From: an uncultured Cytophagales bacterium
GTDB taxonomy: Bacteria > Bacteroidota > Bacteroidia > Cytophagales > Cyclobacteriaceae
Length of the DNA stretch: 64,000 bases
Direction of reading: 5' to 3'
Assembly: GCA_913057175.1 (NCBI GenBank)
Contig: CAJXNP010000010.1
Span: 1-64,000, forward strand
A program made the position numbers and the translations under genes. Under the pieces are notes generated by a model. That model saw only the letters and a list, made by a program, of their open reading frames with translations. It had not been told where the DNA came from and searched no databases. Numbering within the stretch: position 1 is the first letter of the stretch; each line of letters begins with the position of its first letter. Below, piece after piece: positions 1 through 64,000 of this stretch.

Positions 1-185
1 ATATATATATGATTTATATAAGTTAATTGAATAAGTATTCTCTAAGTAAATATATCTTCTTTTAAGGTCGTAGCCTCCGGCTCCGATCCGCATCAACTAA
101 TTAATTTTTAAAATCACTCTTTTTTGATTTGGAGAATTAGGAGCAAGAAGAAATAAAGAAAGTTGAACTTTAAAAATATAAGACA

Positions 186-947
186 ATGTCCAAGTGTAGA
201 ATATGTAAGCTAGGCTGGCAGAAGAGAAAAGAGCTAGAGTATGAATACCTAGAAGGCAGAGTATCCAAAAATGAATTAGGTCGTAGGTATGGCGTCTCAA
301 TAGATACCATCAGGAGGCACTTTAACAGGCACATGGCACCCAAATTAGTTGAAGCCCATGAGAAGAGAGGTATGGTCCATGCTGAAAACCTGAGTAAGCA
401 AATTACAGAGTTGATCGATGACGCAAAACAGATCTTTTTCGAGGCTCGCCAAAAGAAACAAAATGCATTGGCTCTAAAGTCAATTGATTCCCAGCGTAAC
501 GTGTTTGACCTGCTCTTGAAGATTTCTAGTGAACTAAGAAAAAGGGAAGAATTGAAATTTGAACAGAACAAGCATAATGAGTTGGTAGACTCAGGAGAAG
601 AGATAAATCAGGGGTTGCAGAAACTGACACCAAAAGAGCAACATGTATATTTCCAGTTGTTGAATAAGATGATGTCCAATAACCCAGAAAGTATTGTAAT
701 TACAGGTTACGAGGATTTCTCAGATGTGGTTGGTTTGACTGATGATGTAGTTATTGAGGAGGCCGAGGAAGTTGAGGAAGAAACAAATGAACGCCCAAAG
801 TTGAAACGTACCACTGATCCTTATCACCAATACAGGTATAAGCCATTAGATGATTTGGACGAGCCAGTAGAAAGGAAAGAGAGGCTTTCTAGCAGTGAAA
901 AGCGTAAAAGGGACCGCAGCATACTAAAACGCATACGCAGAATATAA
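186..947 (+). CDS. Element-borne zinc/HTH DNA-binding protein, hypothetical
   Basis: A 253-residue protein of unknown function. The N-terminus has a CxxC pair (C4, C7), followed at about residues 26-47 by a helix-turn-helix-like stretch (ELGRRYGVSIDTIRRHF). A long charged, probably helical middle follows, then an acidic run near residues 190-203 and a very basic tail (KRKRDRSILKRIRRI). The layout recalls small-terminase or phage-island DNA-binding proteins, but no diagnostic motif fixes that. It lies on the mobile-element side of the comM junction, 250 bp upstream of the recombinases and on the same strand, so it is inferred to be cargo or replication/packaging-related. The DNA-binding role is inferred from the HTH only. 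Confidence 0.55.
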   Translation: MSKCRICKLGWQKRKELEYEYLEGRVSKNELGRRYGVSIDTIRRHFNRHMAPKLVEAHEKRGMVHAENLSKQITELIDDAKQIFFEARQKKQNALALKSIDSQRNVFDLLLKISSELRKREELKFEQNKHNELVDSGEEINQGLQKLTPKEQHVYFQLLNKMMSNNPESIVITGYEDFSDVVGLTDDVVIEEAEEVEEETNERPKLKRTTDPYHQYRYKPLDDLDEPVERKERLSSSEKRKRDRSILKRIRRI

Positions 948-974
948 ATTAAATCCTTACTCCACTATTTTTCC

Positions 975-1050
975 TAAGCTCTCCTGCATTATTAGCCCTT
1001 TACTGGGCTTGTTGTATAGCTAAAACTTTTTAAGGGCTGGAGAGCGCTTA
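975..1050. repeat. Imperfect long hairpin after the HTH gene
   Basis: Left-arm segments TAAGC (975-979), TCTCC (980-984) and AGCCCTT (994-1000) pair in order with AAGGGCT (1032-1038), GGAGA (1039-1043) and GCTTA (1046-1050), with small bulges and a 31-nt loop. It could be a structured transcript end for the upstream gene or part of a recombinase binding region. There is no T-run directly after the stem, so a classical terminator is not supported. Confidence 0.35.
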
Positions 1051-1114
1051 ATTTAAAAGATCCTTTTATAACTAAGTTTCATAAAATACTATTATACAGG
1101 TAATTGAAATCAAG

Positions 1115-1158
1115 CTTAAAAGTTAGTATGTATTTAAATGTTTGTACTAACTTTTAAG
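1115..1158. promoter_or_regulatory. Perfect 14-bp inverted repeat upstream of the recombinase genes
   Basis: CTTAAAAGTTAGTA (1115-1128) and TACTAACTTTTAAG (1145-1158) form a perfect 14-bp inverted repeat around a 16-bp centre that itself contains the palindrome ATTTAAAT. It ends 41 bp before the first recombinase start. Likely roles are a recombinase or repressor operator, or a res-like crossover site. The sequence shows only the symmetry. Confidence 0.45.
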
Positions 1159-1199
1159 TTTTACTATATTTATCCCTAGTAAAAACAAACTCTATTACT

Positions 1200-1925
1200 A
1201 TGAAAACAAGGGATAAACCATTACAGGCTGTTGGCTATGTTCGAGTCTCCAGCGCTAAGCAGTCTGATGAAGGTATTTCCATCGATGTTCAAATCAAAAA
1301 GATAAAACAGTGGGCTTCTTTACATGATGCCCAACTATTAAACATTTTTGGTGACGATGGAATTACTGGACGCAACATCAAGAGGAGACCGGGATTTCAA
1401 AAGGCTCTACAAAGTGTCCTCAACAAAAAGGCAATTCTTGTGTGCTATTCTCTAAGCAGGCTATCCAGAAGCACAAAGGACATGATACAGCTTGGCACTA
1501 AGCTAAATGAAGCAGGTGCAGAGCTTGTATCCTTGTCAGAGCAAATCGACACAACGACAGCATCAGGTAAAATGGTGTTCCGAATGTTAGCAGTTTTAAA
1601 TGAATTCGAAAGCGACCAAATCGGAGAGCGCACCAAAGCAGCTCTAACACTACTGCGGGAACAAGGAAAGAAGACTGGTGGACTGGTGCCGTACGGTTAT
1701 GACGTTGACGAAAGCGGGAACTTGTATGAAAACGAGCAGGAGCAAGACATTATCAAAAAGATAATGAGCAAGCACAAGAAGGGCATGAAATTCCAAACTA
1801 TAAGCAACTGGTTAAACGACCAAAGCATAAAGACTAAGACAGGTAAGAAATGGTATGCCCAATCTGTAAAGAACGTCATACAGGCAAACACCCAAAAACG
1901 ATTTGTAAGAACCAAATACTTTTAA
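1200..1925 (+). CDS. Small serine recombinase (resolvase/invertase N-terminal domain)
   Basis: A 241-residue serine-type site-specific recombinase. The N-terminal catalytic domain (about residues 8-150) has the YxRVS signature with the probable nucleophile S17, the SRLSR block with R87 and R90, and the typical helix with ERTKAAL. A short recombinase-type segment (GGLVPYGYDVDE, then a WLN/KTGKKW DNA-contact region) follows. It is too short to hold the zinc ribbon and coiled coil of a large serine integrase. The gene ends 11 bp before the second recombinase, so the two are probably co-transcribed. It may act as a resolvase, as an accessory directionality partner, or as the second subunit of a two-recombinase system. 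Confidence 0.85.
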   Translation: MKTRDKPLQAVGYVRVSSAKQSDEGISIDVQIKKIKQWASLHDAQLLNIFGDDGITGRNIKRRPGFQKALQSVLNKKAILVCYSLSRLSRSTKDMIQLGTKLNEAGAELVSLSEQIDTTTASGKMVFRMLAVLNEFESDQIGERTKAALTLLREQGKKTGGLVPYGYDVDESGNLYENEQEQDIIKKIMSKHKKGMKFQTISNWLNDQSIKTKTGKKWYAQSVKNVIQANTQKRFVRTKYF

Positions 1926-1936
1926 ACCCTAATCAA

Positions 1937-3571
1937 ATGAAAGAACAAAAATATGCAGTTTCCTACGCAAGGTTTAGCACACCTGAACAAGCAGAAGGAG
2001 ACAGCCTCCGTAGGCAAATAGATTTAGCACAAGAGTATGCAGATAAAAATGGGCTAATATTAATCAATTCACTATCTGATCTTGGTAAATCAGGTTTTCA
2101 TGGAATACATGTAAGTCAAGGAGCATTAGGGGAATTTCTAAAGTTTATAGAGGAGCCGAATATTAAAAAGCCTAGTGTATTAATTGTTGAAAACTTAGAT
2201 AGATTGAGCAGGGAAAATCCATTTAACGCATTTGGGCAATTCAGTGCAATCCTTTCAGCAGGTATAGAAATAGTAACACTCGGAGATAGACCTCAAATTT
2301 ATACTAAGGAAGCAGATGCTTATCAACTTATTCATGGTATCATAGACATGGATGTCGCTTACAAGCACTCTAAAAGAAAAAGTGATCTCCATTTAGAGAA
2401 CTGGGAAGGTAAAAGAAAGAAAGCTTCTGATTCTGAAATTATCATGACAAAAAGGGTACCTGCTTGGGTTGATGTTATCGGGGAAAAAGATGAAAAAAAA
2501 TTCCTTCCTAAAGAGGATGTGAAAGCAGCAATCAATTTGATCTATAAAATGAAATTAGCGGGCAAAGGATCGGGTGCAATAGCCAATGAACTTAACCAAA
2601 TGCCTGATGTATGGAAGCCACCGCAAACAGAAAAAAGAAATAAAACTGGAGGATGGCGCAAAAGTTATATCAACAAATTGCTTTGGAATAATCGGACAGT
2701 CATTGGAGAATTTCAACCATGTAAAATAGTAATAAGAAAAAGCAAGAATGATAGGAAATATAAGACTCGTGTACCTGAGGGTAAACCAATTCCAAATTAC
2801 TACCCTCCTGCTATTGATGTAGATTTGTATAATCAGGTTCAGAAATTGATTGCTGAAAATAGAACTAAGAAAGGTCATGCAGGTGGACAGACCGGTAAAG
2901 CTTCTAGCATATTTACACATACCATATTTTGTGCTAATTGTGGTAGTCCAATGCATTACATCAATAAAGGTAAGAACTGGCAGTATCTGCATTGTGACAG
3001 GAGTCGTCGAAAACTGTCTCCCGAATGTGATACTCCAACAATTCGGTACGATGAATTTTACGGGACATTTCTACGAAATTTCAAACAGCTAAATATTGAC
3101 GAGTTTTTACCAGGTACGGATGAAAGGCAAGCTCAAATTTCTCATTTACGTGAACGAATTACTAGTTATGAATATCAGTCAGAAGAAATAGAAAAACGAA
3201 TTGCTAATATTCGGGAAGAAGTTAGTCGTACAGATAATCAAAAACTTCGAGACGGATATAATCAGGATGCTATTAAGCTTATTGAAGATCAGGAATTAAT
3301 TGTTAAAAGAGTTGAAGAACTTAGAACTCGGTTAGAGGAACTTGAAAACAATGGCATAGAAATAAAGCGTAATATTAATCAGTTTAAAATGATTGAGAAA
3401 TTATTAGCTAAGGCTAAAACAGAGGAGGAAGAAATAGAAATTCGATTAAGGTTACGGGCTCAAGTAAGAAGGTTATTTGAACGCATTGAAGTAGATGCAG
3501 AAAATCGGTTCTACATGCTACATTTAAATTATAGGCCCACTAAATTGACGCGAACCCGATTTTCATTTTAA
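1937..3571 (+). CDS. Large serine recombinase (integrase)
   Basis: A 544-residue large serine integrase. The catalytic domain starts with SYARFSTPEQAEGDSLRRQ (probable nucleophile S14). A Recombinase domain follows (about residues 165-300), then a zinc ribbon with C332, C335, C353 and C364, and a long charged coiled coil (about residues 395-510) of the kind that controls synapsis and directionality. I chose the ATG at 1937. An in-frame start at 1850 would add 29 residues encoded inside the upstream gene and move the catalytic motif away from its usual N-terminal position. The gene ends about 80 bp from the comM junction, the usual place for an integrase next to its att site. It is the likely enzyme that inserted the element into comM. 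Confidence 0.9.
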   Translation: MKEQKYAVSYARFSTPEQAEGDSLRRQIDLAQEYADKNGLILINSLSDLGKSGFHGIHVSQGALGEFLKFIEEPNIKKPSVLIVENLDRLSRENPFNAFGQFSAILSAGIEIVTLGDRPQIYTKEADAYQLIHGIIDMDVAYKHSKRKSDLHLENWEGKRKKASDSEIIMTKRVPAWVDVIGEKDEKKFLPKEDVKAAINLIYKMKLAGKGSGAIANELNQMPDVWKPPQTEKRNKTGGWRKSYINKLLWNNRTVIGEFQPCKIVIRKSKNDRKYKTRVPEGKPIPNYYPPAIDVDLYNQVQKLIAENRTKKGHAGGQTGKASSIFTHTIFCANCGSPMHYINKGKNWQYLHCDRSRRKLSPECDTPTIRYDEFYGTFLRNFKQLNIDEFLPGTDERQAQISHLRERITSYEYQSEEIEKRIANIREEVSRTDNQKLRDGYNQDAIKLIEDQELIVKRVEELRTRLEELENNGIEIKRNINQFKMIEKLLAKAKTEEEEIEIRLRLRAQVRRLFERIEVDAENRFYMLHLNYRPTKLTRTRFSF

Positions 3572-3623
3572 GTTACTTTTAGTTATCTTTGAACACGCCG
3601 AAGCAAATCGGTTTTTTTAAGAT

Positions 3624-3660
3624 AAGTATTGTTATAACTTGTAACATACTTAATCATGAT
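3624..3660. other. Probable attachment-site junction (attR-like) inside comM
   Basis: The comM reading frame becomes recognisable at about 3650, directly before Met-Ile-Gly-Pro-Pro-Gly-Ala-Gly-Lys-Thr. Upstream there is only AT-rich element DNA with an in-frame stop (TAA, 3635-3637). The junction holds an 8-bp perfect palindrome, ATCATGAT (3653-3660). Next to it is an imperfect inverted repeat: AAGTAT (3624-3629) plus TGTTA faces TAACATACTT (3642-3651). Serine integrases use short, roughly symmetric sites like this. The partner site lies outside the window, so the crossover dinucleotide cannot be fixed. Confidence 0.55.
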
Positions 3661-4543
3661 CGGTCCTCCGGGTGCAGGAAAGACCATGCTGGCGAAGCGT
3701 CTTCCTACCATTCTACCGCCATTAACGTTACACGAAGCGCTCGAAACCACCAAGATCCATTCGGTAGCAGGAAAGATCGGACCCGATTCAGGGCTGATCT
3801 CCAGGAGGCCTTTCCGGTCGCCTCATCACACGATTTCGGACGTCGCTTTGGTTGGTGGCGGGGGAGTGCCACAACCGGGAGAAATCTCCTTAGCTCACAA
3901 TGGAATTTTGTTCCTTGATGAATTGCCTGAATTTAAACGGACTGTCCTCGAAGTGATGCGACAACCTCTTGAGGAACAAATTGTTAATATTTCCAGGGCG
4001 AAAGCATCCGTCAGCTTTCCTGCCAATTTCATGTTGATCGCCAGCATGAACCCAAGCCCTTCCGGGGAATTTTATACCGAAAACGGAAATAACCAGGACA
4101 CCCAACATGAAGTAAACCGGTACCTGAAGAAGATCAGCGGGCCACTGCTGGATAGAATCGATATTCACATCGAGGTGACCCCGGTTTCCTTTGAACAAAT
4201 GACCTCAGAGCGAAAGAATGAGAAAAGTGAAGTGATCCGGCAACGGGTGATCACAGCTCGCGAAATTCAAAAAGAGCGGTTTAAGGATTTTGACTCGGTG
4301 TACAACAACGCAATGATGCCTTCACAAACCATCAAAAAGCTTTGCCCCATCTCGGAAGCAGGAAAAACCCTCCTCAAAACAGCCATGGATAAGCTGGGAT
4401 TATCGGCCCGGGCTTACGATCGAATTCTCAAAGTCTCCCGAACCATCGCCGATCTGGCAGAAAGCGAAGACATCAAAATCGAGCATCTGGCTGAGGCCAT
4501 CCAGTACCGGTCACTGGATCGGGATAATTGGATGGGGAATTAA
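3650..4543 (+). pseudogene. comM: comM (YifB/Mg-chelatase-like AAA+ ATPase), 3' fragment
   Basis: This is the C-terminal 295 or so residues of ComM, normally about 510 residues: a hexameric helicase that helps integrate single-stranded DNA during natural transformation. The fragment opens with the Walker A motif GPPGAGKT, continues with the Mg-chelatase core (LFLDELPEF Walker B, then MLIASMNPSPSG), and ends with the family's C-terminal helical domain (SARAYDRILKVSRTIADLAES). The N-terminal Lon-protease-like domain is missing because the serine-recombinase element is inserted immediately before Walker A. An ATG at 3656 could start a truncated protein, but it would lack the N-terminal domain and begin inside the P-loop strand. 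The fragment looks uneroded, with no internal stops, which suggests a recent or reversible insertion. Confidence 0.9.
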
Positions 4544-4900
4544 AAAGCTATATTTTAATGCATAATAATACCCCCCTGAACCTATGACAGAGGGATATGT
4601 TTAACTAATTGTTAAATGAACTGAAATAATAAAAATTACATTATCAATCAATTCTTTAGTTTTATCATCTATGTTGTTAAGGCTTTTAATGTATACCAAA
4701 TAACATAGAATTGGAAACATATATATTTCCATTCCAAAAAAAATTAAAGATTAATTTTGCTCAATGAGCCAAGTTTGCTGTAATAGCCTAAGGAAGTGAA
4801 TTAATTTTTTAGAACCTGATTTGCCGAAGCCAATGAAATGTACGGTGATACTGTTAGATAAGTTTTAAAATTGTACAATGAATATATATATATAAAGATT

Positions 4901-4932
4901 AAAAAGCTCCTGAAATGTATATCCAGGAGGCT
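4901..4932 (-). terminator. Rho-independent terminator, minus strand
   Basis: CTCCTG (4907-4912) pairs with CAGGAG (4924-4929), extended by AG/CT past a one-base bulge. On the minus strand the stem is followed by TTTTT (4901-4905). It sits directly after the stop codon of the minus-strand remnant at 4935, so it probably ended that gene's transcript. Confidence 0.5.
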
Positions 4933-4934
4933 CT

Positions 4935-5033
4935 TCAGTTTAACCAGAAACCGTAAAAGATATCAAACAGGCCATCAAATAATCCCGTCACTTCGAAGTA
5001 GATATTTATTCCCAGAGTGAGATGTTTGAGTGA
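4935..5033 (-). pseudogene. Remnant of a minus-strand gene (C-terminal 33 codons)
   Basis: The minus strand encodes 33 codons ending in LFDGLFDIFYGFWLN and a TGA at 4935-4937, immediately followed by a terminator hairpin. Amino-acid usage is gene-like (hydrophobic and aromatic), but there is no start codon, and an in-frame TAA lies just beyond a run of seven G, where a frameshift could have occurred. I read it as the decayed 3' end of a small membrane-protein gene. The function is unknown. Confidence 0.3.
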
Positions 5034-5201
5034 GCCCCCCCTTTATCTATGCTTTAAGCCCTTTTTTATCAAAAAAACCCCTACAAAAACAAAAGCATTT
5101 CTTTTTCAATAAATATTGATAGCTTGCAGTTTATTTATTGAAGGGGCCACATCTATGAAATCACTTTTACTACCTCCGCTGTGAAGTAATGCGTGATAAC
5201 T

Positions 5202-7838
5202 ATGGCAATTCGGTGTGTAATTATTTGCTTATTATTCTTTTACCTATTACAGCCAAACTACGCCCAAACAGATAAAAAAACCTATCAAACTAAAAGAATA
5301 ACAGCGTCCGTCCCAAAAATTGACGGTCTGGAGGATGACCCTGTCTGGAATTTGGTAGAATGGGGTGTTGATTTCACCCAGAGAGATCCTGCAGACAGCG
5401 CGGCTCCTTCCCAGCCAACAGCATTTAAAATACTTTACGACGAGAAAAACCTTTACGTCCTGATCCGTGCTTTCGACAGCGAACCGGACAAGATCGTCAA
5501 GAGAATGTCCAGAAGGGACGGATTTGAGGGCGATTGGGTAGAAATAAACATCGATAGCCGGGAAGACTTACGAACGGCATTTTCGTTCACCGCTTCTGTT
5601 TCAGGGGTAAAAGGTGATGAGTACATCTCGAACGATGGAAACTGGGACCCAACCTGGGATCCGATCTGGTACCTTAAAACCAGTATTGACGAAAAGGGTT
5701 GGGTGGCGGAATATAAAATTCCACTAAGTCAGTTGAGATTTGCCAACAAGCCTGTTCAGCACTGGGGAATCCAGGTAAGCAGAAGATTTTTCAGAAATTC
5801 AGAGCTTTCTTCCTGGCAATATTTTCCTAAAGAAGAGGGGGGATGGGTAAGACATTTCGGTAAACTGGAAGGGATCGAAGGCATCAAACCTCAGAAACAG
5901 TTGGAGATCATGCCCTATGTAGTTGGAAAACTAGAATCATACGAGCCAGAGGAAGGAAATCCTTTCGGAGATGGCCGAGACTGGTCAGCCAATGCTGGTG
6001 TAGATGGAAAGGTTGGTTTAACAAGCGAGATTACGCTTGATTTTACGGTTAATCCGGACTTTGGCCAGGTTGAAGCAGATCCTTCTCAAATCAACCTTAC
6101 TGCCTATCGATTATTCTTTAATGAACGCAGGCCTTTCTTTATTGAAGGAAAAGATCTTTTTGATTTTCGAATATCACAATCTGTCGCAGGGGGCCCGTTT
6201 ACATTAAACAGGCTTTTTTACTCGAGAAATATCGGACAATCTCCCCATTATGTTCCGGATACGGAAGACGGTGAATACCTGGACCAGCCCGATGAAACGA
6301 AAATTTTAGCTGCTGCAAAAGTGACAGGTAAAGACAGGAATGGTCTTTCATGGGGCATCATGGAATCTGTGACCAAAAAAGAAATGGCTAAGATTGATTC
6401 CCAGGGTGAAATCGAAAAGGAAGCTGTAGAACCACTCACTAATTATTTGATTGGCCGGGTGCAAAAAGAATTCAACAAAGGAAATACCGTTTTGGGAGGG
6501 ATGTTTACAGCAACAAACAGGAATATCGACGATGCCCATCTGGAATTCCTTCATCAATCAGCCTATTCCTATGGTCTTAATTTCTTACATCACTGGAAAG
6601 ACCGCACCTATTATTTTGAAACTGAATCTTCATATAGTAAAGTCAATGGCAGCGAAGAAGCCATCTTAGATACTCAAACTTCCTCTGAACGATATTTTCA
6701 ACGACCGGATAACTACCACAGGAGTGTGGATTCTTCCCGGCTTTCACTTTCTGGCTGGACGAATACCATCAAGCTTGGAAAAAGCAACGGCAAGTTCAGA
6801 GGACAAACAGGGGTTACAGTAAGAAGCCCAGGGTATGCGATCAACGATGTAGGATTTCTAATCAATACGGATGAGATCAATCAATGGACCTGGATCCAAT
6901 ACCGCATTCTAAAACCTGCTGGAATTCTCAGAAATTTTTTCCTGAATGGTAATCAATACCTGCATTGGGATTTTGGAGGGGTTAGCCTTTATAAAGGAAT
7001 CAACATCAACACTTACGTTACATTTGAGAATTTCTGGGAAATGAGCCTATCCTATGTCCGAAACGGGACCAATATCTCCAATGCGGATCTTCGGGGAGGA
7101 CCGGCCATCCGCTATAACGGTAGCAACGAATACTCATACTGGTTTGGGACAGATAACAGAAAGAAGTTGCGAGTAGAGTTCGGTCAGTTTTTCCTTTTTG
7201 GTGATGAGAATACCAATAATATCATTGACTACAGCCTGGAATTTAATTATCGGCCATTTAATGCTTTACAGATAAGCCTGAATCCCTACCTGTCAAAGCA
7301 AACCAATCCTATGCAATACATCTCAACGGAAGAATTGGATGCAAAAAACATTTACCTGGTGGGAAAAATTGACCAAAAAACCTATCGGCTGTCTGCAAGA
7401 GTTAATTTCAACATTACACCAAATATGTCTATTCAGTATTGGGGTCAGCCTTTCATTTCATCAGGGGAATATTCAAGGTTTAAAAAAATCACCGATCCCA
7501 AAAACGGAGAATATGAAAGGCGCTTTTATGAATACACAGAGGATCAAATAACCTATGACATGGAAAATGAACAATACGGTTTTGATGATAATGGCAATGG
7601 TACTGCAGATTTTATGATTGACGATCCCGATTTTAATTTTGTTCAGTTCAGGTCCAACCTGGTATTCCGTTGGGAGTACATTCCGGGTTCGGAATTTTAC
7701 CTGGTATGGAATCAGGACAAAACAGACGACCTGCCATTGAATACTTCAAATAATTTGGGAAATCTCAGAAAAGGCCTGTGGGATGCTTATCCGAACAATG
7801 TTTTTTTGCTTAAGTACACTTATAGATTCAGAAGATAA
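5202..7838 (+). CDS. DUF5916 outer-membrane protein with N-terminal CBM9-like domain
   Basis: An 878-residue exported protein. A signal peptide (about residues 1-22, ending NYAQ) precedes a carbohydrate-binding family 9-like sandwich (about residues 30-210, with the typical IDGLEDDPVW opening, then YDEKNLYVLIRAFD and WVEINIDSR). A long DUF5916 region follows, with DFTVNPDFGQVEADPSQINLT and FFNERRPFFIEG, and a C-terminal series of amphipathic strands ends in YTYRFRR as beta-barrels do. The family is common in Bacteroidota outer membranes; its substrate is not known. A GTG at 5193 is in frame, but the ATG at 5202 gives a normal signal peptide and is preferred. No partner gene is adjacent, so it is probably transcribed alone. 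Confidence 0.85.
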   Translation: MAIRCVIICLLFFYLLQPNYAQTDKKTYQTKRITASVPKIDGLEDDPVWNLVEWGVDFTQRDPADSAAPSQPTAFKILYDEKNLYVLIRAFDSEPDKIVKRMSRRDGFEGDWVEINIDSREDLRTAFSFTASVSGVKGDEYISNDGNWDPTWDPIWYLKTSIDEKGWVAEYKIPLSQLRFANKPVQHWGIQVSRRFFRNSELSSWQYFPKEEGGWVRHFGKLEGIEGIKPQKQLEIMPYVVGKLESYEPEEGNPFGDGRDWSANAGVDGKVGLTSEITLDFTVNPDFGQVEADPSQINLTAYRLFFNERRPFFIEGKDLFDFRISQSVAGGPFTLNRLFYSRNIGQSPHYVPDTEDGEYLDQPDETKILAAAKVTGKDRNGLSWGIMESVTKKEMAKIDSQGEIEKEAVEPLTNYLIGRVQKEFNKGNTVLGGMFTATNRNIDDAHLEFLHQSAYSYGLNFLHHWKDRTYYFETESSYSKVNGSEEAILDTQTSSERYFQRPDNYHRSVDSSRLSLSGWTNTIKLGKSNGKFRGQTGVTVRSPGYAINDVGFLINTDEINQWTWIQYRILKPAGILRNFFLNGNQYLHWDFGGVSLYKGININTYVTFENFWEMSLSYVRNGTNISNADLRGGPAIRYNGSNEYSYWFGTDNRKKLRVEFGQFFLFGDENTNNIIDYSLEFNYRPFNALQISLNPYLSKQTNPMQYISTEELDAKNIYLVGKIDQKTYRLSARVNFNITPNMSIQYWGQPFISSGEYSRFKKITDPKNGEYERRFYEYTEDQITYDMENEQYGFDDNGNGTADFMIDDPDFNFVQFRSNLVFRWEYIPGSEFYLVWNQDKTDDLPLNTSNNLGNLRKGLWDAYPNNVFLLKYTYRFRR

Positions 7839-7991
7839 AAAATTTTTAGTCAGTTTTTTCAATATAAATATCTGTTAATCTGATAGTTAAGGGTTATTAG
7901 TTAGAAGCGCAACCACTTTTTTTGATTTTTTTTGTATTCTTCGGTTACTTTATTTCACTATTCCAGTATATATATTCGAAAAATTAAATAT

Positions 7992-7999
7992 TATATTTG
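7992..7999 (+). promoter_or_regulatory. Candidate Bacteroidota -7 promoter element
   Basis: TATATTTG is an exact match to the Bacteroidota housekeeping sigma -7 consensus TAnnTTTG. A clear -33 TTTG is not present at the expected distance, so this is only a candidate start for the transcript that runs through the 8106-8138 hairpin. Confidence 0.3.
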
Positions 8000-8105
8000 T
8001 ATTATTATATTTTTTAAACTTATTACTATTCAATTTTTGCGTGAGTGGTAGATAGTAACTAAGTTTTTGGTTTAGTTAGTTTGTGTTTCATTTTGTGTGT
8101 GTTTC

Positions 8106-8138
8106 AAGGTCGCCCAACTGTGGCGACCTTCCTTTTTT
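8106..8138 (+). terminator. Terminator hairpin in the leader of the ABC-importer operon
   Basis: AAGGTCGCC (8106-8114) and GGCGACCTT (8122-8130) form a perfect 9-bp stem with a 7-nt loop, followed by CC and TTTTTT. It lies 268 bp past the DUF5916 stop and 48 bp before the importer gene. It either ends a small RNA or DUF5916 read-through, or is a regulated leader terminator. Confidence 0.65.
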
Positions 8139-8185
8139 AAGAGGTTTCCCTTACATTTGCTCCCTTTACAATATCTTCAATAACA

Positions 8186-9319
8186 ATGAAGTACTTCACC
8201 ACAATTTTTTTAATTCTGATCATTTGTTCTTGCGGAAAAGTTCAGAAAGATGTTCGCAAACTTAATCGTGAAAAAGAAGAAGTTGAAATCAGCTATGCAA
8301 CAGGTTTTGGGTTAATCAAGTCAGGAGATGACATGATCATTGAGCTATATTCTCCTTTCCAGGACCAAGCCGATACATTAACATTCTTTGTTTCCCGATC
8401 AACCGATATCAATAATCTTCCGGATGAATTCATTCCGATTCCCGCACCTTTGACAAAAATAATATTAATGGCAAGTACTCACTCCGCATACCTGGACGAG
8501 CTGGACAAGATTGACATAGTCAAAGCAATATCCAGCAGGAACTATTTCTATAACCTTAACATTCAGGAAAAAATTGAAAATGAAGAAATTAAGGAAGTAG
8601 GTTATAGTCAGAATATCAATTTTGAGGAGGTCTTGATGATCGACCCCCAGCTAGTTGTGATCAGCGGAATGTCGTCGGCTGACCTGGGAAAATTTTCCAG
8701 CCTCACGGAATCAGGGATAACAATTTTTCCTTCTGCAGAATGGCAGGAAGAACATCCCCTTGGCCGGGCAGAGTGGATCAAAGTATTTGGCGTTTTAACG
8801 GGTCAATTTGAAAAATCTGTTTCCATTTTCAGTGAGATTGAAAGGAATTACAAAAGTCTGATCATCTCTGATTCTGAAAAAACCCATCAACCAAAAGTCA
8901 TTGTCAATGCTCCGTTTAAGGATGTCTGGTGGTTACCGGGTGGAAACAGTTATATGAGCCATCTGCTTGACAATGCCGGTGCAAACTATCCATGGCAACA
9001 AAATGAAAGTACCGGTGGGATACAATCCGACCTGGAGGCTGTATTTTTTGAAGCGGGAGATGCTGATGTATGGATCAATCCCGGAACTTCAAGAAGCGTG
9101 GAAGCACTGAAAGGTACAGACGGAAGATACGAGGAGTTTAAAGCTGTAAAAACAGGCAAAGTTTATAATAACACATTAAGAACCGGAGATTGGGGAGGGA
9201 ATGATTATTTTGAAAATGGAGTCGTTCATCCGGAATGGATCCTGGCAGATCTGATAAAAATCTTTTATCCTGACCAATCAAAAGATCACAATTTTTATTT
9301 TTACGAAAAACTGGAATAA
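8186..9319 (+). CDS. ABC importer substrate-binding lipoprotein (BtuF/FecB type)
   Basis: A 377-residue periplasmic-binding lipoprotein. The signal peptide ends in a lipobox with Cys at 14 or 16 (LIICSC). From about residue 95 it has the helical-backbone binding-protein fold of siderophore/heme/cobalamin importers (PAPLTKIILMASTHSAYLDEL, LMIDPQLVVISG, then DVWWLPGGNSYMSHLLDNAGANYPW). It is the first gene of a four-gene operon with a FecCD permease (5-bp gap), an ATPase and a thiamine-pyrophosphokinase-like gene. The family transports metal chelates or tetrapyrrole-type cofactors; the substrate here cannot be read from sequence. No TonB receptor is adjacent. Confidence 0.8.
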   Translation: MKYFTTIFLILIICSCGKVQKDVRKLNREKEEVEISYATGFGLIKSGDDMIIELYSPFQDQADTLTFFVSRSTDINNLPDEFIPIPAPLTKIILMASTHSAYLDELDKIDIVKAISSRNYFYNLNIQEKIENEEIKEVGYSQNINFEEVLMIDPQLVVISGMSSADLGKFSSLTESGITIFPSAEWQEEHPLGRAEWIKVFGVLTGQFEKSVSIFSEIERNYKSLIISDSEKTHQPKVIVNAPFKDVWWLPGGNSYMSHLLDNAGANYPWQQNESTGGIQSDLEAVFFEAGDADVWINPGTSRSVEALKGTDGRYEEFKAVKTGKVYNNTLRTGDWGGNDYFENGVVHPEWILADLIKIFYPDQSKDHNFYFYEKLE

Positions 9320-9324
9320 GAAAT

Positions 9325-10380
9325 TTGGTCTCGGACAATCATACTTCCTTTTTATTTCTTTCAGGAAGATTTTTCTTTTTGATCCTCATATTAATTGCAC
9401 TATTCAATATCAATTTGTTAGTGGGAAGTGTTTTTATACCCTTTTCTGAATTGTGGAATGCTTTAGCCGGAGATGGGGGATCTGCCTATGAAAAAATCAT
9501 TTATCTGTTCAGGATACCAAAAGCCATCACAGCTTTACTTGCCGGTAGCGCATTGTCCGTATGTGGATTGTTGATGCAAAGTTTGTTTCGAAATCCACTG
9601 GCTGGCCCGTCTGTACTGGGAATTACCTCCGGATCGAGCATTGGAGTTGCCCTGGTTTTATTAGGTTCGGGATACTCTGCCAGCAATTATATCATCAACC
9701 AGATTGACATCGATCTCAGTTTTCTGATCTTCATTGCAGCAAGCGCCGGAGCAGCTTTTATCATGGCAATCATCCTGATCATTGCCAGCAAGATTCAGGA
9801 CAATATCGTTTTGCTTCTGGTCGGAATCATGATCGGGAACATCACGCTTTCTGTTATCAGCATCTGGCAGTACTTTGCCAGGCCTGAGCAAATACAGGAC
9901 TTTTTATTCTGGACACTCGGGAGCTTAAGTGGTGTAAGCAATGAAAAACTAATACTCATGCTCGTTGTCGTGGTCAGCCTTGTGATTCTGGTTTATCTCT
10001 TTTCGAATCAGCTCAATGTCATGCTTACGGGTAAAAATTACGCGACGAGCATGGGTCTGAATTACAAGACCAACCGGTTTATCATCATTTTATTTACAAG
10101 CCTCTTAACCGGTGTAGTGACGGGCTTTTGCGGACCGATCGGATTTGTCGGAATTGCTGTTCCACACATTGCTCGATCCGTTTTTAATACATCTAATCAC
10201 AAAATATTGATCCCGGCGACTGTCATTCTGGGAAGTATTATTTTGTTGTTTTGTGATCTCATCGCTCATTTGCCTGGCAGTCAATATATTTTGCCAATCA
10301 ATGCCGTAACGGCTTTGATTGGATCCCCGATTGTCATTTGGGTGATTATCAGGAATAAAAATATTCACAAAGCTTTTTAA
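9325..10380 (+). CDS. ABC importer permease, FecCD/BtuC family
   Basis: A 351-residue inner-membrane permease with about ten hydrophobic segments. It has the conserved FecCD blocks: RIPKAITALLAGSALSVCG, then GLLMQSLFRNPLAGPSVLGI near residues 85-100, and FCGPIGFVGIAVPHIAR near residue 275. The start is a TTG at 9325, 5 bp after the binding-protein stop; the next in-frame ATG would remove the first membrane segments. The stop is 3 bp before the ATPase start, which indicates tight translational linkage. Confidence 0.85.
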   Translation: MVSDNHTSFLFLSGRFFFLILILIALFNINLLVGSVFIPFSELWNALAGDGGSAYEKIIYLFRIPKAITALLAGSALSVCGLLMQSLFRNPLAGPSVLGITSGSSIGVALVLLGSGYSASNYIINQIDIDLSFLIFIAASAGAAFIMAIILIIASKIQDNIVLLLVGIMIGNITLSVISIWQYFARPEQIQDFLFWTLGSLSGVSNEKLILMLVVVVSLVILVYLFSNQLNVMLTGKNYATSMGLNYKTNRFIIILFTSLLTGVVTGFCGPIGFVGIAVPHIARSVFNTSNHKILIPATVILGSIILLFCDLIAHLPGSQYILPINAVTALIGSPIVIWVIIRNKNIHKAF

Positions 10381-10383
10381 CCG

Positions 10384-11361
10384 ATGCTGGAATTGAATGA
10401 CTTGTATATCGGTTATCACAATGCTTCAGTTGCAGGCCCTGTAGAAGAAAAACTAAACAAAGGAGAGCTTGTCTGTCTACTCGGTCCCAACGGTACCGGA
10501 AAATCAACTTTGCTCAAGACCATCGCCGGATTGATCGATCCGATAGAGGGAAAGATCATTTATGATGGTACCAACTTTTCCCAAATCAAACCCAGGCTTA
10601 AAGCACGGATTTTAAGTGTGGTATTGACGGAATCCCTGGTGATTGGAAATTTCACAGCTTCAGAAATAGTGGAATTGGGACGTTATCCATATACTGGATG
10701 GTGGGGAGGCAAAAAAGAGACAGATGTTCAAATAGCTAAAAATTCTCTCAAGCAAACCCGCATTACACATTTAGCCAATAAACCCATCGCAGAAATGAGC
10801 GATGGAGAAAAGCAAAAAGTAATGATCGCCAGAGCCTTGGCACAGGATACCGATTATATTCTGCTTGATGAACCGACTTCGCATTTGGATTTACCGAGTA
10901 AGATTGAGATCATGACATTGCTTAAAGAATTGGCTCATAATTGGAACAAATCGGTACTTGTCTCTACTCATGATATCAATCTCGCCATTCAGGCTGCTGA
11001 TAAATTCTGGCTTATCAATTCGAAAGGCGAGTTCTTTTCGGGCGTCAACGAAGACCTGATCATTAATGGCCATTTGAATCAATGCTTCGACCTCGAGGAA
11101 AAGAAATTCAATTTTTTGTCAGGAAAGATTTCCTTGCCTGTTCAGGTTGAAGAAGATATTATTTTAAAAGGCTCAGGGCCTATCTACTCCTGGACGAAAC
11201 ATGCCCTGGAAAGAATTGGATATAAGGTGAGTAAAAAATCGGACATTGTAGTAGACGTCGATGACGCCGGTCAATGGATTGTATCGTATGAAAAACGGGA
11301 AGAACAGCTGCATTCTATCTCAGATTTACTAGACCATCTTCATCAGGTAACAAAAAAATAG
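10384..11361 (+). CDS. ABC importer ATP-binding protein with C-terminal extension
   Basis: A 325-residue ATPase of the FecE/BtuD class. Walker A is GPNGTGKST (residues 34-42), the signature is MSDGEKQ (about 138-144; D replaces the usual G), Walker B is YILLDEPTSHLD (about 159-170), and the switch His lies in STHDINL. The transporter ATPase proper ends near residue 245. About 75 further residues (GPIYSWTKHALERIGYKV onward) form a small alpha/beta extension of unknown function, perhaps a regulatory or substrate-sensing domain. It is the third gene of the importer operon. Confidence 0.85.
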   Translation: MLELNDLYIGYHNASVAGPVEEKLNKGELVCLLGPNGTGKSTLLKTIAGLIDPIEGKIIYDGTNFSQIKPRLKARILSVVLTESLVIGNFTASEIVELGRYPYTGWWGGKKETDVQIAKNSLKQTRITHLANKPIAEMSDGEKQKVMIARALAQDTDYILLDEPTSHLDLPSKIEIMTLLKELAHNWNKSVLVSTHDINLAIQAADKFWLINSKGEFFSGVNEDLIINGHLNQCFDLEEKKFNFLSGKISLPVQVEEDIILKGSGPIYSWTKHALERIGYKVSKKSDIVVDVDDAGQWIVSYEKREEQLHSISDLLDHLHQVTKK

Positions 11362-11366
11362 AAAGA

Positions 11367-11993
11367 ATGTCCTCACATCACGTGATCAGGGAAAATCAGG
11401 AAGCATCTGTATTGGTCGATGAGATCAATGAATCCAACCAAGATGTGATGAATAATGCATTTGAATGGAGTCCGATAATCGTCGCCACGGAAAATACTTT
11501 TTCCTGGCTCAATAATTTTGGTTATAAAGTCGATGCCCTTGTTTGCAGACCTGAGTTCAGAGCTCATTACGATCAGGAAATTAATTCACAAAATCCTATT
11601 GAGATAATTGAATGCGACCAGGAGGATGAATTTATAAGCAAAGGAGTCACCTACATCGTTGAACAAAAATCCGGTCAGGCAATTATTTTTTCAGATAAAG
11701 ACTACAATCGCATTTTCAATGATCTCAATGTTCCAAATGAATTAAACATAACCCTGATCAGGAACAATTATAAATACAATCTCATCACCAATCGATCACT
11801 TGATAAATGGCTCCCAAGAGAACTTTGTTTGAGAATAATACCGCTGGGCCCCGGTCAATCTTTTGTAGTCAATTTTCCAAATGGAAAAAGTAAAGATTTA
11901 GTGTTGGGAACTTTAAAAGAAATTGAAGTACAGATCGAAGGAATCCACAAGATCAGCTCAGAAAACCCATTCATTTTCGGAGAGCCTATTTAA
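11367..11993 (+). CDS. Thiamine pyrophosphokinase-like protein
   Basis: A 208-residue protein that I recognise only distantly. The opening SSHHVIRENQEASVL and the tail (EVQIEGIHKISSENPF) resemble a divergent Bacteroidota group usually named thiamine pyrophosphokinase. The middle lacks a clear canonical DGD substrate motif (the equivalent stretch reads DALVCRPEF), so catalysis is uncertain. It is the last gene of the ABC-importer operon (5-bp gap). If the name is right, the importer may carry thiamine or a thiamine precursor; if not, this is an uncharacterised accessory protein. Its 3' end overlaps the convergent prmC by 4 bp. Confidence 0.45.
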   Translation: MSSHHVIRENQEASVLVDEINESNQDVMNNAFEWSPIIVATENTFSWLNNFGYKVDALVCRPEFRAHYDQEINSQNPIEIIECDQEDEFISKGVTYIVEQKSGQAIIFSDKDYNRIFNDLNVPNELNITLIRNNYKYNLITNRSLDKWLPRELCLRIIPLGPGQSFVVNFPNGKSKDLVLGTLKEIEVQIEGIHKISSENPFIFGEPI

Positions 11994-12847
11994 AATCCCG
12001 CCTGTAAAATCCGGTTTTTTCCCTGCATGTCCTGGTGAATGAAAATGCTTCGGTAACCTTTTTCTAAAAGTAGTTGTCGAAGTTCGGCTCCTTTTCCTTC
12101 GTGAATTTCAAAAAACAACCACCCGTTTTCAGCAAGTGATTTCAACCCTAATTCTGCAATTTTATCATAAAATAAAAATGGAGAATTGTCTGGAACAAAA
12201 AGCGCAACTTCCGGCTCATTTTGAACGACATTTTTTGCCATAGAAGTTCTCTCCGAAGAAGGGATATATGGCGGATTGCTAACGATGATATCATATTTTT
12301 TATCGAGCTCATTGACCAATAGGATATCTTGTATAACAAAATCCACATCCGCCAGATTGAGTTTGGCATTCCTTCTAGCTACTTCCAACGCTTCCTCCGA
12401 TACATCCACTGCATCTACCCTTGAATGAATGATCCTTTTTGCCAAAGCAATGGCTATACATCCTGAACCTGTCCCAATATCCAAAATGTGTGGTTTTTCA
12501 GGAGCTATTTCGATGACCAGTCTGACCAATTCTTCCGTTTCAGGTCTCGGGATCAGAACATGATGATTCATATAAAGTTCGAATCCGAAAAAGTCAGCCC
12601 TTTCTAAAATGTATTGCAACGGTTCGTTATTCAAGAGGCGTTCAATTGCTTCATTTAATCTCTTCCCATTCACTTTATCGTGTTGAACCGGACCATCCAA
12701 AATGATATCCGTGCCTGTGAGATTTAGTAAATCCATCAATAAAATCCTGGAAATATTCTCTGCTTCCTTTGCATCGTAAACAGTTGAGATTTTATTTGCT
12801 ATATATTTGTGAAGCGCTTTTGCACTTTTTGGATATTGAAAGCTCAT
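11990..12847 (-). CDS. prmC: Peptide chain release factor N5-glutamine methyltransferase PrmC
   Basis: 285 residues, normal for PrmC/HemK. The N-terminal helical domain carries PLQYILERADFFG, the family's release-factor contact region. The Rossmann methyltransferase domain has the SAM loop DIGTGSGCIAIALA (about residue 120) and the catalytic NPPY motif (about residues 191-194) that binds the substrate glutamine. It methylates the GGQ glutamine of RF1/RF2. It is transcribed divergently from ribD with only 12 bp between the two start codons, so each promoter must lie inside the other gene or further upstream. Confidence 0.95.
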   Translation of the reverse strand: MSFQYPKSAKALHKYIANKISTVYDAKEAENISRILLMDLLNLTGTDIILDGPVQHDKVNGKRLNEAIERLLNNEPLQYILERADFFGFELYMNHHVLIPRPETEELVRLVIEIAPEKPHILDIGTGSGCIAIALAKRIIHSRVDAVDVSEEALEVARRNAKLNLADVDFVIQDILLVNELDKKYDIIVSNPPYIPSSERTSMAKNVVQNEPEVALFVPDNSPFLFYDKIAELGLKSLAENGWLFFEIHEGKGAELRQLLLEKGYRSIFIHQDMQGKNRILQAGF

Positions 12848-12859
12848 TTATAAACTAAT

Positions 12860-13897
12860 TTGGCTGACAAAGATAAAACTTTTATGGAGCGGGCACTGGA
12901 ACTTGCCGTGAACGGAGCAGGAAATGTAAGCCCCAATCCGATGGTAGGCTGCGTGGTGGTTTGGGATGACAAAATCATTGCGGAAGGCTGGCACATGAAG
13001 TACGGATCTCGCCATGCTGAAGTGAATGCAATTAATGCTGTGAAAGATAAAAGCATGCTTGCCGAATCCACTGTTTATGTAACACTCGAACCATGTAATT
13101 TTCACGGCAACACCCCTCCATGTGCTGACCTCCTGGTCAGTTCGAAAGTCAAACGCGTGGTAATTTGCAACCTGGATCCCAATCCGAAAGTATCTGGAGG
13201 TGGAGTTCAAAAGTTAATGGACAATAATATCGAAGTAGAAATAGGGGTTTTGGAAGAGCGTGGAAAAGAAATTAACAAACGTTTTTTCACTTATCATAAT
13301 AAAAAACGGCCATACATAATTCTCAAATGGGCCGAAACTGCAGATGGTTTTATCGCAAAAGAAGATCATGACTCCAAATGGATCTCTAATACATACTCCC
13401 GTCAGCTGGTGCATCAATGGCGGGCTGAGGAGGACGCTATTTTGATAGGAAAAAATACCGCTGAATTTGACAACCCTATGTTAAATGTTCGGGACACTGA
13501 AGGCAAGGACCCGATAAGGATTGTGATCGATCCAAAATTAAAACTTAGTAAAAAGCTTCATCTTTTTGATCAACAACAAACAACACTGGTTTTTAATCTT
13601 GAACGAAATGAAGCTCAACCAAACCTTGAATACATAAAACTCCACCCGGAGCAGATAGAACATCAAATCCTGGACAAACTTTATCTAAGAAAAATTTTAT
13701 CTTTGATTATTGAAGGGGGATCAACAACACTTCAGAAATTTATAGGTATGGGTTTGTGGGATGAAGCACGACTATTTAAATCCAACAAAAAATTTTCGAA
13801 AGGAATAGCTTCCCCACAATTAGACAGATCAGTCCTGAAAACTGTTGAAAACATATTAGACGATCGATTATTTATATATACAAGAAACGATGGCTGA
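12860..13897 (+). CDS. ribD: Bifunctional riboflavin biosynthesis deaminase/reductase RibD
   Basis: A 345-residue two-domain enzyme of the second and third steps of riboflavin synthesis from GTP. The N-terminal cytidine-deaminase-like domain carries the zinc ligands H52-A-E54, C79 and C88 (PC...PPC). The C-terminal reductase domain (from about residue 148) has the KWAETADGFIA and LIIEGGSTT motifs. The start is taken as the TTG at 12860, which puts eight residues before FMERALELA as in relatives; the ATG at 12884 is the alternative. The 3' end overlaps msrC by 8 bp, so the two are co-translated. No other rib genes are in the window. Confidence 0.93.
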   Translation: MADKDKTFMERALELAVNGAGNVSPNPMVGCVVVWDDKIIAEGWHMKYGSRHAEVNAINAVKDKSMLAESTVYVTLEPCNFHGNTPPCADLLVSSKVKRVVICNLDPNPKVSGGGVQKLMDNNIEVEIGVLEERGKEINKRFFTYHNKKRPYIILKWAETADGFIAKEDHDSKWISNTYSRQLVHQWRAEEDAILIGKNTAEFDNPMLNVRDTEGKDPIRIVIDPKLKLSKKLHLFDQQQTTLVFNLERNEAQPNLEYIKLHPEQIEHQILDKLYLRKILSLIIEGGSTTLQKFIGMGLWDEARLFKSNKKFSKGIASPQLDRSVLKTVENILDDRLFIYTRNDG

Positions 13898-14366
13898 GGA
13901 ATTATTTATTAAGGAAACTACGAATAAAGCGGAAAAATACAAGTCCCTTTATCCTCAAATAAAATCATTAATCGAAGACGAAAAAAACGTGATCGCCAAC
14001 CTGGCAAACATCGCTGCCGCATTGAAACAAACCTTTCATTTCCTGTGGTGTGGATTTTACCTTGTTGAGAATGATGAGCTCGTTCTCGGGCCTTTCCAGG
14101 GACCGATAGCATGTACAAGGATCGGATTTGGAAAAGGAGTTTGTGGAACCGCCTGGAAGGAAAAGAAAACGATTATTGTTCCTGACGTGGACAAGTTTCC
14201 GGGACATATCGCATGTAGCTCGCTAACGGGTTCTGAAATCGTAACACCTGTTTTCCAAAACGGAGAGGTGAAGATGGTGTTGGATATTGACAGTGTTGAA
14301 TTAGATCAATTTGACGAGATTGATCAAAAATACCTTGAGCAAATTGCAAATTTGCTAAATCAATAA
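13890..14366 (+). CDS. msrC: Free methionine-(R)-sulfoxide reductase (GAF-type)
   Basis: A 158-residue single-GAF-domain enzyme that reduces free Met-R-sulfoxide. Its cysteines C75 (GPIAC), C85 (GVCGT) and C109 (GHIAC) reproduce the spacing of the three catalytic and resolving cysteines of the E. coli enzyme (10 and 24 residues apart). SEIV and the DID block also fit the family. It overlaps the end of ribD and is probably expressed with it; the link is likely operonic convenience, not pathway. Confidence 0.92.
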   Translation: MAEELFIKETTNKAEKYKSLYPQIKSLIEDEKNVIANLANIAAALKQTFHFLWCGFYLVENDELVLGPFQGPIACTRIGFGKGVCGTAWKEKKTIIVPDVDKFPGHIACSSLTGSEIVTPVFQNGEVKMVLDIDSVELDQFDEIDQKYLEQIANLLNQ

Positions 14367-14462
14367 GTCTTTATTGTAGAGATCGTAATAATTCCACAAC
14401 AATATTGACTTATCTCCCAAATTGGAGTTAATTGTGTCTTTTAATTCATCATTCTACTTCAT

Positions 14463-15683
14463 ATGGATCTTACTCTTCACTCGGAATTCGGCACATTGAA
14501 ATCCGTCATTACTCACAGGCCTGGGCCGGAGATCGAACGACTTACTCCCTATAACACATCGGAATTGCTATTTGAAGATGTCCCCTACCTGGAGGTAATG
14601 CAGAAAGAGCACGATCAGTTTACCACATTAATACGGGAAACCACAGGAGCAACTGTTTATCGCCTCCACGATCTATTGGTAGAAATATTGATCAAGGGAA
14701 GTATACTCTCTGATATTTTCAAGAAAAATCTGAGTCCACATGGATTAGAAAAATATGTTCCGGATATCACCTTCCGATATTCAACCTCTGAATGCGCCAG
14801 CATGCTCATCGCAGGCATAAAGGTGAAAGAGCTAATGAAAAAATTTACATGTCCGGAGCTCGAGAAAATGGATGGTGCAATGTACCTCATCCAACCCTGC
14901 CCCAACCAATATTTCATGCGCGATCCTGCATCGGTTGTCCAAAATGGGGTGATCTGCAGTCAAATGAAGTATCCCAGCCGGCAGCGAGAATCCAACCTCA
15001 TTAAACTGATTTTTGAAAACCATAAGCTTTTTAAAGACTCATTCAGGCAGATCTATCCTACAGATGCAATGAATGACAATATTCCTTCAATCGAAGGTGG
15101 AGATGTGATCGTTCTTTCCAACAAGGCGCTGGCGATAGGATCTTCGGAGCGAACTGATTCTGATGCCATTAAAAAGGTTGCTGCTGCTGTACTGAAAGAT
15201 GAAAAAGTCGAAAGGGTCTATGAGGTCGATCTTCCTCCTAAAAGAAATTTCATGCACCTGGATACGGTATTTACAATCATAGACGAAAATCTGGCCGTTA
15301 CATATCCTGATGCAATGAACTCCGTTCTTCGAACCACGGTTTATCGCAAAGGAAAAGAAGATTCTGATGGAAATATGACGCTCGATGAGGAGGTTATTGA
15401 TGAGTCCATTACCACAGTTCTTAAAAAGGAAATGCCTTACCTGGAGGTCATAGAAACAGGTGCCGGAAATCCGGACTTTTCATCCAAAGAACAATGGTAC
15501 GACGGGGCGAATGTATTCGCAATCGGGCCAAGAAGAGTTATTTCTTACAACAGAAATAAATTTACCAACAGGGCTTTGAGGGAAGCTGGAGTGGAAGTAG
15601 TGGAAACCAGTTCATCTGAATTGTCAAGGGGACTTGGGGGACCGAGATGCATGACCATGCCATTGGAGAGGCAGGTATTTTAA
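14463..15683 (+). CDS. arcA: Arginine deiminase
   Basis: 406 residues, full length. It hydrolyses arginine to citrulline and ammonia. The family landmarks are all present: MRDPAS (about residue 154), the EGGD block, HLDTVFTIID (about residue 270) and the C-terminal nucleophile C396 in GGPRCMTMPLER. There is no arcB, arcC or arcD beside it, so a complete ATP-yielding deiminase pathway is not encoded locally. It overlaps the convergent gene at 15680 by 4 bp. A peptidylarginine-deiminase or amidinotransferase role is unlikely given the ArcA-type C-terminus. Confidence 0.92.
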   Translation: MDLTLHSEFGTLKSVITHRPGPEIERLTPYNTSELLFEDVPYLEVMQKEHDQFTTLIRETTGATVYRLHDLLVEILIKGSILSDIFKKNLSPHGLEKYVPDITFRYSTSECASMLIAGIKVKELMKKFTCPELEKMDGAMYLIQPCPNQYFMRDPASVVQNGVICSQMKYPSRQRESNLIKLIFENHKLFKDSFRQIYPTDAMNDNIPSIEGGDVIVLSNKALAIGSSERTDSDAIKKVAAAVLKDEKVERVYEVDLPPKRNFMHLDTVFTIIDENLAVTYPDAMNSVLRTTVYRKGKEDSDGNMTLDEEVIDESITTVLKKEMPYLEVIETGAGNPDFSSKEQWYDGANVFAIGPRRVISYNRNKFTNRALREAGVEVVETSSSELSRGLGGPRCMTMPLERQVF

Positions 15684-17164
15684 AATTCCACCAGGTAAAA
15701 AGCCCTGCTTTTGGTATTTGCAGGATATCCGCAGATTACCAATGTTCTTTCATCAATCCAGCCACTGTAATTCTTATTGTACATTAAATTCTTATCGATA
15801 AAACTATATCGGTTGATCAGTTCACCGGTGGATGTGTTGATATCGAAACGATAAAAACTATCTCCTCTGGCCTCTTCCTGCGTAACCAGCCGGAGTGTAT
15901 CCCCATACATTTTTGAAAAATAGGATAAACCTAATCCTTTTCCTTTTTCGGACTGAGTTTTATGAATAACCTTATTCCAGATAATTTCACCTACTGAACT
16001 GAGGTTGACTAATATAATATCCTCGCATTCATAATAGACATCTTCCGTTTCTTTCCATTTTAGTGGTTTATTCATTCCTTTTGATAATTCATGATATTCG
16101 GATCGGAATTCCTGATTTTCAATCATACATACCATTTCCCCTTCGCTATTTAAATAAATCTCTGTCATGTAAAAGTTTGACAAATCCTCGGGAGCTTCCA
16201 GAAATCTAGAACGCTGGTTTTCTGTAGTAATTATTTTGTCAAAGTAAGTTTCGAGAATGAACTCCTCATCAAGATCATAGGAATTTGAGAACAAAACAGA
16301 ATTCAATACAACGTTAAAAGACGTGATATTCATGCCCACCATTTCTTCATCAATATTTGCCGCAAGGATAACGGAGTAGGTGCTTATACTTTGTTTCACT
16401 ACAAACATCTGTTGAATCGTATTGGCAGGTCTTTGAAAGGTAAATGATGAATTCAAAACAATAGGTTGATCGGAATTGTCAGGATCAAAAAAATATCCGT
16501 CTATATTAAAAGTGCCTTCATCCGCAACCGCCACAAAGAGCTCACCATCCGAATTCAAATAAACCGTCTTTTTTTTATTGAGGGTTTCAGGTACATTAAT
16601 TTGATATGTATACCGTTTTTGCAGTTCATTTGAATCATACACTTCAAACAAATCCTGCTGGGAATCATCCGACCAGTAATTATATATAACAAATTTATCG
16701 AGATCTTCTGAAAATTTTATCTTTATATCTGAGAGCTCAAATGAGGACTTCAGAATGGTCTCTTTGACTTCAGAAATAAGCTGACCGGAATGAATACTGT
16801 ATGTTCTAACTTCTGCAAAAGCTTCTTTTTCGTGCGCCCAAAACCTAAAAATTATAGCTTTATCTTCTTTCAAAAGCAACTTAGGGAAGCTGCCTCCCCT
16901 TTTATATTCAATTGAAGTACTCCACTTTTCAAAAAAATACTCATCATATCGGATTAACCTGAACCTTCTTTTTCCATCCTCTAACAAAAAAATCATTTGT
17001 TGATCCGGCAGACCAACAATATTGGAAACTTCATACGGAGCAAAGTCTCTTTTGTATTGATAATCACTTTCGGAAATGACAAGTTGAGACCATACTTTGA
17101 TAGGAGAGAAAAAGATACCTGCCAATAAAAAATATCTGATCAGGAGCGGTTGTTTCTTCAGCAC
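15680..17164 (-). CDS. Secreted protein of unknown function
   Basis: A 494-residue protein with an N-terminal signal peptide (hydrophobic about residues 9-20, probable cleavage after VWS). The rest reads as repeated short beta-strand units (for example DEYFFEKWSTSIEYKRGG and KFVIYNYWSDDS) like a beta-propeller, with no enzyme motif I recognise. It lies 55 bp downstream of the LEA-like lipoprotein gene and may be the last gene of the rodA-proximal transcript. The envelope location is inferred from the signal peptide. Confidence 0.7.
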   Translation of the reverse strand: MLKKQPLLIRYFLLAGIFFSPIKVWSQLVISESDYQYKRDFAPYEVSNIVGLPDQQMIFLLEDGKRRFRLIRYDEYFFEKWSTSIEYKRGGSFPKLLLKEDKAIIFRFWAHEKEAFAEVRTYSIHSGQLISEVKETILKSSFELSDIKIKFSEDLDKFVIYNYWSDDSQQDLFEVYDSNELQKRYTYQINVPETLNKKKTVYLNSDGELFVAVADEGTFNIDGYFFDPDNSDQPIVLNSSFTFQRPANTIQQMFVVKQSISTYSVILAANIDEEMVGMNITSFNVVLNSVLFSNSYDLDEEFILETYFDKIITTENQRSRFLEAPEDLSNFYMTEIYLNSEGEMVCMIENQEFRSEYHELSKGMNKPLKWKETEDVYYECEDIILVNLSSVGEIIWNKVIHKTQSEKGKGLGLSYFSKMYGDTLRLVTQEEARGDSFYRFDINTSTGELINRYSFIDKNLMYNKNYSGWIDERTLVICGYPANTKSRAFYLVEF

Positions 17165-17219
17165 TTCGGAGTTGGTAGTAAAACGAAAAGGGAAAATAAG
17201 GAATTAATCTACCTTATTG

Positions 17220-17678
17220 CTATTCAAAGCGAATATTTTCATTGTGATCGATGGGAATGCTAAAATTCATACCATACATTTTTACCTTAATTTTTCCCCT
17301 GAAATGGAATGCTCTTTCGTTTGCAGTATTCCTTACCAAAGCCAACGCATCTTCCAAACCAATATCTTTAAACTTTATTAAGGCCTGAACGGGTACGGTA
17401 AAGTCTTCATACGGCTGAAGTTTCATATCGTACTCCTTTTCAATGGTGGTAAGGTATTTACCATCAACATCAACATCGATATTGACATTTTTCAGGACAA
17501 TCTTGTTTTTGTTGGGGTTAGAAAAATTGGCATCACAGCTCAGGTCGACACTTGAAAAGCCATTCAGGGAAACATTTAGGTTTTCAATACTTTTGAAATC
17601 AGGAGCCATTGGCTTTTCACAACTTGCCATTAACAGGCAAGCCAATGGTATCATAAATATCAATATTCCCTTTCTCAT
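17220..17678 (-). CDS. LEA type 2-like lipoprotein
   Basis: A 152-residue lipoprotein with lipobox LMASC (Cys20). Residues about 30-150 match the LEA14/WHy-type beta-sandwich pattern (LNGFSSVDLSCDANFSNPNKNKIVLKNVNIDVDVDGK, in which a core polar strand alternates with NPN). Such domains are common envelope lipoproteins in Bacteroidota with no fixed function. It lies 12 bp after rodA on the same strand and is probably transcribed with the cell-shape cluster. Confidence 0.7.
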   Translation of the reverse strand: MRKGILIFMIPLACLLMASCEKPMAPDFKSIENLNVSLNGFSSVDLSCDANFSNPNKNKIVLKNVNIDVDVDGKYLTTIEKEYDMKLQPYEDFTVPVQALIKFKDIGLEDALALVRNTANERAFHFRGKIKVKMYGMNFSIPIDHNENIRFE

Positions 17679-17690
17679 TTAGTAAATTCT

Positions 17691-18959
17691 TTAGCGAATA
17701 AATATTTGCATTCTATGGGCATCCAGCTTCAAAAAGATGAATAACAAAATTGTAAAAGCCCACAAGGATGATCCTCCATAAGAAATAAATGGTAGCGGTA
17801 TTCCTATAACGGGAAAATAGCCAATTGTCATGCCAATGTTCACGGCAAAATGGAAAAAGAAAATACCCACCACCGAATAGCCATAAATTCGGCTAAACCT
17901 GGATTTTTGCCTTTCCGCCAGATTGACCAATCGAATCATAAGCAAGACGAACAGAGTTAGCAAAACCAGGCTTCCTATCCAACCCATTTCTTCACCAACT
18001 GTACAAAAAATAAAGTCTGTTGTTTGTTCGGGAACAAAGTCAAACTGTGTATAATATCCCTGTAAATACCCCTTTCCAGTTAGTCCGCCACTACCGATAG
18101 CTGTTTTGGAGTTGATGACATTGTATCCATATCCTCGTGGATCTGATTCAGGATTGATCAAAGCTTTGATACGATTTTGCTGATGGGGTTTCAGTACATT
18201 GTCAATTACATAGTCAACAGCAAAAATTACTGAAAATACGAGCGCACCCGAGGCAACAGTCAAAGCAATTTTCCGCCAAGTTTTTTTATTGAAGAAGATG
18301 ATGAGCAGTACAATCGATACAATTGCGATTCCCAGGTAAAGTTTACTGACGAATAACGTAAGAATAAAAATGACTGCCATCGAAATCCCGATAATGATGA
18401 AAACAGGATTGAGACCTTCTCTATATAACGGTACAACAAAAGCTACAAAAACCAATGCTGTTCCAGTATCTCCTTGTAGAATGATCAAAGCCATGGGAAC
18501 AACGATGAACAACCCTACACGGATTAGGTTTTTCGAATTGTCAAGTTTAAAGTTTGGAACGGCCATAAACCTTGCTATAGCCAGGGCAGTGGTAAACTTG
18601 GCAAATTCCGAAGGTTGAAGTCGGAAAAATCCCAATTCGAACCACGATTTTGATCCTGCTACCTCATCACCAAAAATCAATACAAAAATCAACAGGGCCA
18701 GCACTACCCCATAAAATGTGTAAGCAAGAGATTCAAATATCCTGAAGTCTATGGTTATGATGACTGCAATGATGATGATACAACTGAGAATCCGCAGGAA
18801 TTGCTTGCCGCTGTTGATTGATAAATCAAAAATAGATTTGCCACTTTCCGGATCAAAGTTGGTTGAATAAATTGATAGCCACCCAATTAATATGAGTGCC
18901 AGGTAGATCAAAATTACCGACCAATCCAGCTTATTTAATATACTCCTGTCCTCTCTCAT
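17691..18959 (-). CDS. rodA: Rod shape-determining SEDS glycosyltransferase RodA
   Basis: A 422-residue polytopic SEDS protein that polymerises lateral-wall peptidoglycan together with PBP2. It has about ten membrane segments, LGFFRLQPSEFAKF (the LQPSE motif), NSKTAIGSGGLTGKGY in the large periplasmic loop and PFISYGGSS near the C-terminus, all SEDS signatures. Its start codon shares one base with the PBP2 stop (TGATG), so the two partners are translationally coupled. Confidence 0.95.
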   Translation of the reverse strand: MREDRSILNKLDWSVILIYLALILIGWLSIYSTNFDPESGKSIFDLSINSGKQFLRILSCIIIIAVIITIDFRIFESLAYTFYGVVLALLIFVLIFGDEVAGSKSWFELGFFRLQPSEFAKFTTALAIARFMAVPNFKLDNSKNLIRVGLFIVVPMALIILQGDTGTALVFVAFVVPLYREGLNPVFIIIGISMAVIFILTLFVSKLYLGIAIVSIVLLIIFFNKKTWRKIALTVASGALVFSVIFAVDYVIDNVLKPHQQNRIKALINPESDPRGYGYNVINSKTAIGSGGLTGKGYLQGYYTQFDFVPEQTTDFIFCTVGEEMGWIGSLVLLTLFVLLMIRLVNLAERQKSRFSRIYGYSVVGIFFFHFAVNIGMTIGYFPVIGIPLPFISYGGSSLWAFTILLFIFLKLDAHRMQIFIR

Positions 18960-20773
18960 CAGTAAATAAATTCTCCCCTCAATGCATATTCTTCAATCCA
19001 GTGACGCTTGATTTCGCCGGTCAGGTATTTTTCGATCATTAATCCCGCTACGGATGCTGCTGCCCGGGCACCTTGCCCGGCATTCTGCACATAAACAGAA
19101 ATAGCAATCTGTGGATCTTCTTTTGGTGCAAAAGCAATAAAGACGGAGTGGTCTTCACCATGGGGGTTTTCAGAAGTACCTGTTTTTGCACAAACAGCTA
19201 TACCATCAATCCTTGCCCTCAGACCTGTCCCCTTGTTGACTACATCCTCCATTGCATCGACAACAGTTGTGAAATGAACGGAGTCAATACCACTTTCATG
19301 TTTAATTCTGTATTTTTCAAGGGGCAAACCAGTTGTATCAATTTCCTTTATAATATGTGGAGTGTAATAATATCCTCTATTGGCAATGATGGCTGCGTAA
19401 TTTGCCATTTGAAGCGGACTTATAAGCAATTCTCCCTGACCAATACTGATAGAGTTAATAGTCGACCATTTCCAGCGATTTTCTCCATAGATTCTGTTAT
19501 AGAGAGCTGGTGTGGGGATCATTCCACCCTTTTCATTAGGAATATCTATTCCGAGGGGTTTTCCCAATCCAAATTTATAGAGGTATTCATTCCATTTTTC
19601 AAGGCCGAGTCGTGAATCAATAAAAGTATTTTCAGATAAATTTCGATTGATTACCCTTCTGAATACGATGTAAAAGTAGTTATTGGATGACTTCTGGATG
19701 GCCTCGTGCACATCATAATATCCGGGAGGCGCATGGTCACCAACCAATGCTCCTGAACAATAGATCTGTTCTCTTGCTCCGATAACTCCCTCCTGCAAGG
19801 CGATAAGGGCCTGCAAGGGTTTGAAAGTAGAACCAGGAGGATAAACAGACATAATTGCCCTGTTAAACAAGGGCTTAAGAGAATCCTGAGTTAAATCCAT
19901 GAAATTCCTGCCGAAGCCCTTACCGCTCAACATATTCGGATCATAACTCGGGCTGGAGATAATACTCAAAATTTCACCTGTTTTTGGCTCTATAGCTACC
20001 ACACCTCCAGCCTTTCCCGCCATAAGCTTTTCACCGTAAGCCTGTAGATCCAGGTCAATAGTTGCAACTAAATTCTCACCTGGTACAGACAGCGTATCAT
20101 AATTTCCATTTTTAAAAGGTCCTTTAACTACTCCTCTGGCATTTACCATTTTAAACTGAACACCCTGCTGTCCACGAAGTTCCTTTTCGTAATATTTTTC
20201 TATTCCACTGATGCCAATGTAATCACCCTGTCGGTAATAATTAGTGGAATCATTGTTTAATGCAGTAGAACTGATTTCTCCTATATAGCCCAGTGCATTG
20301 GCTATGCTTGAATGTTCATAACCGCGTAATGTCCTAGATTGTATGAAAAATCCAGGATACTGAACAAGTTTGTCCTGGAATCTTGCGAGCTGTTCCAAAG
20401 AAATCATTTTGATAAAAGCCTGCGGCAAGAAAGACTTATACCCTTTGTCCTTTTCCATTCTTACGACTTCCTTGTCAAATTCATCTGTGGTAATTCCAAG
20501 TAACCGACAAAATTCAACTGTGTCTGCTATAACTGCTTCTCGCGGAACGACCATCAGGTCAAACACGGGTCGATTATAGACCAGCAGGTTTTTCTCTGAC
20601 CTGTCATAAATTAATCCTCGATAGGGGTATTCAATAACGGGTCTCATCACATTGTCTTCGGCTTTTACCTTGTATGAATTGTCTGTGATTTGGATGGCAA
20701 ATAATTTGACAAGGTATACAACCCCAATGAGAATGATGACTATCTGGATAATATATCTTCTACTCTCATTCAT
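18959..20773 (-). CDS. mrdA: Penicillin-binding protein 2 (peptidoglycan transpeptidase)
   Basis: A 604-residue class B PBP. One N-terminal membrane anchor (about residues 8-28) is followed by the non-catalytic pedestal and the transpeptidase domain with STFK (S315-K318), SSN and KTGTSE motifs. It cross-links lateral-wall peptidoglycan in the elongasome with RodA and MreBCD. The gene starts 4 bp inside the end of mreD (ATGA overlap). Confidence 0.95.
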   Translation of the reverse strand: MNESRRYIIQIVIILIGVVYLVKLFAIQITDNSYKVKAEDNVMRPVIEYPYRGLIYDRSEKNLLVYNRPVFDLMVVPREAVIADTVEFCRLLGITTDEFDKEVVRMEKDKGYKSFLPQAFIKMISLEQLARFQDKLVQYPGFFIQSRTLRGYEHSSIANALGYIGEISSTALNNDSTNYYRQGDYIGISGIEKYYEKELRGQQGVQFKMVNARGVVKGPFKNGNYDTLSVPGENLVATIDLDLQAYGEKLMAGKAGGVVAIEPKTGEILSIISSPSYDPNMLSGKGFGRNFMDLTQDSLKPLFNRAIMSVYPPGSTFKPLQALIALQEGVIGAREQIYCSGALVGDHAPPGYYDVHEAIQKSSNNYFYIVFRRVINRNLSENTFIDSRLGLEKWNEYLYKFGLGKPLGIDIPNEKGGMIPTPALYNRIYGENRWKWSTINSISIGQGELLISPLQMANYAAIIANRGYYYTPHIIKEIDTTGLPLEKYRIKHESGIDSVHFTTVVDAMEDVVNKGTGLRARIDGIAVCAKTGTSENPHGEDHSVFIAFAPKEDPQIAISVYVQNAGQGARAAASVAGLMIEKYLTGEIKRHWIEEYALRGEFIY

Positions 20774-21291
20774 ATCAATCTAACCCTTCTGACAAACAAG
20801 TATTGATAAATTACTAAAAAACTAAAAGAAAGAATGGATGAGCTCAGGATTTTTAAGAGCTTATGAAAGAAATATTGAAAGTTTCCTGCCTCTGTAAAAA
20901 ATAATATGGAATGATGGATAAATATCAGTGGAAAAGCGTAGGCAAAAAACCATTGAAAGCCAAGGGTTTTGATATTTGGGACTTCTAGGTTTTCATATCC
21001 ACCCCGCGGTGTATTAATCCCTTGCCAATAAGGTCGAATGTATGCAACAACCACACAGGCAGCCGCATGTACACCAAGTGTATCGTTAAATATATCAATA
21101 AATAGACCGGTAACGAATCCGATCATGAGATACCAGATCTTACCAACATCAAATGGCAGGAATAATAAAAATCCTATGTAGAAGTAACAGAAAGCAGTAT
21201 TGTACAGTACGAAATTGTTAAACACCAATATTTGTAATAAGGTGAATACGAGAAAATTAACAATATGTCCGACGTAGTTACTGCTGTTCAT
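20770..21291 (-). CDS. mreD: Rod shape-determining protein MreD
   Basis: A small polytopic membrane protein (173 residues, about five hydrophobic segments) with GFVTGLFIDIFNDTLGVHAAACVVVAYIRPY, the family's most conserved block. It links MreC to the PBP2/RodA machinery. Position is strong support: it overlaps mreC by 14 bp and mrdA by 4 bp. Confidence 0.9.
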   Translation of the reverse strand: MNSSNYVGHIVNFLVFTLLQILVFNNFVLYNTAFCYFYIGFLLFLPFDVGKIWYLMIGFVTGLFIDIFNDTLGVHAAACVVVAYIRPYWQGINTPRGGYENLEVPNIKTLGFQWFFAYAFPLIFIHHSILFFTEAGNFQYFFHKLLKILSSSILSFSFLVIYQYLFVRRVRLI

Positions 21292-22123
21292 TTTGATCTA
21301 TTTCAGCTTCCAACTCTTCTTTTTGTGCCTGATTTGGGTTTTCTATCACATAAACATATTTCAAACTAGTAAAATCAGTAGCTAGCTTTGCTTTAATATT
21401 ATAAAAAGATTCACTTTCGTTAAGGGAAAATTCTTCAATAACCCCCACCAGTATTTTTTCGGGAAAAACAGAGTTAAAACCCGATGTCAGGATTGAGTCG
21501 CCCACACTGAGGGAGATGTGCCTTGGCACATATAAGATGTTAGCATAAGATGGATCCGCTCCATTCCAGTTAACCGTACAAAGTGTGCTTGATTTCTTTA
21601 GCTGTGAAGAAACATAAACATTGCTATTCAGCAAAGAGTACACTGTTGCATAGTCATTGGATACTGATCTTACTATTCCAGCTAACCCTCTCGGGCTCAC
21701 AACTCCCATCCCTTTATAAACGCCTTGTTCCGAACCTTTATTTAGTGTAAAATGATTATGTGCCCTTGTTACTGAATTATTGATCACTTTGGCTGCCACA
21801 AAATTGTATTCGAAGGGAACTTCCGGAATTTTTGATGAATCTACGGCGCCAACCATAATAACCGGTCTTGAAAGTAGAAACATTTCGTTTCGCAGGTTGG
21901 CATTTTCCTCAGCAAGGGTTCTGTTGACTTTTCTCAGATTGAAATATCCTGTAATTCCTTCTTTTGTACTGTAGATGCTTCCCGCTATTCTATTAGAGCT
22001 ATGAAAAAATGAAGCGCTATGGTAGGGATTATTTTCTACCATCAACCAATAGCAGATAATTTCAAACAATACAAAAATGAGAAATGCTCTATAACGATAT
22101 AGTAATTGAAATAGACGACTCAT
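21278..22123 (-). CDS. mreC: Rod shape-determining protein MreC
   Basis: 281 residues. It has an N-terminal transmembrane anchor, a coiled coil (about residues 60-85) and the two-barrel periplasmic domain with FVAAKVINNSVTRAHNHFTLNKGSEQGVYKGMGV and GLAGIVRSV. It scaffolds the elongation complex in the periplasm. A short acidic/Gln tail (EELEAEIDQNEQQ) is typical in this phylum. It starts 7 bp after mreB ends. Confidence 0.93.
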   Translation of the reverse strand: MSRLFQLLYRYRAFLIFVLFEIICYWLMVENNPYHSASFFHSSNRIAGSIYSTKEGITGYFNLRKVNRTLAEENANLRNEMFLLSRPVIMVGAVDSSKIPEVPFEYNFVAAKVINNSVTRAHNHFTLNKGSEQGVYKGMGVVSPRGLAGIVRSVSNDYATVYSLLNSNVYVSSQLKKSSTLCTVNWNGADPSYANILYVPRHISLSVGDSILTSGFNSVFPEKILVGVIEEFSLNESESFYNIKAKLATDFTSLKYVYVIENPNQAQKEELEAEIDQNEQQ

Positions 22124-22130
22124 TCAGCTA

Positions 22131-23156
22131 TCAGGTCATCAGTACTGCTTTCATTTTATTGAGGTTAGTCAATGCAAAGCCCGTTCCCCTCACGACAGCT
22201 CTCAAAGGATCTTCTGCAATATGAAGTGGTAATTTTGTCTTCAATGCCAACCTCTTGTCAAGACCCCTTAGCAAAGCGCCTCCACCTGTTAAATGGATAC
22301 CATTTTCGTAAATGTCCGCTGATAATTCCGGAGGTGAGATCTCCAGAGCCTTCAGTACAGCTTCCTCAATCTTCGAGACGGATTTATCAATAGCAAATGC
22401 AATTTCTGAATATGAAATCTTAATAACCTTTGGAATACCTGTCATAAGATCCCGACCTCTTATTTCAAAATCGTCAGGTGGGTTATCGAGCTCAGTTAGC
22501 GCAGATCCAACTTCTATTTTTACTTTCTCAGCAGTTCTTTCACCAATCAGTAAATTGTGCTGACGACGCATATAATCCAAAATATCTTTATTAAATGTAT
22601 CTCCGGCCACGCGAATGGATTGGTCGCAAACAATACCAGATAAGGCAATCACGGCGATTTCTGTTGTACCTCCTCCAATATCAACGACCATTGCACCGAT
22701 CGGTCGATCGATATCAATTCCAATTCCCAGAGCGGCGGCTATAGGTTCATGGATCATGTAAACTTCTTTAGCTCCGGCGTGTTCTGCCGAATCCCGAACA
22801 GCTCTTTTTTCAACTTCAGTAATTCCCGACGGAATACAAATCACCATTCTGTGAGACTTGGGAAATAACCTCCTGTTTGAATCGATCATCTTGATCATTC
22901 CCCGGATCATCTGTTCGGCGGCATGAAAGTCTGCGATAACACCATCTTTTAATGGGCGGATCGTCCGAATATTTTCGTGTGTTTTTTCATGCATTTGCAT
23001 GGCATCTCTGCCTATTGCTAATACTTTATTGGTGTGTTTGTCAATCGCAATTATTGACGGCTCATCTACCACGATTTTACCATTGGCAATGATCAAGGTA
23101 TTTGCTGTTCCGAGATCTATAGCAATATCGTTGGTAAAAAAATCAAATAAACCCAT
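22131..23156 (-). CDS. mreB: Rod shape-determining actin homologue MreB
   Basis: 341 residues. The actin-fold ATP-binding motifs are present: DLGTANTLI (phosphate 1), DIGGGTTEIAVI (phosphate 2) and LTGGGALLRGLD (adenosine loop). It forms membrane-associated filaments that direct lateral wall synthesis. It is the first gene of the mreBCD-mrdA-rodA cluster and lies 88 bp downstream of purH. Confidence 0.97.
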   Translation of the reverse strand: MGLFDFFTNDIAIDLGTANTLIIANGKIVVDEPSIIAIDKHTNKVLAIGRDAMQMHEKTHENIRTIRPLKDGVIADFHAAEQMIRGMIKMIDSNRRLFPKSHRMVICIPSGITEVEKRAVRDSAEHAGAKEVYMIHEPIAAALGIGIDIDRPIGAMVVDIGGGTTEIAVIALSGIVCDQSIRVAGDTFNKDILDYMRRQHNLLIGERTAEKVKIEVGSALTELDNPPDDFEIRGRDLMTGIPKVIKISYSEIAFAIDKSVSKIEEAVLKALEISPPELSADIYENGIHLTGGGALLRGLDKRLALKTKLPLHIAEDPLRAVVRGTGFALTNLNKMKAVLMT

Positions 23157-23244
23157 ATTAAATCATACAATTAATCGCAGCGGAAAAATCCGGCTCTGAA
23201 AGATACAAATTAGAATATAATTTCTTTATTTAACTTATTTATTT

Positions 23245-24771
23245 TTAGTGTTTAAAGTGCCTTGTGCCTGTAAACACCATTGACATATTATGCTCGTCAC
23301 AATAGTCAATAGAATCCTTGTCTTTTATGGAACCTCCCGGCTGTATAACAGCTGAAATTCCAGCCCCATTCGCAATTTCTACACAATCCGGAAAAGGAAA
23401 GAATGCATCTGATGCCATTACTGCCCCCTCTAATTCCATGTTAAAACTTCTGGCTTTTTCGATAGCTTGTTTCAGTGCATCAACCCTTGACGTCTGACCA
23501 ACACCACTCGCCAAAAGCTGACCATCTTTTGCCAAAACAATGGTATTTGATTTAGTGTGTTTACACACTTTACTGGCAAATACCAGGGCCTTATTTTCAG
23601 CTTCAGTCGTTGCCTTCTTTGTGACTAATTTAAACTCTTCTGCACTATCCGTTTTTAAATCCCTGTCCTGTTCAATTATTCCATTCAACAGGCTCTTAAA
23701 TTGCTTTTTGGCAGTAAGACCGGATTTTTGCTTCAACAGAATCCTGTTTTTCTTCTGAGTCAAAACCTCCAATGCATCATCCGTGAAGAATGGTGCAACC
23801 AATATTTCAAAAAACAAACTGTGCATTTCATTTGCAGCATCCTGATCAACATCCTGATTGGTGATCAGAACCCCACCAAAGGCAGAGATCGTATCCGCTG
23901 CAAATGCTTTTTGATACGCCTCCTTAACTGTCGAGCCCGTTGCACATCCACAGGCATTGGTATGCTTCAGAATAGCAAAAGCTGTCTCATTATCAAACTC
24001 CTCGATCAGATTTACCGCTGCATCAATATCAACAAGATTATTATAGGAAAGCTCCTTCCCGTTTAACTGTTCAAACATCTCATTAATATCGCCGAAAAAT
24101 ACACCTTCCTGATGAGGATTTTCTCCATATCTTAATACTTTACTGTTCCTTGTACTTTGTTTAAAGCTTTTTACCTCATTATCAGCGTTCAGGTAGTTAA
24201 ATATGGCTGAATCGTAATGTGAGGAGATATCAAAGGCTTTGGCAGCAAACAATTTTCTTTGCTCAATGTTAGTTTGACAACTGTTTTCCGATAATATTTT
24301 TTCAACATCCTTATATTGATCCATACTGGAAACTATCAGAACGTCCTTATAGTTTTTAGCCGCAGCACGGATTAGTGATATTCCTCCAATGTCAATTTTC
24401 TCGATAATTTCATCATTTGAGGCGCCGGAAGCAACTGTAGCTTCAAAAGGATAAAGATCTACAATGACCAGATCAATCTCTGGGATTTCATATTGACTCA
24501 TTTGTTTTCGATCTTCTTCCAAATCCCTTCTTCCCAATATGCCTCCAAACACTTTAGGATGTAATGTTTTAACCCTTCCGCCTAAAATTGATGGGTAGCT
24601 TGTTAAATCTTCAACCGGAACCACACTCGCACCTTGCTCTTCAATAAACTTTTGTGTGCCACCTGTGGAATATATGACAACATGATTTTGTTTAAGAATG
24701 TTTATGATTGGTTCGAGGTTGTCTTTGTGATATACAGATATTAATGCTGTACTTATTTTTTTTGCGGACAT
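23245..24771 (-). CDS. purH: Bifunctional AICAR transformylase/IMP cyclohydrolase
   Basis: 508 residues, full length. The N-terminal MGS-like IMP cyclohydrolase domain (YSTGGTQKFIEEQG, GGRVKTLHPKVFGGIL) and the C-terminal AICAR transformylase domain (LRYGENPHQ, KHTNACGCATG, ASDAFFPFPD) carry out the last two steps of purine synthesis. It sits just upstream of mreB on the same strand, an arrangement common in Bacteroidota. Confidence 0.97.
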   Translation of the reverse strand: MSAKKISTALISVYHKDNLEPIINILKQNHVVIYSTGGTQKFIEEQGASVVPVEDLTSYPSILGGRVKTLHPKVFGGILGRRDLEEDRKQMSQYEIPEIDLVIVDLYPFEATVASGASNDEIIEKIDIGGISLIRAAAKNYKDVLIVSSMDQYKDVEKILSENSCQTNIEQRKLFAAKAFDISSHYDSAIFNYLNADNEVKSFKQSTRNSKVLRYGENPHQEGVFFGDINEMFEQLNGKELSYNNLVDIDAAVNLIEEFDNETAFAILKHTNACGCATGSTVKEAYQKAFAADTISAFGGVLITNQDVDQDAANEMHSLFFEILVAPFFTDDALEVLTQKKNRILLKQKSGLTAKKQFKSLLNGIIEQDRDLKTDSAEEFKLVTKKATTEAENKALVFASKVCKHTKSNTIVLAKDGQLLASGVGQTSRVDALKQAIEKARSFNMELEGAVMASDAFFPFPDCVEIANGAGISAVIQPGGSIKDKDSIDYCDEHNMSMVFTGTRHFKH

Positions 24772-24857
24772 GCTAATGGGTTTAAAAACGAAAGTGCAAA
24801 ACTATACTTTTAGCTATATAAATACAATTTGAAATCTGAATTATAAATTAACACGAA

Positions 24858-25994
24858 TTAACGATAGGAAATCAGGAATTTAATACACCTGGGGGCCGGA
24901 AAATCACTGTTTTCACCTAGCTTAGTAAGCATTCCGGTTGCTTCATCCAATCTGAATACGACTATATTATCTGATTTTTCATTCGCAACCAACAAAAAGT
25001 CACCTGTAGGACTGATATTAAATGCACGAGGCCAATCTCCTCCACAATCTACATTATCAATCAATTCAATACCCCCTATTGACTCATCTACCTTGAAGAC
25101 AGACAAACTATTATGACCACGATTGGAGGCATAAAGAAACCTTCCGTCTCTTGACAAATGCACATCAGCCAGGTAATTGCTCTCACTATAGTCATCTGGT
25201 ACAGACCTTTTTGATTCAATGATCGTCATTGATCCATTTGATTTATTAAATGTGAAAGCCGTGACCGTAGAGTTTAATTCATTTACAACATATCCAAAAT
25301 TTCCATTAGGATGAAATGCAATATGCCGCGGACCAGACCCTGGCTCGAGATCCAGAGATTTCTGCTTCGTTGGCTTCAACCTTCCATTGGATTTGAGATG
25401 ATAAGCCATAACCTTGTCCATTCCCAGATCCGGAACAAGTACGAAAGAACCCCTTGGGGTCGGATATACCATATGAGGATGAGCGCTCTCTTGTCTATCT
25501 TTGTTGACGCTGCTTCCCGTGTGTTTTATTTTGTCTGTTATTTTCAGTAATTCACCTTTTTCATTACGAAGGATGACAGAAATCACTCCCTCGTCATAAT
25601 GGGCCACAAAAGCAAAATTTCCCTTGTTATCAATGGCTACATGGCACGGACCATGACCATCTGTATAAAATTCATCAATATATTCCAGCAGACCACTTTC
25701 CTTATCAATGGAAAAGGATGTCATCAAGCCTGACTTAATACCTTCCTCCTGTGCTACACTCACCAGGTATCCACCATTATTTCCAATTGCGAGGTAGTCG
25801 GAGTTTATTTCTTCACCGAATTCTTTCAGGTAGACTATTTCGCCTGTTTTAAAATTTAAATTGTAGAGGGCTATTCCACTTAAATGGTCTTCGTCAAAGG
25901 AGGACACATAGAAATAAATGTTTGAATAATCCTTTTGTGAAAATGCTGTTGAGTAGATCACTGTAAAAATGAGGATACCAAGGGATCTGTACAT
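24858..25994 (-). CDS. Secreted lactonase-family seven-bladed propeller (copy B)
   Basis: A 378-residue exported protein of the 6-phosphogluconolactonase-like (Pgl/lactonase, PF10282-type) beta-propeller family, with GPRHIAFHPNG, ASNRGHNSLSVF and GGDWPRAFNISPTG. I set the start at the ATG at 25994, which yields a signal peptide (ending TAFSQ) and a 7-bp gap to the upstream paralogue; a longer frame from 26072 would overlap that gene. With a signal peptide, cytosolic pentose-phosphate work is unlikely; the substrate is unknown. It is a tandem paralogue of the next gene. Confidence 0.8.
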   Translation of the reverse strand: MYRSLGILIFTVIYSTAFSQKDYSNIYFYVSSFDEDHLSGIALYNLNFKTGEIVYLKEFGEEINSDYLAIGNNGGYLVSVAQEEGIKSGLMTSFSIDKESGLLEYIDEFYTDGHGPCHVAIDNKGNFAFVAHYDEGVISVILRNEKGELLKITDKIKHTGSSVNKDRQESAHPHMVYPTPRGSFVLVPDLGMDKVMAYHLKSNGRLKPTKQKSLDLEPGSGPRHIAFHPNGNFGYVVNELNSTVTAFTFNKSNGSMTIIESKRSVPDDYSESNYLADVHLSRDGRFLYASNRGHNSLSVFKVDESIGGIELIDNVDCGGDWPRAFNISPTGDFLLVANEKSDNIVVFRLDEATGMLTKLGENSDFPAPRCIKFLISYR

Positions 25995-26001
25995 GAAATA
26001 A

Positions 26002-27132
26002 TTAGTGGATGAACTTAATACATTGTGGCCCGGGAAATTTATCATTTTCGGAAACAAAAATAAGATTTCCATTTAGATTGTCAATTTCGAAGACCACAAT
26101 ATTCCCTGAATTTTTATTGGCGACAAATAAAAATTTGCCTGTAGGATCGATACGGAATGCTCTCGGCCAGTCACCTCCACTATCAAATGTCTTCTCAAAA
26201 GAAATTTTCCCTGTTTCCTGATCGACGGTAAGTAAAGCAAGGCTATTGTGACCCCGGTTGGAAGCATAGAGAAATTTGCCATCATGTGTGATATGGATAT
26301 CGGCAGATTTGTTGAATTCCGTAAAATCCTCTGGTAAGATCGACTGAGTATTGATCTCACTCACCGACCCATTTAACGAATCAATGGAAAAAGATGTCAC
26401 ACTTGACATAAGTTCATTGAGAACAAAACCAAAACGACCAGATGGATGAAAGGCGACATGTCTTGGCCCCAAACCTGGCGCGACTTTGAGATATGGATCA
26501 TTTCCTGGAAATAAATTTCCTGATTCCTCCAACTGATAGATCATCACTTTATCTGTCCCCAGATCCGGGACAAAAACTCTGTTGGTTCCAGGCTGCTGAA
26601 CAATCATATGCGGGTGAGGACCTTCCTGCCTTTCCTTATTGATGCTCATGCCCATGTGGTAAATATTGGCAACGGGTTTACCGATCAGGCCTTCCCCAAA
26701 CAGTTCGAAAGCAGTAACATTTCCCTCTACATAATTCGCAACCATTACAAATCTACCGGATTCATCGATTGATACATAGCAAGGACCCGCCCCCAAAACA
26801 TCTCTTTCGTTGACCAGGTCAAGTGACTGTCCATTATCCAACAGGTAAAATGAACTGATGGTGCCGGTAAATTCACCCTTCTTTTGTGCAACCGAGTAAA
26901 CATATTGGTTATCATGGCTGATAGCGAGGTAAGAAGACTTTTCTACGGCATCAAATTCCTTGATAAAACGGAGGGATTTCGTCTGGTAATTGAATTCGAA
27001 AATAGCTATCCCTGCATCATGATCAGGATCATCTGACGAGACCAGAAAATTAATTGTTTTGTCCGGATTTTGAGCTAGACCAGAAATTTGATTCAATAAA
27101 ATTAAAATGGATAATAGTATGAAATGTTTCAT
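26002..27132 (-). CDS. Secreted lactonase-family seven-bladed propeller (copy A)
   Basis: A 376-residue exported paralogue of the neighbouring gene, with a signal peptide ending GLAQ and the same blocks: GPRHVAFHPSGRFGFVLNEL, ASNRGHNSL, GGDWPRAF and an identical PxxCIKF ending. The pair clearly arose by local duplication followed by considerable divergence. They are probably transcribed together, this copy first. Family members are annotated as lactonases, but the propeller fold alone does not prove enzyme activity. Confidence 0.8.
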   Translation of the reverse strand: MKHFILLSILILLNQISGLAQNPDKTINFLVSSDDPDHDAGIAIFEFNYQTKSLRFIKEFDAVEKSSYLAISHDNQYVYSVAQKKGEFTGTISSFYLLDNGQSLDLVNERDVLGAGPCYVSIDESGRFVMVANYVEGNVTAFELFGEGLIGKPVANIYHMGMSINKERQEGPHPHMIVQQPGTNRVFVPDLGTDKVMIYQLEESGNLFPGNDPYLKVAPGLGPRHVAFHPSGRFGFVLNELMSSVTSFSIDSLNGSVSEINTQSILPEDFTEFNKSADIHITHDGKFLYASNRGHNSLALLTVDQETGKISFEKTFDSGGDWPRAFRIDPTGKFLFVANKNSGNIVVFEIDNLNGNLIFVSENDKFPGPQCIKFIH

Positions 27133-27222
27133 TCACGCATCAATGTGAAATTCATTTCAATAAAAAGAAAAAATAAATGGTATGAAAGAAAAAATTATTT
27201 GAACGATAATTATATCCTATCC

Positions 27223-28275
27223 CTAATTCTTATCAAAATTTTTAAAATGAGGATAATTCGGACATGGCAGGAATTTATCCTTCCTCCTCACTTTGTTTGG
27301 ATTGATACCGTCGAATTTATATACGATAGATATCTCATGCGATCCACCTGAATTTCCACTTATTCCCGAAATGGACATATCGTAGCTGTAACCCACCTCC
27401 AGATACTTTAGATTTAGACCCAGCATAAAGATGATGGCATCCTGGTTGGCTTTATCATTGAAGTTCTTTTGTAACGGAAGTCCCCTGTACCAAAGTCCGA
27501 TTAAGACCGGATCATAAACCATGTTCAACCCAAAATCAAATTGCTGAAATTCTCCCTGTTGTGTATACACAAAAGATGGAGACAATGAGCTGACTTTCAT
27601 GCCGGCAAGTGGATGCACCTTCAATGGGATCATCACCCCACCATGAATGGAAGTTTTCATCGGTAGCCTGGCATCTTCTCCAAGAAGTGAATGATTAGGT
27701 TTATTGATGTGATGAACAGAAAGGCCCATCCACGCCAATCGATTGTAAATGACTACTCCTGAACTAAAATCAAAATAATTCCTATTGTTCAATTGAGAAA
27801 TAGCATCATCCAAAGTCGGTCCGTTGAATTCAATCTGGTCTCCAAATACCAACTTATCAAAATCGATTCCCCTGCTTCCATATGAGAAGTTTAATCCAGG
27901 TGAAACAACCCACCCTTCACTGATCCTGATTTTCGAAGAATACAAGGCTCCAATTGTAGTTGTTCTCAAATTTGCAGACCCGGCTTTATCCGTCATCGCT
28001 ATTACTCCAAAACCACTGTTTAAATGGTCGACCGATACATCGTACGAAACCGCATGAGTGACAAATGGACTTTTCAGTTGCGTCCACTGAACCCTGCTAT
28101 TAAGCGCAACCCGCTGAGCTTCAGAGGTGCCAGTAAATCCTGGATTCAGATAAAGCGGTGATGCGTAGTATTGGGAAAATTGCGGATCCTGGGCATATGC
28201 CAATCCGGTAAATAACAGGCTCATGTAAACAAAGCCTATCATGAATATCAGGTATTTTATTTTAGTTCTTTTCAT
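27223..28275 (-). CDS. PorP/SprF-family type IX secretion outer-membrane protein
   Basis: A 350-residue outer-membrane beta-barrel of the PorP/SprF family. A signal peptide (ending AYAQ) is followed by the family opening DPQFSQYYASPLYLNPGFTGT and many amphipathic strands. SprF-like proteins are required for secretion or anchoring of the partner type B CTD protein. The partner is the gene just upstream on the same strand (5-bp gap), a classic pairing. Confidence 0.9.
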   Translation of the reverse strand: MKRTKIKYLIFMIGFVYMSLLFTGLAYAQDPQFSQYYASPLYLNPGFTGTSEAQRVALNSRVQWTQLKSPFVTHAVSYDVSVDHLNSGFGVIAMTDKAGSANLRTTTIGALYSSKIRISEGWVVSPGLNFSYGSRGIDFDKLVFGDQIEFNGPTLDDAISQLNNRNYFDFSSGVVIYNRLAWMGLSVHHINKPNHSLLGEDARLPMKTSIHGGVMIPLKVHPLAGMKVSSLSPSFVYTQQGEFQQFDFGLNMVYDPVLIGLWYRGLPLQKNFNDKANQDAIIFMLGLNLKYLEVGYSYDMSISGISGNSGGSHEISIVYKFDGINPNKVRRKDKFLPCPNYPHFKNFDKN

Positions 28276-28280
28276 AAGTG

Positions 28281-31200
28281 TTATCGGATTAGTGTGACAT
28301 CCCCAAACAATGTTTCTTCCTGCCCATCCAGGTATTTTACATCCACCTTATAGATGTAAACATCCTGCGGACATACCCTTCCATTATGGTATCCATCCCA
28401 CCCATAATTCTTATCACTGGTTTGATAGATAAGCTCACCCCACCTTGTATAGATCTGCATCTGATACTGACTTACTCCTCGGGTAATAGGATAGAAAACA
28501 TCATTTTTCCCGTTATTCCCAACAAAACCTCCGGATGGCCCATCAAGACTTGGCGTAAAGGCATTTGGAACCTTAACAAGATCTTCCAAAATCGCTTCAA
28601 CAGCTTTTTCTACAATCACTGTATCTCTGCAACCTTCATTGTTTTCAGCAATTAAGGTGATATCGTAACTGCCTGTTTCCAGATACTGATATACAGGCTC
28701 TGCTTCATAGGATATTCCTCCATCGCCGAACTCCCACGTGAATTTGGTGGCACCATGACTTCTGTTTGTCAGGTGAATCGGTTCGTCGGGAACACTTACC
28801 TCTTCCGGTCTCGCATAGAAACTCGCTATTGGCGTTTCGAAAACCTCGATGATCTCTTCTTTCGTTTCGACAGAAACAACTCCTGATTTGTTGGATGCCC
28901 TCAGCGTGACAGAATAAATACCCGGTTCATAGTAGGTATATTCTGGGTTTTCCAAATTAGACTTTCCAAAACCATCGCCAAAATCCCAATGATAAGTTGA
29001 TGGATCGGCATACTTGCTAAGATTGGTAAACTGAACTGTCAGAGGAGCACAACCTCTTTCCGGTTGATATTCGAAATTGACGACAGGAGGAACAGGTTTG
29101 ATAAAAATATCGGTTGAATCAGTAGTTTTACAACCATTTTCATCAACTGTCAGATAGATGGTATAATCGCCAGGTTCGCCATAAGTATGACTTCCCGGGT
29201 TTGATAATTGCGATTGCGATCCATCGCCAAATTTCCACAAATAGCCCCTGTTATCACTCATACTTTCATTACTGATATTTACAGTTGCATCCGGAAATAT
29301 TTGGAAATCCGGATCAACTGTAAAATCAGCATTGGGGTATTGATGAACGACGATAATGGAGTCTTTAAAGATAACACTTTCAACACCTATGATATTTTCC
29401 GCACGAAGCGAGACAGTATAAACTCCTGGTTCATAATAAGTATGTGTAGGATTCTTTTCATATGATTCACCCTGACCATCTCCAAAATCCCAAACATAGG
29501 AATCTTCCTCAGCGCCAACAGTCAGGTTAACAAATTCAACGGTAACAGGCGCACAGCCCTCACCAGGCTTATAGGTAAAATCAACCATTGCTGGCAGTGG
29601 CTCTTCAATGTATATCGCGACAGAGTCCGAACGTGTACATCCATTTTCAGTAACAGAAAGACTGATGAAATAATCTCCAGGTAATTCAAAATAATGAAAG
29701 TCCGGATTTTCACCTATTGTATAAATACCATCACCAAAGTGCCATAAATAGGAAGGACTTGAAGTAAATGTGGTCGAATTATTGGATATATCAACCCTTG
29801 TATTCGGGTAGATCTGGTTTGTTGGGCTGGCCGTGATGTCGATCACCGGCGGTTCAACCACTACGATAATATCATTTTTAACCTCTGTATAGGTCAAGCC
29901 GCCGGCATTGCTGGCCGTAAGGCTGATAGAATAAACACCTGGCTCTTCAAATGTATAAGTCGGATTTTCAACAACGGAAGTATGTCCATCGCCAAAATCC
30001 CACAAATAAGATCCCGGTACGGCATTGATGGATTTATTGGTAAAATCAACAGTCAATGGTGCACAACCAACACGCGGATTAAATTCAAAATCCACAAATA
30101 ATGGAGGAGCAACGACATTTACAGTTTGCGTATCTGTCTCGACACAAAAATCACTGGATACGGTGAGTTTAATTTTGTACTTCCCGATGAAATCGTATTC
30201 GTGATATCCCGGGTTCTTATTATTAGCAAAAGTGCTATCGCCAAAATCCCATCGATAATTCCAGGGGCCGTCATTGGTAGTATTGTCAAGAAATGTAATG
30301 GTATTTGGATAAACAAGATCTGTGGGTGAAGCCGTAAAGGCTGTCCCAAAATCCTCTTTTGGCAATACTTCCAAACTATCTTTTGTCGTACCGCTTTCGC
30401 AGAATGAAAAGTTGCTGGTCTGTAAATAAAAAGCAAGATTGCCATTGGAAGACCCTGTAGTCGGTCGGTCTACTTCGTAAGTGAAATTATCTCCAAGATC
30501 GTCCCTAAGGTAGATTGAAGAACCATCCCTGATGGTCCAGTTATATTCCACCAATCCCTTTTGGATCGCATCAACATTTACAATGAATTTATCGCAATTA
30601 AAATCCAATGTATCAATGTTAAATATAGAAACAGGAATTGGATTGACCTTGACAGTCATAGTACTATCCGATGTACAAACTCCGGGAATATCTGCCCTGA
30701 GAGATACCTTAAAATTGTTTACATTAATTCCCGAAGCATTAAAATTATAATCAAACTGAGGGTCTGAACTTGGTTTGGATTCACTGTGCAGTGAGTTTCC
30801 AGCCAGTGAAATATTCCACTCATAAGATGCGGGACTTAATGCCATCGTAGCAGCATCTACCTGGAATGTCACATCCACAGGTGAACAGTTGTCTGCCAAT
30901 GGATCATAGTTTAGATCGTTAAAGCCCGGTTTGATCGACGGGAATACCTCTACAGAATCAGGGTCGCTTTCCGAAATACAGCCATTTGTCGAGATTGCTG
31001 TCAATTTAAAAGGAAAATATTTTGAAGCTCCAGTCCTGTTTTCAAACACCAGCGCCGCGGTATCAGCAAAATCAGGTGAAGCTACTACCTGAATCAATGT
31101 ATCTTCATAACCACTTCCGTAGTTAGCGCTCCAGACATAGCGATTGATCGTAACCGGTTGGGAGGCATGACCCTCATTTGTCAAAGTCAATTCGACCGGG

Positions 31201-32933
31201 CTACATCCATCGAGTTTATCTTTAGTAAAATCAGCGATGGGTAGTGCGTGTACATCAACATTTTTGATAAAAGTGTTAGAACAACCATTTTGATCTTCCG
31301 TCACACGAAGAGCAATTTGTCTCGACCCTGTTCCAAATGACTGTGAAATGGTATCAGGAATGGAACCCGTAAAAGTCTGGTCTGCATTGAAGGTTCCATT
31401 GTAATCGAAATCCCATTCCCAGGTTTCAATAATATTTCCGTTTACACTTGTAAGATTTGATTGATTGTACAACTCGACATCCTGACCTTCGCAAGCAAGC
31501 GAATTATCAAAATCTGCTTCAGGATTAAAATAAACATTAACAAATTTCTCATCCACTGTGAAACAATCTGTCAGATTATCTTTTGTATAAAGCGCTACTT
31601 TATATCTGCCGGGATCTGTATAAACCTCAGTAAAGGGCCCCAATTTGGAATTGGCAAATCCCGAGGCTGGATACCGCTGATAAATTGTACCGCTCTCATC
31701 ATAGAATTCCCATCGGTATTCAGTATTGGAATTTGTACCGGTCGATACATCTTCAAAGGTTACAGAATAGCTGTCAGCTGAACCTTCATCCTTGCAGAAA
31801 TTTGTTTGCGAGGCATTTATTTGAGCAATCGTGGTAGGAAACACGTTGATGGTCTTTTCCACAACAGACGAACATCCGCCGACAGCATTTCTATCTGTAA
31901 CAGTTAGCCTTATAAGTTTCGGTCCCCCTACTGTATAAGTCATTAAGGGATTTCTACTACTTTTTGTATCCAATAAGGTCGCGGAAGAAGTTGGTCCATC
32001 ATAAAAGCGCCACTGATAGCTTAAATCCGACCCACCGGGGCCAAATGACTCATTATCAAAATAGACGATATCCCCCACGCAAAAAGTGGTTTGCACAGGA
32101 TTGGAAGCTTCTTCCTTTTTCGTCACAAAATCAGGAGTAGGAGATGCTACCACTACGATATTGGCTGTTGTTGAAACGGGGGGTTGACCCAGTGGATTAC
32201 ATCTGTTCCAGTTATTTAATCGGACGAAAAAGTTGTCTCCTTCTGCATATGGATTTCCAGGATTATCCGGATCATTAGCCGGAATGTTAAGTGTCCTGCT
32301 TCGTGAACCTGTACCCATAACCGGAGTGATGGCATCAGAAGATCCCGCGGCTACACCAGGAATTCTCATTGTGCCACCTTCATATCTCCACTGAATGTAT
32401 CTGGGAGGATCATTTTGTCTTGATGCTCGTGGAAAACAGTTCCAGTCGCTTTGATCTTCAAAAGCAACAGAAGCCGCATAACCCTGGCAAACCCGGAATA
32501 CTCCCGGATTGATGTCCAATCCAACCTGATCTGTATCCCAGATGGAGACCTGCAACTCTAACCGTGCATCTTCTGGCAGGGTACAAGCATTGGTAGCTTC
32601 GATAACAATATCGTGTCCACATTGCGTAGTACCCGTGGTATAGGTATGTGAAAAATCAGGTGTATAAAGCGGGTCCAATGCCCCACCATCTACCGGGTCA
32701 TCACTTCCACGATAAGTCTGAACAGTTCCATCTCCCCAGTCTACAGTAAAGATCGCGTCTGCTGTTGAATTGGAATAAAGGTTTTTGATTTCCATGTAGA
32801 AAGGAGCACACCCTCTGTTCGGAGTCAACACGGCATGGCCAGAAATGATCTCGCTGGTACACTGTCCAAAACTTTGATGGAAAGCCATCAGAGCTATTGC
32901 AAGGATAGAAATATACCTGATTACTGTGCTCAT
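28281..32933 (-). CDS. Giant PKD-repeat surface protein with type B (gliding-type) T9SS sorting domain
   Basis: A 1550-residue cell-surface or secreted protein. A signal peptide (ending SFGQ) is followed by many Ig/PKD-like modules. At least seven WDFGDG-type motifs lie in the C-terminal half, often alternating with GCAPLTVxF openings that mark repeated module pairs. The last 95 or so residues (VPNAFTPSLDG, then NDVFYP, YTRWGELIY, GWDGYHNG and VYIYKVDV) are a gliding-motility-associated C-terminal domain that directs export by the type IX secretion system. It lies immediately upstream of its PorP/SprF partner. An adhesin or structural surface role is inferred; no enzyme domain is visible. Confidence 0.88.
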   Translation of the reverse strand: MSTVIRYISILAIALMAFHQSFGQCTSEIISGHAVLTPNRGCAPFYMEIKNLYSNSTADAIFTVDWGDGTVQTYRGSDDPVDGGALDPLYTPDFSHTYTTGTTQCGHDIVIEATNACTLPEDARLELQVSIWDTDQVGLDINPGVFRVCQGYAASVAFEDQSDWNCFPRASRQNDPPRYIQWRYEGGTMRIPGVAAGSSDAITPVMGTGSRSRTLNIPANDPDNPGNPYAEGDNFFVRLNNWNRCNPLGQPPVSTTANIVVVASPTPDFVTKKEEASNPVQTTFCVGDIVYFDNESFGPGGSDLSYQWRFYDGPTSSATLLDTKSSRNPLMTYTVGGPKLIRLTVTDRNAVGGCSSVVEKTINVFPTTIAQINASQTNFCKDEGSADSYSVTFEDVSTGTNSNTEYRWEFYDESGTIYQRYPASGFANSKLGPFTEVYTDPGRYKVALYTKDNLTDCFTVDEKFVNVYFNPEADFDNSLACEGQDVELYNQSNLTSVNGNIIETWEWDFDYNGTFNADQTFTGSIPDTISQSFGTGSRQIALRVTEDQNGCSNTFIKNVDVHALPIADFTKDKLDGCSPVELTLTNEGHASQPVTINRYVWSANYGSGYEDTLIQVVASPDFADTAALVFENRTGASKYFPFKLTAISTNGCISESDPDSVEVFPSIKPGFNDLNYDPLADNCSPVDVTFQVDAATMALSPASYEWNISLAGNSLHSESKPSSDPQFDYNFNASGINVNNFKVSLRADIPGVCTSDSTMTVKVNPIPVSIFNIDTLDFNCDKFIVNVDAIQKGLVEYNWTIRDGSSIYLRDDLGDNFTYEVDRPTTGSSNGNLAFYLQTSNFSFCESGTTKDSLEVLPKEDFGTAFTASPTDLVYPNTITFLDNTTNDGPWNYRWDFGDSTFANNKNPGYHEYDFIGKYKIKLTVSSDFCVETDTQTVNVVAPPLFVDFEFNPRVGCAPLTVDFTNKSINAVPGSYLWDFGDGHTSVVENPTYTFEEPGVYSISLTASNAGGLTYTEVKNDIIVVVEPPVIDITASPTNQIYPNTRVDISNNSTTFTSSPSYLWHFGDGIYTIGENPDFHYFELPGDYFISLSVTENGCTRSDSVAIYIEEPLPAMVDFTYKPGEGCAPVTVEFVNLTVGAEEDSYVWDFGDGQGESYEKNPTHTYYEPGVYTVSLRAENIIGVESVIFKDSIIVVHQYPNADFTVDPDFQIFPDATVNISNESMSDNRGYLWKFGDGSQSQLSNPGSHTYGEPGDYTIYLTVDENGCKTTDSTDIFIKPVPPVVNFEYQPERGCAPLTVQFTNLSKYADPSTYHWDFGDGFGKSNLENPEYTYYEPGIYSVTLRASNKSGVVSVETKEEIIEVFETPIASFYARPEEVSVPDEPIHLTNRSHGATKFTWEFGDGGISYEAEPVYQYLETGSYDITLIAENNEGCRDTVIVEKAVEAILEDLVKVPNAFTPSLDGPSGGFVGNNGKNDVFYPITRGVSQYQMQIYTRWGELIYQTSDKNYGWDGYHNGRVCPQDVYIYKVDVKYLDGQEETLFGDVTLIR

Positions 32934-33458
32934 TTTACCACTGAATTATGTACTACCTGTGTGTTGTGTTATTTTCAGCGGCTGTGGTTTGTGTATTTCC
33001 CGTATAGGAACTACTAAATTAGTCAATGGTCATATCAATCAATAATTTTCATGAGTTACCCCATGATTGCAATTGGTACGAATGGGAATCGATTTTCAAT
33101 TAATTTTATGGATTAATTTTAATGGAAAGATTTATTGCGGCTATGTAAGAAAATAAGAGATTTTTTGTTGATAAATAATAAAAATGTCTGATTTCAGGCA
33201 TCAAATGTGATTTCTGAATTTTTAATGTACGTAATTCAGCTAACGAAAAATGAATAATCACCAATAAAAATTAAATATAACTGTTAACTAGTCATTGCAG
33301 ATTTAAAGGGTGTTTAGAAGGTATTGAATTGCCGAGGCCCTCCATACCAAAAAAACCATGAGAAAAATAATTTGTTATTAAACTAATTGTTAAATATTGG
33401 GTAGGAAATTTGATTTTTTTATTTCAAACAGGTCAGACGATAGTCAGACCTCTAACAG
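32934..33458. other. Intergenic region between acs and the PKD-protein gene
   Basis: 525 bp of AT-rich DNA with no gene. It contains a copy of AACTAATTGTTAAAT (33381-33395), shared with 4603-4617. Next to the acs stop is a weak AGGTC/GACCT hairpin (33430-33451) followed on the minus strand by a T/A-rich tract, which may be an inefficient terminator for acs. The promoter of the 1550-residue gene must lie here. Confidence 0.4.
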
Positions 33459-35360
33459 TTAACTGACATCTTTAGCTCCATCAATGATTTTCTGTACCAC
33501 ATCCGGATCCAGGAGTGTTGAAGTATCGCCAAGATTGGAAGGATCACCTTCAGCAACCTTCCTTAAAATTCGGCGCATGATCTTTCCTGATCTCGTTTTC
33601 GGCAGTCCGGGAACGATCTGGATTTTATCAGGTTTTGCAATAGGCCCGATAATTTTACTTACAGACATTCTTATTTCATTCGTCAGGTTTTCCACTGACC
33701 TGTTCGTAAGATCAGCAATCACAAAAGCATAAATTCCTTGTCCTTTGATTTCATGTGGATAACCCACTACTGCTGATTCGATGACCTTCGGATGTTCATT
33801 GATGGCATTCTCAACTTCCGCAGTTCCCATTCTATGGCCTGAAACATTGATCACATCATCCACGCGGCCTAGTATCCTATAATAACCATCTTCGTCTCGT
33901 TTTACTCCGTCTCCTGTAAAATACAGGTTTTTATAGGTTGAAAAATAGGTCTTTCGGCATCGCTCGTGATCCCCATAAGTGGTTCTAAGCATTCCAGGCC
34001 AGGGAAATTTGATACAAAGATTGCCCTGAACACTATTTCCTTTCAATTCCTTTCCCTCGCTGTCAACAATGATCGGCTGAATTCCCGGTAAGGGCATCGT
34101 TGCATAGGCTGGTTTGGTTGGAGTTATCCCCGCTAAGGGAGATATTAAAATTCCACCCGTTTCCGTTTGCCACCATGTATCCACGATCGGACACCTGCCT
34201 TTGCCCACGTGATCATGATACCAGTGCCAGGCCTCTTCATTGATCGGTTCACCTACGGATCCCAAGACCTTTAAATTCTCCATTTTATAGGGCTCTAATG
34301 GCTCCTGGCCATAAGCCTGAAGTGCACGGATTGCAGTAGGGGCGGTATAAAATTGATTGACATTGTGTTTTTCCACAATTTCCCAGAACCGGCCTGCATG
34401 CGGATATGTTGGTACACCTTCAAACATAACGGTTGTTGCTCCAGCCAATAATGGACCATAAACGATGTATGAATGCCCGGTAATCCAGCCAACATCTGCC
34501 GTACACCAATAAACATCACCATCGTTATATTGAAAAACATTTTGAAAAGTATATTGGGTGTAAACCATGTATCCGCCAGTCGTGTGGACTACGCCTTTTG
34601 GCTTACCAGTGGATCCCGATGTATAGAGAATGAAAAGCATGTCTTCAGAATCCATCTCTTCGGCTTTATTTTCTTTTGAAATACCTTCCAATTCTTCATG
34701 CCACCATAGGTCCCGGCCCATTTTCATGTCTACCTTTGTCCCGGTTCGTTTAAGTACGATAACATTTTCAATAGATTTACATTTTTCCAATGCTTCATCA
34801 ACCACCTCTTTTACAGCAATAGTCTTGGCGCCTCTGAAATTGCCATCTGATGTCAGAACCATTTTGGCTGAACAATCATTGATCCGGTCTGCTAGCGAAT
34901 TAGAAGAAAATCCTGCAAAAACCACCGAATGAATGGCGCCAATCCTCGCACAGGCCAGCATCGCTACAGCTGCTTCTGGAACCATTGGCATATAAATTAC
35001 GACCCTGTCACCTTTTGCGATCCCGTTTTTTTTCAAAACATTGGCAAACTGACAAGTCATTTCATAAAGCTCCTGATAAGTGATAATCTTAGACTTTTCA
35101 TTGGGGTCATTGGGTTCCCAGATGATTGCCGGCTGATTGCCTTTTGTATATAAATGCCGCTCAAATATGTTTTCGGTAATGTTCAATTTGCCGTTGATGA
35201 ACCACTGAACACTAGGTGTTTTAAATTCCCAATCAACAACTTTTTCCCATCTTTTCCTCCAAAAAAATGTATCGGCTATTTGTTCCCAGAAAGCCTCCGG
35301 ATTTTGAATGCTTTTCTGATATTCGTGGATGTATCCAGCGAGTGTATGTATTTTAACCAT
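33459..35360 (-). CDS. acs: Acetyl-coenzyme A synthetase
   Basis: 633 residues, normal for Acs. It makes acetyl-CoA from acetate, ATP and CoA. The AMP-forming signature YTSGSTGKPKGVVHTTGGY, WWQTETGG, TGDGVKRDEDGYY and the C-terminal TRSGKIMRRILR with acetylatable K593 are present. It is transcribed alone; the neighbours are unrelated. Confidence 0.96.
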   Translation of the reverse strand: MVKIHTLAGYIHEYQKSIQNPEAFWEQIADTFFWRKRWEKVVDWEFKTPSVQWFINGKLNITENIFERHLYTKGNQPAIIWEPNDPNEKSKIITYQELYEMTCQFANVLKKNGIAKGDRVVIYMPMVPEAAVAMLACARIGAIHSVVFAGFSSNSLADRINDCSAKMVLTSDGNFRGAKTIAVKEVVDEALEKCKSIENVIVLKRTGTKVDMKMGRDLWWHEELEGISKENKAEEMDSEDMLFILYTSGSTGKPKGVVHTTGGYMVYTQYTFQNVFQYNDGDVYWCTADVGWITGHSYIVYGPLLAGATTVMFEGVPTYPHAGRFWEIVEKHNVNQFYTAPTAIRALQAYGQEPLEPYKMENLKVLGSVGEPINEEAWHWYHDHVGKGRCPIVDTWWQTETGGILISPLAGITPTKPAYATMPLPGIQPIIVDSEGKELKGNSVQGNLCIKFPWPGMLRTTYGDHERCRKTYFSTYKNLYFTGDGVKRDEDGYYRILGRVDDVINVSGHRMGTAEVENAINEHPKVIESAVVGYPHEIKGQGIYAFVIADLTNRSVENLTNEIRMSVSKIIGPIAKPDKIQIVPGLPKTRSGKIMRRILRKVAEGDPSNLGDTSTLLDPDVVQKIIDGAKDVS

Positions 35361-35472
35361 AGTTTTTGCTTTGGGTGACTTAAGAATGGGAAAAATATGA
35401 GATTATTGGTAAAGGTGAAAGCTGGATAGAGGAAAAAGTGGGAAATTAAAAAATAGCAGCGACAGGAAAAGA

Positions 35473-35898
35473 TTAATGGCTATCAATAATGTACTTTAAA
35501 TAACTTTCAGGAGTGAGCACCCCAATATCACTTTTACTATAGTCCTTTACATTTCTTGTCAAGATAACATCCACGTTACTGGAGTATTTCGCCGCAAAAT
35601 TTTGCAACGCATCTTCAGAATCCTTGAATTCAGAATTCAACGCCTGTATTACAATGTTCCTATCCATAGGAAGTATTCCAAGAATGGAGCTTAATTTCTT
35701 CAGCTTATCAATTACTTTGTTATGGCTGGCCGTCTTTCGTAACAAATAATATAAGTTGCTACAAATTACCGGTGTAATGTATCCTTCAATCAATTTTGAT
35801 TCACACAATGAAATAACAGAGGAGGAACTATCTGCAAAAGGTTGTCGATCAAAGAAAAAATCTAAAATGACATCAGTATCAATTAAAATTTGACGCAT
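35473..35898 (-). CDS. PIN-domain toxin (VapC-like ribonuclease)
   Basis: A 141-residue PIN-domain protein. The metal-binding acidic residues are visible: D8 in ILIDTDVILD, a central Glu in the helical part, D/E in KDSEDALQ (about residues 92-96) and the Asp of TRNVKDY (about 114-118). PIN toxins cleave tRNA or rRNA. It starts 1 bp after the antitoxin gene, the usual toxin-antitoxin order on this strand. Confidence 0.85.
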   Translation of the reverse strand: MRQILIDTDVILDFFFDRQPFADSSSSVISLCESKLIEGYITPVICSNLYYLLRKTASHNKVIDKLKKLSSILGILPMDRNIVIQALNSEFKDSEDALQNFAAKYSSNVDVILTRNVKDYSKSDIGVLTPESYLKYIIDSH

Positions 35899-35899
35899 G

Positions 35900-36148
35900 T
35901 CATCTATATTTTTTTGATAATTCCTTAATCAATTCCTCCTTGTAATTAAAATTATCAGGCGCTTTAAAGGACCCTCTCAACGATTTTGTCAATGGATTGA
36001 TTTCAATGTTAGCAGCTGATTTATCTTTGGTTATAGCTTTCAAAAAGTTTTCAATAATAGTTGACAAACTTCTTCCTTCTTCTTTGGCATGTTCTTTTGC
36101 CCGTTTAATTACACTCTGCTCAATTGTCAAGGTTAATTTTGTATTCAT
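35900..36148 (-). CDS. Antitoxin, DUF6364-type
   Basis: An 82-residue protein. The N-terminus MNTKLTLTIEQSVIKRAKEH resembles a ribbon-helix-helix DNA-binding domain. The C-terminus, with SLRGSFKAPDNFNYKEEL, would wrap the toxin. It precedes the PIN gene by 1 bp and is probably the autorepressor; symmetrical sequences lie 50-70 bp upstream of its start. Confidence 0.75.
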   Translation of the reverse strand: MNTKLTLTIEQSVIKRAKEHAKEEGRSLSTIIENFLKAITKDKSAANIEINPLTKSLRGSFKAPDNFNYKEELIKELSKKYR

Positions 36149-36190
36149 CTCGGTTTTAAAATTAATTCATAAGATAAATATTTAACAAAA

Positions 36191-36220
36191 CACGTACAAA
36201 TTTGTTTCGTTTTATACGTG
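36191..36220. promoter_or_regulatory. Candidate operator of the toxin-antitoxin operon
   Basis: CACGTA (36191-36196) and TACGTG (36215-36220) form an inverted repeat enclosing the palindrome ACAAATTTGT (36196-36205), 43 bp upstream of the antitoxin start. Ribbon-helix-helix antitoxins typically repress such sites. The assignment is by position and symmetry only. Confidence 0.3.
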
Positions 36221-36299
36221 ACAAACGGTGTTTAATGGAACTCATTTTTGAATCGATTGAATTACTTAAAAATCGAGATGACTATATTTTAAATGGAAA

Positions 36300-36617
36300 T
36301 CAATAAGTAGGCACCGATTTATCCACTTCTTTCGCCCAGGCCAGAATGCCACCCTTTAAATTGAAAACATTCTGAAAACCGTGCTTGCTTTCCAAAAAAT
36401 GAACGACCTGGCCGCTTCGTCCACCACTTCGACAGTAGACGATAACTTCCTTGTTTTTGTTGATTTTGTCGACATTATGAGGAATCGTATTGAGAGGGAT
36501 CAATTCACCACCAATATCTGCGAAGTCTTTTTCATTTTGTTCGCGTACATCGATCAGTTGGAAATCCTCTTTATTATCGACTTTGGCTTTGAGCTCCCTT
36601 ACTGAGATTTCTTTCAT
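36300..36617 (-). CDS. Rhodanese-like sulfurtransferase
   Basis: A 105-residue single rhodanese domain with LIDVREQNE and the active-site loop C62-RSGGRS. It transfers sulfane sulfur. No export signal is visible, so it should be cytoplasmic. It lies 40 bp downstream of the TM2 gene and not in the sulfur operon 3 kb away. Confidence 0.88.
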   Translation of the reverse strand: MKEISVRELKAKVDNKEDFQLIDVREQNEKDFADIGGELIPLNTIPHNVDKINKNKEVIVYCRSGGRSGQVVHFLESKHGFQNVFNLKGGILAWAKEVDKSVPTY

Positions 36618-36657
36618 TTTGGTAGTTTGAGTTTTGAACTACTAATTTAACACCTAT

Positions 36658-37020
36658 TTAGGTAGACTCGAAATTATTATCCATTATTAACAAAACTTCT
36701 TTCGCTACTTTAGTATTATATTCCATAGCAAGCTTCTGGTAGGTAACAATATCGACGATCGATCCGATAAAGCAGAGACCGATGGTAAAAAGATACAAAA
36801 TTCCCATGCCGACCTGGCCTAAAATAAATCGCTGAAGACCAGGCAAAAGCAGTAATCCTCCGAGAGATGCCACCAGGATCATCATTGGATCACGCCTTCT
36901 CACGCGATAGATCTTGGCAAATTGCTCGGCCTCATCATCAGCCATTTCTTTAAAGATCTCTGCTATGTGTCGCAATTCCTCCCCATTCAGTTCCGGTAAA
37001 AATTTAAGTACCTGTGCCAT
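36658..37020 (-). CDS. TM2-domain membrane protein
   Basis: A 120-residue protein with two membrane segments (about residues 48-64 and 72-92) joined by a short turn (LPGLQRFILGQVGMGILYLFTIGLCFIG), the TM2 pattern, and a soluble N-terminal helical part. The function is unknown. It starts 3 bp after the upstream DUF2752 gene stop and is co-transcribed with it. Confidence 0.75.
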   Translation of the reverse strand: MAQVLKFLPELNGEELRHIAEIFKEMADDEAEQFAKIYRVRRRDPMMILVASLGGLLLLPGLQRFILGQVGMGILYLFTIGLCFIGSIVDIVTYQKLAMEYNTKVAKEVLLIMDNNFEST

Positions 37021-37023
37021 TTC

Positions 37024-37317
37024 TTATTTATTTTTTATGATTAATGAGATAATTCTTATTGTCAAAATGATCAAAGCCAATATTCCCAATGGATGGGCTT
37101 GAAAAGATTCTGTCAGCCTGCCATTCAGCAATAATCCAACCGATGTTCCCAACCCACAACCCGGGCAGTGATCGAACCCGGCTAATTTCAAGGGACATAC
37201 CGTAAATCCATCCAGTCCAAACCTCACCGATATAAAAAGGAAAACTAATCCGGAAGCCCAGATGATGACTTCCGTGTATTTTCCTTTCAATATCCTGTTG
37301 GTTATGGCTATTTTCAC
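37024..37317 (-). CDS. DUF2752 membrane protein
   Basis: A 97-residue membrane protein with two or three hydrophobic segments and the family's CPGCGLG motif (about residues 51-57) after CPLKLAG. The function of the family is unknown. It is often found beside TM2 genes, as here (3-bp gap). Its start is 94 bp from the divergent sigma-factor gene. Confidence 0.75.
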   Translation of the reverse strand: MKIAITNRILKGKYTEVIIWASGLVFLFISVRFGLDGFTVCPLKLAGFDHCPGCGLGTSVGLLLNGRLTESFQAHPLGILALIILTIRIISLIIKNK

Positions 37318-37358
37318 TTGATCAACATTTTATTCATTTGATGCACCACTTTTAGAAT

Positions 37359-37401
37359 CGGTTACAAAAAATTTCTGTAACCGGTAAAAATTTGTTACGT
37401 C
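37359..37401 (+). promoter_or_regulatory. Candidate autoregulatory ECF promoter with GTAAC repeats
   Basis: CGGTTAC (37359-37365) and GTAACCG (37377-37383) form a perfect 7-bp inverted repeat. GTAACC (37377-37382) followed after 15 bp by CGTC (37398-37401) resembles an ECF -35/-10 pair in front of the sigma gene at 37412. A further GTTAC (37394-37398) adds symmetry. Predicted transcripts would be nearly leaderless. Confidence 0.3.
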
Positions 37402-37411
37402 CAATAGAAAC

Positions 37412-37984
37412 ATGCAAAGTGCCACTGACCCGGATCTGATTGAGAAAGTAAAACAAGGAAACATAAATTCCTTTAATCAGCTGGTTGAAAAATATAAAAA
37501 TGATGTTTTTCATCTTTGTATGAAAATCCTGAAAAACAATGAAGAAGCGGAGGAAATTGCACAAGATGTTTTTGTAAAAATTTACACAGACATCAAAAAG
37601 TTTCGTGGTGAATCCAGGTTTTCAACCTGGTTGTTTCGAATTACTTACAATGAATCTCTTTCCAGATTAAGAAAGAATAAGAAACTACACCAACAGACAG
37701 AACTAAAAGAAGAAACCTTTCAAATGGATTACATTGAAAAGGAATTTCATAAGGTTGAAAATGAAGAGCGAACCAAAATAATCGACCGGTCATTGGATGA
37801 ACTGGATGAGGAAAATAAAACCATCATTCTGATGTTCTACTATCATGAAAAACCCGTTGAAGAAATAGCGAACATAATCGGGTTGTCCAAAACGAATGTT
37901 AAAACGAAATTATTCAGAGCCCGAAAACAATTGTTAACATATTTTGAGAAGAAGCTAAAAGTGACGCGTAAAGAGATGATATGA
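37412..37984 (+). CDS. RNA polymerase ECF-type sigma factor
   Basis: A 190-residue sigma-70 family (ECF) factor. Region 2 covers about residues 10-75 (NEEAEEIAQDVFVKIYTDIKKFRGESRFSTWLFRI split across 2.1-2.4), and region 4 about residues 128-180 (YHEKPVEEIANIIGLSKTNVKTKLFRARKQL). Its 3' end overlaps the next gene by 4 bp; that gene encodes a small membrane protein, the usual sigma/anti-sigma pairing. Confidence 0.9.
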   Translation: MQSATDPDLIEKVKQGNINSFNQLVEKYKNDVFHLCMKILKNNEEAEEIAQDVFVKIYTDIKKFRGESRFSTWLFRITYNESLSRLRKNKKLHQQTELKEETFQMDYIEKEFHKVENEERTKIIDRSLDELDEENKTIILMFYYHEKPVEEIANIIGLSKTNVKTKLFRARKQLLTYFEKKLKVTRKEMI

Positions 37985-38370
37985 TGGAAAACAGGGAAAA
38001 TGAATTTCTGAAAAACACATTTAAACAATATGAAGTCAAAGCCTCATTAGATGCTGATTTTAATAAAAGTGTTTTAAATAAAATCGAATTAAATACAGCC
38101 AAAAGAGCTGGTCTAAACAAATATCTAAAAATTATTTTGCCTGTACTTATTATACTTTTAGTGGTAAGTTTCATTCTCATTACGTCGTACGGAAAGCAAA
38201 TTTTTATCTACCTAAATGAGCTGATACCTACCCTAAAACCATGGCATGCAGTGGTTGCAATCATACTAACCTATTTTCATTTTATTCGTTCTCTTTTAAT
38301 TTTAGGATTTTTATATTTCAAAAAACAGTTCAACTTTGTGGTCTTTTTAAATCCGCTAGCGGTAAATTAA
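37981..38370 (+). CDS. Putative membrane anti-sigma factor
   Basis: A 129-residue protein with a soluble N-terminus (about residues 1-40) and two membrane segments (about 47-69 and 83-115). It shows no zinc-binding anti-sigma HxxxCxxC motif. Overlap with the sigma gene (ATGA) is the main reason for proposing an anti-sigma or sensor role. It may instead be an unrelated small membrane protein. Confidence 0.5.
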   Translation: MMENRENEFLKNTFKQYEVKASLDADFNKSVLNKIELNTAKRAGLNKYLKIILPVLIILLVVSFILITSYGKQIFIYLNELIPTLKPWHAVVAIILTYFHFIRSLLILGFLYFKKQFNFVVFLNPLAVN

Positions 38371-38385
38371 GAGACTAAACCGATA

Positions 38386-38805
38386 ATGAAACTCGAACTT
38401 AAAAGAATAGATGATGCCTTTCATCTGGAAGCAACCAATGAAGATGGCGCAGTTGCTTATTCGGATGCGGCTCCAAAAGTTGGAGGTAGTAATAAGGCAT
38501 TTCGACCCATGCAACTACTATTAATGTCAGCTGCCAGCTGCAGTTCCATCGATATTCTTTTAATCCTGAAAAAACAAAAGCAGGAAGTTCGTGATTTACA
38601 GCTCACCATTGAAGGTGATCGCGATAGTGAAAAAGTTCCGTCTTTGTTTACTGATATCAGGATCCATTATAAGTTTTGGGGGCATTTATCAGAGGAAAAG
38701 GTGAAAAGAGCCATTGAGCTTTCCATCACCAAATACTGTTCTGCTTCCAAAACATTGGAAGAGGCCGGAGCCAAAATCACTACTACATATGAAATAAACC
38801 ATTAA
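38386..38805 (+). CDS. OsmC/Ohr-family protein
   Basis: A 139-residue OsmC-family thiol protein, YhfA-like. Both conserved cysteines are visible, in MSAASCSSIDIL (about residue 53) and KYCSASKTLEEAG (about residue 120). Family members detoxify organic hydroperoxides. It lies 15 bp after the membrane protein gene and 21 bp before metZ, so the run 37412-40005 may form one transcript. Confidence 0.85.
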   Translation: MKLELKRIDDAFHLEATNEDGAVAYSDAAPKVGGSNKAFRPMQLLLMSAASCSSIDILLILKKQKQEVRDLQLTIEGDRDSEKVPSLFTDIRIHYKFWGHLSEEKVKRAIELSITKYCSASKTLEEAGAKITTTYEINH

Positions 38806-38826
38806 TAGATCCATACCAGAAAAATA

Positions 38827-40005
38827 ATGAGCCAATACAAACATTTTGAAACCAGGGCGGTAAGAACGCAGCTTCCACGAACGGAGCAACGCGAACACTC
38901 AGCACCGATCTACGCGACATCCAGCTTTGTCTTTGACGATGCAGAGCAAGCAAGAGCCCTATTTGCGGAAGAAGAAGAAGGAAACATTTATTCCCGGTTT
39001 TCCAATCCCAACAATGACGAGTTTATTCAGAAATTATGTGAAATGGAAGGTTGTGAAGACGGAATGGCCATGGCATCTGGTATGGCGGCTATGTTCGTTA
39101 GTATGGCAGCCTTCCTGGAAAAAGGAGATCATTTATTGATTTCGCGTTCTATTTTTGGATCAACACATCAGATCACTACCCAATTATTTCCAAAATGGGG
39201 GATAGATTACACTTACGTGGATATCAACAAACCTCAGGACTGGGAAAAGGAGATCAAAAAAAATACAAAAATGATCTTTGCGGAGACTCCCTCCAACCCG
39301 GGGTTGGATATCATTGACCTGGAATTTTTGGGGAAATTGGCTGAAAGTCATAACCTGCTTTTGAATATCGATAACTGTTTTGCAACACCTTATCTTCAAA
39401 CACCGGCACAGTATGGTGCACACCTGGTGACCCATAGTGCAACGAAATTCATCGATGGACAAGGAAGGGTTTTGGGAGGTGCAGTCCTCGGGAGTAAGGA
39501 AGTGATGGAAAAAGTCCACTTCCTGGCGAGACATACAGGGCCGGCTCTTTCTCCTTTTAATGGCTGGATCCTTTCTAAAAGTCTTGAAACTTTGGCTGTA
39601 CGAATGGAAAAGCATTGCCAGAATGCACTGGAGCTTGCCAAATACCTTGAGGGTAACAATCATGTGAACTGGGTAAAATATCCCTTTCTTAATTCCTATC
39701 GTAAGCTCGAATTGGCTAAAAAGCAAATGAAATTGGGTGGTGGCATGGTTACATTTGAAGTGAGCGGTGGATTGGAACGCGGAAGAAAGTTTTTGGATAG
39801 CCTGAAAATGATCTCATTCTCAGCTAATCTTGGCGATACAAGGTCAATCGCAACCCATCCAGCATCTACAACTCATTCCAAATTGAGTCACGAAGACAGG
39901 TTGGCAGTTGGAATTACAGATGGATTGATCAGGATTTCCGTCGGTTTGGAGCATGTGGAAGATATTATTACCGATATTGATCAGGCACTGATTGCCTCAT
40001 TTTAA
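38827..40005 (+). CDS. metZ: O-succinyl/O-acetylhomoserine sulfhydrylase (Cys/Met metabolism PLP enzyme)
   Basis: 392 residues of the trans-sulfuration family. The PLP-binding Lys is K207 in HSATKFIDGQGRVLGG; GMAAMFVSMAAFLEKGDH and the SVGLEHVEDIITDIDQAL ending fit the MetZ/MetB group. It would make homocysteine from an activated homoserine and sulfide, which consumes the sulfide made by the sulfite reductase encoded just downstream. MetZ is favoured over cystathionine gamma-synthase because of the FxxPxNDxF-type opening and context; the exact acyl donor cannot be decided. Confidence 0.85.
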   Translation: MSQYKHFETRAVRTQLPRTEQREHSAPIYATSSFVFDDAEQARALFAEEEEGNIYSRFSNPNNDEFIQKLCEMEGCEDGMAMASGMAAMFVSMAAFLEKGDHLLISRSIFGSTHQITTQLFPKWGIDYTYVDINKPQDWEKEIKKNTKMIFAETPSNPGLDIIDLEFLGKLAESHNLLLNIDNCFATPYLQTPAQYGAHLVTHSATKFIDGQGRVLGGAVLGSKEVMEKVHFLARHTGPALSPFNGWILSKSLETLAVRMEKHCQNALELAKYLEGNNHVNWVKYPFLNSYRKLELAKKQMKLGGGMVTFEVSGGLERGRKFLDSLKMISFSANLGDTRSIATHPASTTHSKLSHEDRLAVGITDGLIRISVGLEHVEDIITDIDQALIASF

Positions 40006-40125
40006 TATGAAAACTATAAGGTAAGAGTTAGCCTGTATGCAGAGTCATGAATTTGACAAATAGAATGGGCACGAATTAAATATTTTACAAATTTTCATCC
40101 GCCCAGGATTATTTATCGTAATAAT

Positions 40126-40157
40126 TTTGCAAAACAAAATATTCAGTCGTAAACTTG
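40126..40157 (+). promoter_or_regulatory. Candidate promoter of the cysteine leader / sir operon
   Basis: TTTG (40126-40129) and TAAACTTG (40150-40157), 20 bp apart, match the Bacteroidota -33/-7 pattern TTTG-N19/20-TAnnTTTG with one mismatch. Transcription would start near 40164, giving a leader ORF start about 37 nt into the RNA. The same TCGTAAACTTGT string occurs upstream of the GH5 operon (52519-52530). Confidence 0.45.
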
Positions 40158-40200
40158 TAATTCGATTTTATTTTAGTAAATGAATACAATTTTAAATACA

Positions 40201-40314
40201 ATGAACGAAAAAGACTCCGCCTCCAAGCGATGTGCTTGTTGGTTCTGGTGTTGTTGCTGTAGCATCCTAATGGGTGTGAACGGTTTGTTGTATTTTAATA
40301 TTTCGATAAGTTAG
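40201..40314 (+). CDS. Cysteine-rich leader peptide (37 aa)
   Basis: A 37-codon ORF starting at ATG 40201 and ending at TAG 40312. It contains six Cys codons: C11, C13 and the consecutive C17-C20 (RCACWFWCCCCS), all TGT/TGC between 40231 and 40260. This is far above expectation for cysteine, one of the rarest residues. It lies alone in the 400-bp gap between metZ and the sulfite reductase gene, 29 bp upstream of an intrinsic terminator. I interpret it as a regulatory leader peptide whose translation senses Cys-tRNA. The hydrophobic C-terminal half (SILMGVNGLLYF) leaves the alternative of a tiny membrane or metal-binding peptide. I know of no named family for it. Confidence 0.7.
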   Translation: MNEKDSASKRCACWFWCCCCSILMGVNGLLYFNISIS

Positions 40315-40360
40315 ACAAAGAAGAAATAAAGATAAAATAAAGCAAAAGCCCTTCTCACCT
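40272..40360 (+). promoter_or_regulatory. Candidate antiterminator pairing in the sir leader
   Basis: The segment 40272-40286 (GGGTGTGAACGGTTT), inside the leader ORF just after the Cys codons, is complementary to 40346-40360 (AAGCCCTTCTCACCT), which covers nearly the whole left arm of the terminator. There are 11 Watson-Crick pairs, two G-U pairs and two mismatches over 15 positions. A ribosome stalled at the Cys codons (40249-40260) would leave this segment free. A ribosome reading on to the stop at 40312 would cover it and let the terminator form. Confidence 0.6.
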
Positions 40361-40380
40361 CGATGAGAAGGGCTTTTTTT
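40344..40380 (+). terminator. Intrinsic terminator (attenuator) upstream of sir
   Basis: AAAAGCCCTTCTCA (40344-40357) pairs perfectly with TGAGAAGGGCTTTT (40364-40377) around a 6-nt loop and runs into seven T (40374-40380). It is the strongest terminator in the window, yet it lies between the leader ORF and the sir start 28 bp later. That position only makes sense if termination is conditional or if it ends an independent transcript. Confidence 0.88.
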
Positions 40381-40408
40381 GTTACAGGAAAAAAAATTAA
40401 AATCAATC

Positions 40409-42532
40409 ATGTTAAGTTTCAGAAACGAATTAGAAAGTTTAGATAATCCGATAGTACAGCAGGATATTATCGATCTAGCTGAAAAAATCGCCAAATTCAG
40501 AAACCTTGAAATTGACGATGAAAAATTCCGGGCCGTTAGATTGGCAAGAGGCGTGTATGGACAACGACAGGAAGGTGTGCAGATGGTTCGGATTAAGATC
40601 CCTTATGGAAAAATGACCACACGTCAGCTTCGAAAAATTGCTGATCTTTCTGACGAGTTTGCCAGCAGCAACCTGCATGCTACAACCCGGCAGGACATCC
40701 AGATCCACTATGTAAGCCTGGATCGCACCCCGGAACTTTGGGCTAAACTTGAACAAGACAATATTACGATCCGTGAAGCATGTGGGAACACCGTCAGAAA
40801 TGTAACAGCATCTGATAAAGCAGGCATTGATCCAAATGAACCGTTTGATGTTTCGCCGTATGCGCATGCATTCTTTGAATACTTCCTGAGGAACCCGATC
40901 TGCCAGGAAATGGGCCGGAAATTTAAAGTCTCGTTTTCATCCAGCGATGAGGATTCGGCATTGTCATTTATCCACGACCTGGGCTTTATTCCTAAAGTCA
41001 AAGTTGAAAATGGAAAGGAAGTTCGTGGATTTAAGGTGATGGTCGCCGGTGGATTGGGAGCACAGCCATACCTGGCTCACTTAGCTAAAGAATTTTTGCC
41101 GGTTGACCAATTGATCCCATTCTCGGAAGGCGTGATCAGGATCTTTGATCGATATGGCGAACGAGCCAGAAGAACAAAAGCGCGATTGAAATTTCTGGTA
41201 GCCGATATCGGATTGGAAGCATTCCTTCAATTGGTTGAAGAAGAACAAAAAGCATTAAAATCAAAAGTTTATCCGATCGACATTTCGACTTTTCCTGAAG
41301 TATTTCCCCAGCCTGAAAGCAAGAAATATCCGGAGGTTGAGATCAAGGAAAGATCGAAATTTGAAAGATGGTTGAAAACAAATGTTTTCGAACAAAAGCA
41401 AAAAGGTTTTTACGGGGTTTATCTGAAGCTCTTACTTGGAAATGTTTCGAGTGATAAGGCAAGAAAACTTGCTGACATTGTTGATCAATATGCTGCAGAC
41501 GATATTCGCATCACCATTGACCAGAATTATCTGCTGAAATTTGTCAGAAAAGAAGCTTTAGAAAGCCTGTTTGTTCTGCTTGATGAGCTTGGATTTGCCG
41601 AACCAGGTTATAATGGAACAGCCGATATAACCGCCTGCCCTGGTACCGATACCTGTAACCTCGGAATCTCCAGTTCGACTGGTATTGCTGCCGAATTGGA
41701 AAAGGTAATCAACACTGAATATCCGGATCTGATCTTTAACAATGACATTAAAATTAAGATTAGTGGTTGCCCGAATTCATGCGGCCAGCACGGATTTGCC
41801 AGTATCGGTTTTCATGGAAGTTCAGTGAAAGTTGGTCCAAATGTGATGCCTGCTTTACAGGTTTTGATCGGTGGAGGTGTGGATTACAATGGAAATGGCA
41901 GGGTGGCAGAACGAGTTATCAAAGTTCCTAGTAGACGGGGACCTGAAGTCGTCAGATGGCTGCTGAACGATTACGATGAAAATTCCAACGAAGGTGAATA
42001 TTATAAAGATTATTATGTCCGGCAAGGAAAAAATTATTTCTACGAACTATTAAAACCTCTTGCTCAGACCAGCGAAGTGCAAGATTTTGAATTCATCGAC
42101 TGGGGGCAGGAAGAAAAATTTGAGGTAAAAACTGCTGTCGGAGAATGCGCCGGAGTGATCATCGACCTTGTACAAACACTGCTGTTTGACACAGAAGAAA
42201 AACTTGAATTAGCTGAAAAAACCTTGGAAAAAGGAATTTATGCCGATTCCATTTATCACAGTTACAATGTGTTTATTACGGGAGCAAAAGCCTTGTTATT
42301 GGGTGAAAATGCCAAGAATAATACGCAAATGAGTGTAATCAATGACTTTGATACCTTCTTTGTCGAAAAAGGTCTTTTCTCTTTTGATGAAGGAAGTTTC
42401 AAAGAACATGTCCTTCGAATCAATAAAAATGAGCCGACAAAGGAATTCGCTGAATTATACAAAAAAGAAGCAGCCGAATTTCTGGCAAAGCTTAAAGAAG
42501 TCAGGGAAAATCAATTAGTCAACGCCAATTAA
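40409..42532 (+). CDS. Sulfite reductase (siroheme/4Fe-4S) with C-terminal HEPN domain
   Basis: 707 residues from the ATG at 40409; a TTG ten codons upstream overlaps the terminator and is unlikely. Two ferredoxin-type half domains and two siroheme-binding cores are present. Cluster and siroheme ligands are C410 and C416 (CX5C, CPGTDTC) and C454 and C458 (CX3C, CPNSC). The last 130 or so residues (from about 580: VGECAGVIIDLVQTLLFDTEEKL onward) form a HEPN-like four-helix domain not found in classical CysI/Sir. It reduces sulfite to sulfide for cysteine and methionine synthesis; nitrite reductase activity is possible, but cysH in the same operon favours sulfite. Confidence 0.88.
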   Translation: MLSFRNELESLDNPIVQQDIIDLAEKIAKFRNLEIDDEKFRAVRLARGVYGQRQEGVQMVRIKIPYGKMTTRQLRKIADLSDEFASSNLHATTRQDIQIHYVSLDRTPELWAKLEQDNITIREACGNTVRNVTASDKAGIDPNEPFDVSPYAHAFFEYFLRNPICQEMGRKFKVSFSSSDEDSALSFIHDLGFIPKVKVENGKEVRGFKVMVAGGLGAQPYLAHLAKEFLPVDQLIPFSEGVIRIFDRYGERARRTKARLKFLVADIGLEAFLQLVEEEQKALKSKVYPIDISTFPEVFPQPESKKYPEVEIKERSKFERWLKTNVFEQKQKGFYGVYLKLLLGNVSSDKARKLADIVDQYAADDIRITIDQNYLLKFVRKEALESLFVLLDELGFAEPGYNGTADITACPGTDTCNLGISSSTGIAAELEKVINTEYPDLIFNNDIKIKISGCPNSCGQHGFASIGFHGSSVKVGPNVMPALQVLIGGGVDYNGNGRVAERVIKVPSRRGPEVVRWLLNDYDENSNEGEYYKDYYVRQGKNYFYELLKPLAQTSEVQDFEFIDWGQEEKFEVKTAVGECAGVIIDLVQTLLFDTEEKLELAEKTLEKGIYADSIYHSYNVFITGAKALLLGENAKNNTQMSVINDFDTFFVEKGLFSFDEGSFKEHVLRINKNEPTKEFAELYKKEAAEFLAKLKEVRENQLVNAN

Positions 42533-42534
42533 TT

Positions 42535-43347
42535 GTGAGCAAAAAACAACATTTCCACCCCAAATTAACCCTGGTCGGCGCCGGTCCCGGCGATCCGGAT
42601 TTATTTACCGTGAAAGGGATCAAGGCTTTGGCCGAGGCAGATGTGGTGCTGTATGACGCCCTGGCAAATGAGGAGTTGCTGAACTATGCTCCGACAAAAG
42701 CCTTGAAAGTTTTTGTTGGGAAACGGGTTGGTCAGCATCATGCTATCCAGGATCAGATCAACCAACTGATCGTGGAGTATGCATTTTCTCACGGCCATGT
42801 AGTCAGATTGAAAGGTGGGGATCCGTTTGTTTTTGGAAGGGCATTGGAAGAAATTGAATATGCCGAAAATTTTGGCATTGAAACCTACATTGTTCCGGGG
42901 ATCAGTAGCTCGTATGCTGTGCCAGCGGTGAATAGAATTCCCCTGACAAGCAGAAATGTCAGCGACAGCTTTTGGGTATTGACAGGAACTACAAAAGAAG
43001 GTGAACTGAGCAAGGACTTACAACTTGCTGCACAGAGCAATGCGACAGTGATCATCCTGATGGGAACCAAAAAGCTGAAAGAAATAAGAGATTTATTCAT
43101 TAAAAATAAGAAAGAAAACACTCCTGTAGCTATCGTTCAAAACGGTACCCTGCCCGATCAAAAGATGGTGGTGGGGACCGTTTTTTCTATCGAACAAATA
43201 GCGAAGGAAGAAAATATTGGCGCACCTGCTATTATCATCATTGGCGATGTGGTGAGTGTAATGCAACAAGTCGACCTGGATGATCTGCTGTTGAATGAGA
43301 TCCATGAAGGCCGCTTTCTGAACGTTTCAAAAAACTTTAAGAAATAA
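42535..43347 (+). CDS. cobA: Uroporphyrinogen-III C-methyltransferase
   Basis: A 270-residue SUMT that makes precorrin-2, the siroheme precursor needed by the upstream sulfite reductase. It shows VGAGPGDPDLFTVKG (residues about 14-28), RLKGGDPFVFGR and YAVPAVNRIPLTSR. The start is a GTG at 42535, 2 bp after the sir stop. It ends overlapping the next siroheme gene by one base. Confidence 0.93.
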   Translation: MSKKQHFHPKLTLVGAGPGDPDLFTVKGIKALAEADVVLYDALANEELLNYAPTKALKVFVGKRVGQHHAIQDQINQLIVEYAFSHGHVVRLKGGDPFVFGRALEEIEYAENFGIETYIVPGISSSYAVPAVNRIPLTSRNVSDSFWVLTGTTKEGELSKDLQLAAQSNATVIILMGTKKLKEIRDLFIKNKKENTPVAIVQNGTLPDQKMVVGTVFSIEQIAKEENIGAPAIIIIGDVVSVMQQVDLDDLLLNEIHEGRFLNVSKNFKK

Positions 43348-43928
43348 TGAGCAAGAACCAGCTATTTCCTGTATTTCTGAAAATCGAACACCTGCAGATC
43401 TTGCTAGTGGGAGGCGGAAATGTTGGTTTGGAAAAACTTAGCGCTTTGCTCAACAATTGTGAAACGGCAAGTGTGGAAGTCGTCGCAGGTTATTTTCATC
43501 CTGATTTGGTAAAACTGGTGGAACCCGTTCCAAATGTGAAATTGATTCATCGTCATTTTGAATGGACGGATCTGGATGGAAAAGACATTGTGATTCTTGC
43601 CACCGACGATCATGAATTGCACAAAGAAATAAAGGTGGAAACGAGAAAAAGAAACCTGTTAACAAATGTGGCTGACACACCAGCTTTGTGTGATTTCTAC
43701 CTTGGTTCCATTGTGCAGAAAGGGGATCTGAAAATCGGAATTTCCACCAATGGAAAGTCACCAACTTTCGCCAAACGATTCCGGGAGTTTTTAGAGGACT
43801 TATTGCCTGATGATTTACAAGCATTATTAGAGAATTTACATACTTACAGATCGAAGCTAAAAGGAGATTTTGAAGAAAAGGTCAGAAAACTGAACGACCT
43901 GACCAATTCAGTTATGTCAAAACATTGA
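43347..43928 (+). CDS. Precorrin-2 dehydrogenase / sirohydrochlorin ferrochelatase-type protein
   Basis: A 193-residue CysG N-terminal / Met8-type protein. The NAD-binding LLVGGGNVGLEK (about residues 16-27) and the VADTPALCDFYLGSIV and ISTNGKSPTFAKRFREFLE segments are family signatures. It oxidises precorrin-2 and probably inserts iron, finishing siroheme for Sir. It is translationally coupled to cobA (stop/start share one base). Confidence 0.88.
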   Translation: MSKNQLFPVFLKIEHLQILLVGGGNVGLEKLSALLNNCETASVEVVAGYFHPDLVKLVEPVPNVKLIHRHFEWTDLDGKDIVILATDDHELHKEIKVETRKRNLLTNVADTPALCDFYLGSIVQKGDLKIGISTNGKSPTFAKRFREFLEDLLPDDLQALLENLHTYRSKLKGDFEEKVRKLNDLTNSVMSKH

Positions 43929-43932
43929 TCTC

Positions 43933-44637
43933 ATGTTAACATTACAGAAAATGAATAGAGAAAGTGAACTGACTGTAAGTCTGAACAAGAAAAATCTGGA
44001 CTGGCTCAATGAGAAGTACAAAGTGTTGAGTCCAGCTGAAAGAATAGCTGAAATTTACCAGGATTTCGACAACATCCTGTTTACCTCCTCATTTGGTACG
44101 ACAGCAGTTTACCTGATCCACCTGATGAAAAGCCAGGGAATTCAACAGCCTGTTCATTTCATCGATACATCCTTTCATTTTGACGAAACGATCTTGTACA
44201 AGAATAAACTGAAAGGTCAATTTGACCTTGATGTCATCGATGTTGCTCCGGAAGCAAAAGAGAATGAATTCAGCAAAATGGCGGAGCTTTTCCGTTATGA
44301 TCCGGATAGATGTTGCCTGATTAACAAGGTGAATCCACTGAATTCAATTAAAGGTAATTTCGAGATCTGGATCTCTGGACTGATGGGTTGGCAAAACCAG
44401 TTTCGCAGACATTTAAATATTTTCGAAGAAAAAGATGGGATCATTAAGTTTTATCCTATCATTGATGTTCAGGAAGAAGAAGCTTTAGCATATATCCGAA
44501 ACCATAATCTACCGGAGCATCCGTTGAAGCCGTTAGGATATGAGTCAGTAGGTTGTAAGCATTGTACGATTAAAGGTGAAAAAAGAAACGGTCGCTGGGC
44601 GCAGCAGGTGAAAACCGAATGCGGCCTGCACCAGTAA
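43933..44637 (+). CDS. cysH: Assimilatory adenylyl-sulfate (APS) reductase
   Basis: A 234-residue CysH. C127-C128 (DRCC) and C208-x2-C211 (GCKHC) ligate a [4Fe-4S] cluster, which marks the APS-reducing type over the PAPS type. C230 in ECGLH near the C-terminus is the catalytic cysteine. FTSSFGTTA is the nucleotide loop. It produces the sulfite used by sir in the same operon. The start ATG at 43933 lies 4 bp after the preceding stop. ATP sulfurylase genes are not in the window. Confidence 0.93.
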   Translation: MLTLQKMNRESELTVSLNKKNLDWLNEKYKVLSPAERIAEIYQDFDNILFTSSFGTTAVYLIHLMKSQGIQQPVHFIDTSFHFDETILYKNKLKGQFDLDVIDVAPEAKENEFSKMAELFRYDPDRCCLINKVNPLNSIKGNFEIWISGLMGWQNQFRRHLNIFEEKDGIIKFYPIIDVQEEEALAYIRNHNLPEHPLKPLGYESVGCKHCTIKGEKRNGRWAQQVKTECGLHQ

Positions 44638-44754
44638 AAATATTAAAGAAAATAAGGTAACAAGTCTGTTGACCAACCGATAACTAAGTTTAATTTCTCT
44701 TAAACCAGAGCTTAATTTAGTTAAATAGAATCTTCGGACATTTTGTTGAACGCT

Positions 44755-44840
44755 TGTTTACCTTGTTAACGCTCAGCAATGAGCACTCCTCTTCATTCAA
44801 ATTTGGTAAACAGGCGGCTTTAGGGCCGCCTTACCTTTTT
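44755..44840 (+). ncRNA. Candidate structured RNA ending in a terminator
   Basis: TGTTTACC (44755-44762) pairs with GGTAAACA (44805-44812). Inside is GCTCA-GCAA-TGAGC (44771-44784), a 5-bp hairpin with a GNRA tetraloop. Next comes the terminator AGGCGGC/GCCGCCT (44812-44831) followed by CC and TTTTT. The position, about 120 bp after cysH, fits either the operon's 3' UTR or a separate small RNA. Confidence 0.35.
44812..44840 (+). terminator. Terminator after the sir-cysH operon
   Basis: AGGCGGC (44812-44818) and GCCGCCT (44825-44831) form a 7-bp GC-rich stem with a 6-nt loop, then CCTTTTT. It overlaps the end of the convergent gene at 44839. The opposite strand has no T-run, so it works mainly for plus-strand transcripts. 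Confidence 0.7.
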
Positions 44841-45861
44841 ATAGGGAGTCAATTATTTCTTTTAGTTTTTCCTTGTCTACTTCAACAGGATTTAATTTTA
44901 CTTCCAGGTCTTTACCGGTTTCAATATTTTTCAAATCATATTTAAGTTGTCCTCCCTGAGAAGAAACGCTCAATAATTTGGCTTTGTATCCAGAGGGTAA
45001 TCCTTTGAAATATTTTGATTTATAATAAACAAGGGGCAATACACTATTAGTTGAATCAAGTATCAAATAAATTTGGGCGTCAGGATTGATATCTCCTGCT
45101 ACATTCAAATAGGTAGTATCGCTTATATTCAGAAAGTAGTCACAATTGATCCAGTTAAGTTTTTTTGAATCTAGAGCAAAGTAGGGCAAATATGCTTCTT
45201 CGATCTTACTTAACGCGACGGTATCTATATTTTCTAAACCATCATAATTAAAGCCAGAATTATCAATTTCAATTGTATCTCCTTCGACAATCTTAACAAG
45301 ATTAATACGAACGCTATCAACTCCATAATCCAACCTAAAAATTTCTTCTGTTCTTATCGTAATAGTATCTGGTATATATTCAATCCAATTTAGGTTACCG
45401 CTATCTATCTCTCCATAAAACAAATTTGAATTTGAAACTCTGTTTTTATTTTCAAACTCAATTTTAAATTTACATCCATCCTTAAGTTTTAAGGTATCAC
45501 TTTTCAATAACGCCTGAATATGGATCATCCCTGATGAAACCAAAGGCCTACCATTAGAAATTGTATGAACATTGTTATAAATCATTTCTGATTTTTCATA
45601 TACCTCTACAAGACATATCTGAACCGAATCATTTTCAACTAGATTGTCTCCATTTCTCTTGACAAATGAATTTGGGTAAAATGTAATTATACTACCCTTT
45701 ACACCTACGATTTTGGAAGTATCAGAAGGGTTTATTTTAAAAAATTGTGATTTTGAATGGTTTGATTTTAAAAATTCATCCAATCTGTCATTAATATTTT
45801 CATTGTCAAAAGAACAAGAAGTGACAAGCAAAAGAATGGACAAATAAAAAATATATTTCAT
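44839..45861 (-). CDS. Lipoprotein of unknown function
   Basis: A 340-residue lipoprotein with lipobox LVTSC (Cys16). After a linker it has an Ig/ZU5-like opening (VGVKGSIITFYPNSFV, then VQICLVEVYEKSEMI and VSSGMIHIQAL) typical of Bacteroidota proteins that carry a ZU5-like segment. The rest is beta-rich with no catalytic motif. It is transcribed alone. Confidence 0.65.
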   Translation of the reverse strand: MKYIFYLSILLLVTSCSFDNENINDRLDEFLKSNHSKSQFFKINPSDTSKIVGVKGSIITFYPNSFVKRNGDNLVENDSVQICLVEVYEKSEMIYNNVHTISNGRPLVSSGMIHIQALLKSDTLKLKDGCKFKIEFENKNRVSNSNLFYGEIDSGNLNWIEYIPDTITIRTEEIFRLDYGVDSVRINLVKIVEGDTIEIDNSGFNYDGLENIDTVALSKIEEAYLPYFALDSKKLNWINCDYFLNISDTTYLNVAGDINPDAQIYLILDSTNSVLPLVYYKSKYFKGLPSGYKAKLLSVSSQGGQLKYDLKNIETGKDLEVKLNPVEVDKEKLKEIIDSL

Positions 45862-45956
45862 GACTTTATTATTTAAAAATTAATGAATGACTTTATCACC
45901 ATAATCACCCAAATCGGCAAAAGTAACACTACCATTCTATTCGATTGATAAATAAC

Positions 45957-45990
45957 CAAAAAAAGAGAAGCCCACAACAAGCTTCTCTTT
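45957..45990 (-). terminator. Terminator of the duplicated-lipoprotein gene
   Basis: AAAGAGAAGC (45962-45971) and GCTTCTCTTT (45981-45990) form a perfect 10-bp stem. On the minus strand it is followed by a run of T (A-run 45957-45964). It lies 26 bp downstream of the stop of the gene that ends at 46016. Confidence 0.8.
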
Positions 45991-46015
45991 CAAAAAATAT
46001 AAAATTGATTATGGT

Positions 46016-47821
46016 CTATTCTTCCATCGCAACGACCGGACAATTGACCGTAGCCAGGCTTGACCCCAACAATGTAGCAGCTTGCGCAGAAGTTAAATCC
46101 ATCACTGAATTGAAATCCATGTTGTCATAGGCGCTCACATCCCATAGTGGTGAGTAGTCTTCATCAGCAGGGATTGTCGCCACCACATTGTGAGTTTGTG
46201 AACTCATGTCCTCTGTGACAAATCCTGATGCAGGCCCTCCTCCATCTTCTCCCGGATTGATGTTAAAGGTCACAAATATGGGTGAAATCGGCACTAAGCC
46301 ATCATTGGTTGTCATGAGTTGTTTTTCGGTGAAATTGAAGTAGTAAACTACCTGTCCATCGTACCAGCCACGAGTCAGGGAAGCATCAGCGTCATCCAAT
46401 CGTTTCGTTGCTGTCGATCCTTCAGGAACGATCGGACAATTCACAATGACATCCATTTCTTCAGTTGGATACTTTTTATTTTCAATCATCTCGAAGCTGG
46501 TAACGGTGTTGGCTACATAATTCGCCGGAACAGTTACCCTAACAACCTGCCAGAAATCATTGTATTCACCCTCTCCCGGGATCACGTCAACAATATTCAG
46601 CTGACCGTCAACCGGTGAAGATTCCCCATCTCTAAACAGAACATAAATCGGGGCGGGCATGGTTGTTTGTACATCAAAGTTATAGTATTCGACCAGCTGT
46701 CCGTCGGGCCCCAAACCTTGTGTGATGAATGGTTCTCCCGAATCAAAATCGATCGGCATATCGGCCGCCGGCAATCCATTCATTTCATTGCGAACCATTA
46801 ACGTTCCGGCATCCTCACTGAACCGGTCAATGCTTGCATCTTCTGCCTCATCAGGGTTCATCGGCATGTTTTCCGGAGTTTCCAGACTCACAACAGGACA
46901 ATTCACCGTAGCGAGGTTATTTCCCTTACTTTCAGCAGTTGCAGCTGATTCGAGGTTGTACACCAAACCGAATTCTGCGTTGTCATACGCATTTACCACC
47001 CATAGAGGTGAATAGCTGTCATCAGCAGGAACTGTTGCCACTACATTGTGGGTCTGGCTGCTATTCCCTTCCGTAACAAATCCCGAAGCAGGGCCACCGC
47101 CATCTTCATCGGGATTGATGTTAAATGTCACATAAATCGGAGAAACCGGAACAGAACCTCCCGAAGCTGTTGTCAGGTCCTTTTCAGAAAAATTAAAATA
47201 GAACACAACTTCGTCCTTATACCACCCACGTGTTAGCGAAGCATCGCCGCCCCCCAGCCGCTTGGAAGCTGTCGATCCCTCCGGGACCACCGGGCAATTG
47301 ACAATCACATCCATTTCCTCCATATCATAACCAGCGCTGGTAATATCCGCAAGACTTGTGGCTTCATTTGCTTCATAGTCATTCGGAACAGTGACTGCGA
47401 CGACCTGCCAGAAATCGTTGTATCCCGCATCACCGGGAATCACATCGATAACATTTAGCTGGCCATTTACAGCATTTCCATTTTCATGGAATAAAGCATA
47501 GATGGGAGCAGGAGTGGTGGTTTGCATATCAAAATTGTAATACTCTACCACTTCACCTTCCGGTCCAAGACCTTGTGTAATAAAAGGTTCGCCGGCATCG
47601 AAATTAATTGGAGCATTAGCTCCAGGAAGTCCATTGCTTCCATTGCGGACCATCAAAGTACCAGCATCCTCACTGAACCGGTCGATACTTGCCTTTGGAG
47701 CTGTGTCCGGATCGGTCGTCATACCTCCCGGATCGGGATCTTCATTGTCTTCGCATGCGATAAATGTTAATGAAAATACCAGGAATAGCATTAGGAACAA
47801 ACTTAGATTTTTCGTTTTCAT
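46016..47821 (-). CDS. Lipoprotein made of two near-identical tandem domains
   Basis: 601 residues from the ATG at 47821 (a start at 47842 would only lengthen the signal peptide). Lipobox FIACE lies near residue 22. The mature part is two copies of a 280-residue unit, each starting ASIDRFSEDAGTLMVRN and running through GEPFITQGLGP, VEYYNFD, NDFWQVV, EMDVIVNCP, LTRGWY, GGGPASGFVTE and SQTHNVVAT, and ending LATVNCPVV. The copies are very alike, suggesting recent internal duplication. I recognise no function; the repeated EYYNFD and YYFNF pattern suggests a surface-exposed beta domain. Confidence 0.75.
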   Translation of the reverse strand: MKTKNLSLFLMLFLVFSLTFIACEDNEDPDPGGMTTDPDTAPKASIDRFSEDAGTLMVRNGSNGLPGANAPINFDAGEPFITQGLGPEGEVVEYYNFDMQTTTPAPIYALFHENGNAVNGQLNVIDVIPGDAGYNDFWQVVAVTVPNDYEANEATSLADITSAGYDMEEMDVIVNCPVVPEGSTASKRLGGGDASLTRGWYKDEVVFYFNFSEKDLTTASGGSVPVSPIYVTFNINPDEDGGGPASGFVTEGNSSQTHNVVATVPADDSYSPLWVVNAYDNAEFGLVYNLESAATAESKGNNLATVNCPVVSLETPENMPMNPDEAEDASIDRFSEDAGTLMVRNEMNGLPAADMPIDFDSGEPFITQGLGPDGQLVEYYNFDVQTTMPAPIYVLFRDGESSPVDGQLNIVDVIPGEGEYNDFWQVVRVTVPANYVANTVTSFEMIENKKYPTEEMDVIVNCPIVPEGSTATKRLDDADASLTRGWYDGQVVYYFNFTEKQLMTTNDGLVPISPIFVTFNINPGEDGGGPASGFVTEDMSSQTHNVVATIPADEDYSPLWDVSAYDNMDFNSVMDLTSAQAATLLGSSLATVNCPVVAMEE

Positions 47822-47923
47822 GACCATAGTTTTTATTTTCATTAGTTAGCTGATTGAGTTTTCAAACAGTAAATATTTCAGACGTCTTTGAAATCGGCGT
47901 CCTTCCAAAGGTCATTTTTAAAT

Positions 47924-47943
47924 GTCACAAGAAGGTCACAAGA
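47924..47943. promoter_or_regulatory. Direct-repeat operator candidate
   Basis: GTCACAAGA occurs at 47924-47932 and again at 47935-47943, a period of 11 bp (about one helix turn), roughly 100 bp upstream of the minus-strand lipoprotein start. A partial third GTCA lies at 47911. Direct repeats one turn apart suit activators such as LytTR or response regulators. The role is inferred. Confidence 0.3.
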
Positions 47944-48003
47944 GTGTAAAGGTTCTATGAGGAGTGTTTGGTGGAAGACATATGCTCCGAAACTGGATTT
48001 TGT

Positions 48004-48453
48004 TTAATTAGAGCAACTTTTTCTCATAACAGGGAGAAACCTTCCCTCCGGGTAGCTGGGTTTTTGATCAAAAGTTTGAAATCCCTGAGAGGCATAAAAA
48101 CTTTCAGCATTCGGATCAGCCACAACAATGATATCTTTCTTTTCGTCGACCGAACAATTGAGGCTTTCAGATAATAATTTTTTTCCGTACCCCCTTCGCA
48201 TGTAGGCTGGCAAGATCCATAAATGGGAGATTTCGTATGCTTCAGGATGTTCTTCAATGGCACAAAAACCAATGATCTTTCCTCCAACGATTAGCTTATA
48301 AACCGAATGCTGATCAAGATATTCTTTGGTAATGGTCAGCTCATCAATCCAATGGTCCAGCCAATCCCGGGGATAGTTCCAATGCATTTTCGACTCGATA
48401 CTGATGGTATTGAGGGTTTGAATATCTTCTTTGACAGCAGAAATAATTTCCAA
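48004..48453 (-). CDS. GNAT-family N-acetyltransferase
   Basis: 149 residues. The GNAT core is clear: IIGFCAIEEHPEAYEISHLWILPAYMRRGYGKKLL holds motif A with the RRGYGK acetyl-CoA loop (about residues 85-91), and ADPNAESFYASQGFQ is motif B. The substrate is unknown. It follows the methyltransferase gene by 12 bp. Confidence 0.85.
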   Translation of the reverse strand: MEIISAVKEDIQTLNTISIESKMHWNYPRDWLDHWIDELTITKEYLDQHSVYKLIVGGKIIGFCAIEEHPEAYEISHLWILPAYMRRGYGKKLLSESLNCSVDEKKDIIVVADPNAESFYASQGFQTFDQKPSYPEGRFLPVMRKSCSN

Positions 48454-48465
48454 AGATTTTCGTGT

Positions 48466-49131
48466 TTAAAGATTATCTATTTTCCAAAGTCCCAGCGATT
48501 TATCCTTAAACAAACCATTTCCCTCCGTGCATTTTTCATTGAGCAGATAATCGGGTTCAGGAAAGTTAAAAGGAGGTTTCAAGAAATTCAATGGTCGCCA
48601 TCCGCCAGTCGGAATGTCCTTGTTTGTTTCCTCCTCCGGGAAGGTCGTGGTCATCAGGTACTTTGATCCGGAATTTTTTATATTTTTCAATGCAAGGGAA
48701 ATATCATGATAAGACAAGTGAACCAAACAATCACGACAAAAAATTAGGTTGTGTTTTCCCAATGAGTCTTTCAACAAATCGAGATGACGAAATTGAATAT
48801 TAGTAGATTGATATTTTAGTTGATTACTTTCAATAAGCTTTTTCACAATATCGGCTCCAGTATATCGAATGGTTTTATAATCCAGCTTTTGCATCCAATT
48901 GAAATCACCACAAGGAATATCCAATACCGATTGAATATCAAATTTTTTAAAAACTAATGGTAAAGCCCTGCGGATCTCGGCGGTTTGCTCCAAACTGGAT
49001 CCCGGACCGGAAACGGATTCCTGCTCTTCCCAGACCCTCTTTCCTTCAATTTCTGAAAAAACCTCATCCGGCTTTTTACCAACAAAACGATCACCTTTGG
49101 AATAGGCAAAATATTCTTCTCTTCCCATCAA
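48466..49131 (-). CDS. Class I SAM-dependent methyltransferase
   Basis: A 221-residue Rossmann methyltransferase. VLDIPCGDFNWMQKLD (about residue 68) is a variant SAM-binding loop with CGD in place of GxG. GADIVKKLIE and LIFCRDCLVHLSYHDI follow as motifs II-IV. The target is unknown. The gene starts inside the GH3 stop (4-bp overlap), so they are co-translated. Confidence 0.8.
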   Translation of the reverse strand: MMGREEYFAYSKGDRFVGKKPDEVFSEIEGKRVWEEQESVSGPGSSLEQTAEIRRALPLVFKKFDIQSVLDIPCGDFNWMQKLDYKTIRYTGADIVKKLIESNQLKYQSTNIQFRHLDLLKDSLGKHNLIFCRDCLVHLSYHDISLALKNIKNSGSKYLMTTTFPEEETNKDIPTGGWRPLNFLKPPFNFPEPDYLLNEKCTEGNGLFKDKSLGLWKIDNL

Positions 49132-51392
49132 TGCAATTGATTTGTTACTATGAAATTTGAAATTAGCAAATCTTCTTTTACTGAAGAAGAACCAACATAC
49201 AATTCATATTCCATCTCCTCAATCTCCCAGCTTTTTGATTCAGGATTATACCATGCCAATTCGTTCACCGGAAGTGAAAAATGAACTCTTTTTACTTCTC
49301 CAGGGTTTAAATGAATCTTCTCAAATCCTCTCAGCAATTTTACAGGTCGATCAACTTTGGAGTTATTAAATCCAACATACATTTGCACAACTTCTTCTCC
49401 GGCCATTATACCCGTATTTGTAACTGCGACAGCCGCTTTTAGGGTGTCATTTATAAAAATATCTTTTTGAACAATGTTCAGACTTTCATATTTAAATGTC
49501 GTATAGCTCAAACCGAATCCAAATGGAAAAGCCGGTTTGGAATTCATTTTGTCGACTTTGGTATAACCATGGTAGTATTCGTATTCGACAGATTCCGCAA
49601 AACCATCAAACGTGGTCAGCTGCGAAGCATCTGCAGGAATGGTAAAAGGCAGTTTTCCGGATGGATTTACCTCTCCAAATAATATCTTCGCCAGGGCATT
49701 TCCACCTTCCATTCCTGCATACCACATCATGAGGATCGCCTCAGCCTGATCCTGCCATTCTTCCATCATCACCGCACTTCCTCCGATAATAGAAACAACC
49801 AGTTTGTCGTTCACTTCTGATGCAGTTTTTATCACTTCTAAATCGCGTTCTTTTAAATGCAGATCCAAACGATCTTTCCCATCAAATGGCAAGAATTTTA
49901 TGCTGTTTTCCTGGTATTCCATTTCTTCCTCGTAGGTTCTTGGTCTTTGAATTTCTTCGAGGATGATGTACTCACCCTCATCATGGTGATCATAACCTGC
50001 AATCATGATAACAGCATCAACCTGGGAAGCAATTTTTCTCACTTCATCAAGATTTTCTCCAGTAGCATGCAACACCTCAGCCCGGTTGCCCAAATAATTC
50101 CTTATTCCTTCCAAAGCTGTCACGATGTATTCAGGCCTGACATAGCTGCTTCCGCGATCACCGGTATTTTCTACATCGGAAAGATGACCGATTACAGCAA
50201 TCTTTCTAACCTTTTTTTGGTCAAGAGGTAGGGTTTGATTCTCATTTTTCAATAGAACCATGCTTTTTTCTGCTATTTCCTTTGCCAGATCAACATGGTC
50301 CTTTGAACCGATTAACTCCTGTGGATATACCATCCTATCTTTTCTGGAGGCATATTTCAATTTTGTCCGCACGATTTCCGTGACCAGTTCATCAATCCTT
50401 TCTTCTGATACTTTCCGCTCTTCAATAAGTTGAATCAAATTCTTACCATAATGTTTTGGTCTCGGCATTTCCACATTTAATCCTGCTTTCGCTGCTTTTT
50501 CTCCATCATATACTCCCTGCATCCAGTCAGAGGTAACGAATCCCGTAAATCCCCAGTCATTTCGCAGGATTCCCTCTATCAGAAAATGATTCTGTCCACA
50601 ATATTCTCCATTCACTTTGTTGTAGGCCGACATCACGGATGGTACACCTGTATCAATGACTTTTTTGAAGTGAGGCAAATAAACTTCCCGCAAAATCCTC
50701 TCATCTACTTCTGCGCTCACATAGTGGCGGCTGTATTCCATGTTGTTGCAAACAAAGTGCTTGGCACAGGTCATCACATTGTGTTGGTCGATCCCTTTGA
50801 ACAGGGCAACCCCCATTTCACCCAATAGCCATGGATCCTCACCATACGTTTCCTGGGCACGGCCCCACGATGGGTGTCTGAGAATATTGATGCACAAACT
50901 TCCCATATAGTTTGCATTTGCAGCCCGGATTTCTTTGCCAAACGCATCACCGACTCTTTGTTCAAGATCCCGATCCCAGCTGGCGCCACGGGCCATGGTC
51001 ACAGGAAAATCCGTTGCTCCTTTTGCAACGGTTAACCCTCTGGGACCATCACTAAATGCAATGGGAGGGATTCCCAATTTTTCATTGTACCCGGAGTAAA
51101 CAATAGGATTGATTTTAGGTTGAAAGACCATTCCCAATGATAACCTCATGATGCTGTTTTCATCTCCTGACATTTGAGAGATCTTTTCCTCTAATGACAT
51201 TTTGGAAACTAATTCTCTTGCCTGGGCCTCAATTTCCTTTTCGGATAAGTTCCAACTATATGCTGACGGACTGATGTCAATTACCTTGTCAAGTTTTAAC
51301 CTAATGTAAAAACCAAGTAGAACGACCACAATTAAACACAGGATAAATGCGACAGTTTTGAAGAAGAGTTTTAAAAATTTATTCCTACTCAT
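49128..51392 (-). CDS. Glycoside hydrolase family 3 beta-glucosidase
   Basis: A 754-residue GH3 enzyme. An N-terminal hydrophobic anchor (about residues 10-28) is followed by the barrel domain with nucleophile D289 in GFVTSDWMQG, the KHFVCNN motif, the C-terminal sandwich domain (VAVIGHLSD) and a fibronectin-like tail (MYVGF, GFEKIHLNPGE). It probably removes glucose from short beta-glucans at the cell envelope. The divergently located GH5 endoglucanase would supply its substrates. Confidence 0.92.
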   Translation of the reverse strand: MSRNKFLKLFFKTVAFILCLIVVVLLGFYIRLKLDKVIDISPSAYSWNLSEKEIEAQARELVSKMSLEEKISQMSGDENSIMRLSLGMVFQPKINPIVYSGYNEKLGIPPIAFSDGPRGLTVAKGATDFPVTMARGASWDRDLEQRVGDAFGKEIRAANANYMGSLCINILRHPSWGRAQETYGEDPWLLGEMGVALFKGIDQHNVMTCAKHFVCNNMEYSRHYVSAEVDERILREVYLPHFKKVIDTGVPSVMSAYNKVNGEYCGQNHFLIEGILRNDWGFTGFVTSDWMQGVYDGEKAAKAGLNVEMPRPKHYGKNLIQLIEERKVSEERIDELVTEIVRTKLKYASRKDRMVYPQELIGSKDHVDLAKEIAEKSMVLLKNENQTLPLDQKKVRKIAVIGHLSDVENTGDRGSSYVRPEYIVTALEGIRNYLGNRAEVLHATGENLDEVRKIASQVDAVIMIAGYDHHDEGEYIILEEIQRPRTYEEEMEYQENSIKFLPFDGKDRLDLHLKERDLEVIKTASEVNDKLVVSIIGGSAVMMEEWQDQAEAILMMWYAGMEGGNALAKILFGEVNPSGKLPFTIPADASQLTTFDGFAESVEYEYYHGYTKVDKMNSKPAFPFGFGLSYTTFKYESLNIVQKDIFINDTLKAAVAVTNTGIMAGEEVVQMYVGFNNSKVDRPVKLLRGFEKIHLNPGEVKRVHFSLPVNELAWYNPESKSWEIEEMEYELYVGSSSVKEDLLISNFIVTNQLH

Positions 51393-52562
51393 ACATTAAC
51401 ATCGGGAATTCTATCAAAATTAAATTCATTAATAAATTTTAATCAAACAAAAGAATGTAGTCATTTTACTCCAATTAGTAGTGTATTGTAATAGTAATAT
51501 TGCAATAAAATAAATTTGTCATGTTTTGCCTGAAAGTAAAATATTCACTTTGAGTGGATAAAAATAGTACAATTTCAAATCCATTGACAGATGAAATTTT
51601 TCACGGCTCGAAGTTCGTATACTCCCATTCATCATGAGTAAACCAAATTAGTTATACATAAAAAAATAAAATTGGAAATATTCAAAATTTCATTTACAAG
51701 TATTTGCTGTTACCATATATTAGTGTGAAGAAAATGTTGAACCAGGTTTCTGCCGGATCATTCACATTTAAAACTTAATATCCTTGGTGTGACCATAATT
51801 TTGATACTAAAAAAATAGAAGTCATCAATCGGGAATTATTCGCCTCAAAAATTATTCGATATAGTTGGCATTGCAGATTTATTACGGGTTCCTCCATCAT
51901 CGAAAACAGCAATTAAAGCCCCCAAATAAGAGAAATTATGGGAATTGATTGATTTATACTTTTTGACTGACTCATTAGTCAAAAAATAAACAGCTATCAA
52001 AATTATTAATAGCTAAATTCAAAAAGAGAAATATAAAACCATTAATCTCCTTTCAAAATAGTGCATTTGTTTCTGCCTTAATCACACAATTACTTTAGCA
52101 TATTTTCTGGTATTCATTCTTCTATCTACAAATTCTTGCCTACTAAAAGTATACAATCACATAATTCAAAAATATTTGGAATAGTAGCACTATACATTAC
52201 TATATTTTTGTCTTAGTTCATCACTGTTTTGATATATCACCAATTAAAATTATTCTAAACCTTCAACTCTGAATTATACAATTTTAATAATTGGAGAAGT
52301 TTCAATTTATGCTCAATAATTATGTTGAATCTTTAGCGTACTATTGTAAAGTAAAAGTATCTTAATTTTCATTCCTGTAATTAACCTTTCCCTACGTACG
52401 CATCGAACATTTGATTAATCTACAAAAGGGATTTGTTTACCGGTAAATAACCTTACTTCCAATCATATTACACACCCTGTTTGATGTATTTACCACCCTT
52501 TCTTTCAGAAAAATATTCGTAAACTTGTTAAGTCATTCACAAGCCCTAATCAAATTTTTGAA
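51393..52562. other. Long AT-rich regulatory gap between GH3 and the GH5 locus
   Basis: 1.17 kb without an intact gene on either strand. It holds TATTGCAATA (near 51500), a perfect 9-bp inverted repeat TTTTTGACT/AGTCAAAAA (51960-51985) that looks like a bidirectional terminator or operator, the 12-bp palindrome TTTACCGGTAAA (52436-52447) and a promoter-like TAAACTTG (52522-52529). Long gaps like this often separate divergent polysaccharide-use genes. Confidence 0.45.
52436..52447. promoter_or_regulatory. LacI-type operator candidate
   Basis: TTTACCGGTAAA is a perfect palindrome with a central CG step, the pattern read by LacI/GalR-family sugar regulators. It sits 75 bp upstream of the promoter-like TAAACTTG of the GH5 locus. 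No LacI gene is in the window, so this rests on symmetry and context. Confidence 0.3.
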
Positions 52563-52724
52563 ATGAAACCCTTCTTTGAATTTTTCACCTTAATCTGGTT
52601 GATCAAACTGGCGTCATCATCATGCAACCATACCCAGAAAAAACCGGCTCAACCCGTTTCCAAATGCTTCTCTGGAGGCCGATTAAATGTCCCAAAAATT
52701 CAATCTCACATTTTTAATAAATGA
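52563..52724 (+). CDS. Small lipoprotein-like ORF coupled to the GH5 gene
   Basis: A 53-codon ORF with a short hydrophobic N-terminus and a lipobox-like LASSSC (Cys21), then a basic tail (KKPAQPVSK...). Its TGA overlaps the ATG of the endoglucanase gene by 3 bases (ATGA). It may be a tiny envelope lipoprotein, a remnant of a larger lipoprotein, or a translational-coupling leader. Confidence 0.4.
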   Translation: MKPFFEFFTLIWLIKLASSSCNHTQKKPAQPVSKCFSGGRLNVPKIQSHIFNK

Positions 52725-53797
52725 CAATGAATAGATTAAAAATCGTACTATTCCTGCTTTTGTTTACTTGTTCAATCGGGTGTCATTCAAATGACGACGA
52801 AGAGACAACGATTCAAACAGAACAAAAGAATCCGGATTCTGAAGAAGAACAATCGGACACAATTGAAAACGAATTTGAGACTGTTCAGAATGCAGTTGAG
52901 GAATATGGCCAATTGAGAGTTGCTGGAAACAAGATCGTTGATCAAAACGGAGATCCTGTCACATTGAGAGGAATGTCATTTTTCTGGAGTCAATGGATCG
53001 GAAAATATTACACGCCTGAGGTTGTAGAATGGTTGAAAGATGACTGGCGGTGTACTGTTGTCAGAGCTGCTCTTGCGGTTGATCATGATGGTTATCTGGA
53101 CCATCCCGAAAGAGAAAGAGAAAAAATCATAGCTGTAATCGATGCTGCAATAGAACAAGGATTATACATTATCGTCGATTGGCATGATCACGAAGCAGAA
53201 AATCAATTGGAAGAAGCAAAAGCTTTTTTTGGTGAAATAGCTAAACTTTACGGAGACTATCCAAATATTATTTATGAAACATATAATGAACCTCTTGATG
53301 TTTCCTGGAATCAGGTACTTAAGCCTTATCATGAAGCCATCATTGATACCATCCGTGCATTCGATCCGGATAACCTGATCATTTGCGGTAACAGAAACTG
53401 GTCTCAGCAGGTTGACGAACCGGCAGCCAACCCAATTGATGATGAAAATGTTGCCTATACATTGCATTATTATGCGTCAACTCACAAAAAATGGCTGAGA
53501 GATCGGGCAGATCAGGCTCTGTCGAAAGGAATTGCCATCATGGTGACTGAATATGGTACTACTGAAGCAACAGGCGATGGATTCATTGATGTAGAATCGT
53601 CCAATGAATGGTGGGAATGGATGGAAGAAAATCATATTTCCTATCTCAACTGGTCAATTGCTGACAAAAATGAAAACTCCGCTGCATTAAAACCGGGAGC
53701 AAGTATCAAGGGAGGTTGGCCCCAGGATATGGTTACAGAATCAGGACATTTGGTCCGAGAGCAATTGCGGTCTAAAAATCCTCCTCCTGAAGAATAG
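52721..53797 (+). CDS. Glycoside hydrolase family 5 endoglucanase (cellulase), lipoprotein
   Basis: 358 residues. Signal peptide with lipobox SIGC (about Cys21), an acidic linker (about residues 25-55), then a GH5 barrel starting GQLRVAGNKIVDQNGDPVTLRGMS as in the Cel5A-type subfamily. The acid/base is E190 in TYNEPL and the nucleophile E277 in VTEYGT; HWHDH-type residues appear in DWHDHE. It cuts beta-1,4-glucan on the cell surface and pairs functionally with the GH3 enzyme 1.3 kb away. Confidence 0.92.
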   Translation: MTMNRLKIVLFLLLFTCSIGCHSNDDEETTIQTEQKNPDSEEEQSDTIENEFETVQNAVEEYGQLRVAGNKIVDQNGDPVTLRGMSFFWSQWIGKYYTPEVVEWLKDDWRCTVVRAALAVDHDGYLDHPEREREKIIAVIDAAIEQGLYIIVDWHDHEAENQLEEAKAFFGEIAKLYGDYPNIIYETYNEPLDVSWNQVLKPYHEAIIDTIRAFDPDNLIICGNRNWSQQVDEPAANPIDDENVAYTLHYYASTHKKWLRDRADQALSKGIAIMVTEYGTTEATGDGFIDVESSNEWWEWMEENHISYLNWSIADKNENSAALKPGASIKGGWPQDMVTESGHLVREQLRSKNPPPEE

Positions 53798-54098
53798 AAA
53801 TTTTCTATTTGCTTTTATGAGGTGTTTAAAGGTGCTCTTCATATCCCTACCAAATCGTGGAATCTATATATGATTGGGAAAATCCGAATCCATTAATATT
53901 TTATCGACAGAGCAATAGAGCGCTCCTGAGACCGGCTGAATTAATTCGCACGCTGACAAAACTTTGGATAAACTTACATTTATGTCATTTTCATCGTTAT
54001 AGAATCATTAACTCAACCTTTCTCTTTTCAGAATGCTTATTTTTATCAATCCAGCCTCCAAAAGCATTAACCCAGTATCATAAAGAGAACCTTCAACA
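53798..54098. other. Intergenic region before the propeller sensor
   Basis: About 300 bp. An open frame spans 53857-54105 but starts without ATG or ribosome binding site and has no protein-like composition. No hairpin or repeat is evident. Confidence 0.4.
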
Positions 54099-57000
54099 AT
54101 GGTAAAAAGTTTTTTAAGCGTTTTTTTGGTGTTTTTTGCACTATCCGGTGTCTGTCAGGTAAAAACGAATATCCATGACCAGCTTCATTTTCAATACCTT
54201 ACGATTGACGACGGGTTGAACAACAACAGGGTCAGGGCTCTGACTCAGGATATGTATGGTTTTATCTGGATTGGAACGAAAACAGGAATTTCAAAGTATG
54301 ATGGAACCAAATTGAAACAGTACAATTTCTATTATCTAACAGATACTTTGAAAGAAAATTTCAGTGAATTGAAAGATGCTCATTGTGATTCTCGGGGAAA
54401 TTTGTGGTTCAGTGGAAATGATGGAGTTGTTAAGTACAATTTAAATAAGGATCGATTCGAATTAGTTTATCTAAACGATAATCAAACTTCTATTTCCTGT
54501 TTTGGTATGGCAGAAGACCATGACAGCACCATGTGGTTTACTCAAAATGAAAGCATAGTAAACTACAATATCAAAACCGGTGAATTAATTGATTACACTA
54601 ACAACGCCAATAATCCTAATTCCTTCCCAGCCAGGTCAGCAGAAAGAATCATCGTGGATACAAATGGAAACATTTGGGTAGGTACTAGTCAAGAAGGGGT
54701 AGTTTTATTTGACAAGAAAAGTAAAACTTTTACTCATTTTGAAGCAGGTGAAGACTCAAACAGCCTTGCTGAGAATTATGTGGAAAGAGTTTATGAAGAT
54801 CCGAACCAAAATATCTGGATCACCCATAATAATAATGGCATTTCTAAATATAACCCTCATGCCAATAGCTTTATAAGATATTTTCCCGACCCATCTATCA
54901 AGGAAAGTGGCAGGGTACGGGGAATTGTAAAGGATAATAGCGGAAATTTCTGGATTGGAACACAGGCCGGATTATATCTGTTTGATGAAACTAATGAGTC
55001 CTTTTTAAGATATGCTTCCATTGAGCACCCAACTTCCAGGCTTAGCCACAACAGTATTCAGAACATTATGCTGGACAATCAGGACGGTCTCTGGATAGGA
55101 ACCTTCGCTGGTGGAGTTTCATATGCTAATTTGAATACCTCAGGATTCACCCATTACAGCTACAGCCCGATTGCAAATGAATATTTTCTAAATGATAAAA
55201 ATGTTTATTCCATAGCTGTCGACCATGCAAATAATGTGTGGGTCGGTACTGAAAATGGAGGCCTGAACTATCTCGATCGTACCACAGGAAAACTTAATTA
55301 TTATCTATTTGATCCGGAAAACCCCCATTCTTTGAGAAGCAACAACATCAAATCCATATTGGTTGGCAGAAATAACAATATTTGGATCGGAACCTATCGG
55401 GGAGGAATGGCTTTTTTTAATAGTGAAAATCAAGAATTTACAAACTATCTGCCGGATCCACAAGACTCACTTTCCATCCATTCCAATGCCGTGTACACCA
55501 TCAATCATGATCCGATTGATCCACACACCATCTGGATAGGAACAGATAAAGGGTTAACGGTTTTCAATGATTCTTCTGAAAGTTTTTACCGTGTAAATCA
55601 CAAATATTTGGGTATAAAGAATGTACCTGATGTCCTGATTAGCAATCGCATATTTGATATTAAAATTTATAATGGTGACAAATTGGTCATAGGATCCAAC
55701 GGATTGTCTATCTACGACAAACAAAAAAACGATATCAAATTAGTTGAATCAGTTTCCGGCATTTCTATAAATAGCGTTCCATTTTTACTTGTTGATAAAT
55801 CAGGAGCTCTGTGGTTTTATTCTGACCATAATTTGTTCAGGCTGAATAATGAAGGAAGCTCTTATGATGTATTCACAGAAGAAGATGGCTTTCCACATGT
55901 TGATTTTCTCAGTGCTCAGGACGATGAACATGGAAATATTTGGTTCAGCTCAGATAAAGGGTTATTCAAGTTTGAAAACCTGGTCCATAATCAGGACACT
56001 CTGATATACGAGTCATTTGATAAATCGGATAACCTTCAAAGTATTGAATTTTTGTATGGATCAAATGCCATTAGTTCAGATAATGAATTGTTCTTTGGAG
56101 GAATTAACGGCTTAAACTCTTTTTTTGCTTCAAAAGTCAAAAAAAATCCATATGCACCTAAAGTTCAAATTTCTGAACTGCTGATTGAAAACAAAAAGGT
56201 GGAAGCCGGTGATGAAATTTATGGTGAAATATTGCTGTACAAGGATATTCTGGAAACAGAGAATCTGGATATCTACTACAAAACCAAATCCATCACACTC
56301 AAGTTTAATGCCCTTCATTATTCTGCACCCGAAAGTAACCAATTAGCCTATATCCTGGAAGGTTATGAAAATGAATGGAATTACGTAAATGGTTCAGAAG
56401 GCGTGGCAATGTATACCAACCTGCCACATGGAGACTACATCTTCAAAGTAAAAGGTGCAAACAACAATGGATTATGGAATGATGAACCAGAAATAATCCG
56501 GATTCATATTTCACCACCATTTTATAAAACGATCTGGTTTTATTTATTGATTATTTCAATCACGGGTTCAGCTGTTTACTTTTTGATTAAATATCGCGAG
56601 AAGCACTTGAAAAGAGACAGGGAGACTTTACAAAATGCCATTGACGAGAAAACCGTTGAGCTAGACAAAATTAAAGAAGATATTATATCAAAAAATGAAG
56701 CCGAAAAAATTAAAAACTGGTTTAATGAGGAAGTAAAAGAATTGAACAAAGTCATCAATACCAACAAGAAAGACATCCGGACCATGGGCAATGCGGTATT
56801 GAAATACCTAAATAAAACGTTAGAAATTCACCAGGGAGCAATCCTTCTGCTGAATGATGATGATCCGGAAGATAAATACCTGCAAATCGCATCATCCTTT
56901 GCCTATGATGCTGAAAAACTGGAAAAAAACAGATGGGAACTTGATGAAGGGTTGGTTGGCGCTGCATTTAAAAATGGTGAAAAATTACATGTTGACAATG

Positions 57001-57383
57001 TGCCCGGGGATTATACAAAAATATCTTCTGGTCTTGGGCAAACAACGCCTTCCTACTTGCTATTGATCCCCATACAAATTGATGAGGAAAATTTGGGGAT
57101 TTTGGAATTGTGCGGGATCAATAATCTTTCCGACCATCAAATAGAATTACTCGAAGTGCTGGTCGAAAATATGGCTTCTACAATATTTATATTTAAATCC
57201 AATCAAAGGACAAACGAGTTACTCATCCAATCTACTAACCAGACTGAGGAGCTAAAAGCCCAACAGGAAGAAATGCGGCAAAATATGGAAGAGCTGGAAG
57301 CCACAACCGAGAACTTCAAAAGAAAAGAGCAAGAGCTCGAAAATAAGATAGGCGAATTGGAGGCAAAATTAGAGCTTAATTAA
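54099..57383 (+). CDS. Two-component-type propeller sensor with GAF domain but no kinase
   Basis: A 1094-residue membrane protein. A signal peptide (ending GVCQ) is followed by about 14 Reg_prop units (repeated NNxIWIGT-type motifs such as GFIWIGT, GNIWVGT and NNIWIGT) that form two beta-propellers. Then come a Y_Y_Y domain (about residues 735-800), one transmembrane helix (about 810-830), a coiled coil, a GAF domain (about 895-1030) and a C-terminal coiled coil rich in Glu and Gln (EEMRQNMEELEATTENF). Hybrid polysaccharide sensors normally continue with histidine kinase, receiver and AraC domains; none is present. It probably senses glycans outside the cell and signals by a partner. Confidence 0.85.
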   Translation: MVKSFLSVFLVFFALSGVCQVKTNIHDQLHFQYLTIDDGLNNNRVRALTQDMYGFIWIGTKTGISKYDGTKLKQYNFYYLTDTLKENFSELKDAHCDSRGNLWFSGNDGVVKYNLNKDRFELVYLNDNQTSISCFGMAEDHDSTMWFTQNESIVNYNIKTGELIDYTNNANNPNSFPARSAERIIVDTNGNIWVGTSQEGVVLFDKKSKTFTHFEAGEDSNSLAENYVERVYEDPNQNIWITHNNNGISKYNPHANSFIRYFPDPSIKESGRVRGIVKDNSGNFWIGTQAGLYLFDETNESFLRYASIEHPTSRLSHNSIQNIMLDNQDGLWIGTFAGGVSYANLNTSGFTHYSYSPIANEYFLNDKNVYSIAVDHANNVWVGTENGGLNYLDRTTGKLNYYLFDPENPHSLRSNNIKSILVGRNNNIWIGTYRGGMAFFNSENQEFTNYLPDPQDSLSIHSNAVYTINHDPIDPHTIWIGTDKGLTVFNDSSESFYRVNHKYLGIKNVPDVLISNRIFDIKIYNGDKLVIGSNGLSIYDKQKNDIKLVESVSGISINSVPFLLVDKSGALWFYSDHNLFRLNNEGSSYDVFTEEDGFPHVDFLSAQDDEHGNIWFSSDKGLFKFENLVHNQDTLIYESFDKSDNLQSIEFLYGSNAISSDNELFFGGINGLNSFFASKVKKNPYAPKVQISELLIENKKVEAGDEIYGEILLYKDILETENLDIYYKTKSITLKFNALHYSAPESNQLAYILEGYENEWNYVNGSEGVAMYTNLPHGDYIFKVKGANNNGLWNDEPEIIRIHISPPFYKTIWFYLLIISITGSAVYFLIKYREKHLKRDRETLQNAIDEKTVELDKIKEDIISKNEAEKIKNWFNEEVKELNKVINTNKKDIRTMGNAVLKYLNKTLEIHQGAILLLNDDDPEDKYLQIASSFAYDAEKLEKNRWELDEGLVGAAFKNGEKLHVDNVPGDYTKISSGLGQTTPSYLLLIPIQIDEENLGILELCGINNLSDHQIELLEVLVENMASTIFIFKSNQRTNELLIQSTNQTEELKAQQEEMRQNMEELEATTENFKRKEQELENKIGELEAKLELN

Positions 57384-57584
57384 ATTCAACAGTCTGGCAA
57401 AAGCAGGAAATAAATTCAAATCTAATTAGGAATTATATTTGATTTAATTCTCACGAGACACCTTTTGAAAATTAACAAATTATTACTTTCTACTAAAGAA
57501 AAACGCTCTCATTAGAACTTATCTTTTCCTTTGGGGGTAATAGTATATATCAACGTTGTATCCAATTCAAAAAAGGAGGTCTCC

Positions 57585-58049
57585 ATGCCAATAAAAAAAC
57601 TTAAGGGTTATTTGGATAGCAACAATATCCAATACCTCACCATTACCCATTCACAGGCTTATTCAGCCCAGAAAGTCGCCGCTTCAGCCCACATATCAGG
57701 TTGGGAAATTGCCAAAACCGTTATCATCAAGATCGATGGCAAAATGGCCATGGCCGTATTACCAGCTTCCACCCGCATCAACATGAAACTGATTCGGGAG
57801 GTAACGGGAACAGACAATGTTGCCCTAGCTACCGAGGAGGAATTTGAAAAGCTATTCCCCGAATGCGAAACCGGGGCCATGCCTCCATTCGGCAACCTTT
57901 ACGATATGGATGTTTATGTTGCCAAAAGCCTGAGTGTCGATGAGGAAATTGCCTTTAATGCCGGTACCCATACGGAACTGATCAGAATGTTCTACAAAGA
58001 CTTTGAAAGATTGGTCAAACCTAAAGTTGTGGAATTTTCCTATTACTAA
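57585..58049 (+). CDS. YbaK/aminoacyl-tRNA deacylase-family protein
   Basis: 154 residues from the ATG at 57585, preceded by a strong AGGAGG (57574-57579), rare in Bacteroidota and decisive for this start over a TTG at 57531. The YbaK/ProX fold is seen in YLTITHSQAYSAQKVA, KTVIIKIDGKMAMAVLPAS and ETGAMPPFGN, which holds the family's GxxPPF signature. It clears mischarged tRNA or related esters in trans. It stands alone. Confidence 0.88.
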   Translation: MPIKKLKGYLDSNNIQYLTITHSQAYSAQKVAASAHISGWEIAKTVIIKIDGKMAMAVLPASTRINMKLIREVTGTDNVALATEEEFEKLFPECETGAMPPFGNLYDMDVYVAKSLSVDEEIAFNAGTHTELIRMFYKDFERLVKPKVVEFSYY

Positions 58050-58078
58050 GTTTCAATTAAATCTATTTCATTTTTGAA

Positions 58079-58248
58079 GAACTGTCTCGAAAGCATCAAT
58101 AATTCCCGGATATACAAAACCCAAACGCACTTTGGGTTTCCGGTCATCCCGTCACTTGGCGGGAGTCTCTTTCCAATAGGTTTTTTTAACTAATTTGTCG
58201 AGATACCGGAAACGGTTCGGTATGTATCCCCCGCTTTTGAGACAGTTT
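58079..58248. mobile_element. MITE-like element with 16-bp terminal inverted repeats
   Basis: GAACTGTCTCGAAAGC (58079-58094) and the complement of GCTTTTGAGACAGTTT (58233-58248) match at 14 of 16 positions, bounding 170 bp with no coding capacity. Inside are nested inverted repeats: AAACCCAAA/TTTGGGTTT (58117-58139) and GTTTCCGGT/ACCGGAAAC (near 58136 and 58205). I see no target-site duplication, so mobility is inferred from the termini only. Confidence 0.45.
58117..58139 (+). terminator. Hairpin downstream of the YbaK gene
   Basis: AAACCCAAA (58117-58125) and TTTGGGTTT (58131-58139) form a 9-bp stem with a 5-nt loop, 68 bp after the ybaK-family stop. The T-run is short, so termination strength is uncertain. 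Confidence 0.4.
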
Positions 58249-58355
58249 TCTTATTTAATCGAAGTATAAACGCAATAAAAAATCAAAAGAAAACAGGTTT
58301 TTAACTGTGACACACTCCGCAAGAGCATGGCTGTTGCATTCTAAGGTGGAATTAT

Positions 58356-58446
58356 ATTTTAACCTACAAAAAACACAAATATTCCCCTTTTGAAAGGGGT
58401 GAAGGGGTATGTCAAATCTAAAAAATTGTTTTTTGCAGGTTAAAAT
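58356..58446. repeat. 91-bp inverted-repeat (REP/MITE-like) element
   Basis: ATTTTAACCTACAAAAAACA (58356-58375) and the complement of 58427-58446 are identical at 19 of 20 positions. The centre holds CCCCTTTTGAAAGGGG (58384-58399), a near-perfect palindrome, followed by GAAGGGG. It folds into a double hairpin and codes for nothing. It is likely a dispersed palindromic repeat. Confidence 0.5.
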
Positions 58447-58604
58447 TCTATAATGAAACAACCTCAATCGCAAAATGGAAATGTTGGCTTTTTCTTTTGT
58501 TTTTTTACATTCCTTATATCAAACTACTATCAATAAATTCCCTCAATCATTTTATATTCTTTCCGGTATGCTTAGATTGCTCCGTTTAGAACAATTTATT
58601 TAAC

Positions 58605-59921
58605 ATGCATACCGATCGCTTTTCCAGATTTATAATTCCCATAGTCCTGTGCCTTTTTTCTATTTCTTGTGTCAACCGCACAACTAAACAGGAGTTATCA
58701 CCTTCTTCGAAACTAGTTTCTGCCAATCCCGAATCCTCCGGTTTTTCCGCTGAACGGTTGAATAGAATTGATACCCTGTTACAAGAAGCCGTTGACAGTG
58801 CATGGGTGAAAAATGTGACCGCATACATTTCACGGCATGGCAGGATCGTTTATCACCAATCATTTGGATATACAAATGAGGAAAACACTGTTCCGCTTTC
58901 TGATGAATCGATATTCCGAATTGCTTCACAAACCAAAGCAATTACCAGTGTTGCCGTCATGATGCTTTTTGAAGAAGGTAAATTTCTGCTGGGCGACCCT
59001 GTTTCAAAATACATTCCTGAATTTTCCAATCCCGGGGTCATCCAAACATTCAATGACAAAGACACCACTTTTACCACAATACCAGCCGTAAGTGAAATTA
59101 CCATTCGAGATCTGCTAACCCATACCTCAGGAATCGGCTACCTTGCTATCGGGTCACCAATGATGAAAAGCATTTATTACAAAAATGGATTTCCAGCTTT
59201 CTTCGGATCTCACGAAACAAGTTTAGATGAGCTTATTCCCAAGCTGGCCAAAATGCCTCTGGAACATCAACCGGGTGAAAAATTTACCTACGGAATGAAT
59301 ACTGATGTTCTCGGCTACCTGGTTGAAGTTGTTTCCGGAAAACCTCTGGACGAGTTTTTCAGAACGCGAATTTTTGAACCGCTGGACATGAATGATACCT
59401 ATTTTTACCTCCCGAAAGAAAAAAAAGATCAGCTGGTACCGGTTTACACATTAAATGACATTGACCACCCAATAATTCTTAGTGGGCCGGATGACAATAA
59501 GATCCATACGGAATATCCATTGCTGGATGGAACATTCTTTTCTGGTGGAGCAGGGCTATCGGCGTCGATTGGCGATTATGGTAAATTTCTTCAAATGATG
59601 CTGAATAAGGGTGTGTATGACGGAAAAAGGATCCTGGCCAGAAGGACAGTAGAGCTGATGACCACCGATCAGATCGGCGATCTGGATTTCAGAAATGGAA
59701 ACGGTTTTGGATTAGGGTTTGAAGTGTTTTCAAAGAAAGGTGAATTAATTTTTGGCCAAACAGAAGGCTCATTCGCATGGGGTGGATATTGGGGCACCAC
59801 CTATTGGGCAGACCCGAAAGAAGACCTGGTAGCCATGATATTTGTCAATCAACGACCGGTTAAAAAGGGGGATATTCACAATAAGTTTAAAGTGTTGGTC
59901 TACCAGGCTTTGGATGATTGA
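58605..59921 (+). CDS. Serine beta-lactamase-like (class C fold) lipoprotein hydrolase
   Basis: A 438-residue lipoprotein (lipobox SISC, Cys22) with the beta-lactamase/transpeptidase fold. The catalytic tetrad is S108-Q-T-K111 (SxxK), and the second motif is Y229-G-M-N232 (YxN). A third HTG-like motif is seen as GGYWG near the C-terminus (SFAWGGYWGTTYW). Family members act as esterases, D-peptidases or beta-lactamases; resistance cannot be inferred. It is transcribed alone. Confidence 0.87.
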   Translation: MHTDRFSRFIIPIVLCLFSISCVNRTTKQELSPSSKLVSANPESSGFSAERLNRIDTLLQEAVDSAWVKNVTAYISRHGRIVYHQSFGYTNEENTVPLSDESIFRIASQTKAITSVAVMMLFEEGKFLLGDPVSKYIPEFSNPGVIQTFNDKDTTFTTIPAVSEITIRDLLTHTSGIGYLAIGSPMMKSIYYKNGFPAFFGSHETSLDELIPKLAKMPLEHQPGEKFTYGMNTDVLGYLVEVVSGKPLDEFFRTRIFEPLDMNDTYFYLPKEKKDQLVPVYTLNDIDHPIILSGPDDNKIHTEYPLLDGTFFSGGAGLSASIGDYGKFLQMMLNKGVYDGKRILARRTVELMTTDQIGDLDFRNGNGFGLGFEVFSKKGELIFGQTEGSFAWGGYWGTTYWADPKEDLVAMIFVNQRPVKKGDIHNKFKVLVYQALDD

Positions 59922-60121
59922 CCATTAAAATTACTATTGCTCAATCGCTATATAGAATCGGGTTCAGCAAAGACTAATTCTTTTGTTATACAGCTCGCCA
60001 TAGAGCATTTTTTTAATTGTTTCACAAATTTCTGTACGATATTTCAAACAGGTCGCTACAGGATATTTATTATTATGTAAAGCAATATCTTCTACCCTTT
60101 ACCTAGCTACCTATTTGAACT

Positions 60122-61666
60122 ATGAACAAATCACTCTTACCTCAGCTATACATCTTTTTGTTGTCAGTCCTAGCCTTTAATTGTTTTAGTCAATCCTATC
60201 CATTTAACAAACATGAGATCATATTTTCTTCTATTAAAGGCGCCGAAAGTAAGCCTGATACAATAACTTTAGACCCAAATTCTGCAAGTGGTTCGGGTTC
60301 TGTCAAGATAGAGGGAAAACATGCAGGATACTTTAAAATGGCTACTCCGGAGACAGAAAGTGAAACAAATATTGTTTTGATATTTTCCCCTCCTGAAACT
60401 TTTGTTGGAATAGCCAGGGCCAGGCTTGTATTGAAAAACCATCAAGAGGAAATCGATCTGACGGGTCTCAGCACCAATGGGTTGGAAGGTGAAAATGAGG
60501 CGCCACTTGCACAAATTGTGGAAGCATTGGGTTTCTCAACTGATGTAGGATGGACAAGCCTTCCCAATCACTGTCGGCCTGACCTGCAGGGAGAGGAATT
60601 AAAACCATCACTATTTACCAAAGCAAATCAGGGAGAAGTTGAAATGATACCGGTAGCACGGTATTCACCTGATTTTCCTGTCAATTTTGGGTTTTATACG
60701 ATTGCCAATACCGGACCTGTACAGCATCAGTCCGGAATATTGGCAAAAGCCGATGACTTCCCGGAACATCAAACATTATTTCCTTCAATTGCTGTTGGAA
60801 AAACCACGTTTGACCCCGGCGATGCCTCATTCGGATTCTATACCATCAGCCCGGAACACACGATCTATTCCGAAGATATCTGGAATATTTTGTTTTATCC
60901 ATCACATGTTTCTCATGCCATGCGGGTCTTTCCGGTTAATGACAAAAATGGAGACCCTTTGAAAAACACCTACCTGGTTTGCATGGAGGAAGCATCAAAC
61001 GGAGATTACAATGATTATGTCTTTGTAGTGAAAAATGTAAAGCCTGTTTTCATCGAGCATGAATTTTCATCTCTAATGAATGGAAAAGATTTGGATGGTT
61101 GGTATACATGGTTGGAAAGTAAGGGAAAAAACCATGACCCAGAACAAATATTTACTGTCGAAAATGATGGAGTTATCCATGATTTGGGAAAAGAATTGGG
61201 TTATATCATGACTGAAAAAAGTTTTGATAATTATCATTTTACCCTGGAATTCAAGTGGGGCGAGAAAAAATGGCCTCCGAGAGAAAATGACAAAAGAGAT
61301 AGCGGAATTTGTTATAATATACCGGAAAATGAACCCGATGATATCTGGCCGCAATCTGTGGAATGCCAGATCCAGGAAGGAGATGTAGGTGATTTTTGGC
61401 TGCTGGGATACAGTACCATTCAGGTTGATGGTAAACAAAACCCTCCACTGCGCCATTCAAGGATAACCAAAAAGAAAGATTCGGAGAAACCAAGTGGTGA
61501 ATGGAATACGGTAGAAGTGATCTCATTCAATGGCAAATGTGTTCATATCGTCAATGATGTAGTCGTGAATTATGGGGAAAACTCGAGCTTAATTGGAGGA
61601 AAAATTTTACTGCAATCGGAATATGCTGAAATTTATTATCGAAACATTCGCATCCGGGAATTGTGA
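60122..61666 (+). CDS. Secreted DUF1080 (3-keto-disaccharide hydrolase-type) protein
   Basis: 514 residues with a signal peptide (ending CFSQ). The N-terminal 100 residues look like a choice-of-anchor or Ig-like domain (ILIFSPPETFVGIARARLVLKNHQEEIDLTG). A DUF4114-like segment follows (about residues 260-310: MRVFPVNDKNG, NGDYNDYVFVVKNV). The C-terminal DUF1080 sandwich (about 315-514) has LMNGKDLDGWYTW, NYHFTLEFKWGEKKW, DSGICYN and WNTVEVI. DUF1080 proteins hydrolyse or bind oxidised disaccharides; here the fusion suggests an extracellular glycan-related role. Confidence 0.8.
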   Translation: MNKSLLPQLYIFLLSVLAFNCFSQSYPFNKHEIIFSSIKGAESKPDTITLDPNSASGSGSVKIEGKHAGYFKMATPETESETNIVLIFSPPETFVGIARARLVLKNHQEEIDLTGLSTNGLEGENEAPLAQIVEALGFSTDVGWTSLPNHCRPDLQGEELKPSLFTKANQGEVEMIPVARYSPDFPVNFGFYTIANTGPVQHQSGILAKADDFPEHQTLFPSIAVGKTTFDPGDASFGFYTISPEHTIYSEDIWNILFYPSHVSHAMRVFPVNDKNGDPLKNTYLVCMEEASNGDYNDYVFVVKNVKPVFIEHEFSSLMNGKDLDGWYTWLESKGKNHDPEQIFTVENDGVIHDLGKELGYIMTEKSFDNYHFTLEFKWGEKKWPPRENDKRDSGICYNIPENEPDDIWPQSVECQIQEGDVGDFWLLGYSTIQVDGKQNPPLRHSRITKKKDSEKPSGEWNTVEVISFNGKCVHIVNDVVVNYGENSSLIGGKILLQSEYAEIYYRNIRIREL

Positions 61667-61715
61667 TGTAACTGTTTAACAAATTGATCGAAGGATAAAA
61701 CGCCTTGCTGGTAAA

Positions 61716-62444
61716 TCAAGTTGCTTCGATTGAAAAATTACTTTCGACTTTCATCATTCTTTTCTTCCAGATCATAATCGACGGTACATACAATGAATAA
61801 ACCATCCCTCCTAAAAATGATGCAAGACCGATGGAATAGTTCCTTAGAATAAAAACCAATAAAATTGAAATCAGTGGGACACTAAACATAATGACCATCC
61901 TCTTTAACATTTGCCGTGTGATAAAGATTTCGTATTCATTCAGCATCAATTTTTTTCCAATTTTCAAGGCCCGCAGGTAAAAGAAGTACAGTGTAAAATA
62001 AAGAGCGAATGCTACGAAACCATAATAGATCATCAGATCAGGTATATTTTCAGCTTCCGTTTGGATACTGGAATCGAGTTTAAAAAACACACTCGTCAGG
62101 TACAAGCTTAGAAATCGCAGCGGATAGACATAAAAAATAACCAGCGCGATAAAAACGGTATTGATCAGTTTAAATATTTTATCATTCAAACTATAGATCC
62201 ATGAGAAACTGGAATGCTCAACCCAGATCAAGGTGAGGAATCCAATACTTATGAGAAAAGCAGGAAATGTTTTCGTCAGATTAACCAAATCATTAAATGA
62301 ATTGGGGTTGCTAATGTTAAACAACAGTAAAGTGATGGCGATCCCAAATACTGCATCTGTAAGGTTATCCAACCTGGAAGGTGATTCGCCTCGATAGGTT
62401 ATTCTCGCATCTCTTTTTTTTAATGAATTGGCCAGGGTCTTCAT
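61716..62444 (-). CDS. TMEM175/DUF1211-family membrane channel
   Basis: A 242-residue protein with six predicted membrane helices. RLDNLTDAVFGIAITLLLF (about residues 23-41) is the TM1 signature of bacterial TMEM175 potassium channels (RxxxFSDxVFAIxxTLL). There is a single six-helix repeat, as usual for bacterial forms. It is not linked in an operon: the phosphotriesterase gene ends 43 bp upstream on the same strand, so read-through is possible. Confidence 0.78.
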   Translation of the reverse strand: MKTLANSLKKRDARITYRGESPSRLDNLTDAVFGIAITLLLFNISNPNSFNDLVNLTKTFPAFLISIGFLTLIWVEHSSFSWIYSLNDKIFKLINTVFIALVIFYVYPLRFLSLYLTSVFFKLDSSIQTEAENIPDLMIYYGFVAFALYFTLYFFYLRALKIGKKLMLNEYEIFITRQMLKRMVIMFSVPLISILLVFILRNYSIGLASFLGGMVYSLYVPSIMIWKKRMMKVESNFSIEAT

Positions 62445-62486
62445 AATGGGTCAGGTAGAATACGCAATTAATATAGAAAAGAAACC

Positions 62487-63503
62487 CTACAGTTTCCTAA
62501 TCCTGACCGCAAAAGCTTCCTGTGGGTTGGTTTTGATCAATTGGTCAATATCTTCTTTCGAGTAGCCATTTTCCTTGAGCAAGGGGATAAATCTCTTTAT
62601 CAATGTTGTGTATCCACGAAACTCTCCACCCTTTTCCTTTCCAGGGCTGTACCATCCGGCATCATGGGAAATCAATACCTTGTGCAGTAACCCATGTTCC
62701 TTCAGGTTATTAATCATTTTCAAATATTCATTCATGTTGGTTTCATGTAGGCCGTCCAGGCTAATCCATGCCCCTTTGTTTGCAGCCAGAACATGCTTAT
62801 CCAAATTCTTTTCGGCTTGAGCGTGAACCCAAATAAAAGCTTCAGAACTAATACCTTCTTTTTCCAGGATCTCAATTTGTTCAAAAGCAGGGGTGGCGGT
62901 TCCTGTATGTGATGCGATAATGAGCCCTGTAGCCAAATGGGTTTTAGCAGCCGCAGTTATTAATTTCTGATGGATTTCAGAAAGATTTCCTTCATCCACC
63001 CCAATTTTGATGAAGCCAGGCTTAATTCCGGTGTCATCGATCCCCGATCTAAATTCTGTAATCCACCTATCCGCCAGCTGATTTGCCGATTCAATTCTGG
63101 CATACTCCGGTAAAAACTTATTGTTTCTCGCACCATATAAACCTGTATTGGTGAGTATTTTCAAACCGCTTTTTTCTGAAAGCATTTTTAGTAATACCGG
63201 ATCACGGCCCAGATAGGCAGGTGTGCATTCAACCAAAGTCTTACCACCAGCCGTTTTCAATGCCTGCAGATAGGGCAAGACAACTTCAACAACTTCACTT
63301 CTATCCCATCGATCAAAGGAAATGCTATCTGCTCCAATAAAATCAACCAACACATGTTCATGCACCAGGGTGAGCCCCATCTTTCCGGCTTGAATTTTCC
63401 CATCAACAGTTGTGATTTCTCGGTTGTTAAACGATTGACAACCGGAAAAAATCCGAAACAGAATACCTGAAATGAATATCCATATGAAAAATCTCCCTTT
63501 CAT
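62487..63503 (-). CDS. Phosphotriesterase-family metal hydrolase, exported
   Basis: A 338-residue amidohydrolase-superfamily enzyme with a hydrophobic N-terminus and possible lipobox (FSGC, about Cys22). Metal ligands are visible: HEH in LVHEHVLVDF, the bridging Lys in GFIKIGVDEG, His in ASHTGTA and VHAQAE, and Asp in LISHDAG. Family members include lactonases and phosphotriesterases; the substrate is unknown. It starts 12 bp after the propeller gene at 63516 ends and is likely co-transcribed. Confidence 0.85.
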   Translation of the reverse strand: MKGRFFIWIFISGILFRIFSGCQSFNNREITTVDGKIQAGKMGLTLVHEHVLVDFIGADSISFDRWDRSEVVEVVLPYLQALKTAGGKTLVECTPAYLGRDPVLLKMLSEKSGLKILTNTGLYGARNNKFLPEYARIESANQLADRWITEFRSGIDDTGIKPGFIKIGVDEGNLSEIHQKLITAAAKTHLATGLIIASHTGTATPAFEQIEILEKEGISSEAFIWVHAQAEKNLDKHVLAANKGAWISLDGLHETNMNEYLKMINNLKEHGLLHKVLISHDAGWYSPGKEKGGEFRGYTTLIKRFIPLLKENGYSKEDIDQLIKTNPQEAFAVRIRKL

Positions 63504-63515
63504 ATGAGTACAAAT

Positions 63516-64000
63516 TTACTTGATCGGATACTTGGTGTTGCTGATAAAGGAAACTTTTTTGCTATCCGGTGACCAGCTTGGTACATTGATGGTCCCCTGG
63601 CCTCCGTATATATACGCAATAGTTTTTGGTACTCCACCCGTTGCTGGCATGATGCGCAAGTATACTCTTTTGTAAAATGGATGTGAGGTGGGGTCTATTT
63701 CTTTTGGAAAAGCCAGGTAAACGATCCATTTTCCATCCGGGGAGAAATGCGGGAACCAGTCATTGTATTCATCAAAGGTAACTTGTTCCTGCTCACTACC
63801 GTCTGCTTTCATCCGCCAGATCTGCATCGTGCCCGTTCTTACCGAATTGAAATAAATGTATTTCCCATCCGGACTGTATTCGGATCCATCATCCAAAGTT
63901 GGCGTATTGGTAAGGTTTTTTTCTTCCTTGGTTTCAACATCTACTTCCCAGATGTTCCAGATATCATCCCTTTGACCGGTGAAAATGATTTTCTTGCCAT
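63516..64000 (-). CDS. TolB-like PD40 beta-propeller protein, 3' part
   Basis: The frame stays open from the stop at 63516 to the right edge, so the gene continues beyond 64000. At least 161 residues are visible, with three PD40/WD40-like units: [33 protein letters not shown] and [13 protein letters not shown], preceded by [16 protein letters not shown]. Such proteins are periplasmic propellers, sometimes fused to peptidases. It forms an operon with the phosphotriesterase-family gene. Confidence 0.8.

Follow-up and report, generated by a model that had tools for sequence, protein, structure and literature searches.

Introduction

A Mg chelatase/ATP-dependent protease gene is the target of 12.4% of predicted site-specific integrases according to passages of Durrant et al. 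(2022; PMC10083194). Most Wolbachia sr1WO recombinases are described, in parts of two reports, as integrating into the magnesium chelatase gene, portions of which flank the prophage (PMC9203015), in an orientation that is perhaps not fixed (PMC5447182). For Tn6022, which is Tn7-like and kin to AbaR, and for Tsy, sections of a further report give a TnsF selector and the Walker B stretch of comM as the target (PMC10293859). The original prediction for the locus described here had read the use of comM by a serine integrase in Bacteroidota as apparent convergence on one safe site; as a discovery this is not upheld, since large serine recombinases (LSRs) in the Mg-chelatase-like (ComM/YifB) gene are already in print.

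The locus very probably represents a small integrative element that was inserted in comM by site-specific recombination through its own LSR, and integration of the LSR type (attP with attB) is well supported. The window, the whole stretch of 64 000 nucleotides analysed, is the beginning (bases 1-64000) of C10, one of the 40 contigs of a 6.62 Mb genome. Window base 1 is C10 base 1 and already lies inside the element, with the left junction outside the window.

The comM halves and the crossover point

The target gene comM is split in two, with its halves flanking the element. The features at the right-hand junction are as follows.

3656..4543, plus strand: comM (yifB) 3' part, 295 aa, running from the Met that precedes IGPPGAGKT as far as the native stop
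3653..3654, plus strand: crossover dinucleotide AT, the first two bases of the Ile codon at comM alignment position 218
3629..3652, plus strand: right half of attP (P arm), forming a dyad with the left end, 20/24 positions paired
3655..3669, plus strand: right half of attB (B' arm), which shares bases with the P-loop Gly-Pro-Pro codons

The 3' part begins at the crossover, window position 3653, and the LSR reading frame ends at 3571, 81 bp upstream, in agreement with the predicted abrupt start of the comM frame behind an LSR. Pfam matches of the 3' reading frame are Mg_chelatase (2.1e-78) and Mg_chelatase_C (3.9e-35), and positions 216-499 of the 499 in TIGR00368 (YifB) are covered. The 5' part, for which a search had been proposed, was located in the same genome with the N-terminal ComM domain as an open 219-aa frame at C30:40212-40871 that covers TIGR00368 positions 2-215. 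Since the two matches abut at 215|216, no comM residue is missing; no further comM piece was found in this genome at E ≤ 1e-10. The junctions lie on two contigs and we infer the link between C30 and C10 across the assembly gap from the two comM halves, not from contiguous sequence.

The left junction on C30 reads GGACATAATATC-AT-TAAGTAAGTAACAAGTTATAG and the right junction in the window reads GTTATAACTTGTAACATACTTA-AT-CATGATCGGTCC, with a second copy of the crossover AT at C30:40863-40864. The comM frame is interrupted after ...GGHNII, and the motif GGHNxxx[I/V]GPP is unbroken in all 30 of the best comM loci fetched from the family (L006-L035). In the reading frame kept by these relatives, only AT is common to attL and attR. 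By themselves the junction letters would suggest a 5-bp core, ATCAT; this was rejected as it would delete a codon that is present in 30/30 of the relatives' loci. The crossover is situated 7 bp upstream of the codon for the first Gly in GPPGAGKT. Insertion at the Walker A codons, as first proposed, holds in that the site adjoins them and the right arm of attB overlaps them, while the strand exchange itself is placed 7 bp to their 5' side. Of 750 centres tested within 400 bp in the rebuilt attP, AT ranks first as a dyad (20/24), and no other centre reaches that score. Thus two hallmarks of LSR integration, a 2-bp crossover core and a dyad-symmetric attP, are present, and together with both junctions and the LSR domains they bear out the predicted serine-recombinase integration into comM. 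The proposed comparison with the empty site in relatives found comM uninterrupted, defined the AT core and, among the relatives examined, revealed no element-free truncation at codon 218.

In the mechanism that would follow, attP of a circular form pairs with attB in comM, and cutting and rejoining at the 2-bp AT core in Ile codon 218 would yield attL (C30) and attR (window 3629-3669). Excision would restore comM exactly and would need a directionality factor, as for known LSRs. The activity of the LSR, excision, the loss of ComM function and its reversibility are accordingly predicted properties of the locus. Weighing against this model are the position of the junctions on separate contigs, with the middle of the element missing, and the palindromic AT core, which would not be usual in an integrase that has to fix orientation. 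Likewise, no circular form, no empty site within the strain and no directionality factor was seen in the assembly.

Gene content and relatives in the phylum

The visible parts of the element and its annotated genes are as follows.

1..3652, no strand assigned: right-hand 3.65 kb of the integrated element; C10 starts inside the element; G+C 36.8%
C30:40865-46113: left 5.25 kb of the element
186..947, plus strand: HTH-like protein, 253 aa; conserved in the element family, with weak PHROG DNA-binding matches
1200..1925, plus strand: small serine recombinase, 241 aa; resolvase domain and half a recombinase domain
1937..3571, plus strand: LSR, 544 aa; Resolvase, Recombinase and zinc ribbon

The LSR reading frame is intact, and its three domains score 4.4e-15 (PF00239), 1.7e-11 (PF07508) and 1.3e-9 (PF13408). 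Ser14, which by motif position is presumably the catalytic serine, is invariant in 5/5 homologues. The LSR gave no match against solved structures, and no zinc ribbon was matched in the 241-aa small serine recombinase. Beyond the recombinases and HTH proteins, the scanned visible proteins of the element had no informative family match. The left half also encodes a 374-aa cargo protein (L005:6241-7365), for which Pfam, PHROG, PADLOC and NCBIfam returned no match and solved structures only chance-level ones (best E 0.21).

At E ≤ 1e-25, the LSR was found among 395 genomes of the phylum in its own genome and in only three others (G270, G416 and G508), all of which belong to a different family; the LSRs are 35-38% identical to that of the window. 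In a sample of 341 genomes of the order, the LSR profile at 1e-60 identified the own genome only. All three relatives have comM split at the same codon, hold both halves and show the core AT, and their elements measure 10.08 kb (G270), 11.26 kb (G416) and 9.55 kb (G508). An XRE-type regulator, a protein of ~290-300 aa, an HTH-like protein of ~250-260 aa, a small serine recombinase and an LSR are common to these elements and that of the window. The 253-aa HTH-like protein is 60% identical to a copy on C13 of its own genome and 24-27% identical to the copies in G508, G416 and G270. A profile made from the copies of the ~292-aa protein in these elements detected no further genome among the 395. 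In the window element, in the sister element on C13 and in G508 and G416, the LSR gene is preceded by that of the small serine recombinase, with a 61-aa reading frame between the two genes in G416; in G270 the small recombinase gene is located elsewhere in the element. Genes of 308, 459 and 412 aa in G508, G416 and G270, respectively, occupy the place where the present genome has its gap, from which a total size of about 10-11 kb is probable for the window element; the G416 gene, taken as the homologue of the one in the gap, had no match in the present genome.

LSR relatives in other bacteria

An LSR alignment scan of a collection of 84,980 genomes gave 98 candidate stretches and 68 confirmed loci. 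In 34 of the 68, comM is within 400 bp of the LSR, and the other 34 have no adjoining comM. The 34 comM loci include, by record titles, alpha-, beta-, gamma- and deltaproteobacterial, Verrucomicrobiota and planctomycete records. In 33 of the 68 loci comM is broken at the P-loop within a few residues of the same place, the 5' parts ending at alignment positions 217-222 and the 3' parts beginning at 210-218. The use of the same place in such distant bacteria makes plausible the earlier suggestion that a P-loop target suits a broad host range. At L085:8427-9986, the comM next to the LSR spans alignment positions 32 to 510, which may reflect another comM site close to the 5' end. In 19 loci the comM 3' part is on the side of the LSR start, and in 13 the 5' part is; in one, the LSR stop faces the 3' part.

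Both comM halves are held in 13 loci, with elements of 4.7-10.4 kb (the 10-kb flank caps the size that could be observed). At 11 of these loci the two ends carry the same first and second bases of codon 218; L115 and L118 show a C/T difference within Leu codons. Adding the own genome (G000), G416, G508 and G270 brings the figure to 15/17. Some of the 13 also share adjacent bases between their ends, and a 2-bp core at codon 218 is consistent with these wider loci without being fixed to those two bases.

A small serine recombinase lies inside 11/13 complete elements of other taxa. Its enrichment in comM elements is modest: of the loci offering 8 kb of downstream sequence it was found in 14/24 with comM versus 4/19 without (Fisher p 0.028), and at 5 kb in 11/25 versus 4/20 (p 0.12), in tests that ignore the relatedness of the loci. 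Its role could be the resolution of multimers or help with excision, both of which are guesses. The LSR tree requires several changes of the comM-target label and demonstrates neither a single origin nor repeated gain of comM targeting.

Some comM elements carry defence-like genes: a C5 methylase with Vsr (L118:13407-15150), a KAP NTPase (L119:14779-16659) and an RmrA-like HTH-peptidase (L169:6558-7682, in G270). One comM is doubly hit, its 3' part following one LSR element and giving way to another LSR reading frame after position ~325 (L125:16793-18984). At L108:17301-17525, the comM 3' part matches positions 212-288 only, and no Tns gene was recognized by eye in the reading frames downstream.

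Nature of the element

The element could be a phage satellite or a defective prophage instead of an autonomous or mobilizable island, which we consider unlikely while still giving it appreciable weight. The nearest relative of the LSR (49% over 413 columns; L153:4814-6085) is on a 6-kb viral contig whose other reading frames resemble, by eye, phage head genes, and a size of ~10 kb together with a repressor-like HTH and an HTH protein is satellite-like. Against this, no head, tail, other structural or terminase family was matched in the visible element proteins scanned at E ≤ 0.01 (a single head-protein match, at E 0.025, is not significant), and neither the 253-aa nor the 292-aa family has confirmed relatives among viral contigs. 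The 253-aa protein also had no match in annotated phages, a search of the viral contigs with the LSR alone confirmed no relative, and comM does not stand beside the LSR in any of the six viral-contig loci.

A second, related element in the same genome bears on the continuity of the locus. C1 ends in the left part of this element (~519500-524303; L170) and C13 in its right part (~250400-254533; L084); the element adjoins an alkaline-phosphatase-like gene (named by eye), and its LSR is 41% identical to the window LSR over residues 6-392. Exactly 77 bp are identical between the C30 and C1 ends, and again exactly 77 bp between the start of C10 and the end of C13. Such equal overlaps look like an assembler word length, and the simplest reading of the contig breaks is a repeat common to both elements whose own contig was not kept. 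The sequence of the C30 end occurs in the assembly only at the C30 and C1 ends, and no 20-base matches to the element ends were found in C31-C40, searched over their first 20 kb and, for five of these contigs, over the full length.

The same paired contig ends could arise from recombination with the sister element after insertion, which would have moved the comM halves apart and left C30 unjoined to C10. A precedent is Wolbachia wRi, which in a passage of one report is described as rearranged, a piece of the same gene being left with each prophage fragment (PMC9203015). Rearrangement requires an extra event where an assembly-stopping repeat alone accounts for the breaks, and appears improbable; it would in any case leave the mechanism of insertion unchanged.

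comM in the family and the transposon alternative

comM is matched at E ≤ 1e-50 in 186 of the 196 family genomes sampled and is full length or nearly so among the matches listed. Twenty-one genomes were re-examined, namely the own genome, those with split or short matches, three of the ten without a match and two others. G098, G139 and G052 gave no match. In five genomes (G035, G055, G103, G147 and G163) comM is in two pieces with the break at residues ~283-288, and in G149 the 5' part ends at 229 and the gene resumes at 285. TnsA genes flank the splits near residue 285 in all six (L046-L050, L053, L057-L062). The 5' part in G149 (L062, G149:C4:82538-83224) stops within the P-loop (GPPGSG) and the gene restarts at residue 285 ~29 kb away, beside TnsA, possibly as the result of two insertions or one deletion. 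Elsewhere, comM has internal stops (G108 and G166) or is cut near contig ends (e.g. G161, G044, G058 and G054). A split at codon 218 was not seen in any re-examined family genome other than the own one.

A second comM site, at about residue 285, is thus used by Tn7-like elements in the same bacterial family. The parallel with AbaR drawn in the original prediction applies to the gene and fails for the site: Tn7-like elements of this family lie at about residue 285, and published targeting by Tn6022 and Tsy is at the Walker B codons (PMC10293859). Among Acinetobacter records of a phage collection, two contain comM residues 2-287 and two contain residues 281-503.

comM being a known Tn7-like target, and split next to TnsA in six genomes of the family, the present insertion might be ascribed to a DDE transposon of the Tn7/AbaR type with the LSR as a passenger. 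The TnsA-flanked splits, however, are at residues ~283-288 and not at 218 (the 5' part in G149 ending at 229), and no Tns/Tni transposition genes occur among the visible element proteins scanned. Tn7-like insertion produces a 5-bp target duplication, against the 2-bp core observed here. With an LSR-type dyad at the joined ends and an LSR that travels with this junction in other phyla, a transposon origin is scarcely credible. Decay or misassembly of comM beside an LSR present by chance, for which the internal stops in two family genomes might be cited, is equally remote given that both halves are open and abutting, that the same junction recurs in 3/3 of the other LSR-bearing genomes of the phylum and that a P-loop break lies beside the LSR in 33/68 loci elsewhere.

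A palindrome at the crossover

Inverted-repeat scores were compared over 1490 centres in 33 family comM genes that read through the site, two of which are truncated elsewhere by contig ends. The crossover comes first, with a dyad mean of 8.15 versus 3.76 overall (s.d. 1.0; 15 positions each side). The margin over the runner-up centres (8.00 and 7.88) is small, and the test is not independent, as the idea of a dyad and the choice of a width of 15 were both prompted by these very arms. The repeat is made up of the Gly-Gly-His codons on one side and the Gly-Pro-Pro codons on the other. For other taxa, represented by 13 rebuilt genes, the crossover ranks 5 of 1436 by mean (7.08 versus 4.25), and six of the 13 loci score 4-6 against a background of about 4.3. 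Taken singly, the crossover is among the best centres in the own genome, G508 and G270 and not in G416, where the dyads are weaker (attP 3 of 750 and attB 22 of 350 centres at width 24). As judged from these alignments, the dyad would account well for the site in the own group and partially elsewhere, and no universal rule is claimed.

A tentative proposal, to which we attach somewhat less than even confidence, is that the P-loop region may serve as a ready-made attB, a protein-constrained Gly-Gly-His/Gly-Pro-Pro inverted repeat centred on codon 218, where LSRs of many phyla would cross over at the first two bases (AT for Ile, CT or TT for Leu) in either orientation. The rare ~10-kb, two-recombinase lineage of the Bacteroidota type would then be one user of this site among others.

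Comparison with known systems

The gene yifB is reportedly listed as a regulated-integrity gene by Mageeney et al. (2020). The present locus resembles regulated gene integrity at yifB in that an interrupting element could restore the gene on excision, the restored frame being a prediction from the sequence. If active, the LSR with its att pair (AT core) would be a candidate integration tool.

The LSR elements of Durrant et al. share both recombinase class and target gene with the element described here; the passages of that report concerned with them do not place the insertions within the gene and mention neither a comparable element family nor a second recombinase (PMC10083194). In a portion of its description, sr1WO is a prophage with structural modules, unlike the comM element, and the two can be likened at the level of the gene (PMC9203015). 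No paper giving the codon-218 crossover position emerged from a literature search that, for most entries, covered the listing. LSR targeting of comM is thus already known, and the exact site and the element family look new. The additions suggested by these comparisons would be a rare family of ~10-kb elements that encode a small serine recombinase in addition to the LSR, a crossover conserved at a single codon and a palindrome centred there, offering a base-level account of why serine integrases use comM: a single protein-conserved codon beside the P-loop.

Like the present element, Tn6022 and Tsy, as far as the sections describing them extend, use comM at codons of a catalytic ATPase motif; they do so with Tn7-like or tyrosine-recombinase systems (PMC10293859), whereas here a serine recombinase would act at codon 218. 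Together with Walker B targeting by Tn6022 and Tsy, the site next to the P-loop suggests that both ATPase motifs of the recombination protein ComM appear as landing sites for enzymatically unrelated elements.
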